Origin: Streptomyces sp. NBC_01571
GTDB taxonomy: Bacteria; Actinomycetota; Actinomycetes; Streptomycetales; Streptomycetaceae
Assembly: GCF_026339875.1 (NCBI RefSeq)
Contig: NZ_JAPEPZ010000001.1
Location: 8,866,001 to 8,930,000 of the forward strand
Length of the DNA stretch: 64,000 nucleotides
Direction of reading: 5' to 3'
A model generated the notes under the pieces. The model made no database searches. It had not been told where the DNA came from and saw only the letters and a list, made by a program, of their open reading frames with translations. Position 1 is the stretch's first letter. Every line of letters starts with the position of its first letter. Of this stretch, positions 1-64,000 are shown in pieces. A program made the translations under genes and the position numbers.

Positions 1-96
1 GCCCCGCACCGCACTGCTCAGCTCGTCCCGGGCAGCACATCCCGTCTGTCCGGGCTGTCACCGGTCGTCCCCGCGACCGCAGCAGTAGGAGTACGA

Positions 97-2487
97 GTGA
101 GACGAATTCCCCGTCAGGCGGCCGCAGCCGGAGCACTCGCGGCCACCGCCGCGTTGCTGGCCGTCGGTATACAGACGGTTCCGGCGGTCGCCAAGTCCGC
201 CGCCCCCCACCCCAGCCCGTTGCGCACCGGAGGGCTGGAGGCCAAGCTCACCCCGGCGCAGCACGCGGCCCTGCTGAAGAGCGCGGCGCAGAAGACGACG
301 GCGACCGCCGGCACCCTCGGCCTCGGGGCGAAGGAGAAGCTGGTCGTCAGGGACGTCGTCAAGGACCAGGACGGCACGCTGCACACCCGCTACGAGCGCA
401 CCTACGCCGGTCTGCCGGTACTCGGCGGCGACGTGGTCGTGCACACCCCGCCGGCCTCGCTGGCCGCCGGCACGGTGAGCAGCACCTTCAACAACAAGCG
501 CACCATCAAGGTCGCCTCGACCACCGCGGCCTTCAGCAAGTCGGCCGCCACCGGCAAGGCCCTGAAGGCCGCGCGCTCCCTGGTCGCCGAGAAGGCCACC
601 ACCGACAGCGCCCGCAAGGTGATCTGGGCCGGCAGCGGCACCCCGAAGCTTGCCTGGGAGACCGTGATCGGCGGCTTCCAGGACGACGGCACCCCGAGTC
701 AGCTGCACGTCATCACCGACGCCACCACCGGCAAAAAGCTCTACGAGTACCAGGGCATCGAGACCGGTGTCGGCAACACGCAGTACAGCGGCCAGGTGAC
801 GCTGACGACGACGCAGTCGGGCTCCAACTACACGCTGACCGACGGCGCCCGCGGCGGCCACAAGACGTACAACCTCAACCGCGGGACGTCGGGCACCGGC
901 ACGCTCTTCTCGCAGACCAGCGACACCTGGGGCAACGGCACTACCTCCAACGCCGCGACGGCTGCCGCCGACGCGCACTACGGCGCCGCGGAGACCTGGG
1001 ACTTCTACAAGAACACATTCAACCGCAGCGGCATCAAGAACAACGGGGTCGGCGCCTACTCCCGCGTCCACTACGGCAACGCGTACGTCAACGCGTTCTG
1101 GGACGACACCTGCTTCTGCATGACCTACGGCGACGGATCCGGCAACGCGGACCCGCTGACCTCGCTGGACGTGGCCGGCCACGAGATGAGCCACGGTGTC
1201 ACCTCCAACACCGCGGGCCTCAACTACACCGGTGAGTCCGGCGGTCTGAACGAGGCGACCTCCGACATCTTCGGCACCGGCGTCGAGTTCTACGCCAACA
1301 ACACCTCCGACCCCGGTGACTACCTCATCGGCGAGAAGATCGACATCAACGGCGACGGCACCCCGCTGCGCTACATGGACAAGCCCAGCAAGGACGGCGG
1401 CTCCGCGGACAGTTGGTACTCCGGCGTCGGCAACCTGGACGTCCACTACTCCTCGGGTCCGGCGAACCACATGTTCTACCTGCTCTCCGAGGGCAGCGGC
1501 ACCAAGGTCATCAACGGCGTCACCTACAACAGCACCACGTCCGACGGCGTCGCCGTCGCGGGCATCGGCCGGGCCGCCGCCCTGCAGATCTGGTACAAGG
1601 CGCTGACGACGTACATGACGTCCAGCACCAACTACGCCGCGGCCCGTACCGCCGCGCTCAACGCCGCCACCGCGCTGTACGGCGCCAACTCCACCCAGTA
1701 CGCGGGGGTGGCGAACGCCTTCGCGGGCATCGCCGTCGGCAGCCACGTCACCCCGCCGTCGAGCGGTGTGACCGTCACCAACCCGGGCAGCCAGTCCTCC
1801 ACCGTCGGTACCGCGGTCAGCCTGCAGGTCTCCGCCAGCAGCACCAACAGCGGCTCGCTGAGCTACGCCGCGACCGGCCTGCCCACCGGCCTGTCGATCA
1901 ACAGCTCCACCGGCGCGATCACCGGGACACCGACCACGGCCGGCACGTACAGCACCACGGTCACCGTCACGGACAGCACCGGCGCGACCGGCACCGCGTC
2001 CTTCACCTGGACCGTGAGCACCTCCGGCGGCGGCTGCACCTCGGCGCAGTTGCTCGGCAACCCGGGCTTCGAGTCGGGCAGCGCCTCGTGGACCGCGTCG
2101 AGCGGCGTCATCACGAACGACACCGGTGAGGCGGCGCACGCCGGCTCGTACAAGGCCTGGCTCGACGGCTACGGCTCCACCCACACCGACACGCTCTCCC
2201 AGTCGGTGACGATCCCCGCCGGCTGCAAGGCCAGCTTCACCTTCTACCTGCACATCGACACCGCGGAGACCACCACCAGCAGCGCCTACGACAAGCTGAC
2301 GGTCACCGCCGGATCGACCACCCTGGCCGCCTACTCCAACCTCAACAAGGCCACGGGGTACGCCCAGAAGACCTTCGACCTGTCCTCGTTCGCCGGCTCC
2401 ACCGTCACCCTGAAGTTCAGCGGTGCGGAGGACTCCTCGCTCCAGACCAGCTTCGTCGTCGACGACACCGCCGTCACGACCAGCTGA
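97..2487 (+). CDS. Secreted M4-family (thermolysin-like) metallopeptidase
   Basis: Extracellular zinc endopeptidase of 796 aa. The N-terminus is a Sec-type signal (basic RRIPR, then an Ala-rich hydrophobic stretch). An FTP/PepSY-like propeptide follows, then the M4 catalytic domain with HEMSH (His362, Glu363, His366) and the third zinc ligand Glu386 in GLNEATSD, 24 residues after the first His as in thermolysin. After the catalytic core come a putative Ig-like domain (about 555-640, repeated Thr/Ser-Gly with PTGLSINSSTG) and a C-terminal beta-sandwich around 650-796 with two Cys. The GTG start is supported by AGGAG at 87-91. The extra C-terminal domains exceed the usual M4 length and suggest binding to polymeric substrate. 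A strong hairpin follows the stop. Family assignment is firm; the substrate is unknown. Confidence 0.95.
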   Translation: MRRIPRQAAAAGALAATAALLAVGIQTVPAVAKSAAPHPSPLRTGGLEAKLTPAQHAALLKSAAQKTTATAGTLGLGAKEKLVVRDVVKDQDGTLHTRYERTYAGLPVLGGDVVVHTPPASLAAGTVSSTFNNKRTIKVASTTAAFSKSAATGKALKAARSLVAEKATTDSARKVIWAGSGTPKLAWETVIGGFQDDGTPSQLHVITDATTGKKLYEYQGIETGVGNTQYSGQVTLTTTQSGSNYTLTDGARGGHKTYNLNRGTSGTGTLFSQTSDTWGNGTTSNAATAAADAHYGAAETWDFYKNTFNRSGIKNNGVGAYSRVHYGNAYVNAFWDDTCFCMTYGDGSGNADPLTSLDVAGHEMSHGVTSNTAGLNYTGESGGLNEATSDIFGTGVEFYANNTSDPGDYLIGEKIDINGDGTPLRYMDKPSKDGGSADSWYSGVGNLDVHYSSGPANHMFYLLSEGSGTKVINGVTYNSTTSDGVAVAGIGRAAALQIWYKALTTYMTSSTNYAAARTAALNAATALYGANSTQYAGVANAFAGIAVGSHVTPPSSGVTVTNPGSQSSTVGTAVSLQVSASSTNSGSLSYAATGLPTGLSINSSTGAITGTPTTAGTYSTTVTVTDSTGATGTASFTWTVSTSGGGCTSAQLLGNPGFESGSASWTASSGVITNDTGEAAHAGSYKAWLDGYGSTHTDTLSQSVTIPAGCKASFTFYLHIDTAETTTSSAYDKLTVTAGSTTLAAYSNLNKATGYAQKTFDLSSFAGSTVTLKFSGAEDSSLQTSFVVDDTAVTTS

Positions 2488-3526
2488 CCGGCACCGGCCG
2501 AACGGGTCGGTAACAGCGCTGACGTGGGCCACCCCTCCGGGTGGCCCACGTTCGTTCACCCACCCCGCGCTCGCCTGAGCCCGGGGCGTAGCGCGTGTAC
2601 AGCGAGTCGGCGAGAGCGGACTCGTCGGGCGTGTCCTCGTCCACCCGGCGGGCGAGCCCCTCGGCTGCCGCCGTCGCGCCCTCGATCTCCACCAGCAGCC
2701 GCACCCGCTCGGTGCCGGGCCCCCGGTCGTTCAGCAGCACCCGCTCCACCAGGGCGCTCGCCGCCCCGAGACAGCTCCCGGCCATCAGCAGCTCGAACCA
2801 GACGAGACCGGCGGTCTGCACCGCGTCCAGGCTGGCCCCGGCCGGCGAGGCGGTCCGCACCAGGAGCTCCTTCGGCACCAGGACGTCGTCCAGGGTGACC
2901 TGGTCGCTCTCGGCGCCCGGCAGGAAGGTGCTGGACCAGAACCCGTTGACGCTCAGCCCCTCGCTCCCGGCGGGCACAAGAGCCACGGCCGGCTCCAGGC
3001 CCTCGCCCTCCTCGCGCGGCACCATCACGCCGGCGGTGAGCAGGTCCATCGAACGAGCCAGGCCGCACGGCCGTTTGACGCCGCTGATCCGTACGCCTTC
3101 GGGAGTCACCACGGCCGACATCGACGGCGACAGGATGCCGGTGCCGCTGTGGCCCTCGGCGAACCCCGACGCCGTGAGCCGGTTCTCCGACGCGACGCCC
3201 TGGACCAGCATCCACTCCAGGCCCTCACCGGAGTCGCTCGGCCCGACCCGGGTGGCCATCGAGAAGTGGTGCATGGTCGTCGCCACCGCGAGCGAGGGCG
3301 ACCGGCTGCCCAGGGCGCGCCGCACCCGTAGGGCCTCCAACGCTGTCGCGCCCCGGCCCCGGAAGACGGCCGGAGCCGGCAGTCCGGGCCCTCCGCTCTC
3401 CCGGAACAGCCGGATGCCGGGACTCCTGGGTCCCTCGAGTGCCATCAGCGGCACGGCCCGCAGACTCTCGGCCAGGCCCGGCAGCAGTTTGGCGAGGGCC
3501 GCGCGCTCACGCTCCAGGAACCTCAT
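2474..3526 (-). CDS. Acyl-CoA dehydrogenase, apparently 3'-truncated
   Basis: FAD-dependent acyl-CoA dehydrogenase-like protein of about 350 aa. Recognisable sequence runs from MRFLERERAALAKLLPGL through the mid-domain substrate loop (TASGFAEGHSGTG, GVKRPCGLARSMDL) into the helical C-terminal domain (EGATAAAEGLARRVDE...ALADSLYTRYA). Recognisable sequence then stops near 2582. The rest is low-complexity sequence through the protease terminator, with a stop that overlaps the protease end by 14 nt. Family members continue about 60 residues past the LYxRYA segment, so the end is probably lost. The ATG at 3526 has AAGGAG upstream. It is divergent from a thiolase with a shared palindrome, implying a fatty-acyl or aryl-CoA beta-oxidation role. 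The product may be inactive. Confidence 0.75.
   Translation of the reverse strand: MRFLERERAALAKLLPGLAESLRAVPLMALEGPRSPGIRLFRESGGPGLPAPAVFRGRGATALEALRVRRALGSRSPSLAVATTMHHFSMATRVGPSDSGEGLEWMLVQGVASENRLTASGFAEGHSGTGILSPSMSAVVTPEGVRISGVKRPCGLARSMDLLTAGVMVPREEGEGLEPAVALVPAGSEGLSVNGFWSSTFLPGAESDQVTLDDVLVPKELLVRTASPAGASLDAVQTAGLVWFELLMAGSCLGAASALVERVLLNDRGPGTERVRLLVEIEGATAAAEGLARRVDEDTPDESALADSLYTRYAPGSGERGVGERTWATRRGGPRQRCYRPVRPVPVSWS
2522..2551. terminator. Bidirectional hairpin terminator after the protease
   Basis: A perfect 13-bp stem (2522-2534 with 2539-2551) and a 4-nt CTCC loop, followed by TTCGTT. It lies 35 nt after the protease stop. The converging acyl-CoA dehydrogenase reading frame runs through the hairpin, which supports the view that this frame has lost its native 3' end. 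Confidence 0.85.
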
Positions 3527-3705
3527 GTCGTCCCTGCTCCTTGGTGCTCGGATGTCGCCGGCGGCGTCGGTTCTGTTTACGCGCCAACCGGTGGAGCCCC
3601 TCGGTCGAAGTGCCGCCGGCACACGCTCCGTGCCGAGGCGCGCGAGAGCCCCGGGATCCGCGGGACCGTGCTTTCCAAGGCGTGGGCGGCGGGCTATAGT
3701 CAAAA

Positions 3706-3720
3706 ACTAGCGGTGCTAAT
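3706..3720. promoter_or_regulatory. Putative TetR-type operator between acyl-CoA dehydrogenase and thiolase
   Basis: ACTAGC-GGT-GCTAAT is an imperfect palindrome (5 of 6 arm positions) in the divergent intergenic space. It lies just downstream of a TATAGT hexamer (3695-3700). TetR-family repressors of acyl-CoA genes often use short palindromes of this shape. No regulator gene is adjacent, so the assignment is inference. Confidence 0.4.
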
Positions 3721-3764
3721 TAATTGTTGATCCCGTCGTTCCGGTGTCCGTCAGGAGTCCTGTC

Positions 3765-4952
3765 GTGCGTCCTGTCCACTTCGCGGCGGCCCGCCGCACC
3801 CCCATCGGCAAACTGCGCGGCGCCCTGTCCGGGGTGCGGCCCGACGACCTCGCCGCGACCGTGATCCGCGGTCTGCTCGCCGACGTGCCCGCGCTCGACC
3901 CGGCCCGGATCGACGACGTCTACTGGGGCGCCGCCAATCAGGCGGGCGAGGACAACCGCAACGTCGCCCGCATGGCGGTTCTCCTCGCCGGCCTGCCCGA
4001 GAGCGTGCCCGGCGCGACCGTCAACCGGCTCTGCGCGTCGGGCCTCGAGGCCGTCACCACGGCGGCCCGCGCCATCGCCGCCGGCGAGGCCGACATCGTG
4101 CTCGCGGGCGGCTCCGAGTCGATGAGCCGGGCCCCCTTCGTCCTGCCCCGTCCCGACGAGGCCCTGCCGCACCGCATCGAGACCGTCGACACCCGGCTCG
4201 GCTGGCGGCTGGTCAACCCGGCGATGAAGGAACTGCACGGGCTCCTGTCGATGGGAGAGACCGCCGAGGAGGTCGCCGCCCGGTACGGCGTCTCCCGCGA
4301 ACGCCAGGACGCGTTCGCGCTGCGCAGCCACCAACGCGCCGCGGACGCCCGCAAGAACGGCCACTTCGACGGCGAACTGCTCCCCGTCGAGCGTCCCGAC
4401 GGGGTGATCGTCGACACCGACGAATGCGTACGCGAGGACACCTCGCTGGAGAAGCTGTCCCGCCTCAGGCCGGTCTTCCGCGCGGGCGGCACGGTCACCG
4501 CGGGCAACGCGTCGCCCATGAACGACGGAGCGGCCGGGCTGCTCCTGGTCGGCGAAGAGGCGCTGAACGACCTCGGGCTCGAGTCGCTGGGCCGGTATGT
4601 CGCCGGCGCCTCGGCGGGAGTCGACCCGGACGTCATGGGCATCGGCCCGGTGCCCGCCACGCACAAGGCGCTGGCGCGGGTCGGCTGGAGCGTCGGCGAC
4701 CTCGACGAGGCCGAGTTCAACGAGGCGTTCGCGGCCCAGGCCCTCGCCTGCGTGGACCGGCTCGGCATCGACCCGGAGCGGGTGAACCCCACCGGCGGTG
4801 CCATCGCGCTGGGCCACCCCCTCGGATGCTCCGGGGCCCGGATCCTCACCACCCTGCTGCACCGGATGCGCCGCACCGACGCCGGGCGCGGCCTGGCCAC
4901 GATGTGCGTCGGAGTGGGCCAGGGCAGCGCGGTCCTGGTCGAGCGCCCCTGA
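3765..4952 (+). CDS. Thiolase (acetyl-CoA acyltransferase, PcaF/PaaJ-like)
   Basis: Thiolytic cleavage or condensation of beta-ketoacyl-CoA, cytoplasmic, 395 aa, full length for the family. The nucleophile is Cys90 in NRLCASGLEAV. The second catalytic Cys is in GHPLGCSGAR near the C-terminus, and NEAFAAQ carries the active-site His-loop neighbour. The segment GAANQAGEDNRNVARMA resembles beta-ketoadipyl-CoA thiolases. An in-frame GTG at 3744 is possible, but GTG 3765 is preferred because AGGAG (3753-3757) sits 7 nt upstream and the protein then begins with the family-typical RPVHFAAARRTPIG. It is divergent from the acyl-CoA dehydrogenase. The exact substrate (fatty acyl, 3-oxoadipyl or phenylacetate pathway) cannot be read from sequence. 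Confidence 0.92.
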   Translation: MRPVHFAAARRTPIGKLRGALSGVRPDDLAATVIRGLLADVPALDPARIDDVYWGAANQAGEDNRNVARMAVLLAGLPESVPGATVNRLCASGLEAVTTAARAIAAGEADIVLAGGSESMSRAPFVLPRPDEALPHRIETVDTRLGWRLVNPAMKELHGLLSMGETAEEVAARYGVSRERQDAFALRSHQRAADARKNGHFDGELLPVERPDGVIVDTDECVREDTSLEKLSRLRPVFRAGGTVTAGNASPMNDGAAGLLLVGEEALNDLGLESLGRYVAGASAGVDPDVMGIGPVPATHKALARVGWSVGDLDEAEFNEAFAAQALACVDRLGIDPERVNPTGGAIALGHPLGCSGARILTTLLHRMRRTDAGRGLATMCVGVGQGSAVLVERP

Positions 4953-5077
4953 CCCCGTTTGTGTGCGCGCCGGGCGCACCCCGGGACCGTGACCGGGGGC
5001 GACCGGCCCGCGCGGGGATCATCTGACGAGACGCCCCTTACCTGGGGCAGATGCGTGGGCATAGCATCGGTCCCCGC

Positions 5078-5851
5078 ATGAACACGATGACGCTCTGGCA
5101 CATATCCGGCTGGGAATTCGCCGCCCTGGCCGCCGCGGCACTGCTCGTCGGCTTCTCGAAGACCGCCGTCAGCGGGGCCAACACGGTCAGCCTGGCGATC
5201 TTCGCGGCCGTACTGCCCGCCCGCGCCTCCACCGGCGTGCTGCTCCCCCTCCTCATCGTCGGGGACGTGCTGGCCGTCCTGACCTACCGGCGGCACGCGC
5301 ACTGGCCCACGCTGTGGCGGCTGTTCCCGGCGGTCGCGGCCGGCGTCGTCCTCGGCACCCTGTTCCTGGTGTGGGCCGACGACGGGATGGTACGGACCTC
5401 GATCGGCGCGATCCTGCTGCTGATGGCGGCGGTGACGCTCTGGCGCCGCCGGGCCGCCCCCCAGGAGGAGGAACCCGGCGCGGTCGCGACCCGGGCCGGC
5501 CGGATCAAGGCACGCTCGTACGGCGTCCTCGGTGGGTTCACCACGATGGTCGCCAACGCGGGCGGTCCGGTGATGTCGATGTACCTGCTGTCCGCCGGCT
5601 TCCGCAAACTGGGCTTCCTGGGCACCTCGGCCTTCTTCTTCCTGATCGTCAACACGTCCAAGGTGCCCTTCAGCGTGGGCCTCGGACTCATCGACGGACA
5701 CTCGCTGCTCCTCGACGCGGCGCTCGCGGCCTTCGTCGTACCGGGCGCGTTCCTCGGCAGATGGGCCGTGCACCGCATCAACCAGCTGCTCTTCGAACGG
5801 CTGGTGATCGCGGCGACGGTGGTGGGCGGGGTGCAGCTGCTGCTGCGCTGA
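5078..5851 (+). CDS. TauE/SafE-family sulfite/anion exporter
   Basis: Integral membrane permease of 257 aa with about eight hydrophobic segments in two halves. The family signatures VGFSKTAVSG-N near the N-terminus and VANAGGPVMSMYLL in the second half are present. Family members export sulfite, sulfonates or other small anions. ATG 5078 is chosen because a TAGCAT -10-like box lies 13-18 nt upstream with no Shine-Dalgarno, the usual leaderless arrangement; ATG 5051 or 5087 are alternatives. It stands 21 nt before cobK, but cobK has its own leaderless promoter signature, so co-transcription is uncertain. The substrate is not inferable. Confidence 0.88.
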   Translation: MNTMTLWHISGWEFAALAAAALLVGFSKTAVSGANTVSLAIFAAVLPARASTGVLLPLLIVGDVLAVLTYRRHAHWPTLWRLFPAVAAGVVLGTLFLVWADDGMVRTSIGAILLLMAAVTLWRRRAAPQEEEPGAVATRAGRIKARSYGVLGGFTTMVANAGGPVMSMYLLSAGFRKLGFLGTSAFFFLIVNTSKVPFSVGLGLIDGHSLLLDAALAAFVVPGAFLGRWAVHRINQLLFERLVIAATVVGGVQLLLR

Positions 5852-5872
5852 CCACCTCGTAGGCTCGGCGCC

Positions 5873-6619
5873 ATGTCCCCCCACGTCCTGGTCCTCGGCG
5901 GCACCACCGAGGCACGCCGGCTCGCCGCCGAACTGGCGGGCCGCCCCGGAGTGCGGGTGACCACGTCCCTCGCGGGGCGTGTGTCCCGGCCGGGTGCGCT
6001 CGAAGGGGACGTGCGCGTCGGCGGGTTCGGCGGGGCGGACGGGCTGGCGCGGTGGCTGCGCGAGCAGCGGGTGGACGCCGTCGTCGACGCCACCCACCCC
6101 TTCGCCACCCGCATCACCGAGAACGCGGCACGGGCCGCCGCCGCGACCGGAGTCCCGGCCGTCGTCCTGCGCCGCCCCGGCTGGCGGCCCGGACCCGGCG
6201 ACCGGTGGCACTTCGCCGCCTCCCTCGCCGAGGCCGCCGCGCTCCTCCCGCCGCTGGGCCGCCGGGTCTTCCTCACCACCGGCCGGCTGGGTCTCGCGGC
6301 CTTCGCGCACCTCGATGGACTGCACTTCCTCGCCCGGTCGGTGGAGGCGCCGGAGCCGCCACTGCCGCAGGACATCGAAGTGCTCCTCGCCCGCGGCCCG
6401 TTCACGGTGGACGACGAGTGGACCCTGCTGCGCGCGCACCGCATCGACGTCCTGGTGACGAAGGACAGCGGGGGAGAGGCGACGGCCGCCAAGCTCACCG
6501 CCGCCCGCGCACTGGGCCTGACCGTGGTCGTCGTGAGCCGGCCGCCGCTCCCGGACGGTGTCGCCGCGGTACCGGACGTGGTGTCGGCCCTGGCCCGCCT
6601 GGAGTTCGGCTCCGTCTGA
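5873..6619 (+). CDS. cobK: Precorrin-6A reductase (CobK/CbiJ)
   Basis: NADPH-dependent reduction of precorrin-6A (or the cobalt form) in corrin ring synthesis for vitamin B12; 248 aa, normal length. It has the CobK N-terminal nucleotide-binding motif VLVLGGTTEARRLA, the central DATHPFATRITENAA, and the C-terminal VTKDSGGEATAAKL. A TAGGCT hexamer about 7 nt before the ATG and the absence of a Shine-Dalgarno suggest a leaderless transcript. It converges with cobF, the other corrin gene here. No other cob genes are in the window, so these are probably an outlying pair from the main B12 cluster. Confidence 0.93.
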   Translation: MSPHVLVLGGTTEARRLAAELAGRPGVRVTTSLAGRVSRPGALEGDVRVGGFGGADGLARWLREQRVDAVVDATHPFATRITENAARAAAATGVPAVVLRRPGWRPGPGDRWHFAASLAEAAALLPPLGRRVFLTTGRLGLAAFAHLDGLHFLARSVEAPEPPLPQDIEVLLARGPFTVDDEWTLLRAHRIDVLVTKDSGGEATAAKLTAARALGLTVVVVSRPPLPDGVAAVPDVVSALARLEFGSV

Positions 6620-6822
6620 CGGGGGAGCGCGGATCGACCCGGCGCCCGAGCCGGCGTCCGGCCCACCGCGCCGGACGCGGCCTCCTCAGGTGCGACGGGA
6701 CGAGCCGCTCGGCGATACGTGACGGACGACCTGCCCAGAGGGAGCCCCGAGGGAGCAAGATGCCCTGCCCGGCGGCACGGATACCGGACGCGCCGCCCGG
6801 GGTACGGTCCCGGGCGCATGCG

Positions 6823-7064
6823 CTGCCCTCGCGACCCCCGCGGAAGCCCGCGCATCGGTGCGGTGGGTGTGTCCTGCCCCCGCGACCTTCGCTGAGGCCC
6901 GCGCAGTGGCGCGCTGTGATGTGGCCTGCCCCCTGACCTTCGCTGAGGGCTGCGCAGCGGCGGGCAGCGACGTGTCACTGCCCCCTGACCTTCGCGGAAG
7001 CCCGAGCAGCGGGAGCGGGCACGTGTCCTACCCCCGCGGACGCCTGCGCAGCAGGTACGTGTCC
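6823..7064. repeat. Decaying ~51-bp tandem array derived from the cobF 3' end
   Basis: Four imperfect units (6823-6873, 6874-6925, 6926-6977, 6978-7027) each begin CTGCCC(C/T) and end near GTGTC or GTGGC. A fifth, shorter unit (7028-7064) is the actual cobF 3' end on the minus strand. Read in the cobF direction, the consensus goes GACACG...GCGCAG...GCGGGGG-tag/cag. The last ~12 codons of cobF therefore appear to have been reiterated downstream of its stop. This array fills the second half of the 408-bp gap between cobK and cobF; 6620-6822 shows nothing else. Confidence 0.8.
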
Positions 7065-7798
7065 ATGATCCAGCCCTTGCGCTCGCGTGCCTCGGCCCGC
7101 AGCCGCTCGATCCGAGGCGCCGCCTCCGCTATCGGCCCGGAGGCGAGGATCTCGTCGGGTGTGCCGATGTACGCGCCCCAGTAGATGTCGATGTCCTCGT
7201 CGGCGTACCGCCGGAAGGCCTGGTGGGCGTCGAGCATGACGACCACGTCGTCGACACCTTCGGGGAAGCCATCCGCGAGACGCCTGCCCGTGGTGATCTG
7301 GACGGGCCCGGCCACCCGGTTGAGCCCCGTGCGGTGCCGGGCGACGAGCGCGGAGACGCTGCTGATGCCGGGCACGACGTCGTACGTGAACGCCACCGCG
7401 CCCCGGTCCAGGATCTCCTCCAGGATCCCGAGCGTGCTGTCGTACAGCGCGGGATCGCCCCACACCAGGAACGCGCCGCTCTCGTCCTCGCCCAGCTCCT
7501 CGGCGATGAGCCGCTGGTAGATGTCGGCGCGGGCGCTGCGCCAGTCCCCGACGGCGGGGGAGTAGGCGGCGCCGTCGGCGGCCCGGTCGCGGTCCGGGTC
7601 GCGGGCCTCGACCAGGCGGTACGTCCCGTCGGGCAGGTGGGCGTCGAGGATGTCACGGCGCAGCTGGACGAGGTCCGACTTCGCCTCGCCCTTGCCCAGG
7701 ACGAAGAACACGTCCGTGCTCCTCAGCGCCTTGACCGCCTGGAGGGTGAGCTGGTCGGGGTCGCCCGCGCCGATGCCGATGACATGAATCTTTCGCAC
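7028..7798 (-). CDS. cobF: Precorrin-6A synthase, deacetylating (CobF)
   Basis: SAM-dependent C1 methylation with loss of the acetyl unit in the aerobic B12 pathway; 256 aa. It has the tetrapyrrole methylase N-terminus VRKIHVIGIGAGDPDQLTLQA, the GDP loop in LVWGDPALYDST, and VPGISSVSALVARH, followed by the CobF-typical tail ending DTYLLRRR. GTG 7798 is chosen because CAGACT lies about 6 nt upstream in the leaderless spacing; a start six codons earlier is possible. It converges on cobK. Its last codons are the source unit of the downstream tandem array. Presence of CobF implies the oxygen-dependent corrin route. Confidence 0.92.
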   Translation of the reverse strand: MRKIHVIGIGAGDPDQLTLQAVKALRSTDVFFVLGKGEAKSDLVQLRRDILDAHLPDGTYRLVEARDPDRDRAADGAAYSPAVGDWRSARADIYQRLIAEELGEDESGAFLVWGDPALYDSTLGILEEILDRGAVAFTYDVVPGISSVSALVARHRTGLNRVAGPVQITTGRRLADGFPEGVDDVVVMLDAHQAFRRYADEDIDIYWGAYIGTPDEILASGPIAEAAPRIERLRAEARERKGWIMDTYLLRRRPRG

Positions 7799-7889
7799 CC
7801 CCCGAGTCTGCCGCACGCCACCGACGGGGGACGCACCGCGTCCGGCCGGGGTTCGCGCCCCGGTGCGGGCCGACGCGTGGAAGAGCCCC

Positions 7890-8417
7890 TCAGCGCGTGC
7901 TCCCGCGCAACCGGGGCGCCCAGGCCCCGGCGCTGACGGCGGCGCCGTCGCTCTCCACGAAGTCCGCCAACTCTCTTGCCCATGCGGCCAGTTCGGTGAG
8001 ATCGAGCCCGTAGGGACGGGTCCGGCCCGCTGCGTCGGTCCGCCACTCGTCGACGGCTCCGGCGCCGCGCCGCAGCAGCCGGGCGCCGCCCGTCGTATTG
8101 CCCCGGGCCGCGTGCGTGAGGCCCACCGCGAGCTGGGCCAGGCCCCGCCAGAGTGTGCGCTCGCCCTCGGGGCCCGCCTTCCAGGCGTCCTCGAAGACCT
8201 CGTGCGCGTGGAAGGGCCGCCCCGCGTCCAGCAGTGCCTGCGCCTCGGTCACCGTCTGCTCGGGGTCGCGCACGACGCCCTCCGGCTGCCGCTCGACGCC
8301 GTCCGCGCCGTACGGCAGAGGGCGGCCCAGCCCGTCCCGTGGCCGGGCGTTGCGCGCCCTGCCCTCGGTGTCCCGATCCCGCCCGCCGCTCTGCCGACTT
8401 CCGGATGTCCCGCTCAT
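7890..8417 (-). CDS. DUF309-domain protein
   Basis: Soluble protein of 175 aa. The N-terminal 50 residues are charged and low in complexity. The DUF309 core follows with the signature FHAHEVFEDAWKAGP...WRGLAQLAVGLTHAARGN, a conserved HxxxE-W helical bundle whose biochemical role is unknown. ATG 8417 is chosen because GACAAT lies about 7 nt upstream with no Shine-Dalgarno (leaderless). A longer frame extends upstream to 8519 but crosses the promoter region of the adjacent tRNA gene. It is divergent from that tRNA gene. Confidence 0.8.
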   Translation of the reverse strand: MSGTSGSRQSGGRDRDTEGRARNARPRDGLGRPLPYGADGVERQPEGVVRDPEQTVTEAQALLDAGRPFHAHEVFEDAWKAGPEGERTLWRGLAQLAVGLTHAARGNTTGGARLLRRGAGAVDEWRTDAAGRTRPYGLDLTELAAWARELADFVESDGAAVSAGAWAPRLRGSTR

Positions 8418-8519
8418 GCCCCGATTGTCGCTCGCCCGGTGCCCTCTTCGGAGCAGCCCCCGCGGTGGGGTAAAGTTCTGTCCGCACGATCCCGCGGGGA
8501 CATCGCGGGGGAAACGCAT

Positions 8520-8593
<74 letters not shown>

Positions 8594-8600
8594 CGGTGCG

Positions 8601-8640
8601 AAGGGTCTTCACGGGCGGCAGCCTGTGAGGGCCCTTTCTT
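8601..8640 (+). terminator. Terminator of tRNA-Pro copy 1
   Basis: AAGGG...CAC.GGC pairs with GCC.GTG...CCCTT, followed by TTCTT. It begins 8 nt after the tRNA, and a homologous hairpin follows the second tRNA copy. Confidence 0.75.
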
Positions 8641-8796
8641 CATGCGCCCAAGATGCCCGTTTCCTTCCTTCTCCTCCCGCGGGCTTCCGGCGGCCTCCGT
8701 GCTTCCTCGTCCGCCGGCTACCCGCGCCGCGGCACTCGCAACAGCCGCCCTGATTGTCAACTCCCCTTGCCTCAGGGGCAATTAACCGATCCCTCA

Positions 8797-8856
8797 TTGG
8801 CCCGCGCGCCCCGTGCGGGTCTAGCATCACCGACGGCCGAATACCCCGCGGGGTAT
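8797..8856 (+). promoter_or_regulatory. Promoter and CsoR/CstR-type operator of the sulfide-oxidation operon
   Basis: A TTGGCC -35 (8797-8802) and a TAGCAT -10 (8822-8827, 19-nt spacer) are followed by the perfect 16-bp palindrome ATACCCCGCGGGGTAT (8841-8856). The ATACCC...GGGTAT form is the operator shape recognised by CsoR-like repressors. The CstR subgroup senses persulfides and controls SQR and CstB genes, exactly the two genes downstream. No repressor gene is adjacent. Confidence 0.75.
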
Positions 8857-8894
8857 GCCTCGGGAGCGTGTCCCGCAGACGGCAAGGAGTCCTC

Positions 8895-10163
8895 ATGTCC
8901 TCCGTGTCTTCCGTACTCTCCGCCTTCGCCCCCCTCTCCACGTTCTCCACGCGCCGCGTCCCCGGCTTCGCCCGTGACCACCACCGGGTGCTGATCGTCG
9001 GCGGCGGCACCGCCGGGATCACGACCGCCGCCCGGCTGTGCCGAGCCGGTGTCAGCGGCGTCGCGGTCCTCGAACCGGCCGCCACCCACTGGTACCAGCC
9101 GCTGTGGACCCTCGTCGGCGGCGGCAGGGCCCCGCTCTCCCTCACCCACCGCCCCGAAGCGTCCGTGATGCCCCGGCGGGCGCGCTGGATCCGCGAGGCC
9201 GCCACCGCCGTCGATCCCGAGGCGCGAACGGTCACCACCACCGGCGGCGTCCACGGCTACGACTTCCTGGTGATGGCCACCGGCCTGCAGCTCGACTGGG
9301 GCGAGGTCCCCGGCCTCGACACGGCCGTCGGGCACGGTGCCGTCTCCAGCAACTACTCCCACGAGCACGCTCCCCACACCTGGGAGCTGATCCGCGGCCT
9401 GCGCTCCGGCACCGCCGTCTTCACCCAGCCCGCCGGCCCGGTCAAATGCGGCGGCGCCCCGCAGAAGATCGCCTACCTCGCCGCCGACCACTGGCGCAGA
9501 CAGGGTGTCCTGGACCGCATCCGGGTGGTCCTCGTCCTGCCCGCCGACTCCATGTTCGGGGTACCGGTCTGGCGCCGGGCCCTGGAACGGGTCGCCGACC
9601 GCTACGGCATCGAGGTCCGGCTGAACTCGGAGATGACCTCCGTGGACGGCGCCGCCCGGCGGCTGACCGTGGCCGACCGTGCCGCCGGTACCGAGGAGAG
9701 CCTCGCGTTCGACCTGCTCCACGCCGTACCGCCGCAGAGCGCCCCCGACTGGGTGCGGCGCGGTCCGCTGGCCGACCCCGCGAGCCCGTACGGCTATGTC
9801 GAGGCCCACCCGTACACGCTGCGCCACCCGCGCCACCGCAACGTCTTCGCCCTCGGCGACGTCGCGAACCTGCCCACCTCCAAGACCGGCGCCGCCGTCC
9901 GCCGACAGGCACCCGTCGTGGTCGCCAACCTGCTGGCCGGGATGAAGGGGGAGCGGGGGGACCGCCGCTACGACGGCTACACCTCCTGCCCGCTCGTCAC
10001 CGCCCGCGACCGGGTGCTGCTCGCCGAGTTCGACTACGCCGGACGGCCCGCGCCCAGCATTCCGCTGGTCGACACGACCAAGGAGCGCCGTGACATGTGG
10101 CTGCTCAAGCGCTACGGCCTGCCCGCCCTGTACTGGCACGGCATGTTGAAGGGGCTCGTCTGA
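8895..10163 (+). CDS. Sulfide:quinone oxidoreductase-like flavoprotein
   Basis: FAD-dependent oxidation of sulfide to persulfide/polysulfide with electrons passed to quinone, probably membrane-associated; 422 aa. It has an FAD dinucleotide motif VLIVGGGTAGITTAARL and a second cofactor motif near FALGDVANLPTSKTGAAVRRQ. Redox-active Cys candidates lie in PVKCGGAPQK and TSCPLV, and the SQR-type C-terminus ends YWHGMLKGLV. ATG 8895 is preceded by AAGGAG (8884-8889); a longer in-frame extension would cross the operator. It is the first gene of a two-gene operon with a CstB-like gene under a CstR-type palindrome, which strongly supports the sulfide role. Confidence 0.88.
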   Translation: MSSVSSVLSAFAPLSTFSTRRVPGFARDHHRVLIVGGGTAGITTAARLCRAGVSGVAVLEPAATHWYQPLWTLVGGGRAPLSLTHRPEASVMPRRARWIREAATAVDPEARTVTTTGGVHGYDFLVMATGLQLDWGEVPGLDTAVGHGAVSSNYSHEHAPHTWELIRGLRSGTAVFTQPAGPVKCGGAPQKIAYLAADHWRRQGVLDRIRVVLVLPADSMFGVPVWRRALERVADRYGIEVRLNSEMTSVDGAARRLTVADRAAGTEESLAFDLLHAVPPQSAPDWVRRGPLADPASPYGYVEAHPYTLRHPRHRNVFALGDVANLPTSKTGAAVRRQAPVVVANLLAGMKGERGDRRYDGYTSCPLVTARDRVLLAEFDYAGRPAPSIPLVDTTKERRDMWLLKRYGLPALYWHGMLKGLV

Positions 10164-10255
10164 CGGCCGGCGTGGGCCGTGTCCGGGCGCGGCCGGGGCT
10201 CTGAGCGCTCGCGCACACCTCCGGGGCACATCTCCACTCGAAGGGAGTGACCGGC

Positions 10256-11810
10256 GTGTTCTTCATCGACCCCCTTGACCTGACCGGTCTCGGCAACCGC
10301 AGCTACCTCGTGGGCGGTCGGCGCACCGCCGTCGCGGTCGACCCACCGCGCGACGTCGAGCGGATGCTGACCGCGGCGGCCCGGCGCGGGGTACGGATAT
10401 CCCACGTCGCCGAGACGCACCTGCACAACGACCACGTCACCGGCGGCCCGGAACTCGCACGGCTCACCGGTGCCGCCTATCTGATCCCCGCCGACGCACG
10501 GATCTCCTTCGCGCACACGCCCGTGCGGGACGGGGACAGGGTGTCCGTCGACCCTGCGGACGCCGTCGCCGGCCTGACCCTCAGGGCGGTGGCCACGCCC
10601 GGCCACACCCCGCACCACACGGCCTACGTGCTGGAGGACGCCGGGACGGCGGTGGCGGTGTTCCGGCGGCTCGCTGCTCATCGGCACGGTGGGCCGCCCC
10701 GACCTCGTCGAGCCGCGCCTGACCGAGGGCCTCGCCCGGGCCCAGCACGCCTCGGCGCACCGGCTGGCCGCCGAACTCCCCGACACCACGGCCGTGCTGC
10801 CCACCCACGGCTTCGGCAGCTTCTGCTCCGCCGGGCAGGGCGGCGGCACGGCCACGACGATCGGCAGGGAGAGGGCGGACAACCCGGCCCTCACCCGGGA
10901 CGTCGACACCCTCGTCGCCGGCCTGCTCGCCGGACTGGACGACATCCCCGCCTACTACACCTACATGGGCCCGGCCAACGCCGCCGGCCCGGCACCGGTC
11001 GACCTCACCCCGCCCGCCGCGGCCGACGCCGAGGAGATCGCCGCGCGGCTGGCCGCGGGGGAGTGGGTGGTGGACCTGCGCAGCCGCGTCGCCTTCGCCG
11101 CCGGCCATGTGCCGGGCTCGTACAACTTCGAGGCCGAAGGGCAACTGGCCGCCTACCTGGCCTGGTTGATCCCGTGGGGCAAGCCGGTGACCCTGCTGGC
11201 GGAATCGGCGGAGCAGTTGGCCGCCGCCCAGCGGGAACTAGTGCCGCGGCAGGCAACGTTCGCCCCGTCGCGACGCCCGGCACGCACTCTCGCCGCACCG
11301 GCCGAAAGCCCAAGTACGTCCAGTACGAGGACTTCCGGCCGGCACGCCGAGAGCACGCACCGGACGCAGCTCCTCGAAGGGCGAACGTTGCCTGCCGCGG
11401 CACTAGTGGGGGTCGGAATCGACCGGCCCGCCGCCGCGGCGACCGGTGAGCCGAAGGGCTGGGTGCGCGAGGGCGAGGTCCCGGGGTCCTTCCCGCGCGC
11501 CGTGTTCGCCGACCTCGCCGACCTCTCCGGGCGGCGCGGGCGTGAGGGCGTCGTGGTCCTGGACGTCCGGCGCGGGGTCGAGCGGGCCCTGGGCTTCGTG
11601 GAGGGCTCGGTCCACATCCCCCTGCACACGGTGCGCCGCCGGCTCGGCGAGATCCCCCCGGGTGAGGTGTGGGTGCACTGCGCGGGCGGAATGCGCGCCG
11701 CCGTCGCCGCCTCCCTGCTCGACGCGGCGGGCCGCACCGTGGTGGCCGTGGACGACGCCTACGCCAACGCCGGGAAGGCGGGGCTCCGCCTCCGCGGCGC
11801 CCGGGGGTGA
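10256..11810 (+). pseudogene. CstB-like persulfide dioxygenase/rhodanese fusion, frameshifted and MITE-interrupted
   Basis: The first part encodes a metallo-beta-lactamase-fold persulfide dioxygenase (ETHLHNDHVTGG metal motif, ATPGHTPHHTAYVL). After a frame change the sequence resumes with GGSLLIGTVGRPDLVEP. Alignment of the two frames shows 2 nt (expected AC of an ACC codon) missing between 10663 and 10664. Downstream are a Cys-less rhodanese (VVDLRSRVAFAAGHVPGSYN) and a C-terminal rhodanese with Cys in WVHCAGGMRAA: the PDO-pseudorhodanese-rhodanese order of CstB. A 165-bp insertion adds 55 in-frame codons between the two rhodanese domains. GTG 10256 has GAAGGGAG upstream. As read, only a truncated dioxygenase of about 135 native residues would be made, unless the shift is a sequencing error. 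Confidence 0.85.
11238..11406. mobile_element. 161-bp palindromic MITE with CTAG target duplication
   Basis: Terminal inverted repeats of 24 bp, beginning TGCCGCGGCAGGCAACG, are perfect at 11242-11265 and 11379-11402. They are flanked by direct CTAG copies (11238-11241 and 11403-11406). The interior is also quasi-palindromic: arms around 11280-11315 and 11320-11355 share CTCTCG, CCGGCCG and GTAC, so the whole element could fold as one hairpin. It carries no transposase. Removing one CTAG plus the element restores REL-VGVGIDRPAAA, the expected rhodanese linker. The CTAG duplication would fit mobilisation by an IS5-type transposase (inference). Confidence 0.88.
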
Positions 11811-12024
11811 CGCAGCCGCCCGCGACGGCCAGGTCCGCCGGCGCCCGTCACGCGCCCCCTCGATCGTCCGGATCAACGCGGCCCCGGAGGCGGGACGTTT
11901 CGAGCGTGGTCGAAAGAAGTTCCCTGCCCGGAGCCGACCTTGCAAGGTTGCCCTGTGGGACCGGGCGGGACGCGCAGGTCCCACCCGGGAAGCACACCGG
12001 GACTCCACCACGGGGAAGGACAGC

Positions 12025-12378
12025 ATGACCATGAGGATGAGGACCAGGGCGTTGACCACGGCGGGTGTCGGGGCGTTCGCCGCCGGACTGCTCCTGACCG
12101 GCGGCGCCGTCGCGCAGGCCGCGGCGGCGGGGCTGCCCTACGGTGTCACGCCGTACGTGAACGTCAACGTCCGCTCCGGCCCGTCGAGTCAGACCGGAAT
12201 CACCGGGCACGTCGCCGCGGGGGAGCCGCGCGGCGCGTCGTGCTGGACCCACGGCGAGACCATCCGCGACAACGGCTATGTCAACGACGTGTGGGTGCGG
12301 CTGGCCGAGGGCTATGTGAGTGCCGTGTATCTCAAGGGCGACCAGCACGGCGGACTGCCCGCGTCGGCCACCTGCTGA
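12025..12378 (+). CDS. Small secreted SH3-like domain protein
   Basis: Secreted protein of 117 aa. The start ATG 12025 has AAGGA 4 nt upstream. A basic n-region (MRMRTRA) and hydrophobic stretch to AQAAAA form a signal peptide. The mature part (about 75 aa) contains the bacterial SH3 signature NVNVRSGPSSQTGITGHVAAGEP and ends in a Cys, with a second Cys at ASCWTHGE that could form a disulfide. Such proteins often bind peptidoglycan or modulate wall enzymes, but no catalytic domain is present. It has its own terminator at 12387. Confidence 0.8.
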   Translation: MTMRMRTRALTTAGVGAFAAGLLLTGGAVAQAAAAGLPYGVTPYVNVNVRSGPSSQTGITGHVAAGEPRGASCWTHGETIRDNGYVNDVWVRLAEGYVSAVYLKGDQHGGLPASATC

Positions 12379-12386
12379 CCTGACCG

Positions 12387-12426
12387 GACGCGGTGCCCGG
12401 TTCCGCGCGGAGCCGGGCACCGCGTC
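12387..12426. terminator. Hairpin terminator after the SH3-like gene
   Basis: A perfect 14-bp stem: GACGCGGTGCCCGG (12387-12400) with CCGGGCACCGCGTC (12413-12426) around a 12-nt loop. It starts 8 nt after the stop codon. Confidence 0.85.
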
Positions 12427-13595
12427 ATGCCCCTCGCGCCGGACCGCGTCATGTCCCCTCGCGCCGTCCTGACCCACCCGCCCGATCCGACCCACACCGT
12501 CCTGTCCCACCCCCCCGGATGTGACCCACCCTGAACCGACCCGCCCTGAACCGACCCACCCTGACCTGAGCCGCTGCCACATCCGCTGGGCGCATCCCGC
12601 GCTCCACGAACTTCTGGGCCCGGGTGACGGGCCGTACCCGGACATCGCCGTGCTCCCGGAGCCCACGCGTCCGTGCCCGCCGCTCCGGGCCCGACAGCGA
12701 TCGGCGCGGACCTCTCCCGCGGTCGACCGCGCCATGCCGCCGAGCGACGGCCGGTCGTCGCGGACGACTCCCTCCCGCCGCCACCTGCGGGCCGGCCGGT
12801 ATCGATGTACCGATGTATCGATGCACCGACCTCCCCGCGCGCGACCATGTCGCCGGGCTGCCCGAAAGTTCCCAAGTGCCGCGCCCCGGCGGGCATCTCG
12901 TGTGCCCAGGGGTGCACATCTGCCGCAGCGGCGCGATAGCCGACCACTCGCGCGGATCCGGCGCCTGGACCCCGGCCGGTGTGCGCGCCCGCGTCGCCGT
13001 CCGGCGCCTCCCCCGGCGAACCTCTTCAACGCCACACCTTGGCGCGCACCGCCGGAACACCACCGGCTACGTGCCCGTGGAACCGCGGCGTGGCAAGGTG
13101 TCGTGAGGTGTGGTGTGCGCCGGGCGACACTCCCAGGGGCTCCCGCCCGCGAGCGGCCCGAGGTGCCTGAGGATCTCTCGCCGGGTAGAGATCGTATCCG
13201 GGCCACGGGTTTTGGAGTCGCGGATCAGAATGATGGTGGGATGCCACAGGGCGCGAGCCCTGCGAGCGGGGGCGTCGGTCTGCCGGAGCGCGGTGGCGGT
13301 GCTCTCCTGGTCCCCGCTCGGCGCCCCGAACCGGACGCTCGGTCGGCGTACCGCGGATACTCCGCCCCGGACGGCGGACCCGGCACGCGCGTCGCACGCG
13401 CGTCTCGGGAGTGATGGCGGCGACCCCGTAACGCACGCGGCCCTGCTCCCCGTGTCGGACGCGGCGCCGCTCCGCGTGTCCGACGTGCCCCTGCTCCCCG
13501 TATCGCGCACCGGCCGGTCGGCGATGTCGCCCGGCCGCTCGCCACCCCCGTCGCGTGCCGACGACATCCTGCGCCATACGACCCGGAGTGCCCCA
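12427..13595. other. 1.17-kb gene-poor, repeat-rich stretch
   Basis: No open frame here has a recognisable domain, a sensible start signal or consistent codon bias. It holds micro-repeats such as TGAACCGACCC(G/A)CCC (12529-12560), an 8-10 bp repetition of TCGATGTA/CCGATGTA around 12806-12830, a 7-bp inverted repeat GATCTCT-N8-AGAGATC (13172-13193), and a repeating CTGCTCCCCGTxTCG block (13443-13505) just before the next gene. It may be decayed coding sequence or a long regulatory region; neither is demonstrated. Confidence 0.5.
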
Positions 13596-14816
13596 ATGAT
13601 CACACCCCCGCGCGCGGTGCGCGACCGCATCCTCTCCCTGTCGCCCACGGAACTGCCCGCCTACGTATACGACTTGGTGGCACTGCGCGCCCACGCCGCG
13701 TCCGTCAGAGCCGCGCTGCCGGATCGCGTCGAGCTGTACTACGCGGTCCAGGCCAACGGGGAACCGGAGATCCTGGCCGAGCTCGGCCCGTACGTGGACG
13801 GTTACAAGGTGTCCTCCCGCATCGAACTGGACCACGTCGCCGAGGCCGCCGTGGACTGCCCGCGGGTCTTCGGAGGCACGGAGAAGACCCCGACGGAGCT
13901 GGCGGACGCGCTGGAACGGGGTGTGACACGCTTCCAGGTCGAGAGCGAGTACGAGCTGTACATGCTGGCCGGGCTGGCCCAGCGGCACGCTCCGGACCGC
14001 CGGGTGGCGGTGCTGCCCCGGTTCGACCTCCCGGTGGCCGGCGACCTCCTCGCGGCGGACGGCGGCGGGGCCGCCACCACCTCCGGCCTCGATCCGGCCC
14101 GGGCCGACACGATCGTCGGCCTGCTCACGGACGGCAGTTATCCGAGCCTCGAACTGCGCGGTGTCCACGCCCACCTGGCCAACGGGGTGCACGCCGAGGA
14201 GCATTTGGCGCTGGCCGAGTCCGTCGTCGCCTGGACCCTCGAACTGGCCGCCCGGAACGGCCTTCAGCTCACCGAGGTGGACATCGGGGGCGGCATGGCG
14301 GTGGACTACGACCGCCCCGAGCGCCGCTTCGACTGGCACGCGTACGGCGAGGGCCTCGCCCGGCTCGCCGCGGCCCACCCGGAACTGACGCTGCGGATCG
14401 AGCCCGGCCGCGCGCTGACCGCGTACTGCGGCTGGTACGCGAGCGAGGTGCTGGACGTCGAGCACGGCTCCAGCGAGGACTTCGCCGTCATCCGTGGCGG
14501 CGCCGTCCACCTGCGCACCCCGGTGACCGGACGGCACGACCAGCCCTGGTCCGTTCTCGAAGTGGAGCCGTGGCCGTATTCCTGGCCGCGTCCCGTGGTG
14601 CGGAGGGAGCGCGCCACCCTCACCGGCCAGCTGAGCACGCCGAAGGACGTCCTGGTCCGTGACGTCCGGGCCCAGGGCCTGCGGGCCGGCGACCGCGTGG
14701 TGTTCTCCCTCGCGGGCGCCTACACCTCGTCCGCCCCGCACCCGGCCCCCGCGCGCTATCCGGAGCCCGGCTTCCACTTCCTGGACGCGGGCGCCGACGG
14801 CGACCGGTCCCGATGA
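13596..14816 (+). CDS. Fold-III PLP decarboxylase-like protein lacking the catalytic Lys and Cys
   Basis: Alanine-racemase-fold protein of 406 aa related to diaminopimelate/ornithine decarboxylases. The barrel retains the phosphate-binding DIGGGMAVDYD and EPGRAL motifs and the C-terminal beta domain ending AGAYTSS...FHFLD. However, the PLP Schiff-base motif, normally Y-A-x-K-A-N, reads YAVQANGEPEIL, with Gln52 replacing Lys. The conserved Cys of the GQLCTPKDVL-type motif is Ser347 (TGQLSTPKDVL). ATG 13596 has GGAG 7 nt upstream. It is followed 94 nt later by an iron-type dehydrogenase, possibly in one operon. It is either a non-catalytic paralogue or an enzyme with changed chemistry. Confidence 0.8.
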   Translation: MITPPRAVRDRILSLSPTELPAYVYDLVALRAHAASVRAALPDRVELYYAVQANGEPEILAELGPYVDGYKVSSRIELDHVAEAAVDCPRVFGGTEKTPTELADALERGVTRFQVESEYELYMLAGLAQRHAPDRRVAVLPRFDLPVAGDLLAADGGGAATTSGLDPARADTIVGLLTDGSYPSLELRGVHAHLANGVHAEEHLALAESVVAWTLELAARNGLQLTEVDIGGGMAVDYDRPERRFDWHAYGEGLARLAAAHPELTLRIEPGRALTAYCGWYASEVLDVEHGSSEDFAVIRGGAVHLRTPVTGRHDQPWSVLEVEPWPYSWPRPVVRRERATLTGQLSTPKDVLVRDVRAQGLRAGDRVVFSLAGAYTSSAPHPAPARYPEPGFHFLDAGADGDRSR

Positions 14817-14910
14817 CCGTGCGACGGAACACCAGGAGTTGCCGTCGGGAGCGCCGCGGCGCATCCTCGGACACGCCTGGCAGGATCGTGTGCCGGACCA
14901 GGAGAGTGGC

Positions 14911-16014
14911 ATGACCGTCGAACCGAACTCCACGACAGACAACCCGCTCGACTTCTCGTACGAGACCCGGCCCGGCCGGGTCGTCTTCCGGCCCGGCGCC
15001 GCCGTGTCCGCGACCCCCGGCGAGGTCGCCCGGCTCGGTCTGCACAGGGTGCTGGTGGTCTGCGGCAGACGGGGCGAGGCCACCGCACGGGCGGTCGCCG
15101 ACGCGCTGGGCGGCCAGTGCGCGGGGCTGCACGCCGAGGCCCGGATGCACGTACCCGCCGAGGTCGCCGCCCGGGCCGTCGAGATGGCCCGCGAGATGCG
15201 CGCCGACGGCTGTGTGGCGGTCGGCGGCGGCTCGGCGATCGGCCTCGGCAAGGCGATCGCGCTGCGCACCGGGCTGCCGCTGATCGCCGTGCCGTCCACC
15301 TACTCCGGCTCCGAGATGACCTCGGTGTGGGGCCTGACCGAGGACGGCGCCAAGCGCACCGGACGCGACCTCGTCGTCCAGCCCCGGAGTGTCGTCTACG
15401 ATCCCGAGCTCACTCTCGGTCTCCCCGTCCCCCTCTCCGTGACCAGCGGCGTCAACGCCCTCGCGCACGCCGTCGAAGCCCTGTACGCGCCCGACGCCTC
15501 CCCCCTCGTCTCGCTCATGGCCGAGGAGGGCGTCCGCGCGATGACGGGCGCCCTGCCGGACGTGGCCGCCGACCCCGGCGACCTCGACGCGCGGAGCCGC
15601 GCCCTGTACGGCGCGTGGCTGTGCGGCGCCTGCCTCGGCGCGACCACCATGGGCCTGCACCACAAGCTGTGCCACGTCCTCGGCGGCACCTTCGGCCTGC
15701 CGCACGCCGAGACGCACACCGTGGTCCTGCCCTACGCCCTCGCCTACAACGCGTCCGCCGCGCCCCGGGCGATCGTCACCCTGTCCCGGGTGCTCGGCAC
15801 GGACGACGTCCCACGCGCCCTGCGGGAGCTCGCCGGAGACCTGGGCGCGCCACGTACCCTCGCCGAACTCGGTCTGGAGGAGGCCGACTTGGCGGTGGCC
15901 GCGGCGCAGGCCGCCGGCCCGGCATACCCGAACCCGCGCGAGGTCACCGCGCACGGCGTGCTGGGCCTGCTGACGGCGGCGTACGAGGGCTGGGAGCCGC
16001 GCGTCGGCTCCTAG
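14911..16014 (+). CDS. Iron-containing alcohol dehydrogenase family (maleylacetate reductase-like)
   Basis: NAD(P)-dependent dehydrogenase of 367 aa with metal-dependent fold III ADH architecture. It shows the nucleotide-binding CVAVGGGSAIGLGKAIAL, a substrate/metal segment IAVPSTYSGSEMTSVWG, and the metal-binding His-rich helix MGLHHKLCHVLGGTFGLPHAETHTVVLP. The maleylacetate-reductase subgroup reduces maleylacetate to 3-oxoadipate in aromatic ring degradation, but no ring-cleavage dioxygenase is adjacent. ATG 14911 has AGGAG 6 nt upstream. It lies just downstream of the decarboxylase-like gene. The precise substrate is not assigned. Confidence 0.85.
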   Translation: MTVEPNSTTDNPLDFSYETRPGRVVFRPGAAVSATPGEVARLGLHRVLVVCGRRGEATARAVADALGGQCAGLHAEARMHVPAEVAARAVEMAREMRADGCVAVGGGSAIGLGKAIALRTGLPLIAVPSTYSGSEMTSVWGLTEDGAKRTGRDLVVQPRSVVYDPELTLGLPVPLSVTSGVNALAHAVEALYAPDASPLVSLMAEEGVRAMTGALPDVAADPGDLDARSRALYGAWLCGACLGATTMGLHHKLCHVLGGTFGLPHAETHTVVLPYALAYNASAAPRAIVTLSRVLGTDDVPRALRELAGDLGAPRTLAELGLEEADLAVAAAQAAGPAYPNPREVTAHGVLGLLTAAYEGWEPRVGS

Positions 16015-16126
16015 GGCGTGTTGCGGGGCACGTCGACTCACGGGGGCCGCGTTCCCGGTCACGTTGGTCCGTGCGCCCCCTGCCTGGGACGTGCGCGCCG
16101 ACCGGGCTATCCTGACGCCGAACCGG

Positions 16127-16198
16127 ACACGGGGTGCCCCGCACGAGGGCTGAGATCACACCCGTCGAACCTGAACCAGTTAGGACTGGCGGAGGGAT
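16127..16198 (+). promoter_or_regulatory. TPP (thi-box) riboswitch
   Basis: The conserved THI element is clear: GGGGTGCCCC, then GGCTGAGATCACACCC, then GAACCTGAACCAGTTAGGACTGGCGGAGGGA. It ends 5 nt before the start of the permease gene, so ligand binding probably occludes the ribosome site (its final GGAGGGA serves as the Shine-Dalgarno). Thiamin pyrophosphate should therefore repress the downstream permease and probably thiD. Confidence 0.96.
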
Positions 16199-16203
16199 GT
16201 CTC

Positions 16204-17598
16204 ATGTCGTTGCCGTATGCCCGTGGTGAAGTGGCCGTCGGAGGCCCGCAGGGCGTCTTCGACGGGCGGATGCCCGAGGCCCCCGGCGATCTGCGCGTCG
16301 AGGCGCGCGGCATCGCCCCGGTGCCGGAGGACCACCGCTACGGCGGCCCCGGCCGCCTGTTCACCGTGTGGTTCGCCCCCAACCTGACGATGACCGGCGT
16401 CTTCACCGGCACCGTGGGCATCGCGCTCGGCCTGGACTTCTCCACCGCGCTGACCGCCGTCGTACTGGGCACCCTGCTGGGCGCCGTGCCGACGGCGTAC
16501 CTCGGCACCTGGGGCAGCCAGACCGGCGCCGGACAGCTGCCGCTCGCCCGGCTCGCGTTCGGGCGGGCCGTGCTGGTGCCGGGTGCGCTGCAGTGGCTGT
16601 CCTCGATCGCCTGGGACGCGCTGATCGGCCTGTTCGGCGGGGACGCGCTGGCCCAGCTGTGCGGCTGGCCGTTCTGGCTGGGAGTGCTGGTCATGATGGG
16701 CGCCCAGGGAGCGCTCGGCGTCCTCGGGTACGAGGTGATCCACCGGCTGCAGACCGTGATGACGTTCGCCCTCGCCGCCGCCTTCGCCGCGCTGACGGTG
16801 AAGCTCCTGAACGGCGACCACCCCGCCGCCACCGCCTCCGCGCACGGCGCCGACCGGGCCGGGGCCTTCGTCCTGACCTGCACCATCGCCCTCAGCCTGG
16901 CGCTGTCCTGGGCCCCCTACGCCAGCGACTTCAGCCGTTATCTGCCGCGCACGGCATCCCGGCCGCGCATGTTCTGGTGCACGCTCGCCGGTGTCGGTGT
17001 GTCCTTCGTGGCCGTCCAGGCGCTCGGCCTGTGGGGCGCCTCCGTCTTCACCGACCAGACCGCCCGCGGCGTCGACACCCTGCTCGGCGGCGGTGTCCTC
17101 GGCGCCTTCGGACTGCTCGCCGTGGCCCTGGCCGCCCTGAGCAGCAACGCCATGAACGACTACAGCGGCTCGCTCGCCCTGCAGACCATGGGGGTACGCC
17201 TGCCGCGGCCGGCCGCCGCCGCGCTGGCGGCCGTACTCGGCTTCCCGCTGGTGCTCTGGATGCACGCCGCCGACACCACGACCCGGTTCCAGAACGTGCT
17301 GCTGCTCGTCGGCTACTGGATCCCCGGGTTCGTCGCGATCGTCGCCGTCGACTGGCTCGTCCGGGCCAGGGCGCGGGCCGGCGCGCCGGTCGACCTGTCC
17401 GCCGAGAGCGCCCGCCCGCAGCCGTGGTGGCCCGCGCTGGTGGCCTTCGTCGGCGCCTTCGCCGCGGCGGTGCCGTTCATGAGCACCAGTCTGTACGTCG
17501 GTCCGGTCGCCCGGGTCCTGCACGGAGCGGACCTCGCCTACGGGGTGGCGTTCCTCGCGGCCCTCGTGGTGTACGCGCCGCTGCGGCTGCGTCGCTGA
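16204..17598 (+). CDS. NCS1-family permease, CytX-like (hydroxymethylpyrimidine uptake)
   Basis: Cytoplasmic-membrane transporter of 464 aa with about twelve hydrophobic segments in the nucleobase:cation symporter-1 fold. Examples are [23 protein letters not shown] at the first helix and [15 protein letters not shown], a typical NCS1 motif. A TPP riboswitch directly upstream and thiD downstream indicate import of the thiamin pyrimidine precursor HMP, the role of CytX. The start ATG 16204 uses the riboswitch GGAGGGA as its ribosome site. Specificity is inferred from context, since cytosine and allantoin permeases share the fold. Confidence 0.88.
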
Positions 17599-17707
17599 CC
17601 ACGGCCGCCGCCGGCCACGGGCCGGGTCGCCCCGGGCCCCTCACCCGTCCCGTCCCACCCGTCTCACCCGCTCACCCGTCTCGTCTCTCGTACGGAGCGA
17701 ACCCGTC

Positions 17708-18520
17708 ATGTCCTCGAACACCCCCGCCGCCCCGCCCCGCGTCCTGACCGTCGCCGGATCGGACTCGGGCGGCGGCGCCGGCATCCAGGCCGACCTCAAG
17801 ACCATGCTGGCGCTCGGCGCGCACGGGATGAGCGTGCTGACCGCGGTCACCGCGCAGAACTCCCTCGGTGTGCAGGGAGCCTGGGAGCTTCCGGCGGAGG
17901 CGGTGCGCGCGCAGTACCGCAGCGTCGTGGACGACATCGGGGTGCAGGCGGTGAAGACCGGCATGCTCGGCTCCGCGCTGCTCGTCGAGACCGTCGCCGA
18001 GCTGCTGTCGGACGTCGCCGCGCCCGTGGTGGTGGACCCGGTGAGCGTCTCCAAGCACGGTGACCGGCTGCTGGCCGACGACGCGCTGGACGCCGTACGG
18101 ACCGCGCTGCTGCCGGTCGCGACGGTGGTGACGCCGAATCTCGACGAGACCGCCGAGCTCACGGGAATCGAGGTGACGGACGAGCGGGACATGGGCCGCG
18201 CCGCGGAACGGCTGCTGTCCTACGGCCCCCGCTGGGTCCTCGTGAAGGGCGGCCATCTGCCAGGCGAGGCCGTCGACCTGCTGACCGACGGCACCGAACA
18301 GCTCTGGTTGCGGGCCCCGCGCCACGACAACCGCCACACCCACGGCACCGGCTGCACCCTGGCCTCGGCCGTCGCGGTGGAGCTGGCGCGGGGGCGGGCG
18401 GTGCCGGAGGCGGTGCGGCGGGCGAAGGAGTACGTCACGGGCGCGATCGCGGCGGGCTTCCCGCTCGGTTCCGGACTCGGACCGGTCGACCACGGCTGGC
18501 GGATGCGAGAGGGGCGCTGA
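17708..18520 (+). CDS. thiD: Hydroxymethylpyrimidine/phosphomethylpyrimidine kinase
   Basis: Phosphorylates HMP and HMP-P for thiamin synthesis; cytosolic ribokinase fold, 270 aa, full length. The N-terminal substrate motif [19 protein letters not shown] is diagnostic, and the C-terminal ATP/anion-hole motif is [19 protein letters not shown]. The ATG at 17708 follows a 109-nt gap after the permease with no terminator in it, so both are probably on one TPP-regulated transcript. Together they make a complete salvage route from external HMP. Confidence 0.95.
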
Positions 18521-18625
18521 AGGTTCCCCGGGGCCCCTGGCCCACCGGGTCACATGGTCCTGCCGGGTGCCCCTCCACCGGTTCCGTGGTCCTGGCACGT
18601 GCCTGGTCCTCCCGAGGCCGCGGCA

Positions 18626-19900
18626 CTAGCAGGTCCCCACGGTGCGCAGTGTCGCCAGGACCAGCGCCTGGGCGACGGCGACCGTCTCCGCGAGGGACAC
18701 GTGCTCGGCGGGGCCGTGGGCCAGGCGTACGTCCCCGGGGCCGTACTGGAGTGTCGGGATGCCCGCCCCGGCATAGAGGCGCAGGTCGCTCCCATAGGGG
18801 GCGCCGCGTTCCCGGGCCCCCGGCGCGCCGGTGACGTCGGCGTGCGCGGTGCCGACCGTCTCGCGCAGGGGATGGCCGGCCGGGAGCCGCCCGCTGGCGA
18901 ACTGGCCGCCGGGCCACGAGACGACCGCGGGATGCCCGCGCAGCCACGGATCGGCCGCGCACGCCTCCGCCACACAGCGCTCGAACGCGGCGCGTGCCGC
19001 GTCCGGGTCCTCGCCGAGCCGCAGCCCGAGCCGGCCGTCGGCGACGAGCAGCCCCGGCACGCTGCTGGCCCAGTCGCCGGCCTGGAGCATCCCGACGGAG
19101 ACGGTGTACGGGAAGGGGTACTCGGCCATCAGGGGATCGGGCGTCTCGCTGCGGGCGACCTCCAGCCGGGCCAGGGCGGCGGCGATCGGCGCGTAGGCGT
19201 CGATGGCGCTCACCCCGGCGTCACGGGTGCTCGCGTGCGTGGACCGGCCCGGCACGGTGACACGGAAGGTCAGGGCGCCGGCGTTCGCGGTGACCAGCGT
19301 GCCGCCGGTCGGCTCGCTGATGACGCAGGCGTCGCCGGTGTGGCCACGGTGCAGGGTGCCGAAGGCGCCGATCCCGCCGTCCTCCTCGCCGACCACGAAG
19401 TGGCCCGCCACGCTGCCGCGCAGCCGTACCCCGGACGCCCGGATCGCGGCGAGCGCGGCGACGTTGGCGACGACACCGGCCTTCATGTCGCAGGCGCCCC
19501 GGCCGTGCACGACGTCCCCGCGGACGCTCGGTACGAAGGGGGCACCCGCCCACTGCGCGAGGTCACCGGGCGGTACGACGTCGACATGGCCCTGGAGGAT
19601 CATGGTCGGACCGTCCTCGGCGCCGGGCAGTGTCGCGACGAGCCCCCACGCCTCGTCGCGCGGCACCTCCATGCCGGGGAAGCCGGGCTCGGCGCGCAGA
19701 GCGGGCAGATCCATCGACCACAGGTCGATGTCCAGGCCGGACCGGCCGAGGTCACGCGCCAGACGGTGCTGCAGCTCGGACTCGGCCGCGCTTCCCGTCA
19801 CGCTCGGCACGGCCAGGGTGTCGAGCAGCATCGTGGCGACGGCCGCTTCGTCGACGGCCTCCAGGGCTGCGGACTCCTCGGCACTGAGCACTGCGCGCAT
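18626..19900 (-). CDS. M20-family metallopeptidase (ArgE/DapE/ACY1-like)
   Basis: Zinc-dependent amidohydrolase of 424 aa. It has the first metal motif ILQGHVDVVPPG (His-x-Asp), the bridging Asp in GRGACDMKAGVVAN, the catalytic VGEEDGG (Glu-Glu), and a late metal His in the C-terminal YGPGDVRLAHGPAEHVSL segment. These enzymes deacylate or hydrolyse N-acyl amino acids and small peptides. ATG 19900 has AAGGAG 8 nt upstream. It is divergent from an Lrp/AsnC regulator across an intergenic palindrome, so it is probably that regulator's target. The substrate is unknown. Confidence 0.9.
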   Translation of the reverse strand: MRAVLSAEESAALEAVDEAAVATMLLDTLAVPSVTGSAAESELQHRLARDLGRSGLDIDLWSMDLPALRAEPGFPGMEVPRDEAWGLVATLPGAEDGPTMILQGHVDVVPPGDLAQWAGAPFVPSVRGDVVHGRGACDMKAGVVANVAALAAIRASGVRLRGSVAGHFVVGEEDGGIGAFGTLHRGHTGDACVISEPTGGTLVTANAGALTFRVTVPGRSTHASTRDAGVSAIDAYAPIAAALARLEVARSETPDPLMAEYPFPYTVSVGMLQAGDWASSVPGLLVADGRLGLRLGEDPDAARAAFERCVAEACAADPWLRGHPAVVSWPGGQFASGRLPAGHPLRETVGTAHADVTGAPGARERGAPYGSDLRLYAGAGIPTLQYGPGDVRLAHGPAEHVSLAETVAVAQALVLATLRTVGTC

Positions 19901-19966
19901 GCCACACGCTCCTTCCGCGGTGGACGACGAGGGGGCGTGAGGATGCTACGAACAGTTCCGGTACGC

Positions 19967-19985
19967 AAACAATCGCCGTTTGTTT
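19967..19985. promoter_or_regulatory. Putative Lrp/AsnC operator
   Basis: A perfect inverted repeat AAACAA-N7-TTGTTT lies between the divergent M20 peptidase and Lrp/AsnC genes. It is AT-rich in an otherwise GC-rich region, the type of site used by AsnC-family regulators at divergent promoters. Confidence 0.5.
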
Positions 19986-20049
19986 CCGTCTAGGATCGAT
20001 TTCTTGTGAAGACTGGGCCTGCGTGGTGATTTCTTGCGCGGAGGAAGAG

Positions 20050-20502
20050 GTGAGCGACGTGGCCATGGACGCCATCGACGAGGAGATCGTGCGGTGCGTG
20101 CTGCGCGACGCGCGCAGCACGTACGCGGAGATCGGCCGCGCCGCCGGGCTCTCGGCACCGGCGGCGAAGCGGCGCCTGGACCGGCTCGTGGCCGACGGCA
20201 CGATCCGCGGCTTCACCGCGCTCGTCGACACCCAGGCGCTGGGCTGGCGGACCGAGGCGTTCGCCGAGGTGTACTGCAAGGGCAATCCGACCCCCGCCGA
20301 ACTGCGGCGCGAGCTGGAGGCCGTGCCGGAGGTGGTCGAGGCCTACACGGTCTCCGGGGCCGCCGACGCGATGGTGCACCTGATGGCCCTGGACATCCCG
20401 CATCTGGAACGGGCCATCCAGCAGGTGCGCGAGGCCAGGGTCATCGAGCGGACGGAGAGCGTGATCGTCCTGTCCGGGCTGATCAACCGGCCGCGGGTCT
20501 GA
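20050..20502 (+). CDS. Lrp/AsnC-family transcriptional regulator
   Basis: DNA-binding regulator of 150 aa. An N-terminal helix-turn-helix (IDEEIVRCVLRDARSTYAEI, then GLSAPAAKRRLDRLVADGTI) is followed by the RAM/ligand-binding alpha-beta domain (VEAYTVSGAADAMVHLMALDIPHLERAIQQ). GTG 20050 is chosen because GGAGGAAG lies just upstream; GTG 20023 would place the ribosome site inside the gene. It is divergent from the M20 peptidase and likely controls it and itself in response to an amino acid. Confidence 0.9.
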   Translation: MSDVAMDAIDEEIVRCVLRDARSTYAEIGRAAGLSAPAAKRRLDRLVADGTIRGFTALVDTQALGWRTEAFAEVYCKGNPTPAELRRELEAVPEVVEAYTVSGAADAMVHLMALDIPHLERAIQQVREARVIERTESVIVLSGLINRPRV

Positions 20503-20565
20503 CCGTCGGCGGCCCGCCCCGGCGCCCCCGATCGGCAGGGTCCCGGGCACGGGTCGCGCCCAAAA

Positions 20566-20581
20566 TCGAACACGTGATTGA
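20566..20581. promoter_or_regulatory. Weak LexA-like box
   Basis: TCGAAC-ACGT-GATTGA has one perfect actinobacterial SOS half-site (TCGAAC) and a second half with two mismatches to GTTCGA. It is 113 nt before the 74-aa hypothetical gene. This is suggestive only. Confidence 0.25.
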
Positions 20582-20693
20582 ATTCGGCCATGGCGAACCC
20601 ACACTCCTCCGGCGCCCCGACGACGGCGCGCGGTGAACGAGCAGGACATCGGGCCGGGATGCAGGCCGGGACCGGAGAGGCGAGGCTGGATTC

Positions 20694-20918
20694 ATGTCCG
20701 AACCGCTGCCTGTGATCGTGTCCCCGCCGGCGCCGACAGGCGGCCGCCGGGTCCGTGTGCACGGAGAGAGCCTCGGGTTGGCCTACAACCTGGGCGACCT
20801 GGCCGAGTTCCTGCGGCGCGCGGGGCTCGATGCCGATCCGCTGACCATCGCGGTGTCCCCGCTCATCGACTGGCGGGGGATCGGCCCGGAGTACTGGGGG
20901 CCCGAGACCGTGAGATGA
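20694..20918 (+). CDS. Small conserved-looking hypothetical protein
   Basis: A 74-aa protein with no domain I can name. It looks real: codon use is typical, the start is a clean ATG without Shine-Dalgarno but with GAGGCT about 6 nt upstream (leaderless spacing), and it has an ordered composition (GGRRVRVHGESLGLAYNLGD...EFLRRAGLDA) rather than a random frame. Similar short proteins with PVIVSPPxxTGGRRVRV starts occur in Streptomyces as far as I recall. It is cytoplasmic, with no membrane or signal segment. Function unknown. Confidence 0.6.
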   Translation: MSEPLPVIVSPPAPTGGRRVRVHGESLGLAYNLGDLAEFLRRAGLDADPLTIAVSPLIDWRGIGPEYWGPETVR

Positions 20919-20948
20919 GGGGGCCGGACCGTCGCGTCCTCTTCTTCG

Positions 20949-21020
20949 GCCGGGGTGTGACCGGTGCCTGTGGGTGGGGCGTGAGCGGCGCCTGTGGCCG
21001 GGGCGTGATCGGTGCTCCCG
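20949..21020. repeat. Three tandem 24-bp repeats
   Basis: Units at 20949-20972, 20973-20996 and 20997-21020 share G(C/G)(C/T)GGGG(T/C)GTGA-CGG(T/C)G(C/T). They fill the start of the 309-bp gap before the lipoprotein gene. The rest of the gap (21021-21227) shows only a small TTAC-N6-GTAA palindrome near 21179 and the lipoprotein ribosome site. Confidence 0.7.
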
Positions 21021-21227
21021 GTCGGGTCGGGTGTGTGACGACACGTCAATTGGTCTGAAGTTCACGAGAGTTGGGGGAGCCGGGGCCGCCTGGAGGGGGG
21101 CGGCGTGGTGCACATCACCCCTGCGGGGTGCGGAAAGGTGAAGCGGGTCTTCATGCCTCCATGGCATGCTCACATCTAGTTACTCGCCGGTAATTCCTTG
21201 CCACCCCCACCCCCCTCAGGACTGATC

Positions 21228-22652
21228 TTGCGTATCCGCAAGCGGCCCTTGCGTGCCGTCATGCCCGCGCTCGCCGCATCCGCCCTCCTCCTCGCCGTCG
21301 GCTGCTCCGCAGACCCCGGCCCGCGCTCCTCCTCCGCCCCCGAACGGGCCCCGGACGCCACTTCGTCCACCGCCGGGCCCGCGGACACCGGCCGGCCGCT
21401 CGCCGTCGCGGCCGCGCCCGCGGCCACCTCGACCGCCGTCGCGCGGCCCGGTACGGCCGGCGGCAGGGCCCACAAGTCCGCGCTGTCGGTGACGTCGTAC
21501 GACAGCCGAACCCGACGCGCCGTCATATCCCCTGCCCGCAAAGGGGATCCGTCAGCGTCACCGACCCCCGGAGGGACGCCGGCGCCGAGCCGTACCGCCG
21601 TCGGCGACGTCATCGCGAGCGCCCCCGCGCCCGGCGCCCCCGACGGACTGCTCGCCAAGGTCACCGAGGTGATCGACGAGAAGCCCGACGGCACCGAGGT
21701 CCAGACCGCGCCGACGACCCTCGACGCGCTGCTCGGCGACGGCGAGGCCAAGGGCACCGTTCCCGTCGATCCCGCATCCTTCGACGTCGAGCGGCTGCTG
21801 CCCGACGTCAAGGTGTCCTGGGCGCGGGCCGGAGACGTGCACGCGGGCCCCGAGGGCGCGAAGGTCCCGCTCGGCAGCCTGCGGGTCGACGTCGCCACCC
21901 GGGTCGCCACGGCCGGGGGCGCGCCGGCCTCCGCGGCGGCGGCCGTGTCCGGCTTCGTCCAGGTCAAGCCGGAGGTCGACTTCTCCTACGGCGGCAGGTC
22001 CACCGCGGCCGGCCCCGCAACCGCCCACCTCGGTGTCTCCGGCGACTGGACCTCGCGGTGGGCACTCAAGGGGCGCGCCGCCGCCTCCGCCCAGCCCGTC
22101 CGGCTGCCGTTCGCGAAGCTGCACGCCGACCCCGTCCTCCAGGTCGGCCCGATCCCCGTCGTCGTGAACCTCGACCTGACCTGCTACTTCCAGATCAGCG
22201 GCGACGGCAGGGTCACCGTCGACGTCGAACAGGACCTCAAGGGCGACTTCGACGCCGGCGGCACCTACGACTCGGCCAGCGGCTGGACCCCGGTCAACGA
22301 GTCGCACATGGCGAGCACCCCGGTGCACGCGCTGGTCACGACCGCCGGAGGGGTGAAGGCCGCCCTCGGCGCGCAGGCCACCGTCGGCCTGTACGGAGCC
22401 GTGGGGGTCACCGCCGACCTGGCCCCCTATCTGCGCGGTGAGGCCACGGGCACCGTCGACGTCACCGCCCCCGCCGGCTCCGGCACGAAGTCCGACGTCG
22501 AGGCGACGGGTACGTGGGGCGTCTACGGCGGTCTCGATCTGAGTGGGACCCTGCGGATCCAGCTGTCCGTCTTCGGCACCCCGGTCCTCCAGCGGGGCGT
22601 TCCGCTGGGCACGCTGCACCGCGAGTGGAGGCTGGCCGGCAGCACGGTGTAG
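21228..22652 (+). CDS. Putative secreted lipoprotein, function unknown
   Basis: A 474-aa exported protein. TTG 21228 is preferred as start because AGGA lies 7 nt upstream and the protein then begins with a basic n-region RIRKRPLRAV, a hydrophobic core ALAASALLLAV and a lipobox-like AVGC. The next ~130 residues are Ala/Pro/Thr-rich and probably disordered. From about residue 230 a beta-rich region with repeated G-V/T patterns (VDFSYGG, LGVSGDWTSRW, TVGLYGAVGVTADL, WGVYGGLDLSGTL) suggests a barrel- or jelly-roll-like fold. No enzyme motif is recognisable. It is followed by the second tRNA-Pro gene. Confidence 0.7.
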   Translation: MRIRKRPLRAVMPALAASALLLAVGCSADPGPRSSSAPERAPDATSSTAGPADTGRPLAVAAAPAATSTAVARPGTAGGRAHKSALSVTSYDSRTRRAVISPARKGDPSASPTPGGTPAPSRTAVGDVIASAPAPGAPDGLLAKVTEVIDEKPDGTEVQTAPTTLDALLGDGEAKGTVPVDPASFDVERLLPDVKVSWARAGDVHAGPEGAKVPLGSLRVDVATRVATAGGAPASAAAAVSGFVQVKPEVDFSYGGRSTAAGPATAHLGVSGDWTSRWALKGRAAASAQPVRLPFAKLHADPVLQVGPIPVVVNLDLTCYFQISGDGRVTVDVEQDLKGDFDAGGTYDSASGWTPVNESHMASTPVHALVTTAGGVKAALGAQATVGLYGAVGVTADLAPYLRGEATGTVDVTAPAGSGTKSDVEATGTWGVYGGLDLSGTLRIQLSVFGTPVLQRGVPLGTLHREWRLAGSTV

Positions 22653-22803
22653 CCGCTGCTCCCGTGGTCCGCGCGCCTCGCCGTCGCGCCCAGGCCGCCC
22701 CGGACGCCCCGCGCCGCCGACCGTCGCGTGTGCGGGCCCGCCCCCGCACGTGCGGTAGGGTTTACCTGCACGATCACGCGGGATCACCGCGGGTGAACCG
22801 CAT

Positions 22804-22877
<74 letters not shown>

Positions 22878-22884
22878 CGGTGCG

Positions 22885-22924
22885 AAGGGTCTTCACGGGC
22901 GATGGTCCGTGAGGGCCCTTCTTC
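22885..22924 (+). terminator. Terminator of tRNA-Pro copy 2
   Basis: Same AAGGG...CCCTT hairpin as after copy 1, with substitutions confined largely to the loop, followed by CTTC. Confidence 0.7.
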
Positions 22925-22936
22925 GTGTACTCCGGC

Positions 22937-23009
22937 TCTTCTTCGGGTGCGTGGGTCCTTCAACGGGTACGCGGGTCCTTCTTGGGGTGCGCGGGTCCTC
23001 CTCGGGGCG
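22937..23009. repeat. 20-bp tandem repeats, about 3.7 copies
   Basis: Units at 22937, 22957, 22977 and a partial one at 22997 follow the pattern CCTTC-T-GGGGTGCGCGGGT. They lie directly between the tRNA terminator and the promoter of the RpiB-family gene. Confidence 0.7.
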
Positions 23010-23061
23010 TCGGACGAAGCGGGCCTGCCGCGCGTACGCACCGCTGGGTAGGCTGCCGGGC

Positions 23062-23520
23062 ATGCGGATCTCCGTCTCCTCGGACATGGACGAACCCGTG
23101 GCCCGCTCCCTCGTCGCGGAACTGCGCGGCCGAGGCCACGAGGTCACGACACACGGGGCGCTGCACCCCGGCCGGGACCCGCGGTGGGCGGTGTGCTCCG
23201 AGGCGGCCGCCCTTGAGGTGGCCGCGGGGACCGCGGAGCAGGCGGTCGTCTGCTGCTGGACCGGCACGGGCGCGTCGATCGCCGCGAACAAGGTGGCGGG
23301 TGTCCGCGCGGCCCTGTGCACGGACGCGTACACGGCGGACGGCGCACGCCGTTGGAACGACGCGAACGTGCTGGCACTGAGCCTGCGGCTGACGTCCGAA
23401 CCGCTGCTCAAGGAGATCCTCGACGCCTGGTTCGCCGCCGAGGCCGCCGAGGACGCCGACGACCGGGAGAACGTGGCGCACCTCGGACGTCTCGACCACC
23501 TCGGCAGAACGGATCCCTGA
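23062..23520 (+). CDS. RpiB/LacA/LacB-family sugar-phosphate isomerase
   Basis: A 152-aa enzyme of the ribose-5-phosphate isomerase B / galactose-6-phosphate isomerase fold, cytosolic. Motifs: MRISVSSDMDEPVARSLVAEL for the N-terminal Asp-containing strand, AVVCCWTGTGASIAANKVAGVRAALC for the catalytic Cys/anion loop, and WNDANVLALSLRL near the end. The family normally interconverts aldose and ketose phosphates. ATG 23062 follows TAGGCT by 8 nt without a Shine-Dalgarno, so it is probably leaderless. It stands alone between the tRNA and the pigment cluster, so the substrate is not indicated by context. Confidence 0.85.
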   Translation: MRISVSSDMDEPVARSLVAELRGRGHEVTTHGALHPGRDPRWAVCSEAAALEVAAGTAEQAVVCCWTGTGASIAANKVAGVRAALCTDAYTADGARRWNDANVLALSLRLTSEPLLKEILDAWFAAEAAEDADDRENVAHLGRLDHLGRTDP

Positions 23521-23711
23521 CCCACCCGGGTGAGGCCCCCGGACACATGGCAGGGCGGGCGGTCCGCAGACACCGGCCCCCCGCCCTCGCCCGTGTCCCC
23601 GCTTCCCGCCCGTCGCCGGTTCGGACGCCCGGCTCTCTCCGGCACGGCGCCCCGCGTGTCACGCGCGTACCGGCGGAGCGTCCTCGCCCGTGTCGTGGCG
23701 TGGAGGAGTCG

Positions 23712-25388
23712 TCAGCGCCGGTCCAGCAGCGCCACGAGCACGTCCCGCAGCGTGGCGCCGGGATCGGCCGACGGGCCCTCGGACCGCCAGGCGACGAACC
23801 CGTCGGGGCGGACCAGCACCGCTCCGCCCGCGGTGACACCGTGCACCCGCGCCCAGTCCGTGCCGCCCTCGGGGGACAGCTCGGCGCCGGGTCCGCCCCC
23901 GATCCGGTACGAGTCGAGCGGCACCGACAGCCGCGCCGCGACCTCCTTCGCCGCGGCGTGCCACCCGGCGGTGCCGTCCGCCGAGCTCAGGAGCACCAGG
24001 GACCGCTCGTACAGGTCGAGCGTGGAGATCCGGTCACCGGGACGCTCCAGCCACATGTGGGGTGCCCGGCTGCCCGGTTCGCCCGTCAACCGCATGCCGT
24101 CAGGCACGATCGGCAGCGTGGGATCGGCGCCCAGGACCGCACCGCGCGGGTAGCGGTAGCTCAGCGCCACGTTGAGGATGCCGCCGCCCTTGCCGCCGGG
24201 ACCGCCGGGACCCCTGGGGCCGCCGGTTCCGGGGGCCGGGGTGTATCCGGGGTGGCTGTGCTCGACCGAACGCGACGAGGCGCGCGCGCTCGTCGCCTGC
24301 GCGACCGGACGGCGCTCCGCGTCGTAGGACTCCAGCAGCCCGCGGCCGGCCCAGCCGCCCAGGACCGCGGCCAGCTTCCAGGCGAGGTTGTGCGCGTCCT
24401 GGATGCCCGTGTTGGAGCCGAACGCCCCCGTGGGGGACATCTCGTGGGCCGAGTCACCGGCGAGGAACACCCGGCCGTCCACGTACCGCTCGGCGACCCG
24501 CTCGGCCGCGTGCCAGGCGGCCCGGCCGGTGATCTCCACATCGAGATTCCGTACACCCGTGGCCCGCCGGATGTGCTCCGCGCACCGCTCGTCGGTGAAC
24601 TCCTCAAGCGTCTCCCCGTGTTCGGGGTGCCAGGGAGCGTGGAACACCCAGTGCTCCTTGTTGTCGACCGGCAGCAGCGCCCCGTCGGCCTCCGGGCCGG
24701 TCAGGTAGCAGACGATGAAGCGCCGGTCGCCGACGGCCTCCGCGAGGCGCCGGGAGGTGAAGGTGACGCTCACGTTGTGGAACAGGTCGCCCGGGCCGTT
24801 CTGTCCGATGCCGAGCCGCTCGCGGACGGGGCTGCGCGGACCGTCCGCGGCGACGAGATAGTCCGCCCTGACGGTGCTGTGCTCACCCGTTCCACGGCTC
24901 TTGAGCCGTGCGGTCACCCCCTCGGCGTCCTGCTCGAACGAGATCAGCTCCGTGGAGTACCGCAGATCTCCGCCCAGTTCCCGAGCACACTCCAGCAGCA
25001 CCGGCTCCAGGTCGTTCTGGCTGCACAGACACCACTTGCTGGGGCTGAAGCGCGCCAGCCCGCCGCCCGGGTCGATGTTCTTGAACAGCCACTCGCCCGC
25101 GTCGCCCACCAGGGTCGGCGCCTGCAGGATGCCGTGGTTCTCCGCCAGGACGGACGCGGCCCGCTCGATGCGCCGCTGCGCCCCGGCCACCCGGAACAAC
25201 TCCATCGTGCGGACGTTGTTGCCGCGGCCGCGCGGATGGATCGACGTGCCCGGGTGACGCTCGACCAGCAGGTGCGGAACGCCGAGGCGCCCCAGGAACA
25301 GCGACGTGGACAGACCGACCAGGGAGCCGCCGACAACGAGGACCGGCGTGTGGTGACCGACCTCGCCGGCCTCATTCCATCGGTTCAT
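23712..25388 (-). CDS. FAD-dependent polyketide hydroxylase, WhiE ORFVIII-like
   Basis: Class A aromatic hydroxylase of 558 aa that oxygenates the aromatic polyketide late in spore-pigment synthesis. The FAD-binding GGSLVGLSTSLFLGRLG and RGRGNNVRTMELFR lie at the N-terminus, the second FAD motif is VFLAGDSAHEMSPTGAFGSNTGIQDAHNLAWKL (read in parts), and a thioredoxin-like C-terminal domain follows. ATG 25388 has GGAGG 7 nt upstream. It is divergent from the main whiE-type operon, the same arrangement as whiE ORFVIII in S. coelicolor, where it has its own sporulation-time promoter. A Gly/Pro-rich insert (GPRGPGGPGGKGGG, about 400) is unusual but probably a surface loop. Confidence 0.92.
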   Translation of the reverse strand: MNRWNEAGEVGHHTPVLVVGGSLVGLSTSLFLGRLGVPHLLVERHPGTSIHPRGRGNNVRTMELFRVAGAQRRIERAASVLAENHGILQAPTLVGDAGEWLFKNIDPGGGLARFSPSKWCLCSQNDLEPVLLECARELGGDLRYSTELISFEQDAEGVTARLKSRGTGEHSTVRADYLVAADGPRSPVRERLGIGQNGPGDLFHNVSVTFTSRRLAEAVGDRRFIVCYLTGPEADGALLPVDNKEHWVFHAPWHPEHGETLEEFTDERCAEHIRRATGVRNLDVEITGRAAWHAAERVAERYVDGRVFLAGDSAHEMSPTGAFGSNTGIQDAHNLAWKLAAVLGGWAGRGLLESYDAERRPVAQATSARASSRSVEHSHPGYTPAPGTGGPRGPGGPGGKGGGILNVALSYRYPRGAVLGADPTLPIVPDGMRLTGEPGSRAPHMWLERPGDRISTLDLYERSLVLLSSADGTAGWHAAAKEVAARLSVPLDSYRIGGGPGAELSPEGGTDWARVHGVTAGGAVLVRPDGFVAWRSEGPSADPGATLRDVLVALLDRR

Positions 25389-25624
25389 TGATTGCCTCCA
25401 GCGTCACCCGCGAGGTGTGAGTCAGGAACGGGACTCAGGTTCCATGCCCTTCGGGGGGCCGCTCGCGCGCCGGGGGCACCCGGATGACACGCAGTTCACT
25501 CGTCCGCCCCGTGGGGCTCGCGCGTATCGGACGTCCCGTCAACGATCGGCTCATGGCGACCCCGGCCTTTCGGCCACGGCGGTCGTTCCTGACCTTCCGT
25601 GAAGAATGAAGAAAGGTGTGCCGG
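25389..25624. promoter_or_regulatory. Divergent promoter region of the spore-pigment cluster
   Basis: 236 nt separate the divergent hydroxylase and ORFI starts. In S. coelicolor the matching space carries two developmentally timed promoters, one of them dependent on SigF. I see ribosome sites at both ends but no strong conventional -35/-10 pair, consistent with late alternative sigma control (inference). Confidence 0.45.
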
Positions 25625-26761
25625 ATGACCAGCTCGGGACGTATCTCGCAGTCGGCGTTCGACGGCTCCAAGCTGCGGGTGATCCTGCTGCTCGATCTGT
25701 ACGAAGGAGCCCAGCAGCAGTTCCTCGACGCTTACGAACACATGTGCAATCAGGTCGCGTCCGTCCCCGGTCACATCAGCGACCAGCTCTGCCAGTCGAT
25801 CGAGAACCCCTCGCAGTGGCTCATCACCAGTGAGTGGGAGAGCGCCCCGCCCTTCCTCGCCTGGGTGAACAGCGAGGAGCACGTCGAGACGGTCAGGCCG
25901 ATGCACAGCTGCGTCAAGGACACCCGCTCGATGCGGTACAGCATCCTGCGGGAGACCCACCGCAACCAGCAGGATGCGGCGCCGAAGGCCGGCAAGGCGG
26001 CCAAGGCCGCCAAGCAGGTGCAGGCCCGCGTGGGGGACGGGGTGGCCCGCCACGCCCTCACCTTCACCGTCAAGCCCGGCTCCGAGTCCAAGGTCGCGGA
26101 GATCCTGGCCGGATACCAGGCGCCCCAGGCCCGGGTCGACGACACCACGCGCCTGCGCCGCACCTCGCTCTTCATGCACGGCAACCGCGTCGTGCGCGCG
26201 GTGGAAGTGGAGGGCGACCTCCTCGTGGCCCTGCGCCATGTGGCGCGCCAGCCAGAGGTGAGGGCCGTCGAGGAGGCCATCAACCCGTACCTGGAGCAGG
26301 ACCGGGACCTGGGCAACGAGGACTCGGCACGCGTCTTCTTCACCCGCGCGGCCCTGCCGGCCGTGCACCACGTGGTGGCGGACCGGCCGGAACCCGCGGG
26401 CCTTCGCCGGCACGCGCTGTACTACCCGGCCAAGCGCGGCCAGGGGATGGAGCTCGCCCGGCTGCTCGCCCATCAGGACGAGGCCGCGGCAGCCGACCCG
26501 AAGGGTGCGGTCTACGGGAGCACGGTCTTCCAGCGCGACGACATCGTGGTGCGCCTCATCGACATCACGGGCGAACTGGACGCAGACCCCGCCGCGTCGC
26601 TCGGCCTCAAGGGCGCCGGCAAGGCCGGGGAACTGGAGCGGCTCCTCGACGGTCCCGCGATCGGCGTCGAGGGCTCCCTGGACACGGAGCGCAACGTCAA
26701 CCGTCTCCTGTCGCACGCCGACATGATGCCCGTCACCGACCGCACCGCGGCGCACTCCTGA
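25625..26761 (+). CDS. SchA/CurD-domain spore-pigment protein, WhiE ORFI-like
   Basis: A 378-aa protein of three ferredoxin-like parts. The N-terminal antibiotic-biosynthesis-monooxygenase-like domain ([22 protein letters not shown]...WLITSEWES) is followed by an Ala/Lys linker and two SchA/CurD-type segments ([39 protein letters not shown]). WhiE ORFI homologues are needed for spore-pigment formation and possible localisation, though the chemistry is not settled. ATG 25625 has AAAGG at 25611-25615; GTG 25616 would leave no space for it. First gene of the operon. Confidence 0.9.
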
Positions 26762-26831
26762 CGGACGGCCGCGGTCCCCAGGTCCGCGGCCGCCCCCTCG
26801 CACGCCACTTCCACAGTCGGAGGTATCAAGA

Positions 26832-27314
26832 ATGATCCAGAAGCATCCACGCATCGTGGACCTGAGCGAGACGGAACCCAACCGCAGGCGCGGAGGCGAC
26901 ATCCGGGCCATGCTCACCCCCGCCACGGCGGGCTCCACCAGCGGGTTCATGGGCCTGGCCATCGTCCAGCCCGGCGAGCGCATCGGCGAGCACTACCACC
27001 CGTACTCCGAGGAGTTCGTGTACGTCGTCACCGGCGCGCTCGAGGTGGACCTGGACGGCGAGGCGCACGCGCTCCGGCCGGACCAGGGCCTGCTGATCCC
27101 GATCAACATGCGCCACCGCTTCCGCAACGTCGGTGACACGGAGGCCCGCATGGTCTTCCACCTGGGACCGCTCGCCCCCCGTCCGAGCCTCGGTCACGTC
27201 GACACGGAGGAGGCCGACGGCCACGGGCCCACCCCCGAGTTCGCCGCCGCCGGGACGGACCTGTCCGCGCCTGACCACGGACGGCCGTCCGAGCGAAGTG
27301 GGGCCATAAAGTGA
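26832..27314 (+). CDS. Cupin-domain protein, WhiE ORFII-like
   Basis: A 160-aa single-domain cupin. The metal-binding motif 1 [21 protein letters not shown] and motif 2 [12 protein letters not shown] are both complete, followed by an acidic, probably flexible tail of about 45 residues. WhiE ORFII homologues act in polyketide folding or oxidation in spore-pigment pathways. The ATG has GGAGG 8 nt upstream. Its stop overlaps the KS-alpha start (GTGA), implying translational coupling. Confidence 0.9.
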
Positions 27315-28579
27315 CCCGGCGGGTGGCCGTCACCGGTATCGGTGTGGTCGCTCCGGGCGGCACCGGAGCGACGGCGTTCTGGGACCTCCTCGCCAACGGC
27401 CGTACAGCGACCCGCGGCATCACGCTGTTCGATCCAGCGGGCCTGCGCTCGCGCATAGCCGCCGAATGCGACTTCGACCCCCTCGCACACGGTCTCGACC
27501 CGGAGCTGAGCCAGCACGCGGACCGGTACATCCAGTTCGCCGCGGTCGCGGCCAACGAGGCCGTACGCGACTCGGGACTCGACACCGGCAGGGAGGACCC
27601 CTGGCGGGTCGGTGTATCGCTCGGCAGCGCCGTCGGCGGTACCACCCGCCTCGAACACGACTACGTCAAGGTCAGTGAGGGCGGCCGACGGTGGGACGTG
27701 GACCACCGCGCGGCCGACCCGCAGCTGCACATGGCGTTCTCACCCAGCACGCTCGCCTCGGTGGTCGCCGAGCGGTTCGGCGCACAGGGTCCGGTGCAGA
27801 CGGTCTCCACGGGCTGCACCTCCGGACTCGACGCGGTCGGCTACGCCTTCCACACGATCGAGGAGGGCCGGGCGGACGTCTGCATCGCCGGGGCGTCCGA
27901 CTCTCCCATATCCCCGATCACCATGGCCTGCTTCGACGCCATCAAGGCGACGTCGCCCGACAACGACGACCCGGAGCACGCCTCCCGGCCCTTCGACGCC
28001 CACCGCAACGGCTTCGTCATGGGCGAGGGCGCGGCGGTACTCGTCCTGGAGGAGTACGAGCACGCCCGGGCCCGCGGCGCGCACATCTACTGCGAGATCG
28101 GCGGCTACGCCACCTACGGCAACGCCTACCACATGACCGGTCTGACCAGCGAGGGCCGCGAGATGGCCCGGGCGATCGACACCACGCTCGACCAGGCGCG
28201 ACTCGATCCGACACTGATCGACTACGTCAACGCGCACGGCTCGGGCACCCGGCAGAACGACCGCCACGAGACCGCCGCGGTCAAGCGGTCGCTGGGCGCC
28301 CACGCGTACAAGACCCCCATGAGCTCCATCAAATCCATGGTGGGGCACTCGCTGGGCGCGATCGGGGCGATCGAGGTCGTCGCCTGCGTCCTCGCCCTGA
28401 AACACCAGGTCGTGCCGCCTACCGCGAACTACGAAACTCCCGACCCCGAGTGCGACCTGGACTACGTTCCGCGCACCGCACGCCCCCGGAAGCTGAACAA
28501 CGTGCTCTCCGTGGGCAGCGGATTCGGCGGTTTCCAGTCCGCGGTGCTCCTGACCGGGCCGGGTGGGAGGAAACCATGA
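27311..28579 (+). CDS. Type II PKS ketosynthase alpha, WhiE ORFIII-like
   Basis: The 422-aa condensing subunit that elongates the poly-beta-ketone chain with the chain-length factor. The active-site Cys169 is in [13 protein letters not shown]; the two catalytic His are in [12 protein letters not shown] and [15 protein letters not shown]. The GTG start overlaps the cupin stop by 4 nt and the stop overlaps the CLF start (ATGA), so three genes are coupled. The sequence is intact, and assignment to the spore-pigment clade rests on gene order. Confidence 0.96.
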
Positions 28580-29832
28580 CCAGTCAGCGCACTCAGCGCC
28601 CCCGGCACGCGGCCATCACCGGCATCGGTGTGATCGCGCCCAACGGACTGCGAGCCGACGCCTACTGGAAGTCCATCAGTGAGGGGCTCGGCGTTCTGGA
28701 CCGGATCACCCGCGAGGGATGCGAGCACCTGCCGCTCCGCGTCGCGGGCGAGGTCCGTTCCTTCGACGCCGCATCCCTCATCGAGGAGCGTTTCCTCGTC
28801 CAGACCGACCGCTTCAGCCACTTCGCCATGGCCGCGACCGTCCTCGCCCTGGACGACGCCGGCCTCGGCCACGGGGACCCCGCGGAGCCGTACAACATCG
28901 GCGTGGTCACCGCGGCCGGCTCCGGTGGCGGAGAGTTCGGACAGCGGGAACTCCAGAAACTGTGGGGCCAGGGATCCCGGTACGTCGGCCCGTACCAGTC
29001 CATCGCCTGGTTCTACGCCGCCAGCACCGGCCAGATCTCCATCCGGGGCGGCTTCAAGGGGCCGTGCGGAGTGGTCGCGAGCGACGAGGCGGGCGGCCTG
29101 GACTCCATCGCGCACGCCGCCCGCGGGGTACGGCGCGGCACCGGTGCCGTCCTCGCCGGGTCCGCCGAGGCACCCCTCGCCCCGTACTCGATGGTCTGCC
29201 AGCTCGGCTACCCCGAGATCAGCACCGTCGAGGACCCCGATCGCGCCTACCGGCCCTTCACCGAGGGAGCCTGCGGGTTCGCACCCGCGGAGGGCGGCGC
29301 GATGCTCGTCGTGGAGGAGGCGGCCCGCGCACGCGACCGCGGTGCCGCGATCCGGGCCACCGTGGCCGGGCACGGCGCCACCTTCACCGGTGCCTCCCGC
29401 TGGGAGCAGTCCCGGGAGGGACTCGTCCAGGCCATCAAGGTCGCCCTCGACGAGGCGGGCTGCGCCCCGCAGGAGATCGACGTCGTGTTCGCGGACGCCC
29501 TGGGCGTACCGGAGGCGGACCGCGCCGAAGCCCTGGCCATCGCCGACGCCCTGGGGGCGCACGGCACCCGGGTGCCCGTCACGGCGCCCAAGACCGGGAT
29601 CGGGCGGGCCTACTGCGCGGCGCCCGTGCTGGACACCGCGGCCGCGGTGCTCGCCATGGAGAACGGCCTGGTGCCCCCCACCCCCAACGTGTTCGACATC
29701 TGCCACGACCTCGACCTGGTGATGTCCCGTGCTCGCCCCGCCGAGCTGAACACGGCCCTGGTCCTCAGCAGGGGACTCATGGGATCCAACGCGGCGCTGG
29801 TCGTGCGCCGCGGCGGCGACTCCGCCCGATAG
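28576..29832 (+). CDS. Chain-length factor (KS beta), WhiE ORFIV-like
   Basis: The 418-aa partner of KS-alpha that sets chain length and lacks the nucleophilic Cys. At the position of the Cys the sequence reads [12 protein letters not shown]; most KS-beta subunits carry Gln there (xQAGGLD), while here it is Glu171 (codon GAG at 29086-29088). The rest of the thiolase fold is complete, with the C-terminal [18 protein letters not shown] 28576 overlaps the KS-alpha stop. Whether Glu is typical of spore-pigment CLFs needs comparison. Confidence 0.95.
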
Positions 29833-29856
29833 GACCGGGCGAGAAGGAGAACTCAG

Positions 29857-30595
<739 letters not shown>

Positions 30596-30619
30596 TCACC
30601 GACCCAGGAAGGACCCCCG

Positions 30620-30952
30620 ATGCATCACGCCCTGATCGTCGCCCGGATGGCGCCCGACTCGGCGCCCGCGATCGCCGACGTGTTCGCCGCCTCCGACCGC
30701 GGTGAACTGCCGCACCTGATCGGTGTCAACCGGCGCAGCCTCTTCCAGTTCGGTGATGTGTACATGCACCTCATCGAGTCCGACAAGGACCCCGCGCCCG
30801 CCATCGCGAAGGTGGTCGGGCACCCGGAGTTCCGCAGCGTCAGCGAGGAACTGTCGGCGTACGTCAGCGCGTACGACCCGCAGACGTGGCGCAGCCCCAA
30901 GGACGCCATGGCGCGCTGCTTCTACCGTTGGGAGCGCGCCGCCGCCTCCTGA
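30620..30952 (+). CDS. TcmI-family polyketide cyclase, WhiE ORFVII-like
   Basis: A 110-aa ferredoxin-like cyclase of the TcmI family, which closes later rings of the aromatic polyketide. Typical sequence: HHALIVARMAPDSAPAIADVFAASD, GVNRRSLFQFGDVYMHLIE and the C-terminal CFYRWE. ATG 30620 has AGGAAGGA upstream. Last gene of the whiE-type operon, followed by a strong bidirectional terminator. Confidence 0.94.
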   Translation: MHHALIVARMAPDSAPAIADVFAASDRGELPHLIGVNRRSLFQFGDVYMHLIESDKDPAPAIAKVVGHPEFRSVSEELSAYVSAYDPQTWRSPKDAMARCFYRWERAAAS

Positions 30953-30970
30953 CCGGGCGCCGGGACACAA

Positions 30971-31017
30971 CCCGAGGCCGCCGGCTCCGCGAAAGCGGAT
31001 CCGGCGGCCTCGGGTTT
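30971..31017. terminator. Bidirectional terminator of the spore-pigment operon
   Basis: A 14-bp perfect stem, CCCGAGGCCGCCGG (30971-30984) with CCGGCGGCCTCGGG (31001-31014), carries an inner CCGC-GAAA-GCGG tetraloop stem and is followed by TTT. It separates the operon from the convergent methyltransferase. Confidence 0.92.
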
Positions 31018-31020
31018 GCG

Positions 31021-31075
31021 GGGCCGGCCTCTGCCGGGCCGGCCTCTGCCGGGCCGGCCTCTGCCGGGCCGGCCC
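31021..31075. repeat. 15-bp tandem repeat, 3.7 copies
   Basis: GGGCCGGCCTCTGCC is repeated perfectly at 31021, 31036 and 31051, with a partial copy at 31066. It sits immediately after the operon terminator and before the methyltransferase 3' end. The near-perfect identity suggests recent slippage or expansion. Confidence 0.9.
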
Positions 31076-31091
31076 GGGGCGTCGCGGCGGC

Positions 31092-32147
31092 TCAGGCCGG
31101 GACGGTGCACTCGAACGCGTGGAGATACGCGTTGACCGGACGGACCTCTCCGATGACCAGGCCCGCGGCCGTCAGCCGGTCGACCATGCTCTGCCGGGTG
31201 TGCTTCGCGCCGCCGACGTTGAGGAGGAGCAGCAGGTCCATGGAGGTCGTGAACTTCATCGACGGGGTGTCGTCCACGAGGTTCTCGATGACGACGACAC
31301 GGGCACCGGGCCGCGCCGCCTTCCGGACGTTCGCCAGCGCCCGGCGGGTGCTGTCGTCGTCCCACTCCAGGATGTTCTTGATGATGTACACGTCCGCCTG
31401 TACCGGGATGTCCTCGCGGCAGTCACCGGCCACGACGCGCACCCGGTCGGCCAGCGAACCGCCGTCGCGCAGGCGCGCGTCCGCGTTCTCCACCACGCCC
31501 GGCAGGTCGAGCAGGGTGCCGTGCATCCCGGGGTGCTTCTCCAGCAGGCTGGCCACGACCTGTCCCTGACCGCCGCCGATGTCGGCGACCGAGGACACCC
31601 CGTCGAGGTCGAGCAGGTTCGCGACATCGCGCGCGGACTGTTCGCTGGACGTCGTCATGGCCCGGTTGAAGACGTACGCGGACTCGGGCGCCTCCTCGTT
31701 GAGGTACTCGAAGAACTCCTTCTCGTACACGTCCTCGAAGACGTTGCGGCCGGAGCGAACGGCCTCGTCGAGCTTGGGCCAGACGTTCCACGTCCAGGGC
31801 TCGGTGCACCACAGGGCGATGTACCGCAGGCTGTGCGGGTCGTCCTCGCGCAGCAGCCGGGACATCTCCGTGTGGGCGAACGCGCCGTCCGGTTGTTCCA
31901 CGAAGACGCCCTGGCAGGACAGGGCGCGCAGCAGCCGGCGCAGGGTCTGCGGCTGGGTCTTGACCGCCGCGGCCAGGTCCTCGACGCTCATCGGCGTCTC
32001 TTCCAGGGCGTCGGCCACGCCCAGGCGGGCGGCGGCGCGCACGGCGGCGGCGCACGCCGCTCCGAAGACGAGCTCCCGCAGCCGCATGGGCGGCGGGGGA
32101 GCCTGTTCGGCGGGCGTCCGGTGCGGAGCCTGCTCGGCAGTTGTCAT
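31092..32147 (-). CDS. SAM-dependent O-methyltransferase
   Basis: A 351-aa methyltransferase of the plant-COMT-like/TcmO type common in aromatic polyketide pathways. An N-terminal dimerisation winged helix (MSVEDLAAAVKTQPQTLRRLLRALSCQGVF) is followed by the SAM-binding VADIGGGQGQVVASLLEKHP, DLPGVVENADARL, and the catalytic-region IKNILEWDDDSTRRALANV. The ATG has GAGG about 7 nt upstream. It converges on the whiE-type operon. The S. coelicolor whiE set as I know it has no such gene, so this strain's pigment may be O-methylated (inference). Confidence 0.9.
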   Translation of the reverse strand: MTTAEQAPHRTPAEQAPPPPMRLRELVFGAACAAAVRAAARLGVADALEETPMSVEDLAAAVKTQPQTLRRLLRALSCQGVFVEQPDGAFAHTEMSRLLREDDPHSLRYIALWCTEPWTWNVWPKLDEAVRSGRNVFEDVYEKEFFEYLNEEAPESAYVFNRAMTTSSEQSARDVANLLDLDGVSSVADIGGGQGQVVASLLEKHPGMHGTLLDLPGVVENADARLRDGGSLADRVRVVAGDCREDIPVQADVYIIKNILEWDDDSTRRALANVRKAARPGARVVVIENLVDDTPSMKFTTSMDLLLLLNVGGAKHTRQSMVDRLTAAGLVIGEVRPVNAYLHAFECTVPA

Positions 32148-32211
32148 CTGGTGCCTCGCTTCTTCTGTCGTGCCTCGAGTGGGTGGTGGGGGTGGGGGAG
32201 TGATGGGCCGG

Positions 32212-33276
32212 TCAGCACCTGCCGGCGGGCTGGGAGACCCGGCAGATGTTGCGGAGGAACACGTTGTCCTTGCCGGCGGGGTCGCGGTCGGCGAGGTCGG
32301 CCGGGCCGTTGCGCAGCACCACGTTGTCGCGGATCACGTCACCCCGGTTGGCGGCGCCGACGAAGCTCTTGAACAGCACGATGCCGCCCGACAGGGGGGA
32401 GGCGCCCACGTTGTCCACGACCCTGTTCCACGTCACCAGGGAGTCCTCGGTGCCGGTGAGGACGATGCCCGAGCCCTGCAGCGCGGGCAGCCGGGGGGTC
32501 TTGGGGCAGGACCTGTTGTTGGCGTGGATGTTGTTCCGGCGGACGGCCAGGGCTCCGGCGTGCGGCTTGTTCTCGTCGCCCACGACGAACACGCCGGTGC
32601 AGTTGCCGGTCGCCTCGTTGTCGGCGACGGTGAGGTTGCGCAGTCGGCGCACCGTGACGCCGATCCGGTTGCCCACCAGTCGGTTGTGGCTGATCACCGT
32701 CCCCCGGGTGTCCCGGGCGCCCTCCTCGGTGGAGACCGTGTTGGCGACGAACAGGCCGGCGTCGCCGTTGCCCCTGGCGGTGTTGTACCGGAACACCCCG
32801 CGGACGGACCTCTCCTGGGCGATGCCCCACTGGCCGTTGTCCTCGGCGGTCACCCCGCGGACGGTCAGCCGGTCGGTTCCCGACGCCCACAGGCCCTGCT
32901 TGGCGAAGCCCCGGAGGGTCAGTGCGCGCACGGTGACCCCCGTGAGGGGGCTGCTGTCCGTACCGGTGACGCAGATGCCGTTGCCGGCCTTGGCGCAGGC
33001 GTCGACGGCGGAGGCCGGGCCCGGCTCGATGACGGTGCGGCGGGCACCGAAGCCTCGCACCGTCAGGTTCGGCACGGTGACGCGGACGCTCTCGTGATAG
33101 GTGCCGGGGAGGATGAGGACGGTGTCCCCCGGTCGTGCGGTGTCCACGGCCTGCTGAATGGACTCGCCGGGTCTCACCCGGTGCACGGCGCGGTGGTCGG
33201 CCGACGGGGCGGCACCCAGCCCCGTCGCCATGACGGCCGCGGTGCAGGCGAGGTAGGCCATCTGTCGTTTGGTCAT
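32212..33276 (-). CDS. Secreted right-handed beta-helix (NosD-like) protein
   Basis: A 354-aa exported protein. A signal peptide (MTKRQMAYLACTAAVMATGLGA) is followed by the entry motif RPGESIQQAVDTARPGDTVLILPGTYHESV and about ten beta-helix coils with N-x-I/V ladders (NTARGNGDAGLFV, NRLVGNRIGVTV, NEATGNCTGVFV). Such folds bind or cleave polysaccharide, but no catalytic triad can be assigned. Start 33276 is probably leaderless: TAGCTT ends 6 nt before the ATG. It lies next to the methyltransferase, but no functional link is evident. Confidence 0.85.
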   Translation of the reverse strand: MTKRQMAYLACTAAVMATGLGAAPSADHRAVHRVRPGESIQQAVDTARPGDTVLILPGTYHESVRVTVPNLTVRGFGARRTVIEPGPASAVDACAKAGNGICVTGTDSSPLTGVTVRALTLRGFAKQGLWASGTDRLTVRGVTAEDNGQWGIAQERSVRGVFRYNTARGNGDAGLFVANTVSTEEGARDTRGTVISHNRLVGNRIGVTVRRLRNLTVADNEATGNCTGVFVVGDENKPHAGALAVRRNNIHANNRSCPKTPRLPALQGSGIVLTGTEDSLVTWNRVVDNVGASPLSGGIVLFKSFVGAANRGDVIRDNVVLRNGPADLADRDPAGKDNVFLRNICRVSQPAGRC

Positions 33277-33477
33277 GGGCCGAAGCTATGAGCGGGGGTT
33301 CCGGCACGCCACCGCTGATCACCCAGGTGGGCAGCCCTTGTCGCCCTTGGGTGTGCGCCGGTGTGTCGGTCGGCCGCGCGGGCGCTCTGAGGGGGTATCA
33401 GGACGACGGAAGGCCGTGCCGGGCCCGCACGGTCCGGCCCGCCGGCCGACCCGGGATCACCGGACCGGTGGAACGCG

Positions 33478-33510
33478 GCCGCCCCGGCCGGAGGTTCCGG
33501 CCGGGGCGGC
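33478..33510. terminator. Terminator downstream of idh
   Basis: A 14-bp stem, GCCGCCCCGGCCGG (33478-33491) with CCGGCCGGGGCGGC (33497-33510), has an AGGTT loop. It lies 33 nt past the idh stop on the minus strand. Confidence 0.85.
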
Positions 33511-33543
33511 GCAGTCGTGGCCCGTCAGGGGCCCGACGGTGTG

Positions 33544-36215
<2,672 letters not shown>

Positions 36216-37331
36216 TCAGAACCGGGCCGGTCCGTCCGCCCGGGTCCGGTCCTGCGGCGGCGCGTCCCGCTGGTGCGGTATGCCCGACTCCAGGAGCTCC
36301 GCACCGCCCGGTTGCAGCGCGACCGTGCGGGCGGGGGACGGGATGCGGATGCCCTCGTCGCGGTAGCGCTTGTGCAGGCGCTTGATGAACTCGTGCTTGA
36401 TCCGGTACTGGTCGCTGAACTCGCCCACGCCGAGGATCACGGTCAGTCCGATGCGGGAGTCCCCGAAGGTGTGGAAGCGGACGGCGGGCTCGTGGTCCGG
36501 GACGGCGCCCGTGATCCCGGTCATCACCTCGGTGACGACCTCGTTGGTGACGCGCTCGACGTGGTCCAGGTCGCTGTCGTAACCGACACCGACCTGCACG
36601 GTCAGCGTCATCTGCTGCTCGGGCCGGGTGAAGTTGGTCATGTTGGTGCCCGACAGCTGGGCGTTGGGGATGATGACCAGGTTGTTGGAGAGCTGACGGA
36701 CCGTCGTGTTGCGCCAGTTGATGTCGACGACGTAGCCCTCCTCGCCGCTGCTCAGCCGGATGTAGTCGCCCGGCTGGATCGTCTTCGACGCGAGGATGTG
36801 CACGCCCGCGAAGAGGTTCGCGAGGGTGTCCTGGAGCGCCAGGGCGACGGCGAGACCGCCCACGCCCAGGGCCGTGAGCAGGGGCGCTATGGAGATCCCC
36901 AGGGTCTGCAGGACGACCAGGAAACCGATCGCCAGCACCACGACCCGGGTGATGTTGACGAAGATGGTGGCCGATCCGGCGACACCCGAGCGGGACTGGG
37001 TCACCGACCGGACCAGTCCGGCGATGAGCCGGGCCGCGGTGACCGTCGTGACCAGGATGAGCAGCACGGTCAGCGAGCGGTTGACCGTGCGGCCGACCGG
37101 CGCGGTCAGCGGCAGCACCGCGGCCGCCGACGCGACCCCGCCGGCGATCGCCGCCCACGGCACCAAGGTGCGCAACGCGTCCACGATGACGTCGTCGCCG
37201 CTCCAGCGGGTGCGCTGGGCGTGCTTGCCCAGCCATCGCATCAGCATCCGCAGCAGGAACGCCGCCAGCAGTCCCGCGACCACGGCTATGCCGGCGATCA
37301 TCAGGTCGTCCAGGGTGACGGGACGCTTCAT
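36216..37331 (-). CDS. MscS-family mechanosensitive ion channel
   Basis: A 371-aa small-conductance mechanosensitive channel. There are four to five N-terminal hydrophobic helices, then the pore-lining and beta-domain signature LLTALGVGGLAVALALQDTLANLFAGVHILASKTIQPGDYI (read in parts) and the cytoplasmic domain with VVDINWRNTTVRQLSNNLVIIPNAQL. The C-terminal 35 residues are low in complexity. ATG 37331 has GAGGAGG 7 nt upstream. It releases solutes on hypo-osmotic shock. Monocistronic. Confidence 0.93.
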   Translation of the reverse strand: MKRPVTLDDLMIAGIAVVAGLLAAFLLRMLMRWLGKHAQRTRWSGDDVIVDALRTLVPWAAIAGGVASAAAVLPLTAPVGRTVNRSLTVLLILVTTVTAARLIAGLVRSVTQSRSGVAGSATIFVNITRVVVLAIGFLVVLQTLGISIAPLLTALGVGGLAVALALQDTLANLFAGVHILASKTIQPGDYIRLSSGEEGYVVDINWRNTTVRQLSNNLVIIPNAQLSGTNMTNFTRPEQQMTLTVQVGVGYDSDLDHVERVTNEVVTEVMTGITGAVPDHEPAVRFHTFGDSRIGLTVILGVGEFSDQYRIKHEFIKRLHKRYRDEGIRIPSPARTVALQPGGAELLESGIPHQRDAPPQDRTRADGPARF

Positions 37332-37598
37332 CGACGACCTCCTCGGAAACCGCGACCGGGGTGAGGGCCCATGGGCCGTATGCGCTGTGTCGTCACTTGC
37401 CACCTGCTCGAATCTGGGAACGCACGAACACGCCCGGACAGCCGTTCGGCGTCCGGGGCGACCGCTCATCCTGCCGTACTCGGGGGTACGTCCGTCACCG
37501 GGTCAGCGCACCTCGGCCACCACTGTCCGTCCGTCACCGGGCCCGCGCACGGCGGGCCTTGACGCAGCCGGGGGCCTCCGGACACGCCCCGGCCCGCC

Positions 37599-38363
37599 TC
37601 ACGTCCCGCTGAACGAACCGTGCCGCCCGGCTCCCGACGCGAAGCGGGCGGCACCCTCGATGCCGTCGGCCAGCACATCCATGCCGTAGCGGAGTTCGCC
37701 ACGCATGGCGGCCTTCTCGATCAGGCCCTCCTGATCGAGGACCGAGGCGCGGTCGCTGCGCAGGCAGGACTGGGGGAAGTCGGCGATGCCGGCGGCCAGT
37801 TCCTCGGCCGCGGCACGGGCCCGGCCGGTCGGGACGAGACGGTTGGCGAGCCCCATCTCGTACGCCTCGGAGGCGGGGACCGGGCGGCCGGTGAGGATCA
37901 TGTCCATCGCGCGGCTGGTGCCGATGAGGCGGGGCAGGCGCACGGTACCGCCGTCGATGAGCGGAACGCCCCAACGGCGGCAGAACACACCGAAGACCGC
38001 GTCCTCCTCCGCGACCCGCAGATCGCACCAGAGCGCCAGTTCCAGACCTCCGGCCACCGCATGCCCCGCGACCGCCGCGATGACCGGCTTGGACAGCCGC
38101 AGCCGGGTCGGGCCCATCGGCCCGTCACCGTCCTCGGCGACCCGGTTGCCGTGCTCGGTACCGATCGCCTTGAGGTCCGCGCCCGCGCAGAACGTGCCGC
38201 CCTCGCCCCAGAGCACCGCCACCCGGGCCGTGTCATCGGCATCGAACTCCCGGAAGGCGTCGGCGAGTTCGACGGCCGTCGGGCCGTCCACCGCGTTGCG
38301 GGCGGCGGGGCGGGAGAGGACGACCGTGGTGACGTACCCCTGGCGTTCGGTCCGGACCGGCAA
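37599..38363 (-). CDS. Enoyl-CoA hydratase/isomerase (crotonase) family
   Basis: A 254-aa crotonase-fold enzyme acting on acyl-CoA thioesters. The oxyanion-hole motifs are GGTFCAGADLKAIG and AVAGHAVAGGLELALWCDLRVA, with the catalytic-loop equivalent FCRRWGVPLIDGGTVRLPRLIG. The start at 38363 is TTG with AAGGGG 9 nt upstream, so the exact start is uncertain by a few codons. It stands alone; the preceding spacer (37332-37598) holds two direct copies of TCCGTCACCGGG but no gene. Substrate unknown. Confidence 0.9.
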   Translation of the reverse strand: MPVRTERQGYVTTVVLSRPAARNAVDGPTAVELADAFREFDADDTARVAVLWGEGGTFCAGADLKAIGTEHGNRVAEDGDGPMGPTRLRLSKPVIAAVAGHAVAGGLELALWCDLRVAEEDAVFGVFCRRWGVPLIDGGTVRLPRLIGTSRAMDMILTGRPVPASEAYEMGLANRLVPTGRARAAAEELAAGIADFPQSCLRSDRASVLDQEGLIEKAAMRGELRYGMDVLADGIEGAARFASGAGRHGSFSGT

Positions 38364-38424
38364 CCTGCTGACCCCTTCTCCCGGCTGACGTACGTCCGAG
38401 GCTACTCCGTGCCCTCCTGGCCGC

Positions 38425-39549
38425 TCAGATCACCTTCAGACGCACCAGCGCCCCCAGCGTCAGCGCCCCGGGCAGCAGCGGCAGCCACACCGTGATGATC
38501 CGGAACGCCAGGACCACCGCCGTGGCCACCGCCACCGGACCGCCCGCCGCCACCAGCGCGACGACGAGCGCCGCCTCCACCGAACCGATCCCGCCCGGCG
38601 TGGGCACCATCGCCACCGCGGCGGTCGCCGCCAGGTAGGCGAGAGCCATGTGCAGCGGCGGCACCGGCAGGTTCATCGCCTGTCCCACCGCGGTCAGACC
38701 GGCGGCCTGCAGCAGCGGGAAGGCGAGCGAACCGCCCCACAGGGCGCAGGCGCGAGCCGGGCGGGAGTGCACCGAGCGCGCCTCGCCGAGCGCGGTGCGC
38801 AGGAACGACCACACCGCCACGCGCAGTCGCCGTACGAGCAGCAGCACCGTCACCGCGACGCACAGCAGCGCGCCCGCGCCGAGCAGCAGAGGGCCCGTCG
38901 CCCCGTCCGGGAGGAGGCCTCCGAGCCGCAGCGCGCCGGGGAACGCGACGAGCAGGCCCGCCAGCAGGGCGAGGCGGGCGACCGACTCGGCGAGCATGTA
39001 CAGCGCGAGCGCCGCGGAGGAGCGGGCCAGCGGAACGCCGCACCCCGTCATGAAACGCAGATTGACCGCGCCGGCACCCAGCCCCGTCGGCAGCAGGTGG
39101 TTGGCGGCGCCCGCCGCGAACTGGGTGGCGAGCAGCCTGCGCGCGGGCAGCCGCTCCACGACCGCGCCCTGCCGGGTGACGGCCGCGGCGACCCAGGTCA
39201 GACAGGTCGCGACGACCGCCGCCAGCAGCCACGGCCACTCGGCCGCGCGCAGATGGCCGAAACCCTCCACGAGCACGGAGCGGTGGCGCACGCCGACCAC
39301 CAGCACGAGGGCGAGCGGGACCAGGCACAGGACCGACCGGAGGGGGAGGCGCCGGGGGAGTCCCTTGAGGGGACCCCGCGGGGGCGTCTGGGGAAAACGG
39401 ACCGCTGTCACATCCGGAGAGGTTTTCCACACCGCACCAACAGGAGGTTGCGGGCGAGGGTCCGGTGGCTGACACGCCGGGCAAGGTGCGGGAGGAGCCG
39501 GGGCCGGCGAGGTCGGCGGGGCCGTGGATACCGTCGTGGATGCCGTCAT
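38425..39549 (-). CDS. Flippase-like integral membrane protein (LPG synthase TM/UPF0104 family)
   Basis: A 374-aa membrane protein. The N-terminal ~60 residues are Pro-rich and cytoplasmic-looking (TSPAPAPPAPCPACQPPDPRP), followed by about eight hydrophobic helices. Family signatures are AAGAANHLLPTGLGAGAVNLRFM and MVPTPGGIGSVEAALVVALVAAG. The family includes the flippase-like domain of MprF, but no transferase domain is attached here, so lipid or glycolipid translocation is only inferred. ATG 39549 has AGGGA about 5 nt upstream. It is divergent from the ABC exporter. Confidence 0.85.
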   Translation of the reverse strand: MTASTTVSTAPPTSPAPAPPAPCPACQPPDPRPQPPVGAVWKTSPDVTAVRFPQTPPRGPLKGLPRRLPLRSVLCLVPLALVLVVGVRHRSVLVEGFGHLRAAEWPWLLAAVVATCLTWVAAAVTRQGAVVERLPARRLLATQFAAGAANHLLPTGLGAGAVNLRFMTGCGVPLARSSAALALYMLAESVARLALLAGLLVAFPGALRLGGLLPDGATGPLLLGAGALLCVAVTVLLLVRRLRVAVWSFLRTALGEARSVHSRPARACALWGGSLAFPLLQAAGLTAVGQAMNLPVPPLHMALAYLAATAAVAMVPTPGGIGSVEAALVVALVAAGGPVAVATAVVLAFRIITVWLPLLPGALTLGALVRLKVI

Positions 39550-39598
39550 GAGTTCCCTGGGTCGTTCCTTCGTGCGCGTGGACTTCTTCCGCAAGACA

Positions 39599-39629
39599 TT
39601 GACCTCAACGAAGCTTGAGGTCCTACGGT
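39599..39629 (+). promoter_or_regulatory. SoxR-type box in a 19-bp-spaced promoter
   Basis: TTGACC (39599-39604) and TACGGT (39624-39629) are separated by 19 bp, the over-long spacing characteristic of MerR-family activation. The spacer carries the perfect palindrome CCTCAA-CGAAGC-TTGAGG, the same half-sites and 6-nt centre as known SoxR operators. The start ATG is 7 nt after the -10, so the transcript is probably leaderless. Confidence 0.82.
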
Positions 39630-39636
39630 CACTTCC

Positions 39637-41544
39637 ATGAGCATGGAGACCACAGCCTGGACACAGCTGCACAGCGTGATGAACGCGCAGCAGGAGCGCC
39701 GCCCCTTCGCCCGCGCGACGCTGCGCCGCATCGCGGCCTTCGCCCGCCCGCACCGCCGACGTATCGGCCAGTTCGTGGTGCTCAGCGTGATCACCGCGCT
39801 GCTGGCCGTCGCGACGCCGGTGCTCGCGGGGCGCGTCGTGGACGCCATCGTGTCCCGCGGCGACGAGGGCACCGTCGTCCGTCTTGCGGTGCTCATCGCG
39901 GTCATCGCGTTCGCCGAGGCAGGACTCGGGATTCTCAGCCGCTGGCTGTCGGCGACGCTGGGGGAGGGGCTCATCCTGGATCTGCGGGCGGCTGTGTTCG
40001 ATCATGTACAGCGCATGCCGGTCGCGTTCTTCACACGTACCCGTACGGGCGCGCTCGTCAGTCGACTCAACAACGACGTGATCGGCGCCCAGCGCGCCTT
40101 CAGCAACACCCTCTCCGGAGTGGTCGGCAACGTCGTCACCCTGCTGCTCACCCTCGCCGTCATGCTCACCCTGTCCTGGCAGATCACCCTGCTCGCACTG
40201 GTGCTGCTGCCGGTGTTCGTGGTGCCCGCGCGGCGCATGGGCAGCCGGATGGCCAGGATGCAACGCGAGGCCGCACAGCTGAACGCGGCCATGGGCACCC
40301 GGATGACCGAGCGGTTCTCCGCACCCGGCGCCACCCTCATCAAGCTCTTCGGGCGGCCCGAGGACGAGTCCGCCGAGTTCGCGGCGCGGGCCGGGCGGGT
40401 GCGGGACATCGGGGTGCGTACGGCGATGGCGCAGTCGGCGTTCATCACGGCCCTGACGCTGGTCTCCGCCCTGGCGCTGGCGCTCGTGTACGGGCTGGGC
40501 GGCTGGTACGCGCTGCGCGGCAGCCTGGAACCGGGTGCCGTCGTCTCGCTGGCGCTGCTGCTGACCCGCCTGTACGCGCCCCTCACCTCGCTCGCCGGGG
40601 CGCGCGTCGAGGTCATGAGCGCCCTGGTGAGCTTCGAGCGCGTCTTCGAGGTGCTCGACCTCAAGCCGCTCATCGAGGAGAAGCCGGACGCCGAGGAGGT
40701 CCCGGACGGCCCGGCGTCCGTGGAGTTCGACGACGTCACCTTCGCCTACCCCGCCGCGGACAAGGTCTCCCTCGCCTCCCTGGAGGAGGTCGCCGCCCTC
40801 GACACCCGGGCCGGCGCCGAGGTCCTGCGCGGCGTCTCCTTCCGCGCCGAACCGGGCCAGACCGTCGCGCTCGTCGGCTCCTCCGGAGCGGGCAAGTCGA
40901 CCATCGCCCAGCTGCTGCCGCGGCTGTACGACACCGACGGGGGCGCCGTCCGCATCGGGGGCGTCGACGTCCGCGACCTGAGCGCCGAGTCGATGCGCCG
41001 CACCCTGGGCATGGTCACCCAGGACGGACACCTCTTCCACGACTCGGTACGCGACAATCTGCTGCTGGCCCGCCCCGCCGCGACGGAGCAGGAACTGTGG
41101 GACGTACTGCGCCGCGCCCGTCTGGAGGAACTCGTACGCTCCCTGCCCGACGGCCTCGACACCGTGGTCGGCGAGCGCGGCTACCGGCTCTCCGGCGGCG
41201 AACGCCAGCGGATGACCATCGCCCGGCTGCTGCTCGCCCGCCAGCGCGTCGTCATCCTCGACGAGGCCACCGCCCACCTGGACAACACCTCGGAGGCGGC
41301 CGTGCAGGAAGCGCTCACCGAGGCACTGGCGGGGCGCACGGCCCTGGTGATCGCTCACCGGCTGTCCACGGTGCGCGCCGCCGACGTGATCCTGGTCGTC
41401 GAGGCGGGACGGATCGTGGAGCGGGGTACCCACGAGGAGCTGCTGACGCTCGAGGGGCGGTACGCGGAGCTGTACCGGACCCAGTTCGACGAGCCGCGGT
41501 CGGAAAGCGCCCGGGAGCCGAGCCTCGGGCTGATGATGGACTGA
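39637..41544 (+). CDS. ABC exporter, fused permease and ATPase, SoxR-controlled
   Basis: A 635-aa half-transporter that homo- or heterodimerises in the membrane. The first ~350 residues form the six-helix exporter domain; the nucleotide-binding domain has Walker A LVGSSGAGKST, Q-loop MVTQDGHLFHD, signature LSGGERQR and Walker B RVVILDEATAHLD. An unusual insert with a KVSLASLEEVAALDTRAGAEV segment lies just before Walker A. Start ATG 39637 is leaderless behind a SoxR box. In S. coelicolor SoxR activates an ABC transporter gene in response to redox-active pigments, so this is a candidate exporter of quinone or redox-cycling compounds. Confidence 0.93.
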   Translation: MSMETTAWTQLHSVMNAQQERRPFARATLRRIAAFARPHRRRIGQFVVLSVITALLAVATPVLAGRVVDAIVSRGDEGTVVRLAVLIAVIAFAEAGLGILSRWLSATLGEGLILDLRAAVFDHVQRMPVAFFTRTRTGALVSRLNNDVIGAQRAFSNTLSGVVGNVVTLLLTLAVMLTLSWQITLLALVLLPVFVVPARRMGSRMARMQREAAQLNAAMGTRMTERFSAPGATLIKLFGRPEDESAEFAARAGRVRDIGVRTAMAQSAFITALTLVSALALALVYGLGGWYALRGSLEPGAVVSLALLLTRLYAPLTSLAGARVEVMSALVSFERVFEVLDLKPLIEEKPDAEEVPDGPASVEFDDVTFAYPAADKVSLASLEEVAALDTRAGAEVLRGVSFRAEPGQTVALVGSSGAGKSTIAQLLPRLYDTDGGAVRIGGVDVRDLSAESMRRTLGMVTQDGHLFHDSVRDNLLLARPAATEQELWDVLRRARLEELVRSLPDGLDTVVGERGYRLSGGERQRMTIARLLLARQRVVILDEATAHLDNTSEAAVQEALTEALAGRTALVIAHRLSTVRAADVILVVEAGRIVERGTHEELLTLEGRYAELYRTQFDEPRSESAREPSLGLMMD

Positions 41545-41693
41545 GGGGCCACTGGTCCCCGCACGGCCGGTCCCGGCACGGTCGGTCCCCGCACGGGCAC
41601 CGACCGTGTTCCGGGTCATACCGGCAGGAAAGCAGCACTGCAGGACAATGATGGAGCACTCGGGATCGTCGTGTCGACGTAAGGGGAATCCTC

Positions 41694-42650
41694 ATGGGTC
41701 AGATCGGATCGATCGGCCTGATTCTGCATCCCAGGCGCAATCCGGGGCCGGTCATCGAATCCGTCGTGCACTGGGCCCGTACGCACGGGACCGAAGTACT
41801 GGGCCTGCCGGACGAGGTGGGGCGCATCGCCTGCAGCGCCGTGGCCGTGCCGGGCGACGAACTGGTGGCCCGGGCCGGTCTGATCGTCAGTCTCGGAGGT
41901 GACGGAACCATGCTCCGCGCCATGCGGCTGCTCTCCGGCTCCGCGACCCCGGTGCTCGGCGTCAACCTGGGCCGGCTGGGTTTCCTCGCCGAGATCGACG
42001 TCGATGACCTGGCATTGGCGCTGGACCGCATCGACAGCGGCCGCTTCACCACCGAGGCCCGGATGGCCGTACGGACCCGCCTGCCGGACGGGCGCGAGTT
42101 CCGGGCGTTCAACGACATCGCCCTCGTCCGGGTGCCGGGCCACGGAATGGCCGCCATCTCCATCAGTCTCCAGGGGGACGAGTTCATCCGTTACGCCGCC
42201 GACGCCCTCGTGGTCGCCACCTCGACCGGATCGACGGCGTACAGCTTCGCCGCGGGCGGCCCGATCCTCTCGCCCAGGGTGGAGGCCATCCTCGTCGTAC
42301 CGGCCAGCGCGCACTCGTCGTTCGACCGGGCACTCGTCCTGCCGGCGGACGAGGAGGTGGTGCTCGAACTGCTGCCCACGACAGGGCGGTTGGCGGTCGA
42401 GGTGGACGGCGAAGTGGTCGAGTACCTCGATGCGGGTGATCGGATCACCGTGACGGCCTGCCCCGCGGTGGCTCATGTGGTGCGCCTCGGTGGCACGACG
42501 TTCTACCAGCGGGCCCGCAGGAAACTCGGCATCAGGGGAAGCCTCGAAGCGGGCCACCTCCATCCCGACGACCACGTCGATTTCGCGCTCCACGCCGATA
42601 TGGCGGAGATCGCGGATGTCGCCGATGTCGCGGATACCGCGGAGCTGTGA
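41694..42650 (+). CDS. NAD(+)/NADH kinase
   Basis: A 318-aa kinase producing NADP from NAD. It has the hallmark GGDGTMLRAMRLL and the downstream GVNLGRLGFLAEID, TSTGSTAYSFAAGGPI and NDIALVR motifs. The last ~25 residues are a short Ala/Asp repeat (IADVADVADTAEL), encoded by reiterated GCGGAT/GTCGCC triplets and not part of the fold. ATG 41694 has AAGGGGA about 8 nt upstream. Streptomyces usually carry two NAD kinases; this looks like a second copy, since the recN/argR context of the housekeeping gene is absent. Confidence 0.93.
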   Translation: MGQIGSIGLILHPRRNPGPVIESVVHWARTHGTEVLGLPDEVGRIACSAVAVPGDELVARAGLIVSLGGDGTMLRAMRLLSGSATPVLGVNLGRLGFLAEIDVDDLALALDRIDSGRFTTEARMAVRTRLPDGREFRAFNDIALVRVPGHGMAAISISLQGDEFIRYAADALVVATSTGSTAYSFAAGGPILSPRVEAILVVPASAHSSFDRALVLPADEEVVLELLPTTGRLAVEVDGEVVEYLDAGDRITVTACPAVAHVVRLGGTTFYQRARRKLGIRGSLEAGHLHPDDHVDFALHADMAEIADVADVADTAEL

Positions 42651-42767
42651 CGCACCGGGACTTCGTGCCGTGCCGGGGTACGCGTCCGAGCGGACCCGGC
42701 CGCCGGGGCGCTGGGCGGCGCGGTCCCCGCGGCGCGCGGCCCGAGCGGCCGGCCGGCCGTTCTCCCC

Positions 42768-42811
42768 GGCCCTCGCCGCCGGGGCGCGCCCGCACTCCGG
42801 CGGCGAGGGCC
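42768..42811. terminator. Bidirectional terminator between NAD kinase and nhaA
   Basis: A 15-bp perfect stem, GGCCCTCGCCGCCGG (42768-42782) with CCGGCGGCGAGGGCC (42797-42811) and a 14-nt loop, lies between convergent genes. Confidence 0.85.
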
Positions 42812-42815
42812 GGCG

Positions 42816-44723
42816 TCAGGCCGTCCGGCCGGCCCCGGTGAGCGCCGCCCTCTCCCGCGCGGCGCGCACGGCCGCGGACAGCGAGGCGATGTCGTAGGCG
42901 CCGTGGTGACGGCGGCCGTTGACGAAGAACGTCGGGGTCCCCGAAACGCCGCTGAGATCGGCGGACTCAAGGTCCGCGGCGATGTGGGCCGTACCCGCCC
43001 CGGCCCGGAGGTCGGCGCGGAAACGGTCGGTGTCGAGGCCGATCTCCTCGGCGTAGTGGAGCAGGTCCTTGGGGAGCAGGTCCCCCTGATGCTCCAGCAG
43101 CAGATCGTGCATCTCCCAGTACCCGTCCTGGAGGGCCGCGGCCTCGGCGGCCTCGGCTGCCAGCTGGGCGTTGGGGTGCACGTCGTTCAGCGGCAGATGC
43201 CGCCACACGTAGCGCACGTCCCCGAAGTCGGCGAGCAGCTCGCGCACCACGGGCTCGGCCAGTCCGCAGTACGGGCACTCGAAGTCCCCGTACTCGACCA
43301 GCGTCACCGGCGCGTCCAGGGGACCGCGTACATGGTCGCGTCGCACGTCGACGGAGTCGCTGAGATCCACGATGCTCTGGCTCGTACCGAGCAGGGCCCG
43401 GGAGCGGGAACGCCGCGGCAGGGCGCCGATCACCCGGGTGACGAGCCAGGTCAGGAGGAACGAGCCGGCCACGGCGGCCAGGATCCCGATCTTCGCCTGC
43501 CCCAGTTCGTCGCCGTCGAAGGCGAGGGTCGCGATCAGCAGGGAGACGGTGAACCCGACCCCGGCCAGCGTGCCGCCCGCGGTGACGGCGCCCCAGCCGG
43601 CCGGCGGCCGGAGGCGTCCGCGGCTGACGCGGGTGGTCAGGAGGGCGGCACCGACGATGCCGAGGGGTTTGCCGAGGACGTAGCCGAAGAGGATGCCCAG
43701 CGTGATCGGCGACGTGAAGGCTTGCGCCAGCTGGGCGCCGCTGACGGTGATGCCGGCGTTGGCGAGGGCGAACAGCGGCACGATCACATAGCTCGTCCAG
43801 GGGTGGAACATCCGCTGGAGCCGCTCGTTGGGGGAGAGCGTCGAGGCCAGCCCGCGGCGTACCGTGCGCTCCAGTTCCGGCGTCGGCTGCTCGCGGAAGC
43901 GCCGGAACAGTGTGCTCGCGTGCTCCAGGTCGCTGCGTTCGGCCGGCCGGGCGTAGGTCAGCAGACCCATCGCGAGCCCCGTCACGACCGGGTCCACCCC
44001 CGACTTCAGGAGCGCCACCCAGATCGCCACGCCCAGCACCGCGTACAGCGCCGGGATCCGCACCCCCAGGACGCGGCGCACCAGCAGGAGGACGGCGAAC
44101 AGGCCGAGCGCCGTCAGCAGCGCCGGTACCGACAAGGCTCCGCTGTAGGCGAAGGCGATGACGGCCAGCGCCACGAAGTCGTCCACGACGGAGACGCTGA
44201 GGATGAAGACCCGCAGACTGCCCGGCAGCCGCGTACCGAACAGGGCGAGCATGCCCAGCGCGAAGGCCGTGTCCGTCGACATGGCGGTGCCCCACCCCTG
44301 CGCGGAGGCGTGGCCCGCGTTGACGGCCAGGTAGACCGCGACGGGCACGGCCATGCCGCTGAGCCCCGCGAGCACCGGCAGCGTGACCCGCCGTCGCTCC
44401 CGTAGTTCGCCCATGTCGAACTCGCGGCGCGCCTCCAGGCCCACGACGAAGAAGAACAGCGTCATCAGGCCGCTGTTCACCCACTCGCGCAGGCCCAGGG
44501 ACACGCCGCCCGATCCGATGCGGACCGACAGCTCGGTGTGCCAGAAGGACGCGTACGAACCGGGCCCGAGGTTGGCCCAGGCGAGTGCCAGGAGCGCCGC
44601 GCTGAGCAGCACGGCGGCACTGCCGGTCTCGGTCCGCAGGAAGTCCCGCAGCGGACCCTGGGCGCTCTTGCCGCACACGGTCTGCCCCGACAGGAGGGAG
44701 CTCTCAGGTGGCTCAGGTGGCAC
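42816..44723 (-). CDS. NhaA Na+/H+ antiporter fused to a DsbA-like thioredoxin domain
   Basis: A 635-aa fusion. The first ~420 residues are a complete NhaA ([59 protein letters not shown] with the ion-binding Asp pair, [17 protein letters not shown]). The last ~190 residues are a DsbA-like thiol-oxidoreductase domain with CPYC ([20 protein letters not shown]) and cis-Pro [13 protein letters not shown] 44723 is preferred, with GGAG 5 nt upstream; GTG 44729 overlaps that site. Such fusions are known in actinobacteria. Whether the thioredoxin domain is redox-active or sensory is not known. The upstream gap to 44938 holds no gene. Confidence 0.93.
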
Positions 44724-44938
44724 AGTCACTCCGTGATTCTCGCCCGGGGCGTCGACCCGCACCCGGCGAAGCCACGGCAGGGCGCGCCCCGGTCCGGCTC
44801 CGTTCCGATGGTGCACCCCTGGTAACTCCCCGCAGACGGTTCCTCTTCCTGTCCGGGTCCCGCGCGGGCGCCTTCCGGGTGTTTCGCGGGCACGTCCCGA
44901 GCCGCTTTTTCGGGGCGCTTTCCGGGTGGCCGCCGCTC

Positions 44939-46756
44939 CTACGAGGGCGTGTTGTGCCGCTGTCCCGTCCGTGACGGGCCGGCCGCGGTGGTCCCTCGGT
45001 CCTGTGGAGGGGCGTCCTGCGCGGGACGGCGCCCGCCGCGCAGGGCCGAGGCGAGCGCGGAGACCAGCGCCATGCCCGCGGCCACGCTGAAGACGATGGT
45101 GAGCCCGTGGTGGAAGGGGCCGGAGACCAGTCGGGGGAAGAAGGTGTGACCGGTCAGGGCCGCGTGCTGGGCCGGGGAGAGATGGGCGAGGGCTCCACCG
45201 GACGCGAGCAGGTGTTCGATGGGGTTGTTGCCGAGGAACGTGGCGAACAACGTGCTCACCGGCGGGAGCGACGCGGCGTGTTCGGCCGCGCCGGCGGGCA
45301 CGCCGTGCGCCTGGAGTCCGCCGCTGAGCGCCCCGGGCAGCGACGAGGCCAGTCCGGAGACCATCAGGGAGAAGAACACACCGATGGACAGGGCGGTGCC
45401 CGAGTTCTGGAACGTGGAGCGCATGCCCGAGGCGACGCCCCGGTACTCGGGCGGCACGCTGCCCATGATCGAGGAGGTGTTCGGGGAGGAGAACATGCCC
45501 TGGCCCAGTCCGTTGAGCAGCAGCAGCGCCGCGAAGGTCCCGTAGTCGAAGTCGATGGGCAGGACGAGCAGCCCGAGAAAGGAGACCGCGACGACGATCA
45601 GGCCGGTCGTGGAGAACATCCGGGCGCCGAACCGGTCCGACAGGTAACCGGACAGGGGACCCGCGATCAGGAAGCCCAGGGTCAGGGGCAGCATGAAGAT
45701 GCCCGCCCACAACGGGGTGTCCTCGAACGCGTAGCCGTGCAGCGGCAGCCAGATGCCCTGCAGCCAGATGATGAGCATGAACTGCAGCCCGCCGCGCGCG
45801 ATCGCCGTCAGCAGCGCCGCCACGTTGCCCGCGGCGAAGGCCCGGATCCTGAACAGGGCCAGCGTGAACATCGGGTCGGCGACGCGCGACTCGACGTAGC
45901 AGAAGAGCAGCAGCAGGACGACACCGCCGGTCAGGCCGGCGAGCACCCACGGGTTTCCCCAGCCGGTGGCGTGCGAGCCGTAGGGCTGGATGCCGTAGGT
46001 GATGCCGACCAGCAGGGTCCCGGCGCCCGCGGCGAAGGTGATGTTGCCCAGCCAGTCGATGCGGCCGGGGCGCCCCGACGAGGTCTCCCGCAGGCTCAGG
46101 TACGACCAGACGGTGCCGGTGATGCTGACCGGCACGCTCACCCAGAACACCGCGCGCCAGTCGACGGCTGCCAGCAGTCCGCCGGCGAGGAGGCCGAGGA
46201 ACTGGCCGGCGAGCGCGGTGATCTGGTTGATGCCGAGGGCCATGCCGCGCTGCCGGGTGGGGAAGGCGTCGGTGAGGATGGCGGCCGAGTTGGCGGTGAG
46301 CATGGAGCCGCCGAACGCCTGGACGACGCGCCACAGGATCAGCCACAGGGCGCCGGCGGCGGCCCGGAACGGGTCGAGCGAGAGTGCGACGGAGGCGCAG
46401 GCGAAGACGAGGAAGCCGAGGTTGTAGATCTTGACCCGGCCGTACATGTCGCCGAGCCGGCCGAGGACGACGACGAGTACCGCCGACACCAGCAGATAGC
46501 CCAGGATCATCCAGAGCAGATAGCCGATGTTGCCGGGCGCGAGCGGGTCGAGCCCGATCCCGCGGAAGATCGCGGGCAGCGAGATGATCACGATGGAGGC
46601 GTCCATCGTGGCGATCAGCACGCCGAGCGTGGTGTTGGACAGCGCGACCCACTTGTAGCCGGGGCCCGGGGGCAGGTCCTTGCGGCGCAGGGAGCGCAGG
46701 AAGGCCGCTCCGCGCGGACGGCCCGGGCCACGGTCGTCAGGCGTGCGGACGGTCAC
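44939..46756 (-). CDS. MFS drug efflux transporter, DHA2 (14-helix) family
   Basis: A 605-aa EmrB/QacA-type proton-coupled exporter with about fourteen hydrophobic segments. Motifs: the N-terminal [22 protein letters not shown] (DHA2 motif with Asp in helix 1), [14 protein letters not shown] (motif A) and [18 protein letters not shown] hydrophilic C-terminal tail of about 30 residues is present. The GTG start overlaps the MarR stop (GTGA, 46753-46756), so the two are translationally coupled. The operon is controlled by the MarR protein at a palindrome upstream; the substrate is probably an amphipathic drug or antibiotic. Confidence 0.94.
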
Positions 46757-47220
46757 AGTCGTTCCGCCAGTCGGTCGAGGAGGGGCAGCGCGGAGGCGAT
46801 GGTCTCGCGCTCCCGCTCGGTGAACTCGTCGAGAGCGGCCGCGAGGCGGTGGACGGACTCGGAGCGCCGCTCCGCGAGCATGGCCCGGCCCTCCTCGGTG
46901 ATCTCCACGATGATCCGCCGCCCGTCCGCCGTGTCGGGAGCGCGGCCGACCAGCCCGCGTTCTCCGAGCGCCGCGAGCGTGCTGGCCATCGCCTGGGGCC
47001 GTACGCGCTCCAGCTCGGCGAGGGACCCCGGCGAGCCGGCGCCGTCGGCGGCGAGCCGCGCGAGCACCGAGACACCGGAGAGCGACACGTCCCCCACGGC
47101 GTGGGCCTGGCGGAGTCGCCGGGTCATACGACCCACGGCGAGGCGCAGGGCGGAGGCGAGCCGCGCGGTGTCGCCGGGTTCCCGGGCCTGGTCGTGACCT
47201 GCTTCTGTATCCACCTGCAC
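46753..47220 (-). CDS. MarR-family transcriptional regulator of the efflux operon
   Basis: A winged-helix repressor of about 155 aa. The fold shows LSGVSVLARLAADGAGSPGSLAELERVRPQAMASTLAALGERGLV (HTH), the wing AP-DTADGRRIIVEITEEG, and dimerising terminal helices ending LDRLAERL. The start is uncertain: in-frame initiators exist upstream at 47262 (within the operator) and 47232, but GTG 47220 sits about 8 nt after TAGTGT in leaderless spacing. Autoregulation of itself and the coupled MFS gene through the palindrome at 47240 is likely. Confidence 0.9.
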   Translation of the reverse strand: MQVDTEAGHDQAREPGDTARLASALRLAVGRMTRRLRQAHAVGDVSLSGVSVLARLAADGAGSPGSLAELERVRPQAMASTLAALGERGLVGRAPDTADGRRIIVEITEEGRAMLAERRSESVHRLAAALDEFTERERETIASALPLLDRLAERL

Positions 47221-47239
47221 AGATACTGACACTAGGTTT

Positions 47240-47255
47240 ATCAGGCTGGCCTGAT
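47240..47255. promoter_or_regulatory. MarR operator
   Basis: ATCAGGC-TG-GCCTGAT is a perfect 16-bp palindrome 20 nt before the preferred MarR start. It overlaps the place where RNA polymerase would bind; occupancy should repress the marR-MFS operon. Confidence 0.75.
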
Positions 47256-47323
47256 CAATCAAATGTTAGTAATTATCGCGCCCCGGCCGCGTCGAGGGTG
47301 CCTTCAGGTGCCTTCCGGCGCCT

Positions 47324-49531
47324 TCACAACAGGGCGTCGAGAGTGATCGGCAGATCGCGCAGACGCTTCCCCGTGGCGTGGTACACGGCGTTGGAGATCG
47401 CGGGCGCGATGCCGACCAGGCCGACCTCCCCGACACCCTTGGTGCCCGTGGCGGTACCGCGATCGGGCTCGCCCACGAAGACCACGTCCAGCTCGGGCAC
47501 GTCGGCGTTCACCGCGACGAGGTAGTCGCCGAAGGTGCCGTTGGCGATGCGGCCGGTGTGCGGGTCGGTGACGGTGTCCTCGTACAGGGCCATGCCGATG
47601 CCGCCGACCGTGCCGCCGATGATCTGGCTCCGGGCCGTCTTCGCGTTGAGGATGCGGCCGCCGTCGATCGCGGAGACCACCCGCGCGACGCGGATGAGTC
47701 CGAGATCCGCGTCCACCCGGACCTCCACGAACTTCGCGCCGTACGCGCCGGCCGGGGACATGCCCAGCTCGGTGGGGGTCGGCGGCGTGCTGTTCCCGTA
47801 CGCCGTGAGCTCGGACATCCCGTGCCGGGCGAGGATGTCGACATACGACTCCCCGCGGTCCGGACGGCCCGCCAGGTGGACCCTGCCCCCGGTGCACTCC
47901 ACGTCACCGGGGGACACTCCCCGCAGCGGCGAGTCGGCGTCACCGCGTGCGAGCTCGGCGAAGGAGCGCACCAGTCGCCGGCAGGCGTCGTGTACGGCGT
48001 TGCCCAGAGCGCCGGTCAGGCCGGAGCCGCCCGCCATCATCGAGTTGGGCATGTCGGAGTCGCCCAGGTCGAAACGGACCAGGTCCAGGGGCAGACCCAA
48101 TTCCTCGGCCGCCAGTTGGGCCATGACGGTGTACGTGCCGGTGCCGATGTCCGTCGCCGCGCTGCGCACCAGCGCGCTGCCGTCGCTGTTGACGGTGGCC
48201 TGCGCCGAGCAGGGCTGCGCGAAGTAGGGGAACATCGCGCTCGCCATTCCGTAGCCGACCAGCCAGTTCCCGTCGCGCATCGAGCGCGGCTCGGGGTTGC
48301 GGTCGTACCAGCCGAAGCGCCGCGCGCCGACCTCGTAGCACTCCAGGATCGCCTTGCCGGACCAGGGCAGCCCGTTGCGCGGATCGACGTCGGTGTGGTT
48401 GCGCACCCGTAGGTCCAGGGGGTCCATGCCCAGGGTGCAGGCCAGTTCGTCGAGCGCCGACTCCAGCGCGAAGTTGCCCTGTGCCTCGGCGGGGGCCCGC
48501 ATGGACGTCGGCACGGCGATGTTGATCCGCGCCTGCCGGTCCCGCGTGATCACGTTGGGGCACCCGTAGGCGAAGGAGGTTCCCGACGAGAACGGCTCGA
48601 AGTCGGTGTCCTCCATGCTCAGGGAGATGAGGGTGCGGTGGTCGAGGGCGACCAGTCCGCCGTCGCGCGTGGCACCGACGCTCAGCCGCTGCACCCCGCT
48701 GGGGCGGTGCCCGACGGAGGTGAACATCTGCGGCCGGGTCAGGACCAGCTTCACCGGCCGCTTGAGCATCCGGGCGGCGAGGGCGGTCAGGATCACATGC
48801 GGCCACGCGCGCAGTCCGGCGCCGAAGCCCCCGCCGACGTAGGGCACCAGGACCCGTACCGAGCTCTCGGGGATGCCGAAGACCATGGCCAGGGTGGTGC
48901 GCACCATGGACGGCCACTGACTGGTGTCGTGGACGGTGAGGGTGTCGCCCTCCCACACGGCGACCGTCGCGAACAGCCCGAGCGGGTTGTTGGTGTTGTC
49001 GGCCGTCGTGTACGTGGCCCGGACGGTCACCTCGGCGGACTCCAGCGCCGCGCCGGGGTCGCCGCGCGAGGTGTCCATCTCCCATGGATCGAGGAGCTGT
49101 TCGGCCCGTGGGTCCCGCAGGTCCAGCAGCGGTTCCTCGACCTCGTAGTCGGCCCGCACCAGCCGTGCCGCGGCCGTGGCCTGCTCGGGAGTCTCGGCCA
49201 CCACGAAGGCGATGTGCTGCCCGTGGTGCACGATCCGGTCGTTCCTCAGCGGTGGCGGCGGCGACGCCCCGAGCACCGTCATCGGGCCCGTGCCGACCGG
49301 CGTGACGTTCTCGTGGGTGATCACGGCCAACACGCCCGGAGCGCCTTCCGCGGCCTCGGTGTGCATGCGCACGATGCGGCCCGCGGCGACGGTGGACTGC
49401 ACCACGGTCCCGTAGGCCTGGCCGGGGATGCTGAAGTCCATCGGGTACGGGGCGGTTCCGGTGACCTTGCGCGGGCCGTCGACCCTGCTGACACCCGCGC
49501 CCACCAGCGGCCTGCTCTCGACGGTGCTCAT
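47324..49531 (-). CDS. Molybdopterin-binding subunit of xanthine dehydrogenase-family aldehyde dehydrogenase (PaoC-like)
   Basis: The 735-aa catalytic subunit holding the molybdenum cofactor. It has the substrate/Moco motif LVPYVGGGFGAGLRAWPHV, RAPAEAQGNFALESALDELA, and the C-terminal catalytic Glu in GTKGVGEVGLVGIAPAISNAV. ATG 49531 overlaps the FAD-subunit stop by 4 nt and has AGGAG upstream. Third gene of the operon (2Fe-2S, FAD, Moco). The FAD subunit carries extra Cys as in E. coli PaoB, so aldehyde oxidation is more likely than purine oxidation. Confidence 0.93.
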   Translation of the reverse strand: MSTVESRPLVGAGVSRVDGPRKVTGTAPYPMDFSIPGQAYGTVVQSTVAAGRIVRMHTEAAEGAPGVLAVITHENVTPVGTGPMTVLGASPPPPLRNDRIVHHGQHIAFVVAETPEQATAAARLVRADYEVEEPLLDLRDPRAEQLLDPWEMDTSRGDPGAALESAEVTVRATYTTADNTNNPLGLFATVAVWEGDTLTVHDTSQWPSMVRTTLAMVFGIPESSVRVLVPYVGGGFGAGLRAWPHVILTALAARMLKRPVKLVLTRPQMFTSVGHRPSGVQRLSVGATRDGGLVALDHRTLISLSMEDTDFEPFSSGTSFAYGCPNVITRDRQARINIAVPTSMRAPAEAQGNFALESALDELACTLGMDPLDLRVRNHTDVDPRNGLPWSGKAILECYEVGARRFGWYDRNPEPRSMRDGNWLVGYGMASAMFPYFAQPCSAQATVNSDGSALVRSAATDIGTGTYTVMAQLAAEELGLPLDLVRFDLGDSDMPNSMMAGGSGLTGALGNAVHDACRRLVRSFAELARGDADSPLRGVSPGDVECTGGRVHLAGRPDRGESYVDILARHGMSELTAYGNSTPPTPTELGMSPAGAYGAKFVEVRVDADLGLIRVARVVSAIDGGRILNAKTARSQIIGGTVGGIGMALYEDTVTDPHTGRIANGTFGDYLVAVNADVPELDVVFVGEPDRGTATGTKGVGEVGLVGIAPAISNAVYHATGKRLRDLPITLDALL

Positions 49532-50517
49532 GGCGTCACTCCTGAGACTGTCTGCAGCTCGCGCACCAGCGTGCGACGGGCCAGCGGCACCTTGAACGCC
49601 GTGCCGGGGACGGTGAAGGCATCGCGCATCGTCGCGTCGGCCGCGTCCGTGAACGTGGCGGTGGTGGCCGGCGCGCCCGTCAGCACGTGCTCGGCCTCGT
49701 AGGCCCGCCAGGGCTTCGTCCCCACCCCGCCGAGGCCGACCCGGGCGCGCCGGATCGTGCCACCGTCCATGAGGAGCAGGACGGCGGCGGAGGCGAGGGC
49801 GAACTCGTACGACGCCCGGTCGCGAACCTTGAGGTAACCCGACCTCGCGGCCGCCGGGGGCAGCGGGATCTCGACCTCGGTGATCAGCTCGGCGTGCTCC
49901 AGGACGTTCTCGCGCTGCGGGCTCTCGTCCGCCGTCAGATAGAACTCCGTCAGGGGCACGGTGCGACGCTCCGACACCCCCTGGACGTGCACGAGCGCGT
50001 CCAGCGCCACCAGGGCGACGGCGAGATCGGAGGCGTGCAGCGCGATGCAGCGCTCGCTCGCACCGAGCACGGCGTGCATGCGCGCCACGCCCTCGACAGC
50101 GGCGCAACCGGAGCCCGGGGCGCGCTTGTTGCACGCCTGGACCGTCGGGTCGCGGAAATAGCGGCAGCGCGTGCGCTGGAGCAGGTTGCCCCCGATGGTG
50201 GCCATGTTCCGCAGTTGCACCGAGGCGCCCAGCAGCAGCGCCTCGCGCACCACGGGCAGCCGCTCGGCCACCGTGGCGTCGGCGGCCAGCTCCTCCATGG
50301 TCACCAGCGCCCCCACATGAAGGGATTCGCCTCGGCGTTCGATGCCGTGGAGGGGGAGTCGGGTGATGTCGATCAGCCGCGGTGGCTCGAGGACCCCGTC
50401 CTTCATCAGGTCCAGCTGAGTGGTGCCGCCCGCCAGGCAGGACGCGGCCGGGTCGTCCGCCAGCAACCGCACCACTTCCTGGGTGTCGACGGCCCGCACG
50501 TAGTCAAAGGTCCGCAT
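49528..50517 (-). CDS. FAD-binding subunit with extra Cys (PaoB-like)
   Basis: A 329-aa FAD subunit of the same enzyme. It has the FAD motifs AGGTTQLDLMKDG and ATIGGNLLQRTRCRYFRDP, and an inserted Cys cluster (RCRYF, QACNK, SGCAAV, then SERCIALH) that in PaoB-type subunits binds a [4Fe-4S] cluster absent from ordinary xanthine dehydrogenases. Both ends overlap neighbours (14 nt with the 2Fe-2S gene, 4 nt with the Moco gene), showing tight coupling. Confidence 0.92.
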   Translation of the reverse strand: MRTFDYVRAVDTQEVVRLLADDPAASCLAGGTTQLDLMKDGVLEPPRLIDITRLPLHGIERRGESLHVGALVTMEELAADATVAERLPVVREALLLGASVQLRNMATIGGNLLQRTRCRYFRDPTVQACNKRAPGSGCAAVEGVARMHAVLGASERCIALHASDLAVALVALDALVHVQGVSERRTVPLTEFYLTADESPQRENVLEHAELITEVEIPLPPAAARSGYLKVRDRASYEFALASAAVLLLMDGGTIRRARVGLGGVGTKPWRAYEAEHVLTGAPATTATFTDAADATMRDAFTVPGTAFKVPLARRTLVRELQTVSGVTP

Positions 50518-51034
50518 CGCGACCTCCCCGGGACGCCGCCTCGCGCACGGCGGCCACGATGTTGGGATAGGCGCCGCAACGGCACAGGTTGCCGCTCATG
50601 AACTCCCGGATCTCCTCGTCGGAGCCGGCCCGGCCCTCGGCCAGGAGAGCCAGCGCGGACATGATCTGCCCGGGCGTGCAGAAGCCGCACTGGAAGCCGT
50701 CGTGCTCCATGAACGCCTGCTGCACCGGGTGCGGTCCGTCGGGCCCGGAGACGCCCTCGATGGTGGTGATCGCCCGGCCCTCGGCCTGCGCCGCCAGGGT
50801 CAGGCAGGACAGCACTCTCCGGCCGTCCACGTGGACCGTGCACGCGCCACAGGCTCCCTGGTCACAGCCCTTCTTCGTGCCCACCAGGCCCAGCCGGTCA
50901 CGCAGGGCGTCCAACAGGGTGACCCGGGTGTCCAGGCGGAGCGTGTAGGGGCGGCCGTTCACGTCGAGTGTCACGACCCGTTCGATGATCGCGGGACGCT
51001 CGTCCACGTCCCGCCTGCTCGCCACGTCCGTCAT
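50504..51034 (-). CDS. [2Fe-2S] subunit of xanthine dehydrogenase-family enzyme (PaoA-like)
   Basis: The 176-aa electron-transfer subunit. The plant-ferredoxin cluster is GCDQGACGACTVHVDGRRVLSC, and the helical C-terminal cluster is CGFCTPGQIMSALALL...MSGNLCRCGAYPNI. ATG 51034 has GGAGGAGG upstream. The N-terminal extension lacks a Tat RR motif, unlike periplasmic PaoA, so the complex is probably cytoplasmic. First gene of the operon; its upstream DNA (51035-51220) is AT-richer and holds the likely promoter. Confidence 0.93.
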   Translation of the reverse strand: MTDVASRRDVDERPAIIERVVTLDVNGRPYTLRLDTRVTLLDALRDRLGLVGTKKGCDQGACGACTVHVDGRRVLSCLTLAAQAEGRAITTIEGVSGPDGPHPVQQAFMEHDGFQCGFCTPGQIMSALALLAEGRAGSDEEIREFMSGNLCRCGAYPNIVAAVREAASRGGRDADL

Positions 51035-51209
51035 CGCGTCCTCCTCCGGACGGGTCGCGAAACGACTCGAGCCCCTCCTGGGGGCGGATCCGGTGAGTAG
51101 GTTCGACTGATTTGCGCTACTTAACGAACTTTTCCCACCATATAGGCCGAACAGGTGATTCCGCGCGGGCACCGGCCTGAACAGGGGCCCGCGCGCAACG
51201 TTCTGCGAA

Positions 51210-51356
51210 GGCCTCTGAACAAGGGCGCCTCGAGACTCAAGGGCGCCTCGAGACTCAAGGGCGCCGCGAGACACAAGGGCGGCTCGAGGATCAAGGGCGG
51301 CTCGAGGATCAAGAGCGGCTCGACCGCCTCTGTTCGAGCGCCTGCGTTCAGAGGCC
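51210..51356. repeat. 18-bp tandem array flanked by 11-bp inverted repeats
   Basis: Six consecutive units (51221, 51239, 51257, 51275, 51293, partial 51311) follow AAGGGCG(C/G)CTCGAG(A/G)(C/T)(T/A)C. The array is bracketed by GGCCTCTGAAC (51210-51220) and GTTCAGAGGCC (51346-51356). Both strands stay open across it and would encode hexapeptide repeats, but no start signal or flanking domain supports a gene. Confidence 0.85.
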
Positions 51357-51760
51357 CGCGTTCGAAGGCCTCCACTCATACGACCAGTGGGCGCCCCGCG
51401 CTGTCGGCCGGCCGTGGCGGCTTGACGGACTCGTGCACGGCAGGCGGCGGGACGTCGGACGCTCGATCGGTGATCATGGATGTGTGGTGGGGAACGGGAC
51501 TCGGACAGCGATCATCAGCGCCCGGTCCGTCGGCCTCCGCGGTCGCCGAACTCGTCGCTGAGGCGGGTCTGTTGCGACATGGTCGGCACCGGACCAGCCT
51601 GACCGCAGGCCACCGAAGGGGGCTGTGGGAGCCGGTGCCCAGCATCGGCAGGTGTTCGTCGACCGGCTCCCGGCCGCGGTCGTGCAAGTTCGTTGCGTGG
51701 CTCGTCAGCTCGTCAGCTCGTCAGTTCGCCTGCGGCATGGGCTCGTTCTCCGAGGGCCGA

Positions 51761-51955
51761 CTATGTGGCGGAGGTTCGCATCGCGGGTGCGGTGGTGAAC
51801 AGGGCGGTCACGGCCGCGCGGACCTCACGGGCGACGATCTCGGGGGTGGAGGCGTCGAGTTTGCCGTCGAGATGCAGGAAGGCCAGGCCGTGGACGAGTG
51901 CCCAGACCACCTGTTCCATCGGCTCCACAGCCGACACGGTCGCGGATGCCTTCAC
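51761..51955 (-). pseudogene. TetR-family regulator, C-terminal remnant
   Basis: About 45 residues (EPMEQVVWALVHGLAFLHLDGKLDASTPEIVAREVRAAVTALF) resemble the ligand-domain end of TetR/AcrR regulators. The N-terminal DNA-binding half is missing; upstream sequence switches at about 51956 into transposase remnant, so the gene was disrupted there. Non-functional. The stretch 51376-51760 beside it contains no recognisable gene. Confidence 0.65.
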
Positions 51956-51956
51956 G

Positions 51957-52078
51957 GGCTTCGTAGTCCCGGACGAAGCACCGATTTTGCATCAGCCGGC
52001 CGAATGCGCGCTCAATCACCCACAGCTTTTACTGAGTCCTTCGACGTCCTGACGATGTATCAGACCAGTCGGCATCCA
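51957..52078 (-). pseudogene. IS5-type transposase C-terminal fragment
   Basis: The translated minus strand gives SDTSSG...(stop)KLWVIERAFGRLMQNRCFVRDYEA. This matches the conserved C-terminal W-V-x-E-R-x-F-x-W/R-L-x-x-x-R-R-L-x-x-D-Y-E block of IS5/IS4-group DDE transposases, with an in-frame TAA. It abuts the TetR remnant. Confidence 0.65.
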
Positions 52079-52229
52079 GCCGGCACTGGACCGACGCGGC
52101 TTCCCGCACCCTGTCCTGCCCGGCGGCTTTCGGCAGCTTGGTCCGTGCAGATGGTGCAGGCGGGAAGCCTGCCCGCCGTGGCGCACGATGTTCCACAGGT
52201 CTTCTAGGTTCTACAAAGTCTTCGAGTCG

Positions 52230-52718
52230 ACCGATCCGACCCCAGGTCCTGGCACGCTGCGGAGTCATCGACCGCCCGGCCTCGTCGTCGACGATCCAGG
52301 CGCCGTGCCCCGCCGCGGTGCTCTTACCCCGCAGCCAGGTCTCCTTCTTCGTCCACACGTCGACCACGGAATCGTCCCGCTCCGCTCGATGGCCCGCCTG
52401 GCCTGCTGCCGGCTCCAGCCATGCCGCTTCAGCAACCGCTACGTGCCCTCGACGGTGCAGGAGACGTGGAACAGCCGGCCGATCAACGTCTTGATCCGCG
52501 CCGGCGTCCACCGCCGGTCCGCTCGGTCGTGGACCAGCGTGCCACGCTCCAACTCTCGCTCCAGCCTGGCGATCTGCGTTTCGCTGAGCCTCGAAGCGGA
52601 CGACAGCCTGTAACCTGATCCGCTCCCGCGCGGCCCTCTCGGCGTCGGTCAGACCACCACCCTGCGCGTACCTCACGTCCCCAGGAGCTACCCGAGGAGT
52701 AATGCGAACCCGCGGCAT
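52230..52718 (-). pseudogene. IS630-family transposase remnant
   Basis: Segments in different minus-strand frames together give an IS630 transposase. These are LTDAERAARERIRLQAV, then RLSETQIARLERELERG...RRWTPARIKTLIGRLFHV...VEGT(stop)RLLKRHGWS, then VWTKKETW and HGAWIVDDEAGRSMTPQRARTWGR. The central helix-turn-helix part is deleted, with at least two frameshifts and one TAG (from TGG). The catalytic C-terminus is absent. Dead element. Confidence 0.75.
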
Positions 52719-52819
52719 GCCGGGCAGTCTGGAGGTGGGGGGCGCAAGGTGTGTCCGCGAGGGGCACGGCGGTAGCAGCGACGTCACCGCTCACGCCAGG
52801 CGGGATGGGAAGAGGCCCC

Positions 52820-54778
52820 ATGAACGAATATCCGCTGATCGACGACCACGGACTCATCGGTGACCTGCAGACGGCCGCGCTGGTCTCCACCGAGGGAACG
52901 ATCGACTGGTTCTGCAGCCCGCGATTCGACTCGCCGAGTATCTTCGGAGCACTGCTCGACGGTGCGAACGGCGGTCACTGGACGATTGCTCCCCAGGCGC
53001 CGACGTATGCGACCAAGCAGCTCTACTACCCGGACACCTGTGTGCTGCTCACCAGATTCATGACCGAGCAAGGCGTCGGATCGGTCGTGGATTTCATGCC
53101 GCCTGCTTCTCCACGTAATCCGACAAGCAATCACCGGCTGGTCCGCATGCTGCGGTGCACACGCGGCGAGATCTCGTTCGACATCGAGATCGCCCCTCGG
53201 TTCGACTACGCGCGGCAACCATATGAGGTCACCTCGCATTTGGGCGGCTGGCATTTTGCCAGCCGAGATACGGATGTGACCGTCCATGTGGTGGACACAC
53301 CTGACGTTGAGTGCGTGAGCGACCGCAGGATTCGATCAGATGGCGTGTGCATGACTGTAAGGCTACGAGCTGGTATGACCCGCGGCATGGTGCTGGAGAC
53401 GTTCGCTGACGGTCCGCCACGCATCGTTTCGCCGCAGGAATGCGAGCAGCTACTGGACGACACCATCGCCTTCTGGCACAACTGGCTGGCGCGTTCGCGC
53501 TACACCGGACGGTGGCGGGAGACGGTCAACCGCTCCGCCATGACGCTCAAACTCATGACGTACGCCCCGTCCGGGGCCATGGTCGCGGCTCCCACCACCA
53601 GTCTGCCGGAACAGGTCGGAGGCGAGCGCAACTGGGACTACCGCTACGCGTGGGTACGTGATGCCTCCTTGTCCCTTCATGCGCTGCTCGGGCTGGGATT
53701 CACCGAGGAGGCCGTGGCGTTCACCGAGTGGCTGGGCGACCGCGTTCAGGAATACACTGGTCCTGGCGAACACCCTCTGAAGGTCATGTACCGCGTCGAC
53801 GGCTCCTCCGACCTGGCAGAGCAGACCCTGGGCCACTGGGAGGGCTACCGGCACTCCGCCCCGGTGCGGGTGGGCAACGCTGCCGCTGACCAGTTGCAGC
53901 TCGACATCTACGGATCAGCACTGGAGTGCCTCCATTTCGCCGACCAGCAGGGTCTGCCGACAACCTGCCGCATCTGGCAGACGCTGATCAACACGGTGGA
54001 CTGGGTGTGCGAGAACTGGGACCGTCCCGAAGCCGGTATTTGGGAAACGCGGGGCGGTGACAAGGACTTCACCTATGGACGACTCATGAGCTGGACCGCG
54101 CTGGATCGGGCCATACGCATGGCCGCCCGGAGCGGCCGCCCCGCCGAGGTGCAGCGCTGGACGAAGGAACGCGACGCCATCTACTGGCAGATCCTGCGGC
54201 GAGGGTGGACCCCGGAGCGTGCAGCGTTCACGCAGTACCTGGGCAGCGACGTCCTGGACTCCGCGCTTTTGCGGATGCCTACGGTAGGGTTCATCCCCCC
54301 GCAGGATCCGCGGTGGCTCTCGACCTTGGACGCGATCAGGAACGATCTCGTGTCCGACGGCCTCGTATACCGGTACGACCCCTCTGCCTCTCCCGACGGA
54401 CTGCTCGGTTTCGAGGGCACCTTCTCGGCGTGCACTTTCTGGTACGTCGAAGCCCTCGCTCGCGCCGGCCATCTGCGCGAAGGGAGACTCGTCTTCGAGA
54501 AGATGCTCACCTACGCCAACCATCTCGGCCTGTACTCCGAGGAGATCGGGCTGACCGGCGAGCAACTCGGCAACTTCCCACAAGCATTGACCCACCTCGC
54601 CCTTGTCACCGCCGCGCTCAGCCTGGATGCCCATCTCGACGCCGCCAGGCCGGGCTTCCCTCCCACCTCCGTGGTTCCGGTTCCCTTTCTCTACGCGCAA
54701 CCGATGGCGGCAGCGGCCGGAGATCCACCTGTCGCGCCGACCACCCCGTATCCGTCGGACAACGTCATCCGCAGGTGA
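52820..54778 (+). CDS. Glycoside hydrolase family 15 protein (trehalase/glucoamylase-like)
   Basis: A 652-aa cytoplasmic protein. The N-terminal domain starts YPLIDDHGLIGDLQTAALVSTEGTIDWFCSPRFDSPS (read in parts), as in actinobacterial GH15 proteins, and is followed by an (alpha/alpha)6 barrel with the general-acid region GGERNWDYRYAWVRDAS and the C-terminal EGTFSACTFWYVEALARAG. Some actinobacterial members are trehalases, so trehalose or glucan hydrolysis is likely. ATG 52820 has GGAAGAGG upstream. Its codon use is less GC-biased than the neighbours (for example GCATTTGGGCGG, TCGATCAGATGG), suggesting more recent acquisition beside the IS wreckage. Confidence 0.9.
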   Translation: MNEYPLIDDHGLIGDLQTAALVSTEGTIDWFCSPRFDSPSIFGALLDGANGGHWTIAPQAPTYATKQLYYPDTCVLLTRFMTEQGVGSVVDFMPPASPRNPTSNHRLVRMLRCTRGEISFDIEIAPRFDYARQPYEVTSHLGGWHFASRDTDVTVHVVDTPDVECVSDRRIRSDGVCMTVRLRAGMTRGMVLETFADGPPRIVSPQECEQLLDDTIAFWHNWLARSRYTGRWRETVNRSAMTLKLMTYAPSGAMVAAPTTSLPEQVGGERNWDYRYAWVRDASLSLHALLGLGFTEEAVAFTEWLGDRVQEYTGPGEHPLKVMYRVDGSSDLAEQTLGHWEGYRHSAPVRVGNAAADQLQLDIYGSALECLHFADQQGLPTTCRIWQTLINTVDWVCENWDRPEAGIWETRGGDKDFTYGRLMSWTALDRAIRMAARSGRPAEVQRWTKERDAIYWQILRRGWTPERAAFTQYLGSDVLDSALLRMPTVGFIPPQDPRWLSTLDAIRNDLVSDGLVYRYDPSASPDGLLGFEGTFSACTFWYVEALARAGHLREGRLVFEKMLTYANHLGLYSEEIGLTGEQLGNFPQALTHLALVTAALSLDAHLDAARPGFPPTSVVPVPFLYAQPMAAAAGDPPVAPTTPYPSDNVIRR

Positions 54779-55302
54779 GCGCACCACCCTTTCCCCATCG
54801 GTCCGCCACCTGCGGTAGCAGGCCGCGTCCACCGGTGACGGCAAGGCGGTCGTGATGCCGGCACGGCTACAGGGTGCGCGATGACCATGGGCAAGCCCGT
54901 CAACAGGCCACTGACTGAGAAGGCTTCGGCCACGGCCGACCAGCCTGTTGCGGCATCGCTGCGCGGTGGTTGGATCCTGCTGATCGAGATTGCCGATCCA
55001 CGGTTGCCGTTGCCAGGTGACTGCACCCTCGACGCCCTCGCCCGACCGCTGACGACACTGGCAGCCTGGTGAACGCAAGGGTCGGCCATTCTGACTGGGG
55101 CGATCGGCACGGAGCTGCTGTTGCGCGACCTGGCGCGTGCGCGCAACTCGACAGGTAACCGCTTGATGGTCAGGTCGGGGTAGGGATCCGGAACGCGTCG
55201 CGCCGCCCTGCACTGGCGTCGATCCCCAGGGCCTACCCGACTTCGCCCGTCACCCCCCGGCAGGGACCCCACGGTCAGGGCGGACAGCGACTTTGCGGAG
55301 TT
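54779..55302. other. Gene-free spacer between GH15 and FUSC genes
   Basis: 524 nt with no open frame showing a recognisable domain or ribosome site. A short plus-strand frame (54881-55072) starting MTMGKPVNRPLTEKASATADQP has no convincing context. It may contain decayed sequence of the accessory segment. No terminator hairpin is obvious. Confidence 0.4.
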
Positions 55303-57411
55303 TCAGGCTGCCGCTTGGCGACCGCGGCGGTGGCGGGAGGCGATGGTGGCGGTCAGGGCCTCCACGGCGTCGACGGTTGCGATGCTCAGGAGGACGGCGC
55401 GGCTGGTCGTGGCGCTGCCGAAGCCGTCGGGTGTCTCGGCCAGCAAGCCGGAGCGGGCGGTGAAGGAGTCGAAGACCGACCGCAATGCCCCCGGGGCCAC
55501 TGTCTCGGCTCCGGCGGAGGCGCGGGCCAGGGCCGTGAGGTGTTCGTGCAGCGGATCGACCAGTTCGGTCAGCTCCGGCACGGTGTCCTGAGGAGTACGC
55601 GGCAGGTGTTCGCCCAGCAGGGTGGCGCATCCGGCAACCGTGGACACCTGAGTCCTGATCTGCTCCAGCTGCACACTCGACCAGGGGCCGCGGTGCTCTG
55701 CCGGCTCGGCGTGCGACTGCTCCACCGCGGCCTCCAGGTGCTCCCTGACCTGCCGTGACCGCGCCCGCAGCGCGTCGACGGCTGCCGGGTCGGTCGCCCC
55801 GACGTCGGCGTAGCCGGTCAGCAGCTCTGGCAGCAGCCGGTCCTGCACCCGCAGCCACTCCGCGAGCAGGCCCGGCACCCGCTGGGTGGACCAGGTCGGC
55901 CAGACCAGGAAGATGAGCACGGCGATCGCGGCGCCGACCACCGTGTCGGCGGCGCGCGCCCACGCTGTGGGTCCGGGTAGCCCGCCAACGTGGTGGATGA
56001 GGAAGACGATCCAGGTGGTGAGCCACAGATTGAGCATCAACTGCCCAGTCCGCAGGGTCGCAAACGACGCAGCGGCCAGCACTACCGCCACGACCGCGAG
56101 GCCGACGGGCGTCCAGTTCGGCAGGGACAGAACCCAGGCGAACAGGCCGCCCAGCACGGCCCCGGCCGCACGGCCCCAGCCGCGGGCGAGGGTATGACCG
56201 TACTCGGGGAAGAGCACCAGCATGGTGGTCAGGGCCACCCAGAAGCCGTGCGTGGAGATGCCCAGCCCGCCCCACCCGCCGATCGACCGGCCGATGACCT
56301 CGGCGAGCACCACGCCCACTGCGAGCCGCACCGCATGGCGGAAGATCGGTGATTGGGGGTGCAGCTGCGCCCGGACCCGCCGGGCGGTGCGTGCTACGGA
56401 GGGGGTGCCCGCGTACAGGCCCGGCACCTCGGTGTGGGGTTCCAGTACACCGCCCAGGCGGTCGTCGGTCGAGCGTCGGGCCAGCTGCTCGGCCGTCCGT
56501 AGCCGTGCGGCCAGATCGCGCGGGCCGCGCACGGGCGAGACGGCCACCCAGGACTCCAGGAGGGTCCAAGCTTCCTCGGGGGTGCGGTGCTCGCGGCCGG
56601 AGGCCACCGTACGGGAGATGTCGCCCAGCACCTGCGCCGCAGCGGCCAGTGCCTCCTGGTTCCCGGCCGCCGCTACCGTCAGCCGCACTGTGTGCAGCGC
56701 GCGGCGGATGCGCTCGGCCTCTCCCAGCAGTCCGAACATGGCCGCCGCCGCCGGTCGGCTCAACTGAGGCAGCAGGTCCAGGGCCTGCCGGGCCGCCGTG
56801 AACGGAGCGGACCCGCCCAGGCCGGCGGAGCCGGCCGCGACCGAAGCCTCGGCGAGCGACTGGTACAGAGCTGCAAGGGCGCGGCGCTGGGCGGCGAACC
56901 GCGGACCGTACGGGGGGAGCAGTTGCACCACCACGACGAGTCCGGTCCCGACCGCGATCCAGCCGGCGATCACCAGGCCGCCATGTACGTCGGGAGCGAG
57001 ATCAGCCGTGATCATCAGCCCGATGACCGCGAGGCAACCCCGGATGCCGGGCGCGATGCCCATCGTCCGCCACAGCCCGGTGGCGAACGCTGCGACCGCG
57101 AGCACCAGCAGGAACAGCCAGGTAGTGCCGTGCACCAGGGCCCCCAGCACCGCCATGGCGCTGAAGGCCGCGGCCATCCCGAGCGCGTTCACCACAGGGT
57201 GTCGCAGCGGGCTCAGCAGCGTACCGATGCCGCAGATGAACGCACCGACGCTGGCCATGGCCCCGGCCACCGGGTCGTCCAGCACCAGGCCGAGGACCGT
57301 GGCGAGCAGCACGGACAGTACGGCCCGTGCGATCGCCGACGGGGCGGCGAGTGCCCGTTGAATGCGCAGCCCGTCCCGGCTGATCGTGACCAGCGAGGAC
57401 CACCAGTGCAT
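55303..57411 (-). CDS. FUSC-family integral membrane protein
   Basis: A 702-aa inner-membrane protein with two hydrophobic blocks of about six helices each (ARAVLSVLLATVLGLVLDDPVAGAMASVGAF; ...RHAVRLAVGVVLAEVIGRSIGGWGGLGISTHGFWVALTTMLVLFPEYG, both read in parts), each followed by a long soluble helical domain. This is the fusaric-acid-resistance/aromatic-carboxylate exporter architecture (AaeB/YccS type). ATG 57411 has AAGGAGG 7 nt upstream; a longer frame to 57504 lacks one. It may export aromatic acids, but no membrane-fusion partner is adjacent, as expected in a Gram-positive. Confidence 0.88.
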   Translation of the reverse strand: MHWWSSLVTISRDGLRIQRALAAPSAIARAVLSVLLATVLGLVLDDPVAGAMASVGAFICGIGTLLSPLRHPVVNALGMAAAFSAMAVLGALVHGTTWLFLLVLAVAAFATGLWRTMGIAPGIRGCLAVIGLMITADLAPDVHGGLVIAGWIAVGTGLVVVVQLLPPYGPRFAAQRRALAALYQSLAEASVAAGSAGLGGSAPFTAARQALDLLPQLSRPAAAAMFGLLGEAERIRRALHTVRLTVAAAGNQEALAAAAQVLGDISRTVASGREHRTPEEAWTLLESWVAVSPVRGPRDLAARLRTAEQLARRSTDDRLGGVLEPHTEVPGLYAGTPSVARTARRVRAQLHPQSPIFRHAVRLAVGVVLAEVIGRSIGGWGGLGISTHGFWVALTTMLVLFPEYGHTLARGWGRAAGAVLGGLFAWVLSLPNWTPVGLAVVAVVLAAASFATLRTGQLMLNLWLTTWIVFLIHHVGGLPGPTAWARAADTVVGAAIAVLIFLVWPTWSTQRVPGLLAEWLRVQDRLLPELLTGYADVGATDPAAVDALRARSRQVREHLEAAVEQSHAEPAEHRGPWSSVQLEQIRTQVSTVAGCATLLGEHLPRTPQDTVPELTELVDPLHEHLTALARASAGAETVAPGALRSVFDSFTARSGLLAETPDGFGSATTSRAVLLSIATVDAVEALTATIASRHRRGRQAAA

Positions 57412-58237
57412 GTCCGGGCCTCCTTGGCGGCGCGGCGCGGGAGCAGCGCTCTCATCCTCTGCCAGCTCCGGCGTGGCTGCCACTCGCCCCCTGGAGGGCG
57501 CCACTCAGGGTCGTGAGACCGGCGGTCACCGTGCCTTCGTCCGAACAGCTCCGGGGCCCGGCTCCGGAATGCGCCAGGCCCGCGCCCACGAGGCGTTCAC
57601 GCCGGCCGAGCGCGTCCTGCTCATCACGCTCCTGCACCCCTCACCGAACTCGTCGCCGATTCCGACACCGGCTCCGATGGAAGATCGTGCAGTCGCGGGA
57701 GGCCTTTCCGTACTTCGGCTGCACGACTCTCCGTAGGGTGGCAACGACAAGGGCCTCACGTGCCCTGCCGACTCGCGCTGACCGGACGCGCACCTGACAA
57801 AGGGACGGTGTCGGGCGTCCCTTCCGGCACCGTCCCCGGGGCCGCGCGCCGCTCAGCACGGCCCGTTGCGAACCAATCCAGCTGCCACCCGATCAAAGGC
57901 GGGCGAAGCCTCGGGTCGACGGGGTGGGTCGAACGATTTCCGGGTCCGGTGACTAGGGTGGCCCAGTGCTCGAGGTAGCATCTACCTGACTTATCGTCAG
58001 ATAAGTCAGTATCTGATCAGTATCAGTCCTCGTGCATTCCGAGACCGGTGTTCGAACGGGTGGTTGGTCGGCGGCGGTATAACAACCTGGTTCATACGGA
58101 AGCGCAGGTGGGGAGCCTTCTCGTCGGCGCGAAGCGATGTTCCTCACGATCATCGACTCCGACGCGTGCCCGTGTAGAGTGAGGGTCGCCCTTGACCTGC
58201 ACAAAGCTGGCAGGGAGCCGCCTTCCAGGAGTCCAAA
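57412..58237. other. 826-bp non-coding stretch with palindromes before panD
   Basis: No credible gene. Two overlapping perfect palindromes occur: AGGTAG-CAT-CTACCT (57973-57987) and CTGACTTATC-GTCA-GATAAGTCAG (57986-58009), followed by CAGTATCTGAT/CAGTATCAG direct repeats (58008-58027). The second palindrome is AT-rich and looks like a TetR- or GntR-type operator or an old attachment site. A TAGAGT hexamer near 58174 is a plausible panD -10. Confidence 0.6.
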
Positions 58238-58657
58238 GTGCTGCGCACCATGTTCAAGTCCAAGATCCACCGCGCCACGGTCACCCAGGCCGACCTGCAC
58301 TACGTCGGGTCCGTGACCATCGACGCCGATCTGCTCGACGCCGCGGATCTGCTGCCCGGCGAGCTCGTCCACATCGTCGACATCACCAACGGCGCGCGTC
58401 TGGAGACGTACGTCATCGAGGGTGAGCGCGGCTCCGGCGTGGTCGGGATCAACGGTGCGGCGGCCCATCTCGTCCATCCCGGTGACCTGGTGATCATCAT
58501 CAGTTACGCTCAGGTCTCCGACGCCGAGGCGCGGGCACTGCGGCCGCGGGTCGTGCACGTGGACCGCGACAACCGGATCGTGGCCCTGGGGGCCGATCCG
58601 TCCGAGCCGGTGCCGGGCTCGGACCAGGAACGCAGCCCCCAGGCGGTCACCGCCTGA
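58238..58657 (+). CDS. panD: Aspartate 1-decarboxylase (pyruvoyl-dependent)
   Basis: Makes beta-alanine for pantothenate and coenzyme A. It is made as a proenzyme that self-cleaves at Gly24-Ser25 (HYVGSVTID), leaving a pyruvoyl cofactor on Ser25. 139 aa, complete: [17 protein letters not shown], then [38 protein letters not shown] and the actinobacterial acidic tail. GTG 58238 has AGGAG 7 nt upstream. Confidence 0.97.
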
Positions 58658-58753
58658 GCCCCGGCCGAGGAAGTCCGGGGGCGTCCGAGGCCGTCCGCCG
58701 AGCCGGCGGATCCGCGGGCCGGGGGTCGAGGAACCAGGACCCGAGGAGTACCC

Positions 58754-59098
58754 ATGAGCGACATCGTGATCCGCGACGACCGGGCGGCCGGCCGTCTGGA
58801 GGCCCTCGCCGGGGACGAGGTGGTGGGCCACATCGAGTACTTCGTCCTCGAAGCCCCCGCGCGTGCCCTCGTCCCGGTGCACACCATCGTGGAACCCGCG
58901 CACGAGGGGAAGGGCATCGCCGGCTCCCTCGCCCGTGAGCTGTACACCATCGCCGCACGCGAGGGCATCGTGGTCGCGCCGCTGTGCCCGTACGTCGTGA
59001 AGTGGGCGGCGCGTCACCCCGAGGAGGCTCCGGCGGCCGACCCGGCGCTGCTGGACGCGGCGGTGGAGTGGCTCAAGACACATCCCGGACGCTTCTGA
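58754..59098 (+). CDS. GNAT-family (YjdJ/GTN2-like) N-acetyltransferase
   Basis: A short 114-aa acetyltransferase of the minimal GNAT type: GHIEYFVLEAPARALVPVHTIVEPAHEGKGIAGSLARELYTIA (read in parts) carries the acetyl-CoA loop E-G-K-G-I-A, followed by PLCPYVVKWAARHPE. The acceptor is unknown. ATG 58754 has GAGGAG upstream. Its stop overlaps the next start (TGATG), so it is coupled to the racemase-family gene. Downstream of panD, possibly one transcript. Confidence 0.9.
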   Translation: MSDIVIRDDRAAGRLEALAGDEVVGHIEYFVLEAPARALVPVHTIVEPAHEGKGIAGSLARELYTIAAREGIVVAPLCPYVVKWAARHPEEAPAADPALLDAAVEWLKTHPGRF

Positions 59099-59850
59099 TG
59101 CCTCCGGTGTCCCCGGTGCCTCTGGCGTCTCGGATGCCTCCGATGCCGGCCGCGGGCCCCGTGCTCGCCCTGCTGCACACCTCGCCCGTGCACGTCCCCG
59201 TGTTCGACGCGCTGCGCGACGAGGACCATCCGGGCCTGGAACTGCGGCACTCGGTGGACGAGGAGCTGTTGGCCCGGGCCCGGATCGAGGGCCCGGCCGC
59301 GGTCGCGGGCGAGGTGCGGGCGGCGCTCGGCCGGGCCGTCGCGGACGGGGCCGCCGCGGTGCTGTGCACGTGCTCGACCATCGGCGGGATCGCCGAGCGG
59401 GCGGACGCCGGTGTGCCCGTGCTGCGGGTGGACCGCCCGATGGCGGCCGCCGCGGTGGCCGTCGGCCCGCGTGTCGCGGTGGTGGCGGCGCTGGAGAGCA
59501 CCCTGGCGCCGACGGTCGCCCTGGTCGAGGACGAAGCCCGCGCGGCGGGCCGGCCCGTGACGATCCGCACCCTGCTGGCCGACGGCGCGTGGCCCCGCTT
59601 CGAGGCGGGCGACCGGGACGGCTTCGCCGCCGCGGTCGCGGCGACCGCGGACTCGGTCACCGACGCCGACGTGATCGTCCTCGCCCAGGCGTCGATGGCT
59701 CCGGCCCAGCGGCTGACCACGACCGCGGTCCCGGTCCTGTCGAGTCTCCGCCCGGGGCTCGCGGCCGGGGCGGCCGCGGCCCGCCTCGCACGGACCCACC
59801 CGGTCCCTTCGCGGACCCACCCGGTCCGTATCCCTCGCGCGACGGGGTGA
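59098..59850 (+). CDS. Aspartate/glutamate/hydantoin racemase-family protein
   Basis: A 250-aa Asp/Glu-racemase fold protein. The first catalytic-Cys region is AAVLCTCSTIGGIAERADAGVPVLRVD; a second Cys in the matching C-terminal loop is replaced (VIVLAQASMAPAQRL), so a true two-base racemase mechanism is doubtful. The start at 59098 overlaps the GNAT stop; in-frame ATGs at 59134 and 59143 would remove a Pro/Met-rich leader. The C-terminus ends in a direct repeat RTHPVPSRTHPV encoded by duplicated DNA. Function unassigned. Confidence 0.82.
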   Translation: MPPVSPVPLASRMPPMPAAGPVLALLHTSPVHVPVFDALRDEDHPGLELRHSVDEELLARARIEGPAAVAGEVRAALGRAVADGAAAVLCTCSTIGGIAERADAGVPVLRVDRPMAAAAVAVGPRVAVVAALESTLAPTVALVEDEARAAGRPVTIRTLLADGAWPRFEAGDRDGFAAAVAATADSVTDADVIVLAQASMAPAQRLTTTAVPVLSSLRPGLAAGAAAARLARTHPVPSRTHPVRIPRATG

Positions 59851-59896
59851 GTGGGCGCGCGGGTGCCGGGTACGCGTGGGACAAGTCCAGAGCCGA

Positions 59897-59938
59897 CGTA
59901 CCGACAGGGACGTACCGACTGGCACGTACCGACTGGCT
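59897..59938. repeat. Three 14-bp tandem repeats in a 5' leader
   Basis: CGTACCGAC(A/T)GG(G/C)(A/T) is repeated at 59897, 59911 and 59925. It ends right at the GGAGG ribosome site of the proline-rich gene, so the array is within or next to the mRNA leader. Confidence 0.85.
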
Positions 59939-59948
59939 GGAGGACACG

Positions 59949-60158
59949 ATGACGCATCCGCACCCCGAACCGGTGAAGCCGGGGCCCACCCCCGGGCCGG
60001 GGCCCGACCAACCGCAGCCCTTCCCGGACCCGAATCCCTTCCCCGACCCGACGCCGGACCCGGGCCCCCGTCCCACCCCGGAACCCACCCCGCCGCCGTC
60101 CCCCGTTCCGCCGCCGCCGGGACCCGAGCCGGTGCCGCAACCGGGACCTCTCTCGTAA
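59949..60158 (+). CDS. Small proline-rich protein
   Basis: 69 aa, about half Pro, with Asp, Gly, Thr and Glu (PDPNPFPDPTPDPGPRPTPE). No signal peptide or domain. The start ATG has GGAGG 6 nt upstream and a strong terminator follows, so it is probably expressed. Disordered by composition; could be a spacer-like or wall-associated peptide, but nothing indicates a function. Confidence 0.65.
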   Translation: MTHPHPEPVKPGPTPGPGPDQPQPFPDPNPFPDPTPDPGPRPTPEPTPPPSPVPPPPGPEPVPQPGPLS

Positions 60159-60211
60159 CAGCCCGGCGAACGGTGATCCGACGGGTTGGGACACCCGGCG
60201 ATCCGCATGAC

Positions 60212-60251
60212 GAGGCCGTCACACCCCCGCGCTCGGGGGTGTGACGGCCTC
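60212..60251. terminator. Strong bidirectional terminator between proline-rich gene and gnd
   Basis: A perfect 17-bp stem (60212-60228 with 60235-60251, starting GAGGCCGTCACACCCCC) with a 6-nt loop GCGCTC. It lies between convergent genes. Confidence 0.92.
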
Positions 60252-60267
60252 GGTGCTGCGGGGATGC

Positions 60268-61707
60268 CTACGCCTCGACCTCCGACCGGTCGTCTCCCCA
60301 CAGCGTGTGGAACGAGCCCTCCCGGTCCGTACGCCGGTAGGTGTGCGCCCCGAAGAAGTCGCGCTGACCCTGGGTCAGCGCGGCGGGCAGCCGCTCGGCG
60401 CGCAGCGCGTCGTAGTAGGCGAGGGCCGCGGAGAATCCGGGCGTCGGTACGCCCTGGCGGGTGGCGGCCACCACCACCTCTCGCCAGTCGTCCTGCGCCG
60501 CCGCGATCTCCTGCGCGAACGTGTCGTCGGACAGCAGGCTCGGCAGGTCCGGCCGGGCGTCGTACGCGGCACGGATACGGTCGAGGAACGCCGCCCGGAT
60601 GATGCAGCCGCCGCGCCAGATCGAGGCGATCGCGCCGAGGTCGATGTTCCAGTCGTACTCGTCGCTGCCCGCGGCGATCTCGTGGAATCCCTGCGTGTAC
60701 GACACGATCTTCGAGGCGTACAGCGCCTGCTCCACCCGGTCGGCGAAGGCCGCCGCGTCGACCTCGTCGAGCTGCTCCGCCGTCGGGCCCGCGAGGCCGC
60801 GCGAGGCCGCCCGCAGGTCGGCGTGCCCGGACAGCGAGCGCGCGAAGACGGCCTCCGCGATACCGGAGACCGGAACGCCCAGGTCGAGCGCGATCTGCAC
60901 GGTCCAGCGGCCCGTGCCCTTCTGCTCGGCGCGGTCCTCGACCACGTCCACGAACGGCTTGCCCGTCGCCGCGTCCACGTGCGACAGGACCTCCGCCGTG
61001 ATCTCGATCAGGTAGGAGTCGAGCCGGCCGGTGTTCCAGGTGCGGAAGATGTCGGCGATCTGCGCGGGGGAGTACCCGGCGACGTCGCGCAGCAGCTGGT
61101 AGGCCTCGCCGATCAGCTGCATGTCGGCGTACTCGATGCCGTTGTGGACCATCTTCACGAAGTGTCCGGCGCCGTCGGGGCCGACGTGGGTCACGCACGG
61201 GGCGCCGTCCTCGGCCTTGGCGGAGATCTTCTCCAGCATGGGGCCGAGCGACTCGTACGACTCCGGCGAGCCGCCGGGCATGATGCTCGGCCCGTTCAGC
61301 GCGCCCTCCTCGCCCCCGGAGACGCCGGTGCCGACGAAGTGGATGCCCTGTCCGCGCAGTTCGCGTTCCCGGCGACGGGTGTCCGCGAAGTGCGCGTTCC
61401 CACCGTCGATGATCATGTCGCCGGGCTCCAGGAGCGGGGCGAACTCCTGGATCACCGCGTCGGTCGGCTCACCGGCCTTCACCATGATCACCAGGCGCCG
61501 CGGCCGCTCCAGCGCCGCCACGAACTCCTTCGCCGTCTCCGCGGCCACGAAGTTGCCCTCGTGACCGAACTCCTCCACCAGCGCGTTCGTCTTGGCCACG
61601 GTGCGGTTGTGCACGGCGACCGTGTAGCCGTTGCGTGCGAAGTTGCGGGCGAGGTTGCGCCCCATGACCGCGAGACCCGTGACGCCGATCTGGGCTGAAG
61701 TGCTCAT
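60268..61707 (-). CDS. gnd: 6-phosphogluconate dehydrogenase, NADP-dependent, decarboxylating
   Basis: Pentose-phosphate pathway enzyme making ribulose-5-phosphate and NADPH; 479 aa, the long dimeric type. It shows the NADP motif IGVTGLAVMGRNLARNFAR, the catalytic block GTGVSGGEEGALNGPSIMPGG, HFVKMVHNGIEYADMQLIGEAY, and the C-terminal FGAHTYRRTDREGSFHTLW. ATG 61707 has AGGAG 8 nt upstream. Monocistronic. Confidence 0.97.
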   Translation of the reverse strand: MSTSAQIGVTGLAVMGRNLARNFARNGYTVAVHNRTVAKTNALVEEFGHEGNFVAAETAKEFVAALERPRRLVIMVKAGEPTDAVIQEFAPLLEPGDMIIDGGNAHFADTRRRERELRGQGIHFVGTGVSGGEEGALNGPSIMPGGSPESYESLGPMLEKISAKAEDGAPCVTHVGPDGAGHFVKMVHNGIEYADMQLIGEAYQLLRDVAGYSPAQIADIFRTWNTGRLDSYLIEITAEVLSHVDAATGKPFVDVVEDRAEQKGTGRWTVQIALDLGVPVSGIAEAVFARSLSGHADLRAASRGLAGPTAEQLDEVDAAAFADRVEQALYASKIVSYTQGFHEIAAGSDEYDWNIDLGAIASIWRGGCIIRAAFLDRIRAAYDARPDLPSLLSDDTFAQEIAAAQDDWREVVVAATRQGVPTPGFSAALAYYDALRAERLPAALTQGQRDFFGAHTYRRTDREGSFHTLWGDDRSEVEA

Positions 61708-61851
61708 ACGGTTGGCTCCTAAAAGGTCCTGTAAGAGGTCCTGTATTCGGTAGTGCCGGTCGTGCTCGTCAGTATTGCCTCCGGCCATCCTGACGCGTCG
61801 AGGATGTGTACGCAGAACAACCCCCCGGTACCTCAGCCGTCGACGCGGTGA

Positions 61852-64000
<2,149 letters not shown>

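What the first reader, a model, noticed from the sequence alone, without database searches (positions are those of the whole stretch)
11238..11406. Palindromic MITE inserted in frame between two rhodanese domains
A 161-bp element with perfect 24-bp inverted termini and a CTAG duplication sits inside the CstB-like gene. The net insertion is 165 bp (55 codons) and the host frame stays open through it. Excising it restores the expected linker REL-VGVGIDRP. The element lies exactly in the linker between pseudorhodanese and rhodanese, so it could create a new disordered tether. A whole-length hairpin open in a coding frame suggests either selection for coding-neutral insertion or a general property of this MITE.
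Basis: partly seen in the sequence, partly recalled or inferred. Interest (0 to 1): 0.8.

Follow-up and report, generated by a model that had tools for sequence, protein, structure and literature searches.

The report
Streptomyces hairpin element with swappable ends
A tiny mobile DNA hairpin has jumped into a sulfur-metabolism gene of a Streptomyces-like bacterium; its in-frame fit looks accidental, but the hairpin's core recurs in many related species inside the ends of two different jumping-gene families, which is unusual.

Summary
In detail: a 163-bp palindrome (11241-11403) between TA repeats inside CTAG, net +165 bp, frame open, absent from 15 of 15 aligned orthologues. Four full copies exist in this genome. 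Its ends match Streptomyces IS630-family insertion sequences (23-24 of 26 bp): it is an IS630-type MITE, and the duplicated bases are best read as TA. Coding neutrality is not special: net length varies modulo 3 among relatives, most relatives carry stops, and the host gene has a 2-nt deletion upstream of the insert. Unexpected: (1) the ~100-bp core also sits between IS5-type ends, in this genome and across the genus (243 of 295 genomes match the element, some weakly); one copy has one end of each kind; (2) the arms covary and transition mismatches are nearly all G.U on one strand (454 G.U, 10 A.C cells), also in the unrelated ends, suggesting selection on a strand-specific RNA or ssDNA hairpin, or strand-biased mutation; (3) 19 of 37 assessed copies lie on stop codons, which insertion rebuilds, against 16 of 70 background CTAG sites (crude gene caller). 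New variant of a known kind; function of the core unproven.

The parts
11241..11403 (.). the element (163 bp, begins G, ends C)
11239..11240 (.). left TA of the target duplication (inside CTAG 11238-11241)
   Evidence: 53 of 61 copies with TA on both sides have C-TA ... TA-G; seven others change only the outer base; one (L091) probably mis-delimited
11404..11405 (.). right TA of the target duplication (inside CTAG 11403-11406)
11241..11265 (+). left terminal inverted repeat, IS630 type
11379..11403 (-). right terminal inverted repeat, IS630 type
11268..11370 (.). core module shared with copies that have IS5-type ends (query positions 31-133 of the 169-bp search)
11274..11368 (-). the part used for the strand and covariation analysis; hairpin of the minus strand with eight G.U consensus pairs
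10247..10664 (+). upstream part of the host gene: metallo-beta-lactamase domain
10662..10663 (+). approximate place of a 2-nt deletion relative to all 15 aligned orthologues
10689..11810 (+). downstream part of the host gene in another frame, carrying the insert and the C-terminal rhodanese domain

Best explanation
It is a non-autonomous IS630-type MITE. SHOWN: copies sit at TA, mostly C-TA-G, begin with G and end with C, and have ends like those of IS630 insertion sequences of the same genus; the orthologous site is empty elsewhere. INFERRED: an IS630 transposase moved it in trans, duplicating TA. The element supplies G on the left and C on the right, so CTAG is rebuilt on both sides and a TAG stop codon on either strand survives insertion; CTAG is rare in this genome, and about half of the assessed copies lie on stop codons. 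The window copy is a less common case: a CTAG in coding sequence, read in a frame where it is not a stop. As this element adds 55 whole codons and has no internal stop, the frame stayed open through the element's own make-up, not through selection in this gene. SHOWN: the inner ~100 bp is a module also found between IS5-type ends; L005 has one end of each kind. INFERRED: ends and core have been exchanged by recombination, and the core is kept as a hairpin of one defined strand (RNA more likely than ssDNA), because mismatches are nearly all wobble-compatible on the minus strand.
For: Four full copies in the genome. Streptomyces IS630 copies with the same ends: 6 of 30 loci read have such ends on both sides (L286, L288, L299, L303, L304, L306); L303 is 1562 bp with a 379-aa transposase matching NF033545 IS630; ends agree with the MITE at 23-24 of 26 positions for the three compared. 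A Rhodococcus IS630 of 1188 bp has the same outer repeat. Copies with other outer bases keep the inner G and C. Empty sites in 15 of 15 aligned orthologues. Same core with IS5-type ends; chimera L005. Strand pattern: 454 G.U against 10 A.C cells, 53 of 53 cores fold better on the minus strand; covariation above 500 of 500 shuffles; outer 20 bp 62 against 13, 32 against 6 elements. Stop codons: 19 of 37 against 16 of 70, Fisher p = 0.0045; own genome alone 7 of 12, p = 0.03.
Against: No IS630 with these ends was found in the own genome: lone ends had no partner, and the one close IS630 transposase has other repeats. The IS5 assignment rests on similar, not identical, ends and a permissive classifier. 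Covariation in a palindrome can also come from arm-to-arm DNA correction, and copies are related. No orientation bias of copies at stop codons (10 with the gene on the + side only, 8 on the - side only, 1 both), which speaks against a role in the upstream gene's mRNA; no promoter was looked for by tool. The background for the stop-codon test comes from the own genome, most copies from others; the gene caller found only 74% coding. Of three annotated plasmid copies one CDS ends exactly on the element's TAG, two do not.
Confidence: 0.72

Rival explanations
1. The core has no function: one palindromic MITE spread recently through the genus, recombination between co-resident elements grafted new ends on it, and the G.U bias is a strand-biased mutation process (C to T on the minus strand) or partly ancestral chance.
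For: Cores are 85-99% alike, as recent spread would give; the tree of cores is mostly unresolved (54 of 75 inner branches open); old, diverged copies show the same bias in their ends, where selection is hard to imagine.
Against: 10 pairs with changes on both sides, 60 such cells against 15.4 in shuffles; the bias depends on the element's own orientation and occurs in two unrelated end families, although own-genome copies lie in both orientations.
Confidence: 0.4
2. One transposase family serves both kinds of end, so there was no change of helper, only divergence of the ends.
For: Both kinds insert at C-TA-G; L005 has one end of each kind and CTAG on both sides.
Against: IS630-type ends bound IS630 genes; ends of IS5 type bound DUF4096 (IS5) genes. 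The two kinds of end show no resemblance to each other in the listing (no alignment test was run).
Confidence: 0.12
3. One reading: the insertion was kept because it is coding-neutral and makes a new flexible linker in a working persulfide dioxygenase.
For: Net 55 codons, no stop, between the rhodanese-like parts; in-frame palindromic elements are known in Rickettsia (PMC10969869, passages).
Against: 2-nt deletion upstream in the host gene; length and stops vary among relatives; zero stops arises in about 10% of palindromic shuffles of this element.
Confidence: 0.07

Closest known systems
RUP (repeat unit of pneumococcus) and IS630-Spn1
   Same: Small non-autonomous element, TA at the target, ends shared with an IS630 insertion sequence (PMC2229807, passages)
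   Different: [quoted passage not shown] here the core is also carried by IS5-type ends, and a strand-specific wobble pattern is seen
Rickettsia palindromic elements (RPE)
   Same: Short palindromic elements inserted in frame in protein genes (PMC10969869 and PMC2229807, passages)
   Different: In RPE this is frequent; here 5 of 37 assessed copies were called coding, and no selection on frame was found
Correia/NEMIS and YPAL/ERIC elements
   Same: Transcribed hairpins that affect neighbouring mRNAs, NEMIS through RNase III (PMC2229807, passages)
   Different: RNA action here is only inferred from sequence; no orientation bias toward upstream genes
Streptomyces IS630 insertion sequences such as L303 and L299
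   Same: Ends alike at 23 of 26 positions, TA flanks
   Different: They carry a transposase gene; presence of the core in them was not tested separately
IS5-family (DUF4096) insertion sequences such as L238, L243, L244
   Same: C-TA-G flanks and ends of similar pattern to the other half of the core-bearing elements
   Different: Partial matches only; no relation to the window copy's own ends

Membership tests
IS630-type MITE | short element without a transposase gene, inverted termini | tested here: met
   163 bp, 25-bp perfect termini
IS630-type MITE | termini shared with an IS630 insertion sequence | tested here: met
   found in other genomes of the genus, not in the own genome
IS630-type MITE | TA target duplication | tested here: met
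   the window copy alone cannot tell TA from CTAG
IS630-type MITE | several copies and empty sites | tested here: met
IS630-type MITE | moved by the IS630 transposase | not testable with these tools
   needs an assay
Rickettsia palindromic elements | sequence kinship with RPE | not tested
   only the manner of insertion was compared, from passages
Rickettsia palindromic elements | frequent in-frame insertion in protein genes | tested here: not met
   5 of 37 assessed copies called coding; four of these five with a frame open through
Known RNA family (Rfam 15) | match at the gathering score | tested here: not met
   only mir-8515 at 28.8 bits, gathering 100 (window 10900-11800)
CstB-like MBL-rhodanese protein (host gene) | MBL and rhodanese domains in one intact frame | tested here: not met

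The most novel reading that the evidence does not exclude
The core is a mobile hairpin module of Streptomycetaceae with a life of its own: selected as a minus-strand RNA (G.U pairs keep the RNA hairpin while making the DNA palindrome imperfect), it recruits ends from different transposase families (IS630, IS5) that share the CTAG target, so it outlives any one helper, and it nests mostly in stop codons that it rebuilds.
Probability: 0.33. Interest if true: 0.85.

Novelty: new variant of a known kind. Interest (0 to 1): 0.6.

Why it matters
If right, a non-autonomous element can change its helper transposase family while keeping a conserved inner hairpin, which would change how MITE families are classified (by their ends) and dated. 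The one-stranded wobble pattern is a cheap, testable sign that a MITE is selected as RNA or single-stranded DNA. The rebuilt TAG suggests how a CTAG-seeking element can multiply in a GC-rich, gene-dense genome with little damage.

Tried and rejected
IS701 as the source: 27 PF13546 matches in the own genome; those whose ends were read use CTAG, CTAA, TTAG or other flanks and have other repeats. IS5 in the own genome: 34 PF13340 matches, 20 loci fetched; one (L217) gave C-TA flanks and an IS5-type end. Phage or viral reservoir: no phage match; the IS5-type end pattern in 0 and the IS630-type in 2 stretches of viral contigs, the two not pursued beyond printing. General selection for frame-neutral length: not supported. 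Hairpin acting in the upstream gene's mRNA: no orientation bias. Core outside the genus: 37 of 394 class genomes matched, 24 of the same genus and 13 others, the others with at most 49 of 95 nt and E of 1e-6 or weaker; two Embleya plasmid records carry good matches to the whole element.

Rows dropped: the automatic end finder chose wrong ends for several loci and is superseded (106 examined; 61 with TA on both sides, 26 on one side, 19 with neither). L018 was dropped from the core alignment (86 examined, 85 kept, 78 distinct); alignment A1 holds 53 of the 78, picked by hand for diversity. In one search, 27 of 64 copies were skipped for want of TA on both sides. One search is a cruder first version; its 'intragenic' labels should not be used. 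Structure prediction was not run.

Papers: PMC10969869, PMC2229807 and PMC1590033 seen as passages; others only as search listings. Not found in print: searches listed no paper whose title or abstract start describes a Streptomyces MITE with this core, exchange of ends between IS families, or nesting in stop codons; they cover open-licence PMC papers only, and most listed papers were not opened.

Full report
What is there. The window holds a perfect 29-nt inverted repeat at 11237-11265 / 11379-11407 around a palindromic element that folds far better than shuffles on both strands. The own genome has four full copies (100, 99, 99 and 96% identity), and the inner part recurs in more (40 of 116 first-look candidates were scored, so a lower bound). 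Fifteen of 15 aligned orthologues of the host gene lack the insert and read straight across the site.

Host gene. It follows a sulfide:quinone reductase-like gene (8754-10163; best NCBIfam match 199 bits, below its cut-off of 525) and encodes metallo-beta-lactamase and rhodanese domains, with PDB 3tp9 and 3r2u as best solved matches. All 15 orthologues have two bases that the window lacks at about 10662-10663, so the assembly splits the gene into two frames. A sequencing error is possible. Until this is checked, a working new linker has no basis.

Which transposase. Of 30 Streptomyces-genus IS630 loci read, six have ends of this type on both sides (125 of 295 genomes had an IS630 match at E <= 1e-30). 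L303 has identical 26-bp ends 1562 bp apart, TA flanks and a 379-aa ORF matching NF033545 IS630. The left ends of L303, L299 and L288 agree with the MITE at 23, 23 and 24 of 26 positions. A Rhodococcus IS630 of 1188 bp has the same outer repeat, with 3 mismatches between its own ends. Of 61 copies with TA on both sides 53 have C-TA ... TA-G; L010, L103, L126 (right) and L110, L123, L263, L267 (left) differ in the outer base but keep the inner G and C, as TA duplication predicts; L091 probably has mis-chosen ends. No IS630 with these ends was found in the own genome; its closest IS630 transposase, in L203, has other repeats.

One core, two kinds of end. In the own genome ten copies (L006-L008, L010-L016) have other ends, 181 bp including both flanking tetranucleotides, yet the same core. 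L005 has an end of each kind at the edges of the core; L036 is a short piece with the opposite combination. Of 78 distinct cores, 42 have IS5-type ends on both sides, 32 IS630-type, 1 mixed, 3 partly or wholly unclassified (permissive matching). The IS5 assignment rests on DUF4096 insertion sequences with C-TA flanks and ends of similar pattern, for example GGGCCTGTCGTCAAA in L238, whose N-terminal transposase part matches IS5; no perfect partner was found, and the two ends of L238 differ at 5 of 18 positions. The tree of cores needs 11 to 13 changes of end type, but 54 of 75 inner branches are open and starred branches force only one or two. A shared variant of the stem occurs with both kinds of end (L073, L075, L078 against L108, L117), which favours repeated exchange.

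Spread. 243 of 295 genomes of the genus match the element at E <= 0.001, some weakly (two candidates scored per genome). In a class-wide sample the strong core matches were all of the same genus; Embleya plasmids also carry the element. That the genus is Streptomyces is inferred from the named matches.

Strand. On the minus strand the core forms 41 pairs, eight of them G.U in the consensus and none A.C; cells are 1654 Watson-Crick, 454 G.U, 10 A.C, 55 other; 53 of 53 cores fold better on that strand. Five covariation measures exceed all 500 shuffles, though related sequences inflate this control, and arm-to-arm DNA correction could give covariation too. The wobble bias is not explained by such correction in any simple way: at Watson-Crick consensus pairs G.U variants outnumber A.C 69 to 10 cells and 18 to 5 pairs. 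In the outer 20 bp, where the two end families differ, transition mismatches are 62 minus-wobble against 13 plus-wobble, besides 60 transversions; by element 32 against 6 with 48 even, by distinct change 28 against 10. Selection on a strand-specific RNA or ssDNA hairpin, or strand-biased mutation, would explain it; I cannot separate these.

Where copies sit. CTAG is rare: 70 in 464 kb against 1239 expected from base composition; 16 of the 70 are TAG stops by a simple GC3 gene caller (coding fraction 0.74, so genes are missed). Of 37 copies with TA on both sides, 19 lie on stop codons, 13 between genes, 5 in coding sequence (p = 0.0045; own genome 7 of 12, p = 0.03). In one RefSeq record the CDS ends exactly on the element's TAG; in two it does not; three regions had no annotation. 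As the element supplies the G and C, TAG is rebuilt on either strand. This fits survival of harmless insertions; active targeting of stops is not shown.

Frame. The window element has no stop triplet in any of six frames; a palindromic shuffle gives that in about 10% of trials, 40 of 61 elements have at least one, and net length is not a multiple of three in 16 of 61. Of five insertions called coding, four leave a frame open through the element. GC content, palindromy and inherited length suffice to explain the open frame.

Conclusion. The reported object is real and is an IS630-type MITE; its in-frame position is most likely accidental and has precedents (Rickettsia elements, passages of PMC10969869 and PMC2229807). 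The shared core with exchanged ends and the one-stranded wobble pattern are the parts worth pursuing.

Noticed in passing
window 10662-10663: 2-nt deletion in the host gene relative to 15 of 15 aligned orthologues; real mutation or sequencing error.
   Followed up: partly
L260-L265, L276, L277, L279: Several IS630-ended elements of other genomes carry an extra ~30-36 bp small palindromic repeat, mostly at the same place in the left arm (L279: right arm); a second small repeat nested in the MITE.
   Followed up: no
L141, L153 (Acidimicrobiales MAGs): Elements of 176 and 196 bp with the same IS630-type ends and CTAG flanks but no significant match to the core: IS630-type MITEs without this core.
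   Followed up: partly
own genome sample, 464 kb: CTAG is about 18-fold depleted (70 against 1239 expected from base composition).
   Followed up: no
L037, L038, L039: Very short elements with IS5-type ends only, without the core.
   Followed up: no
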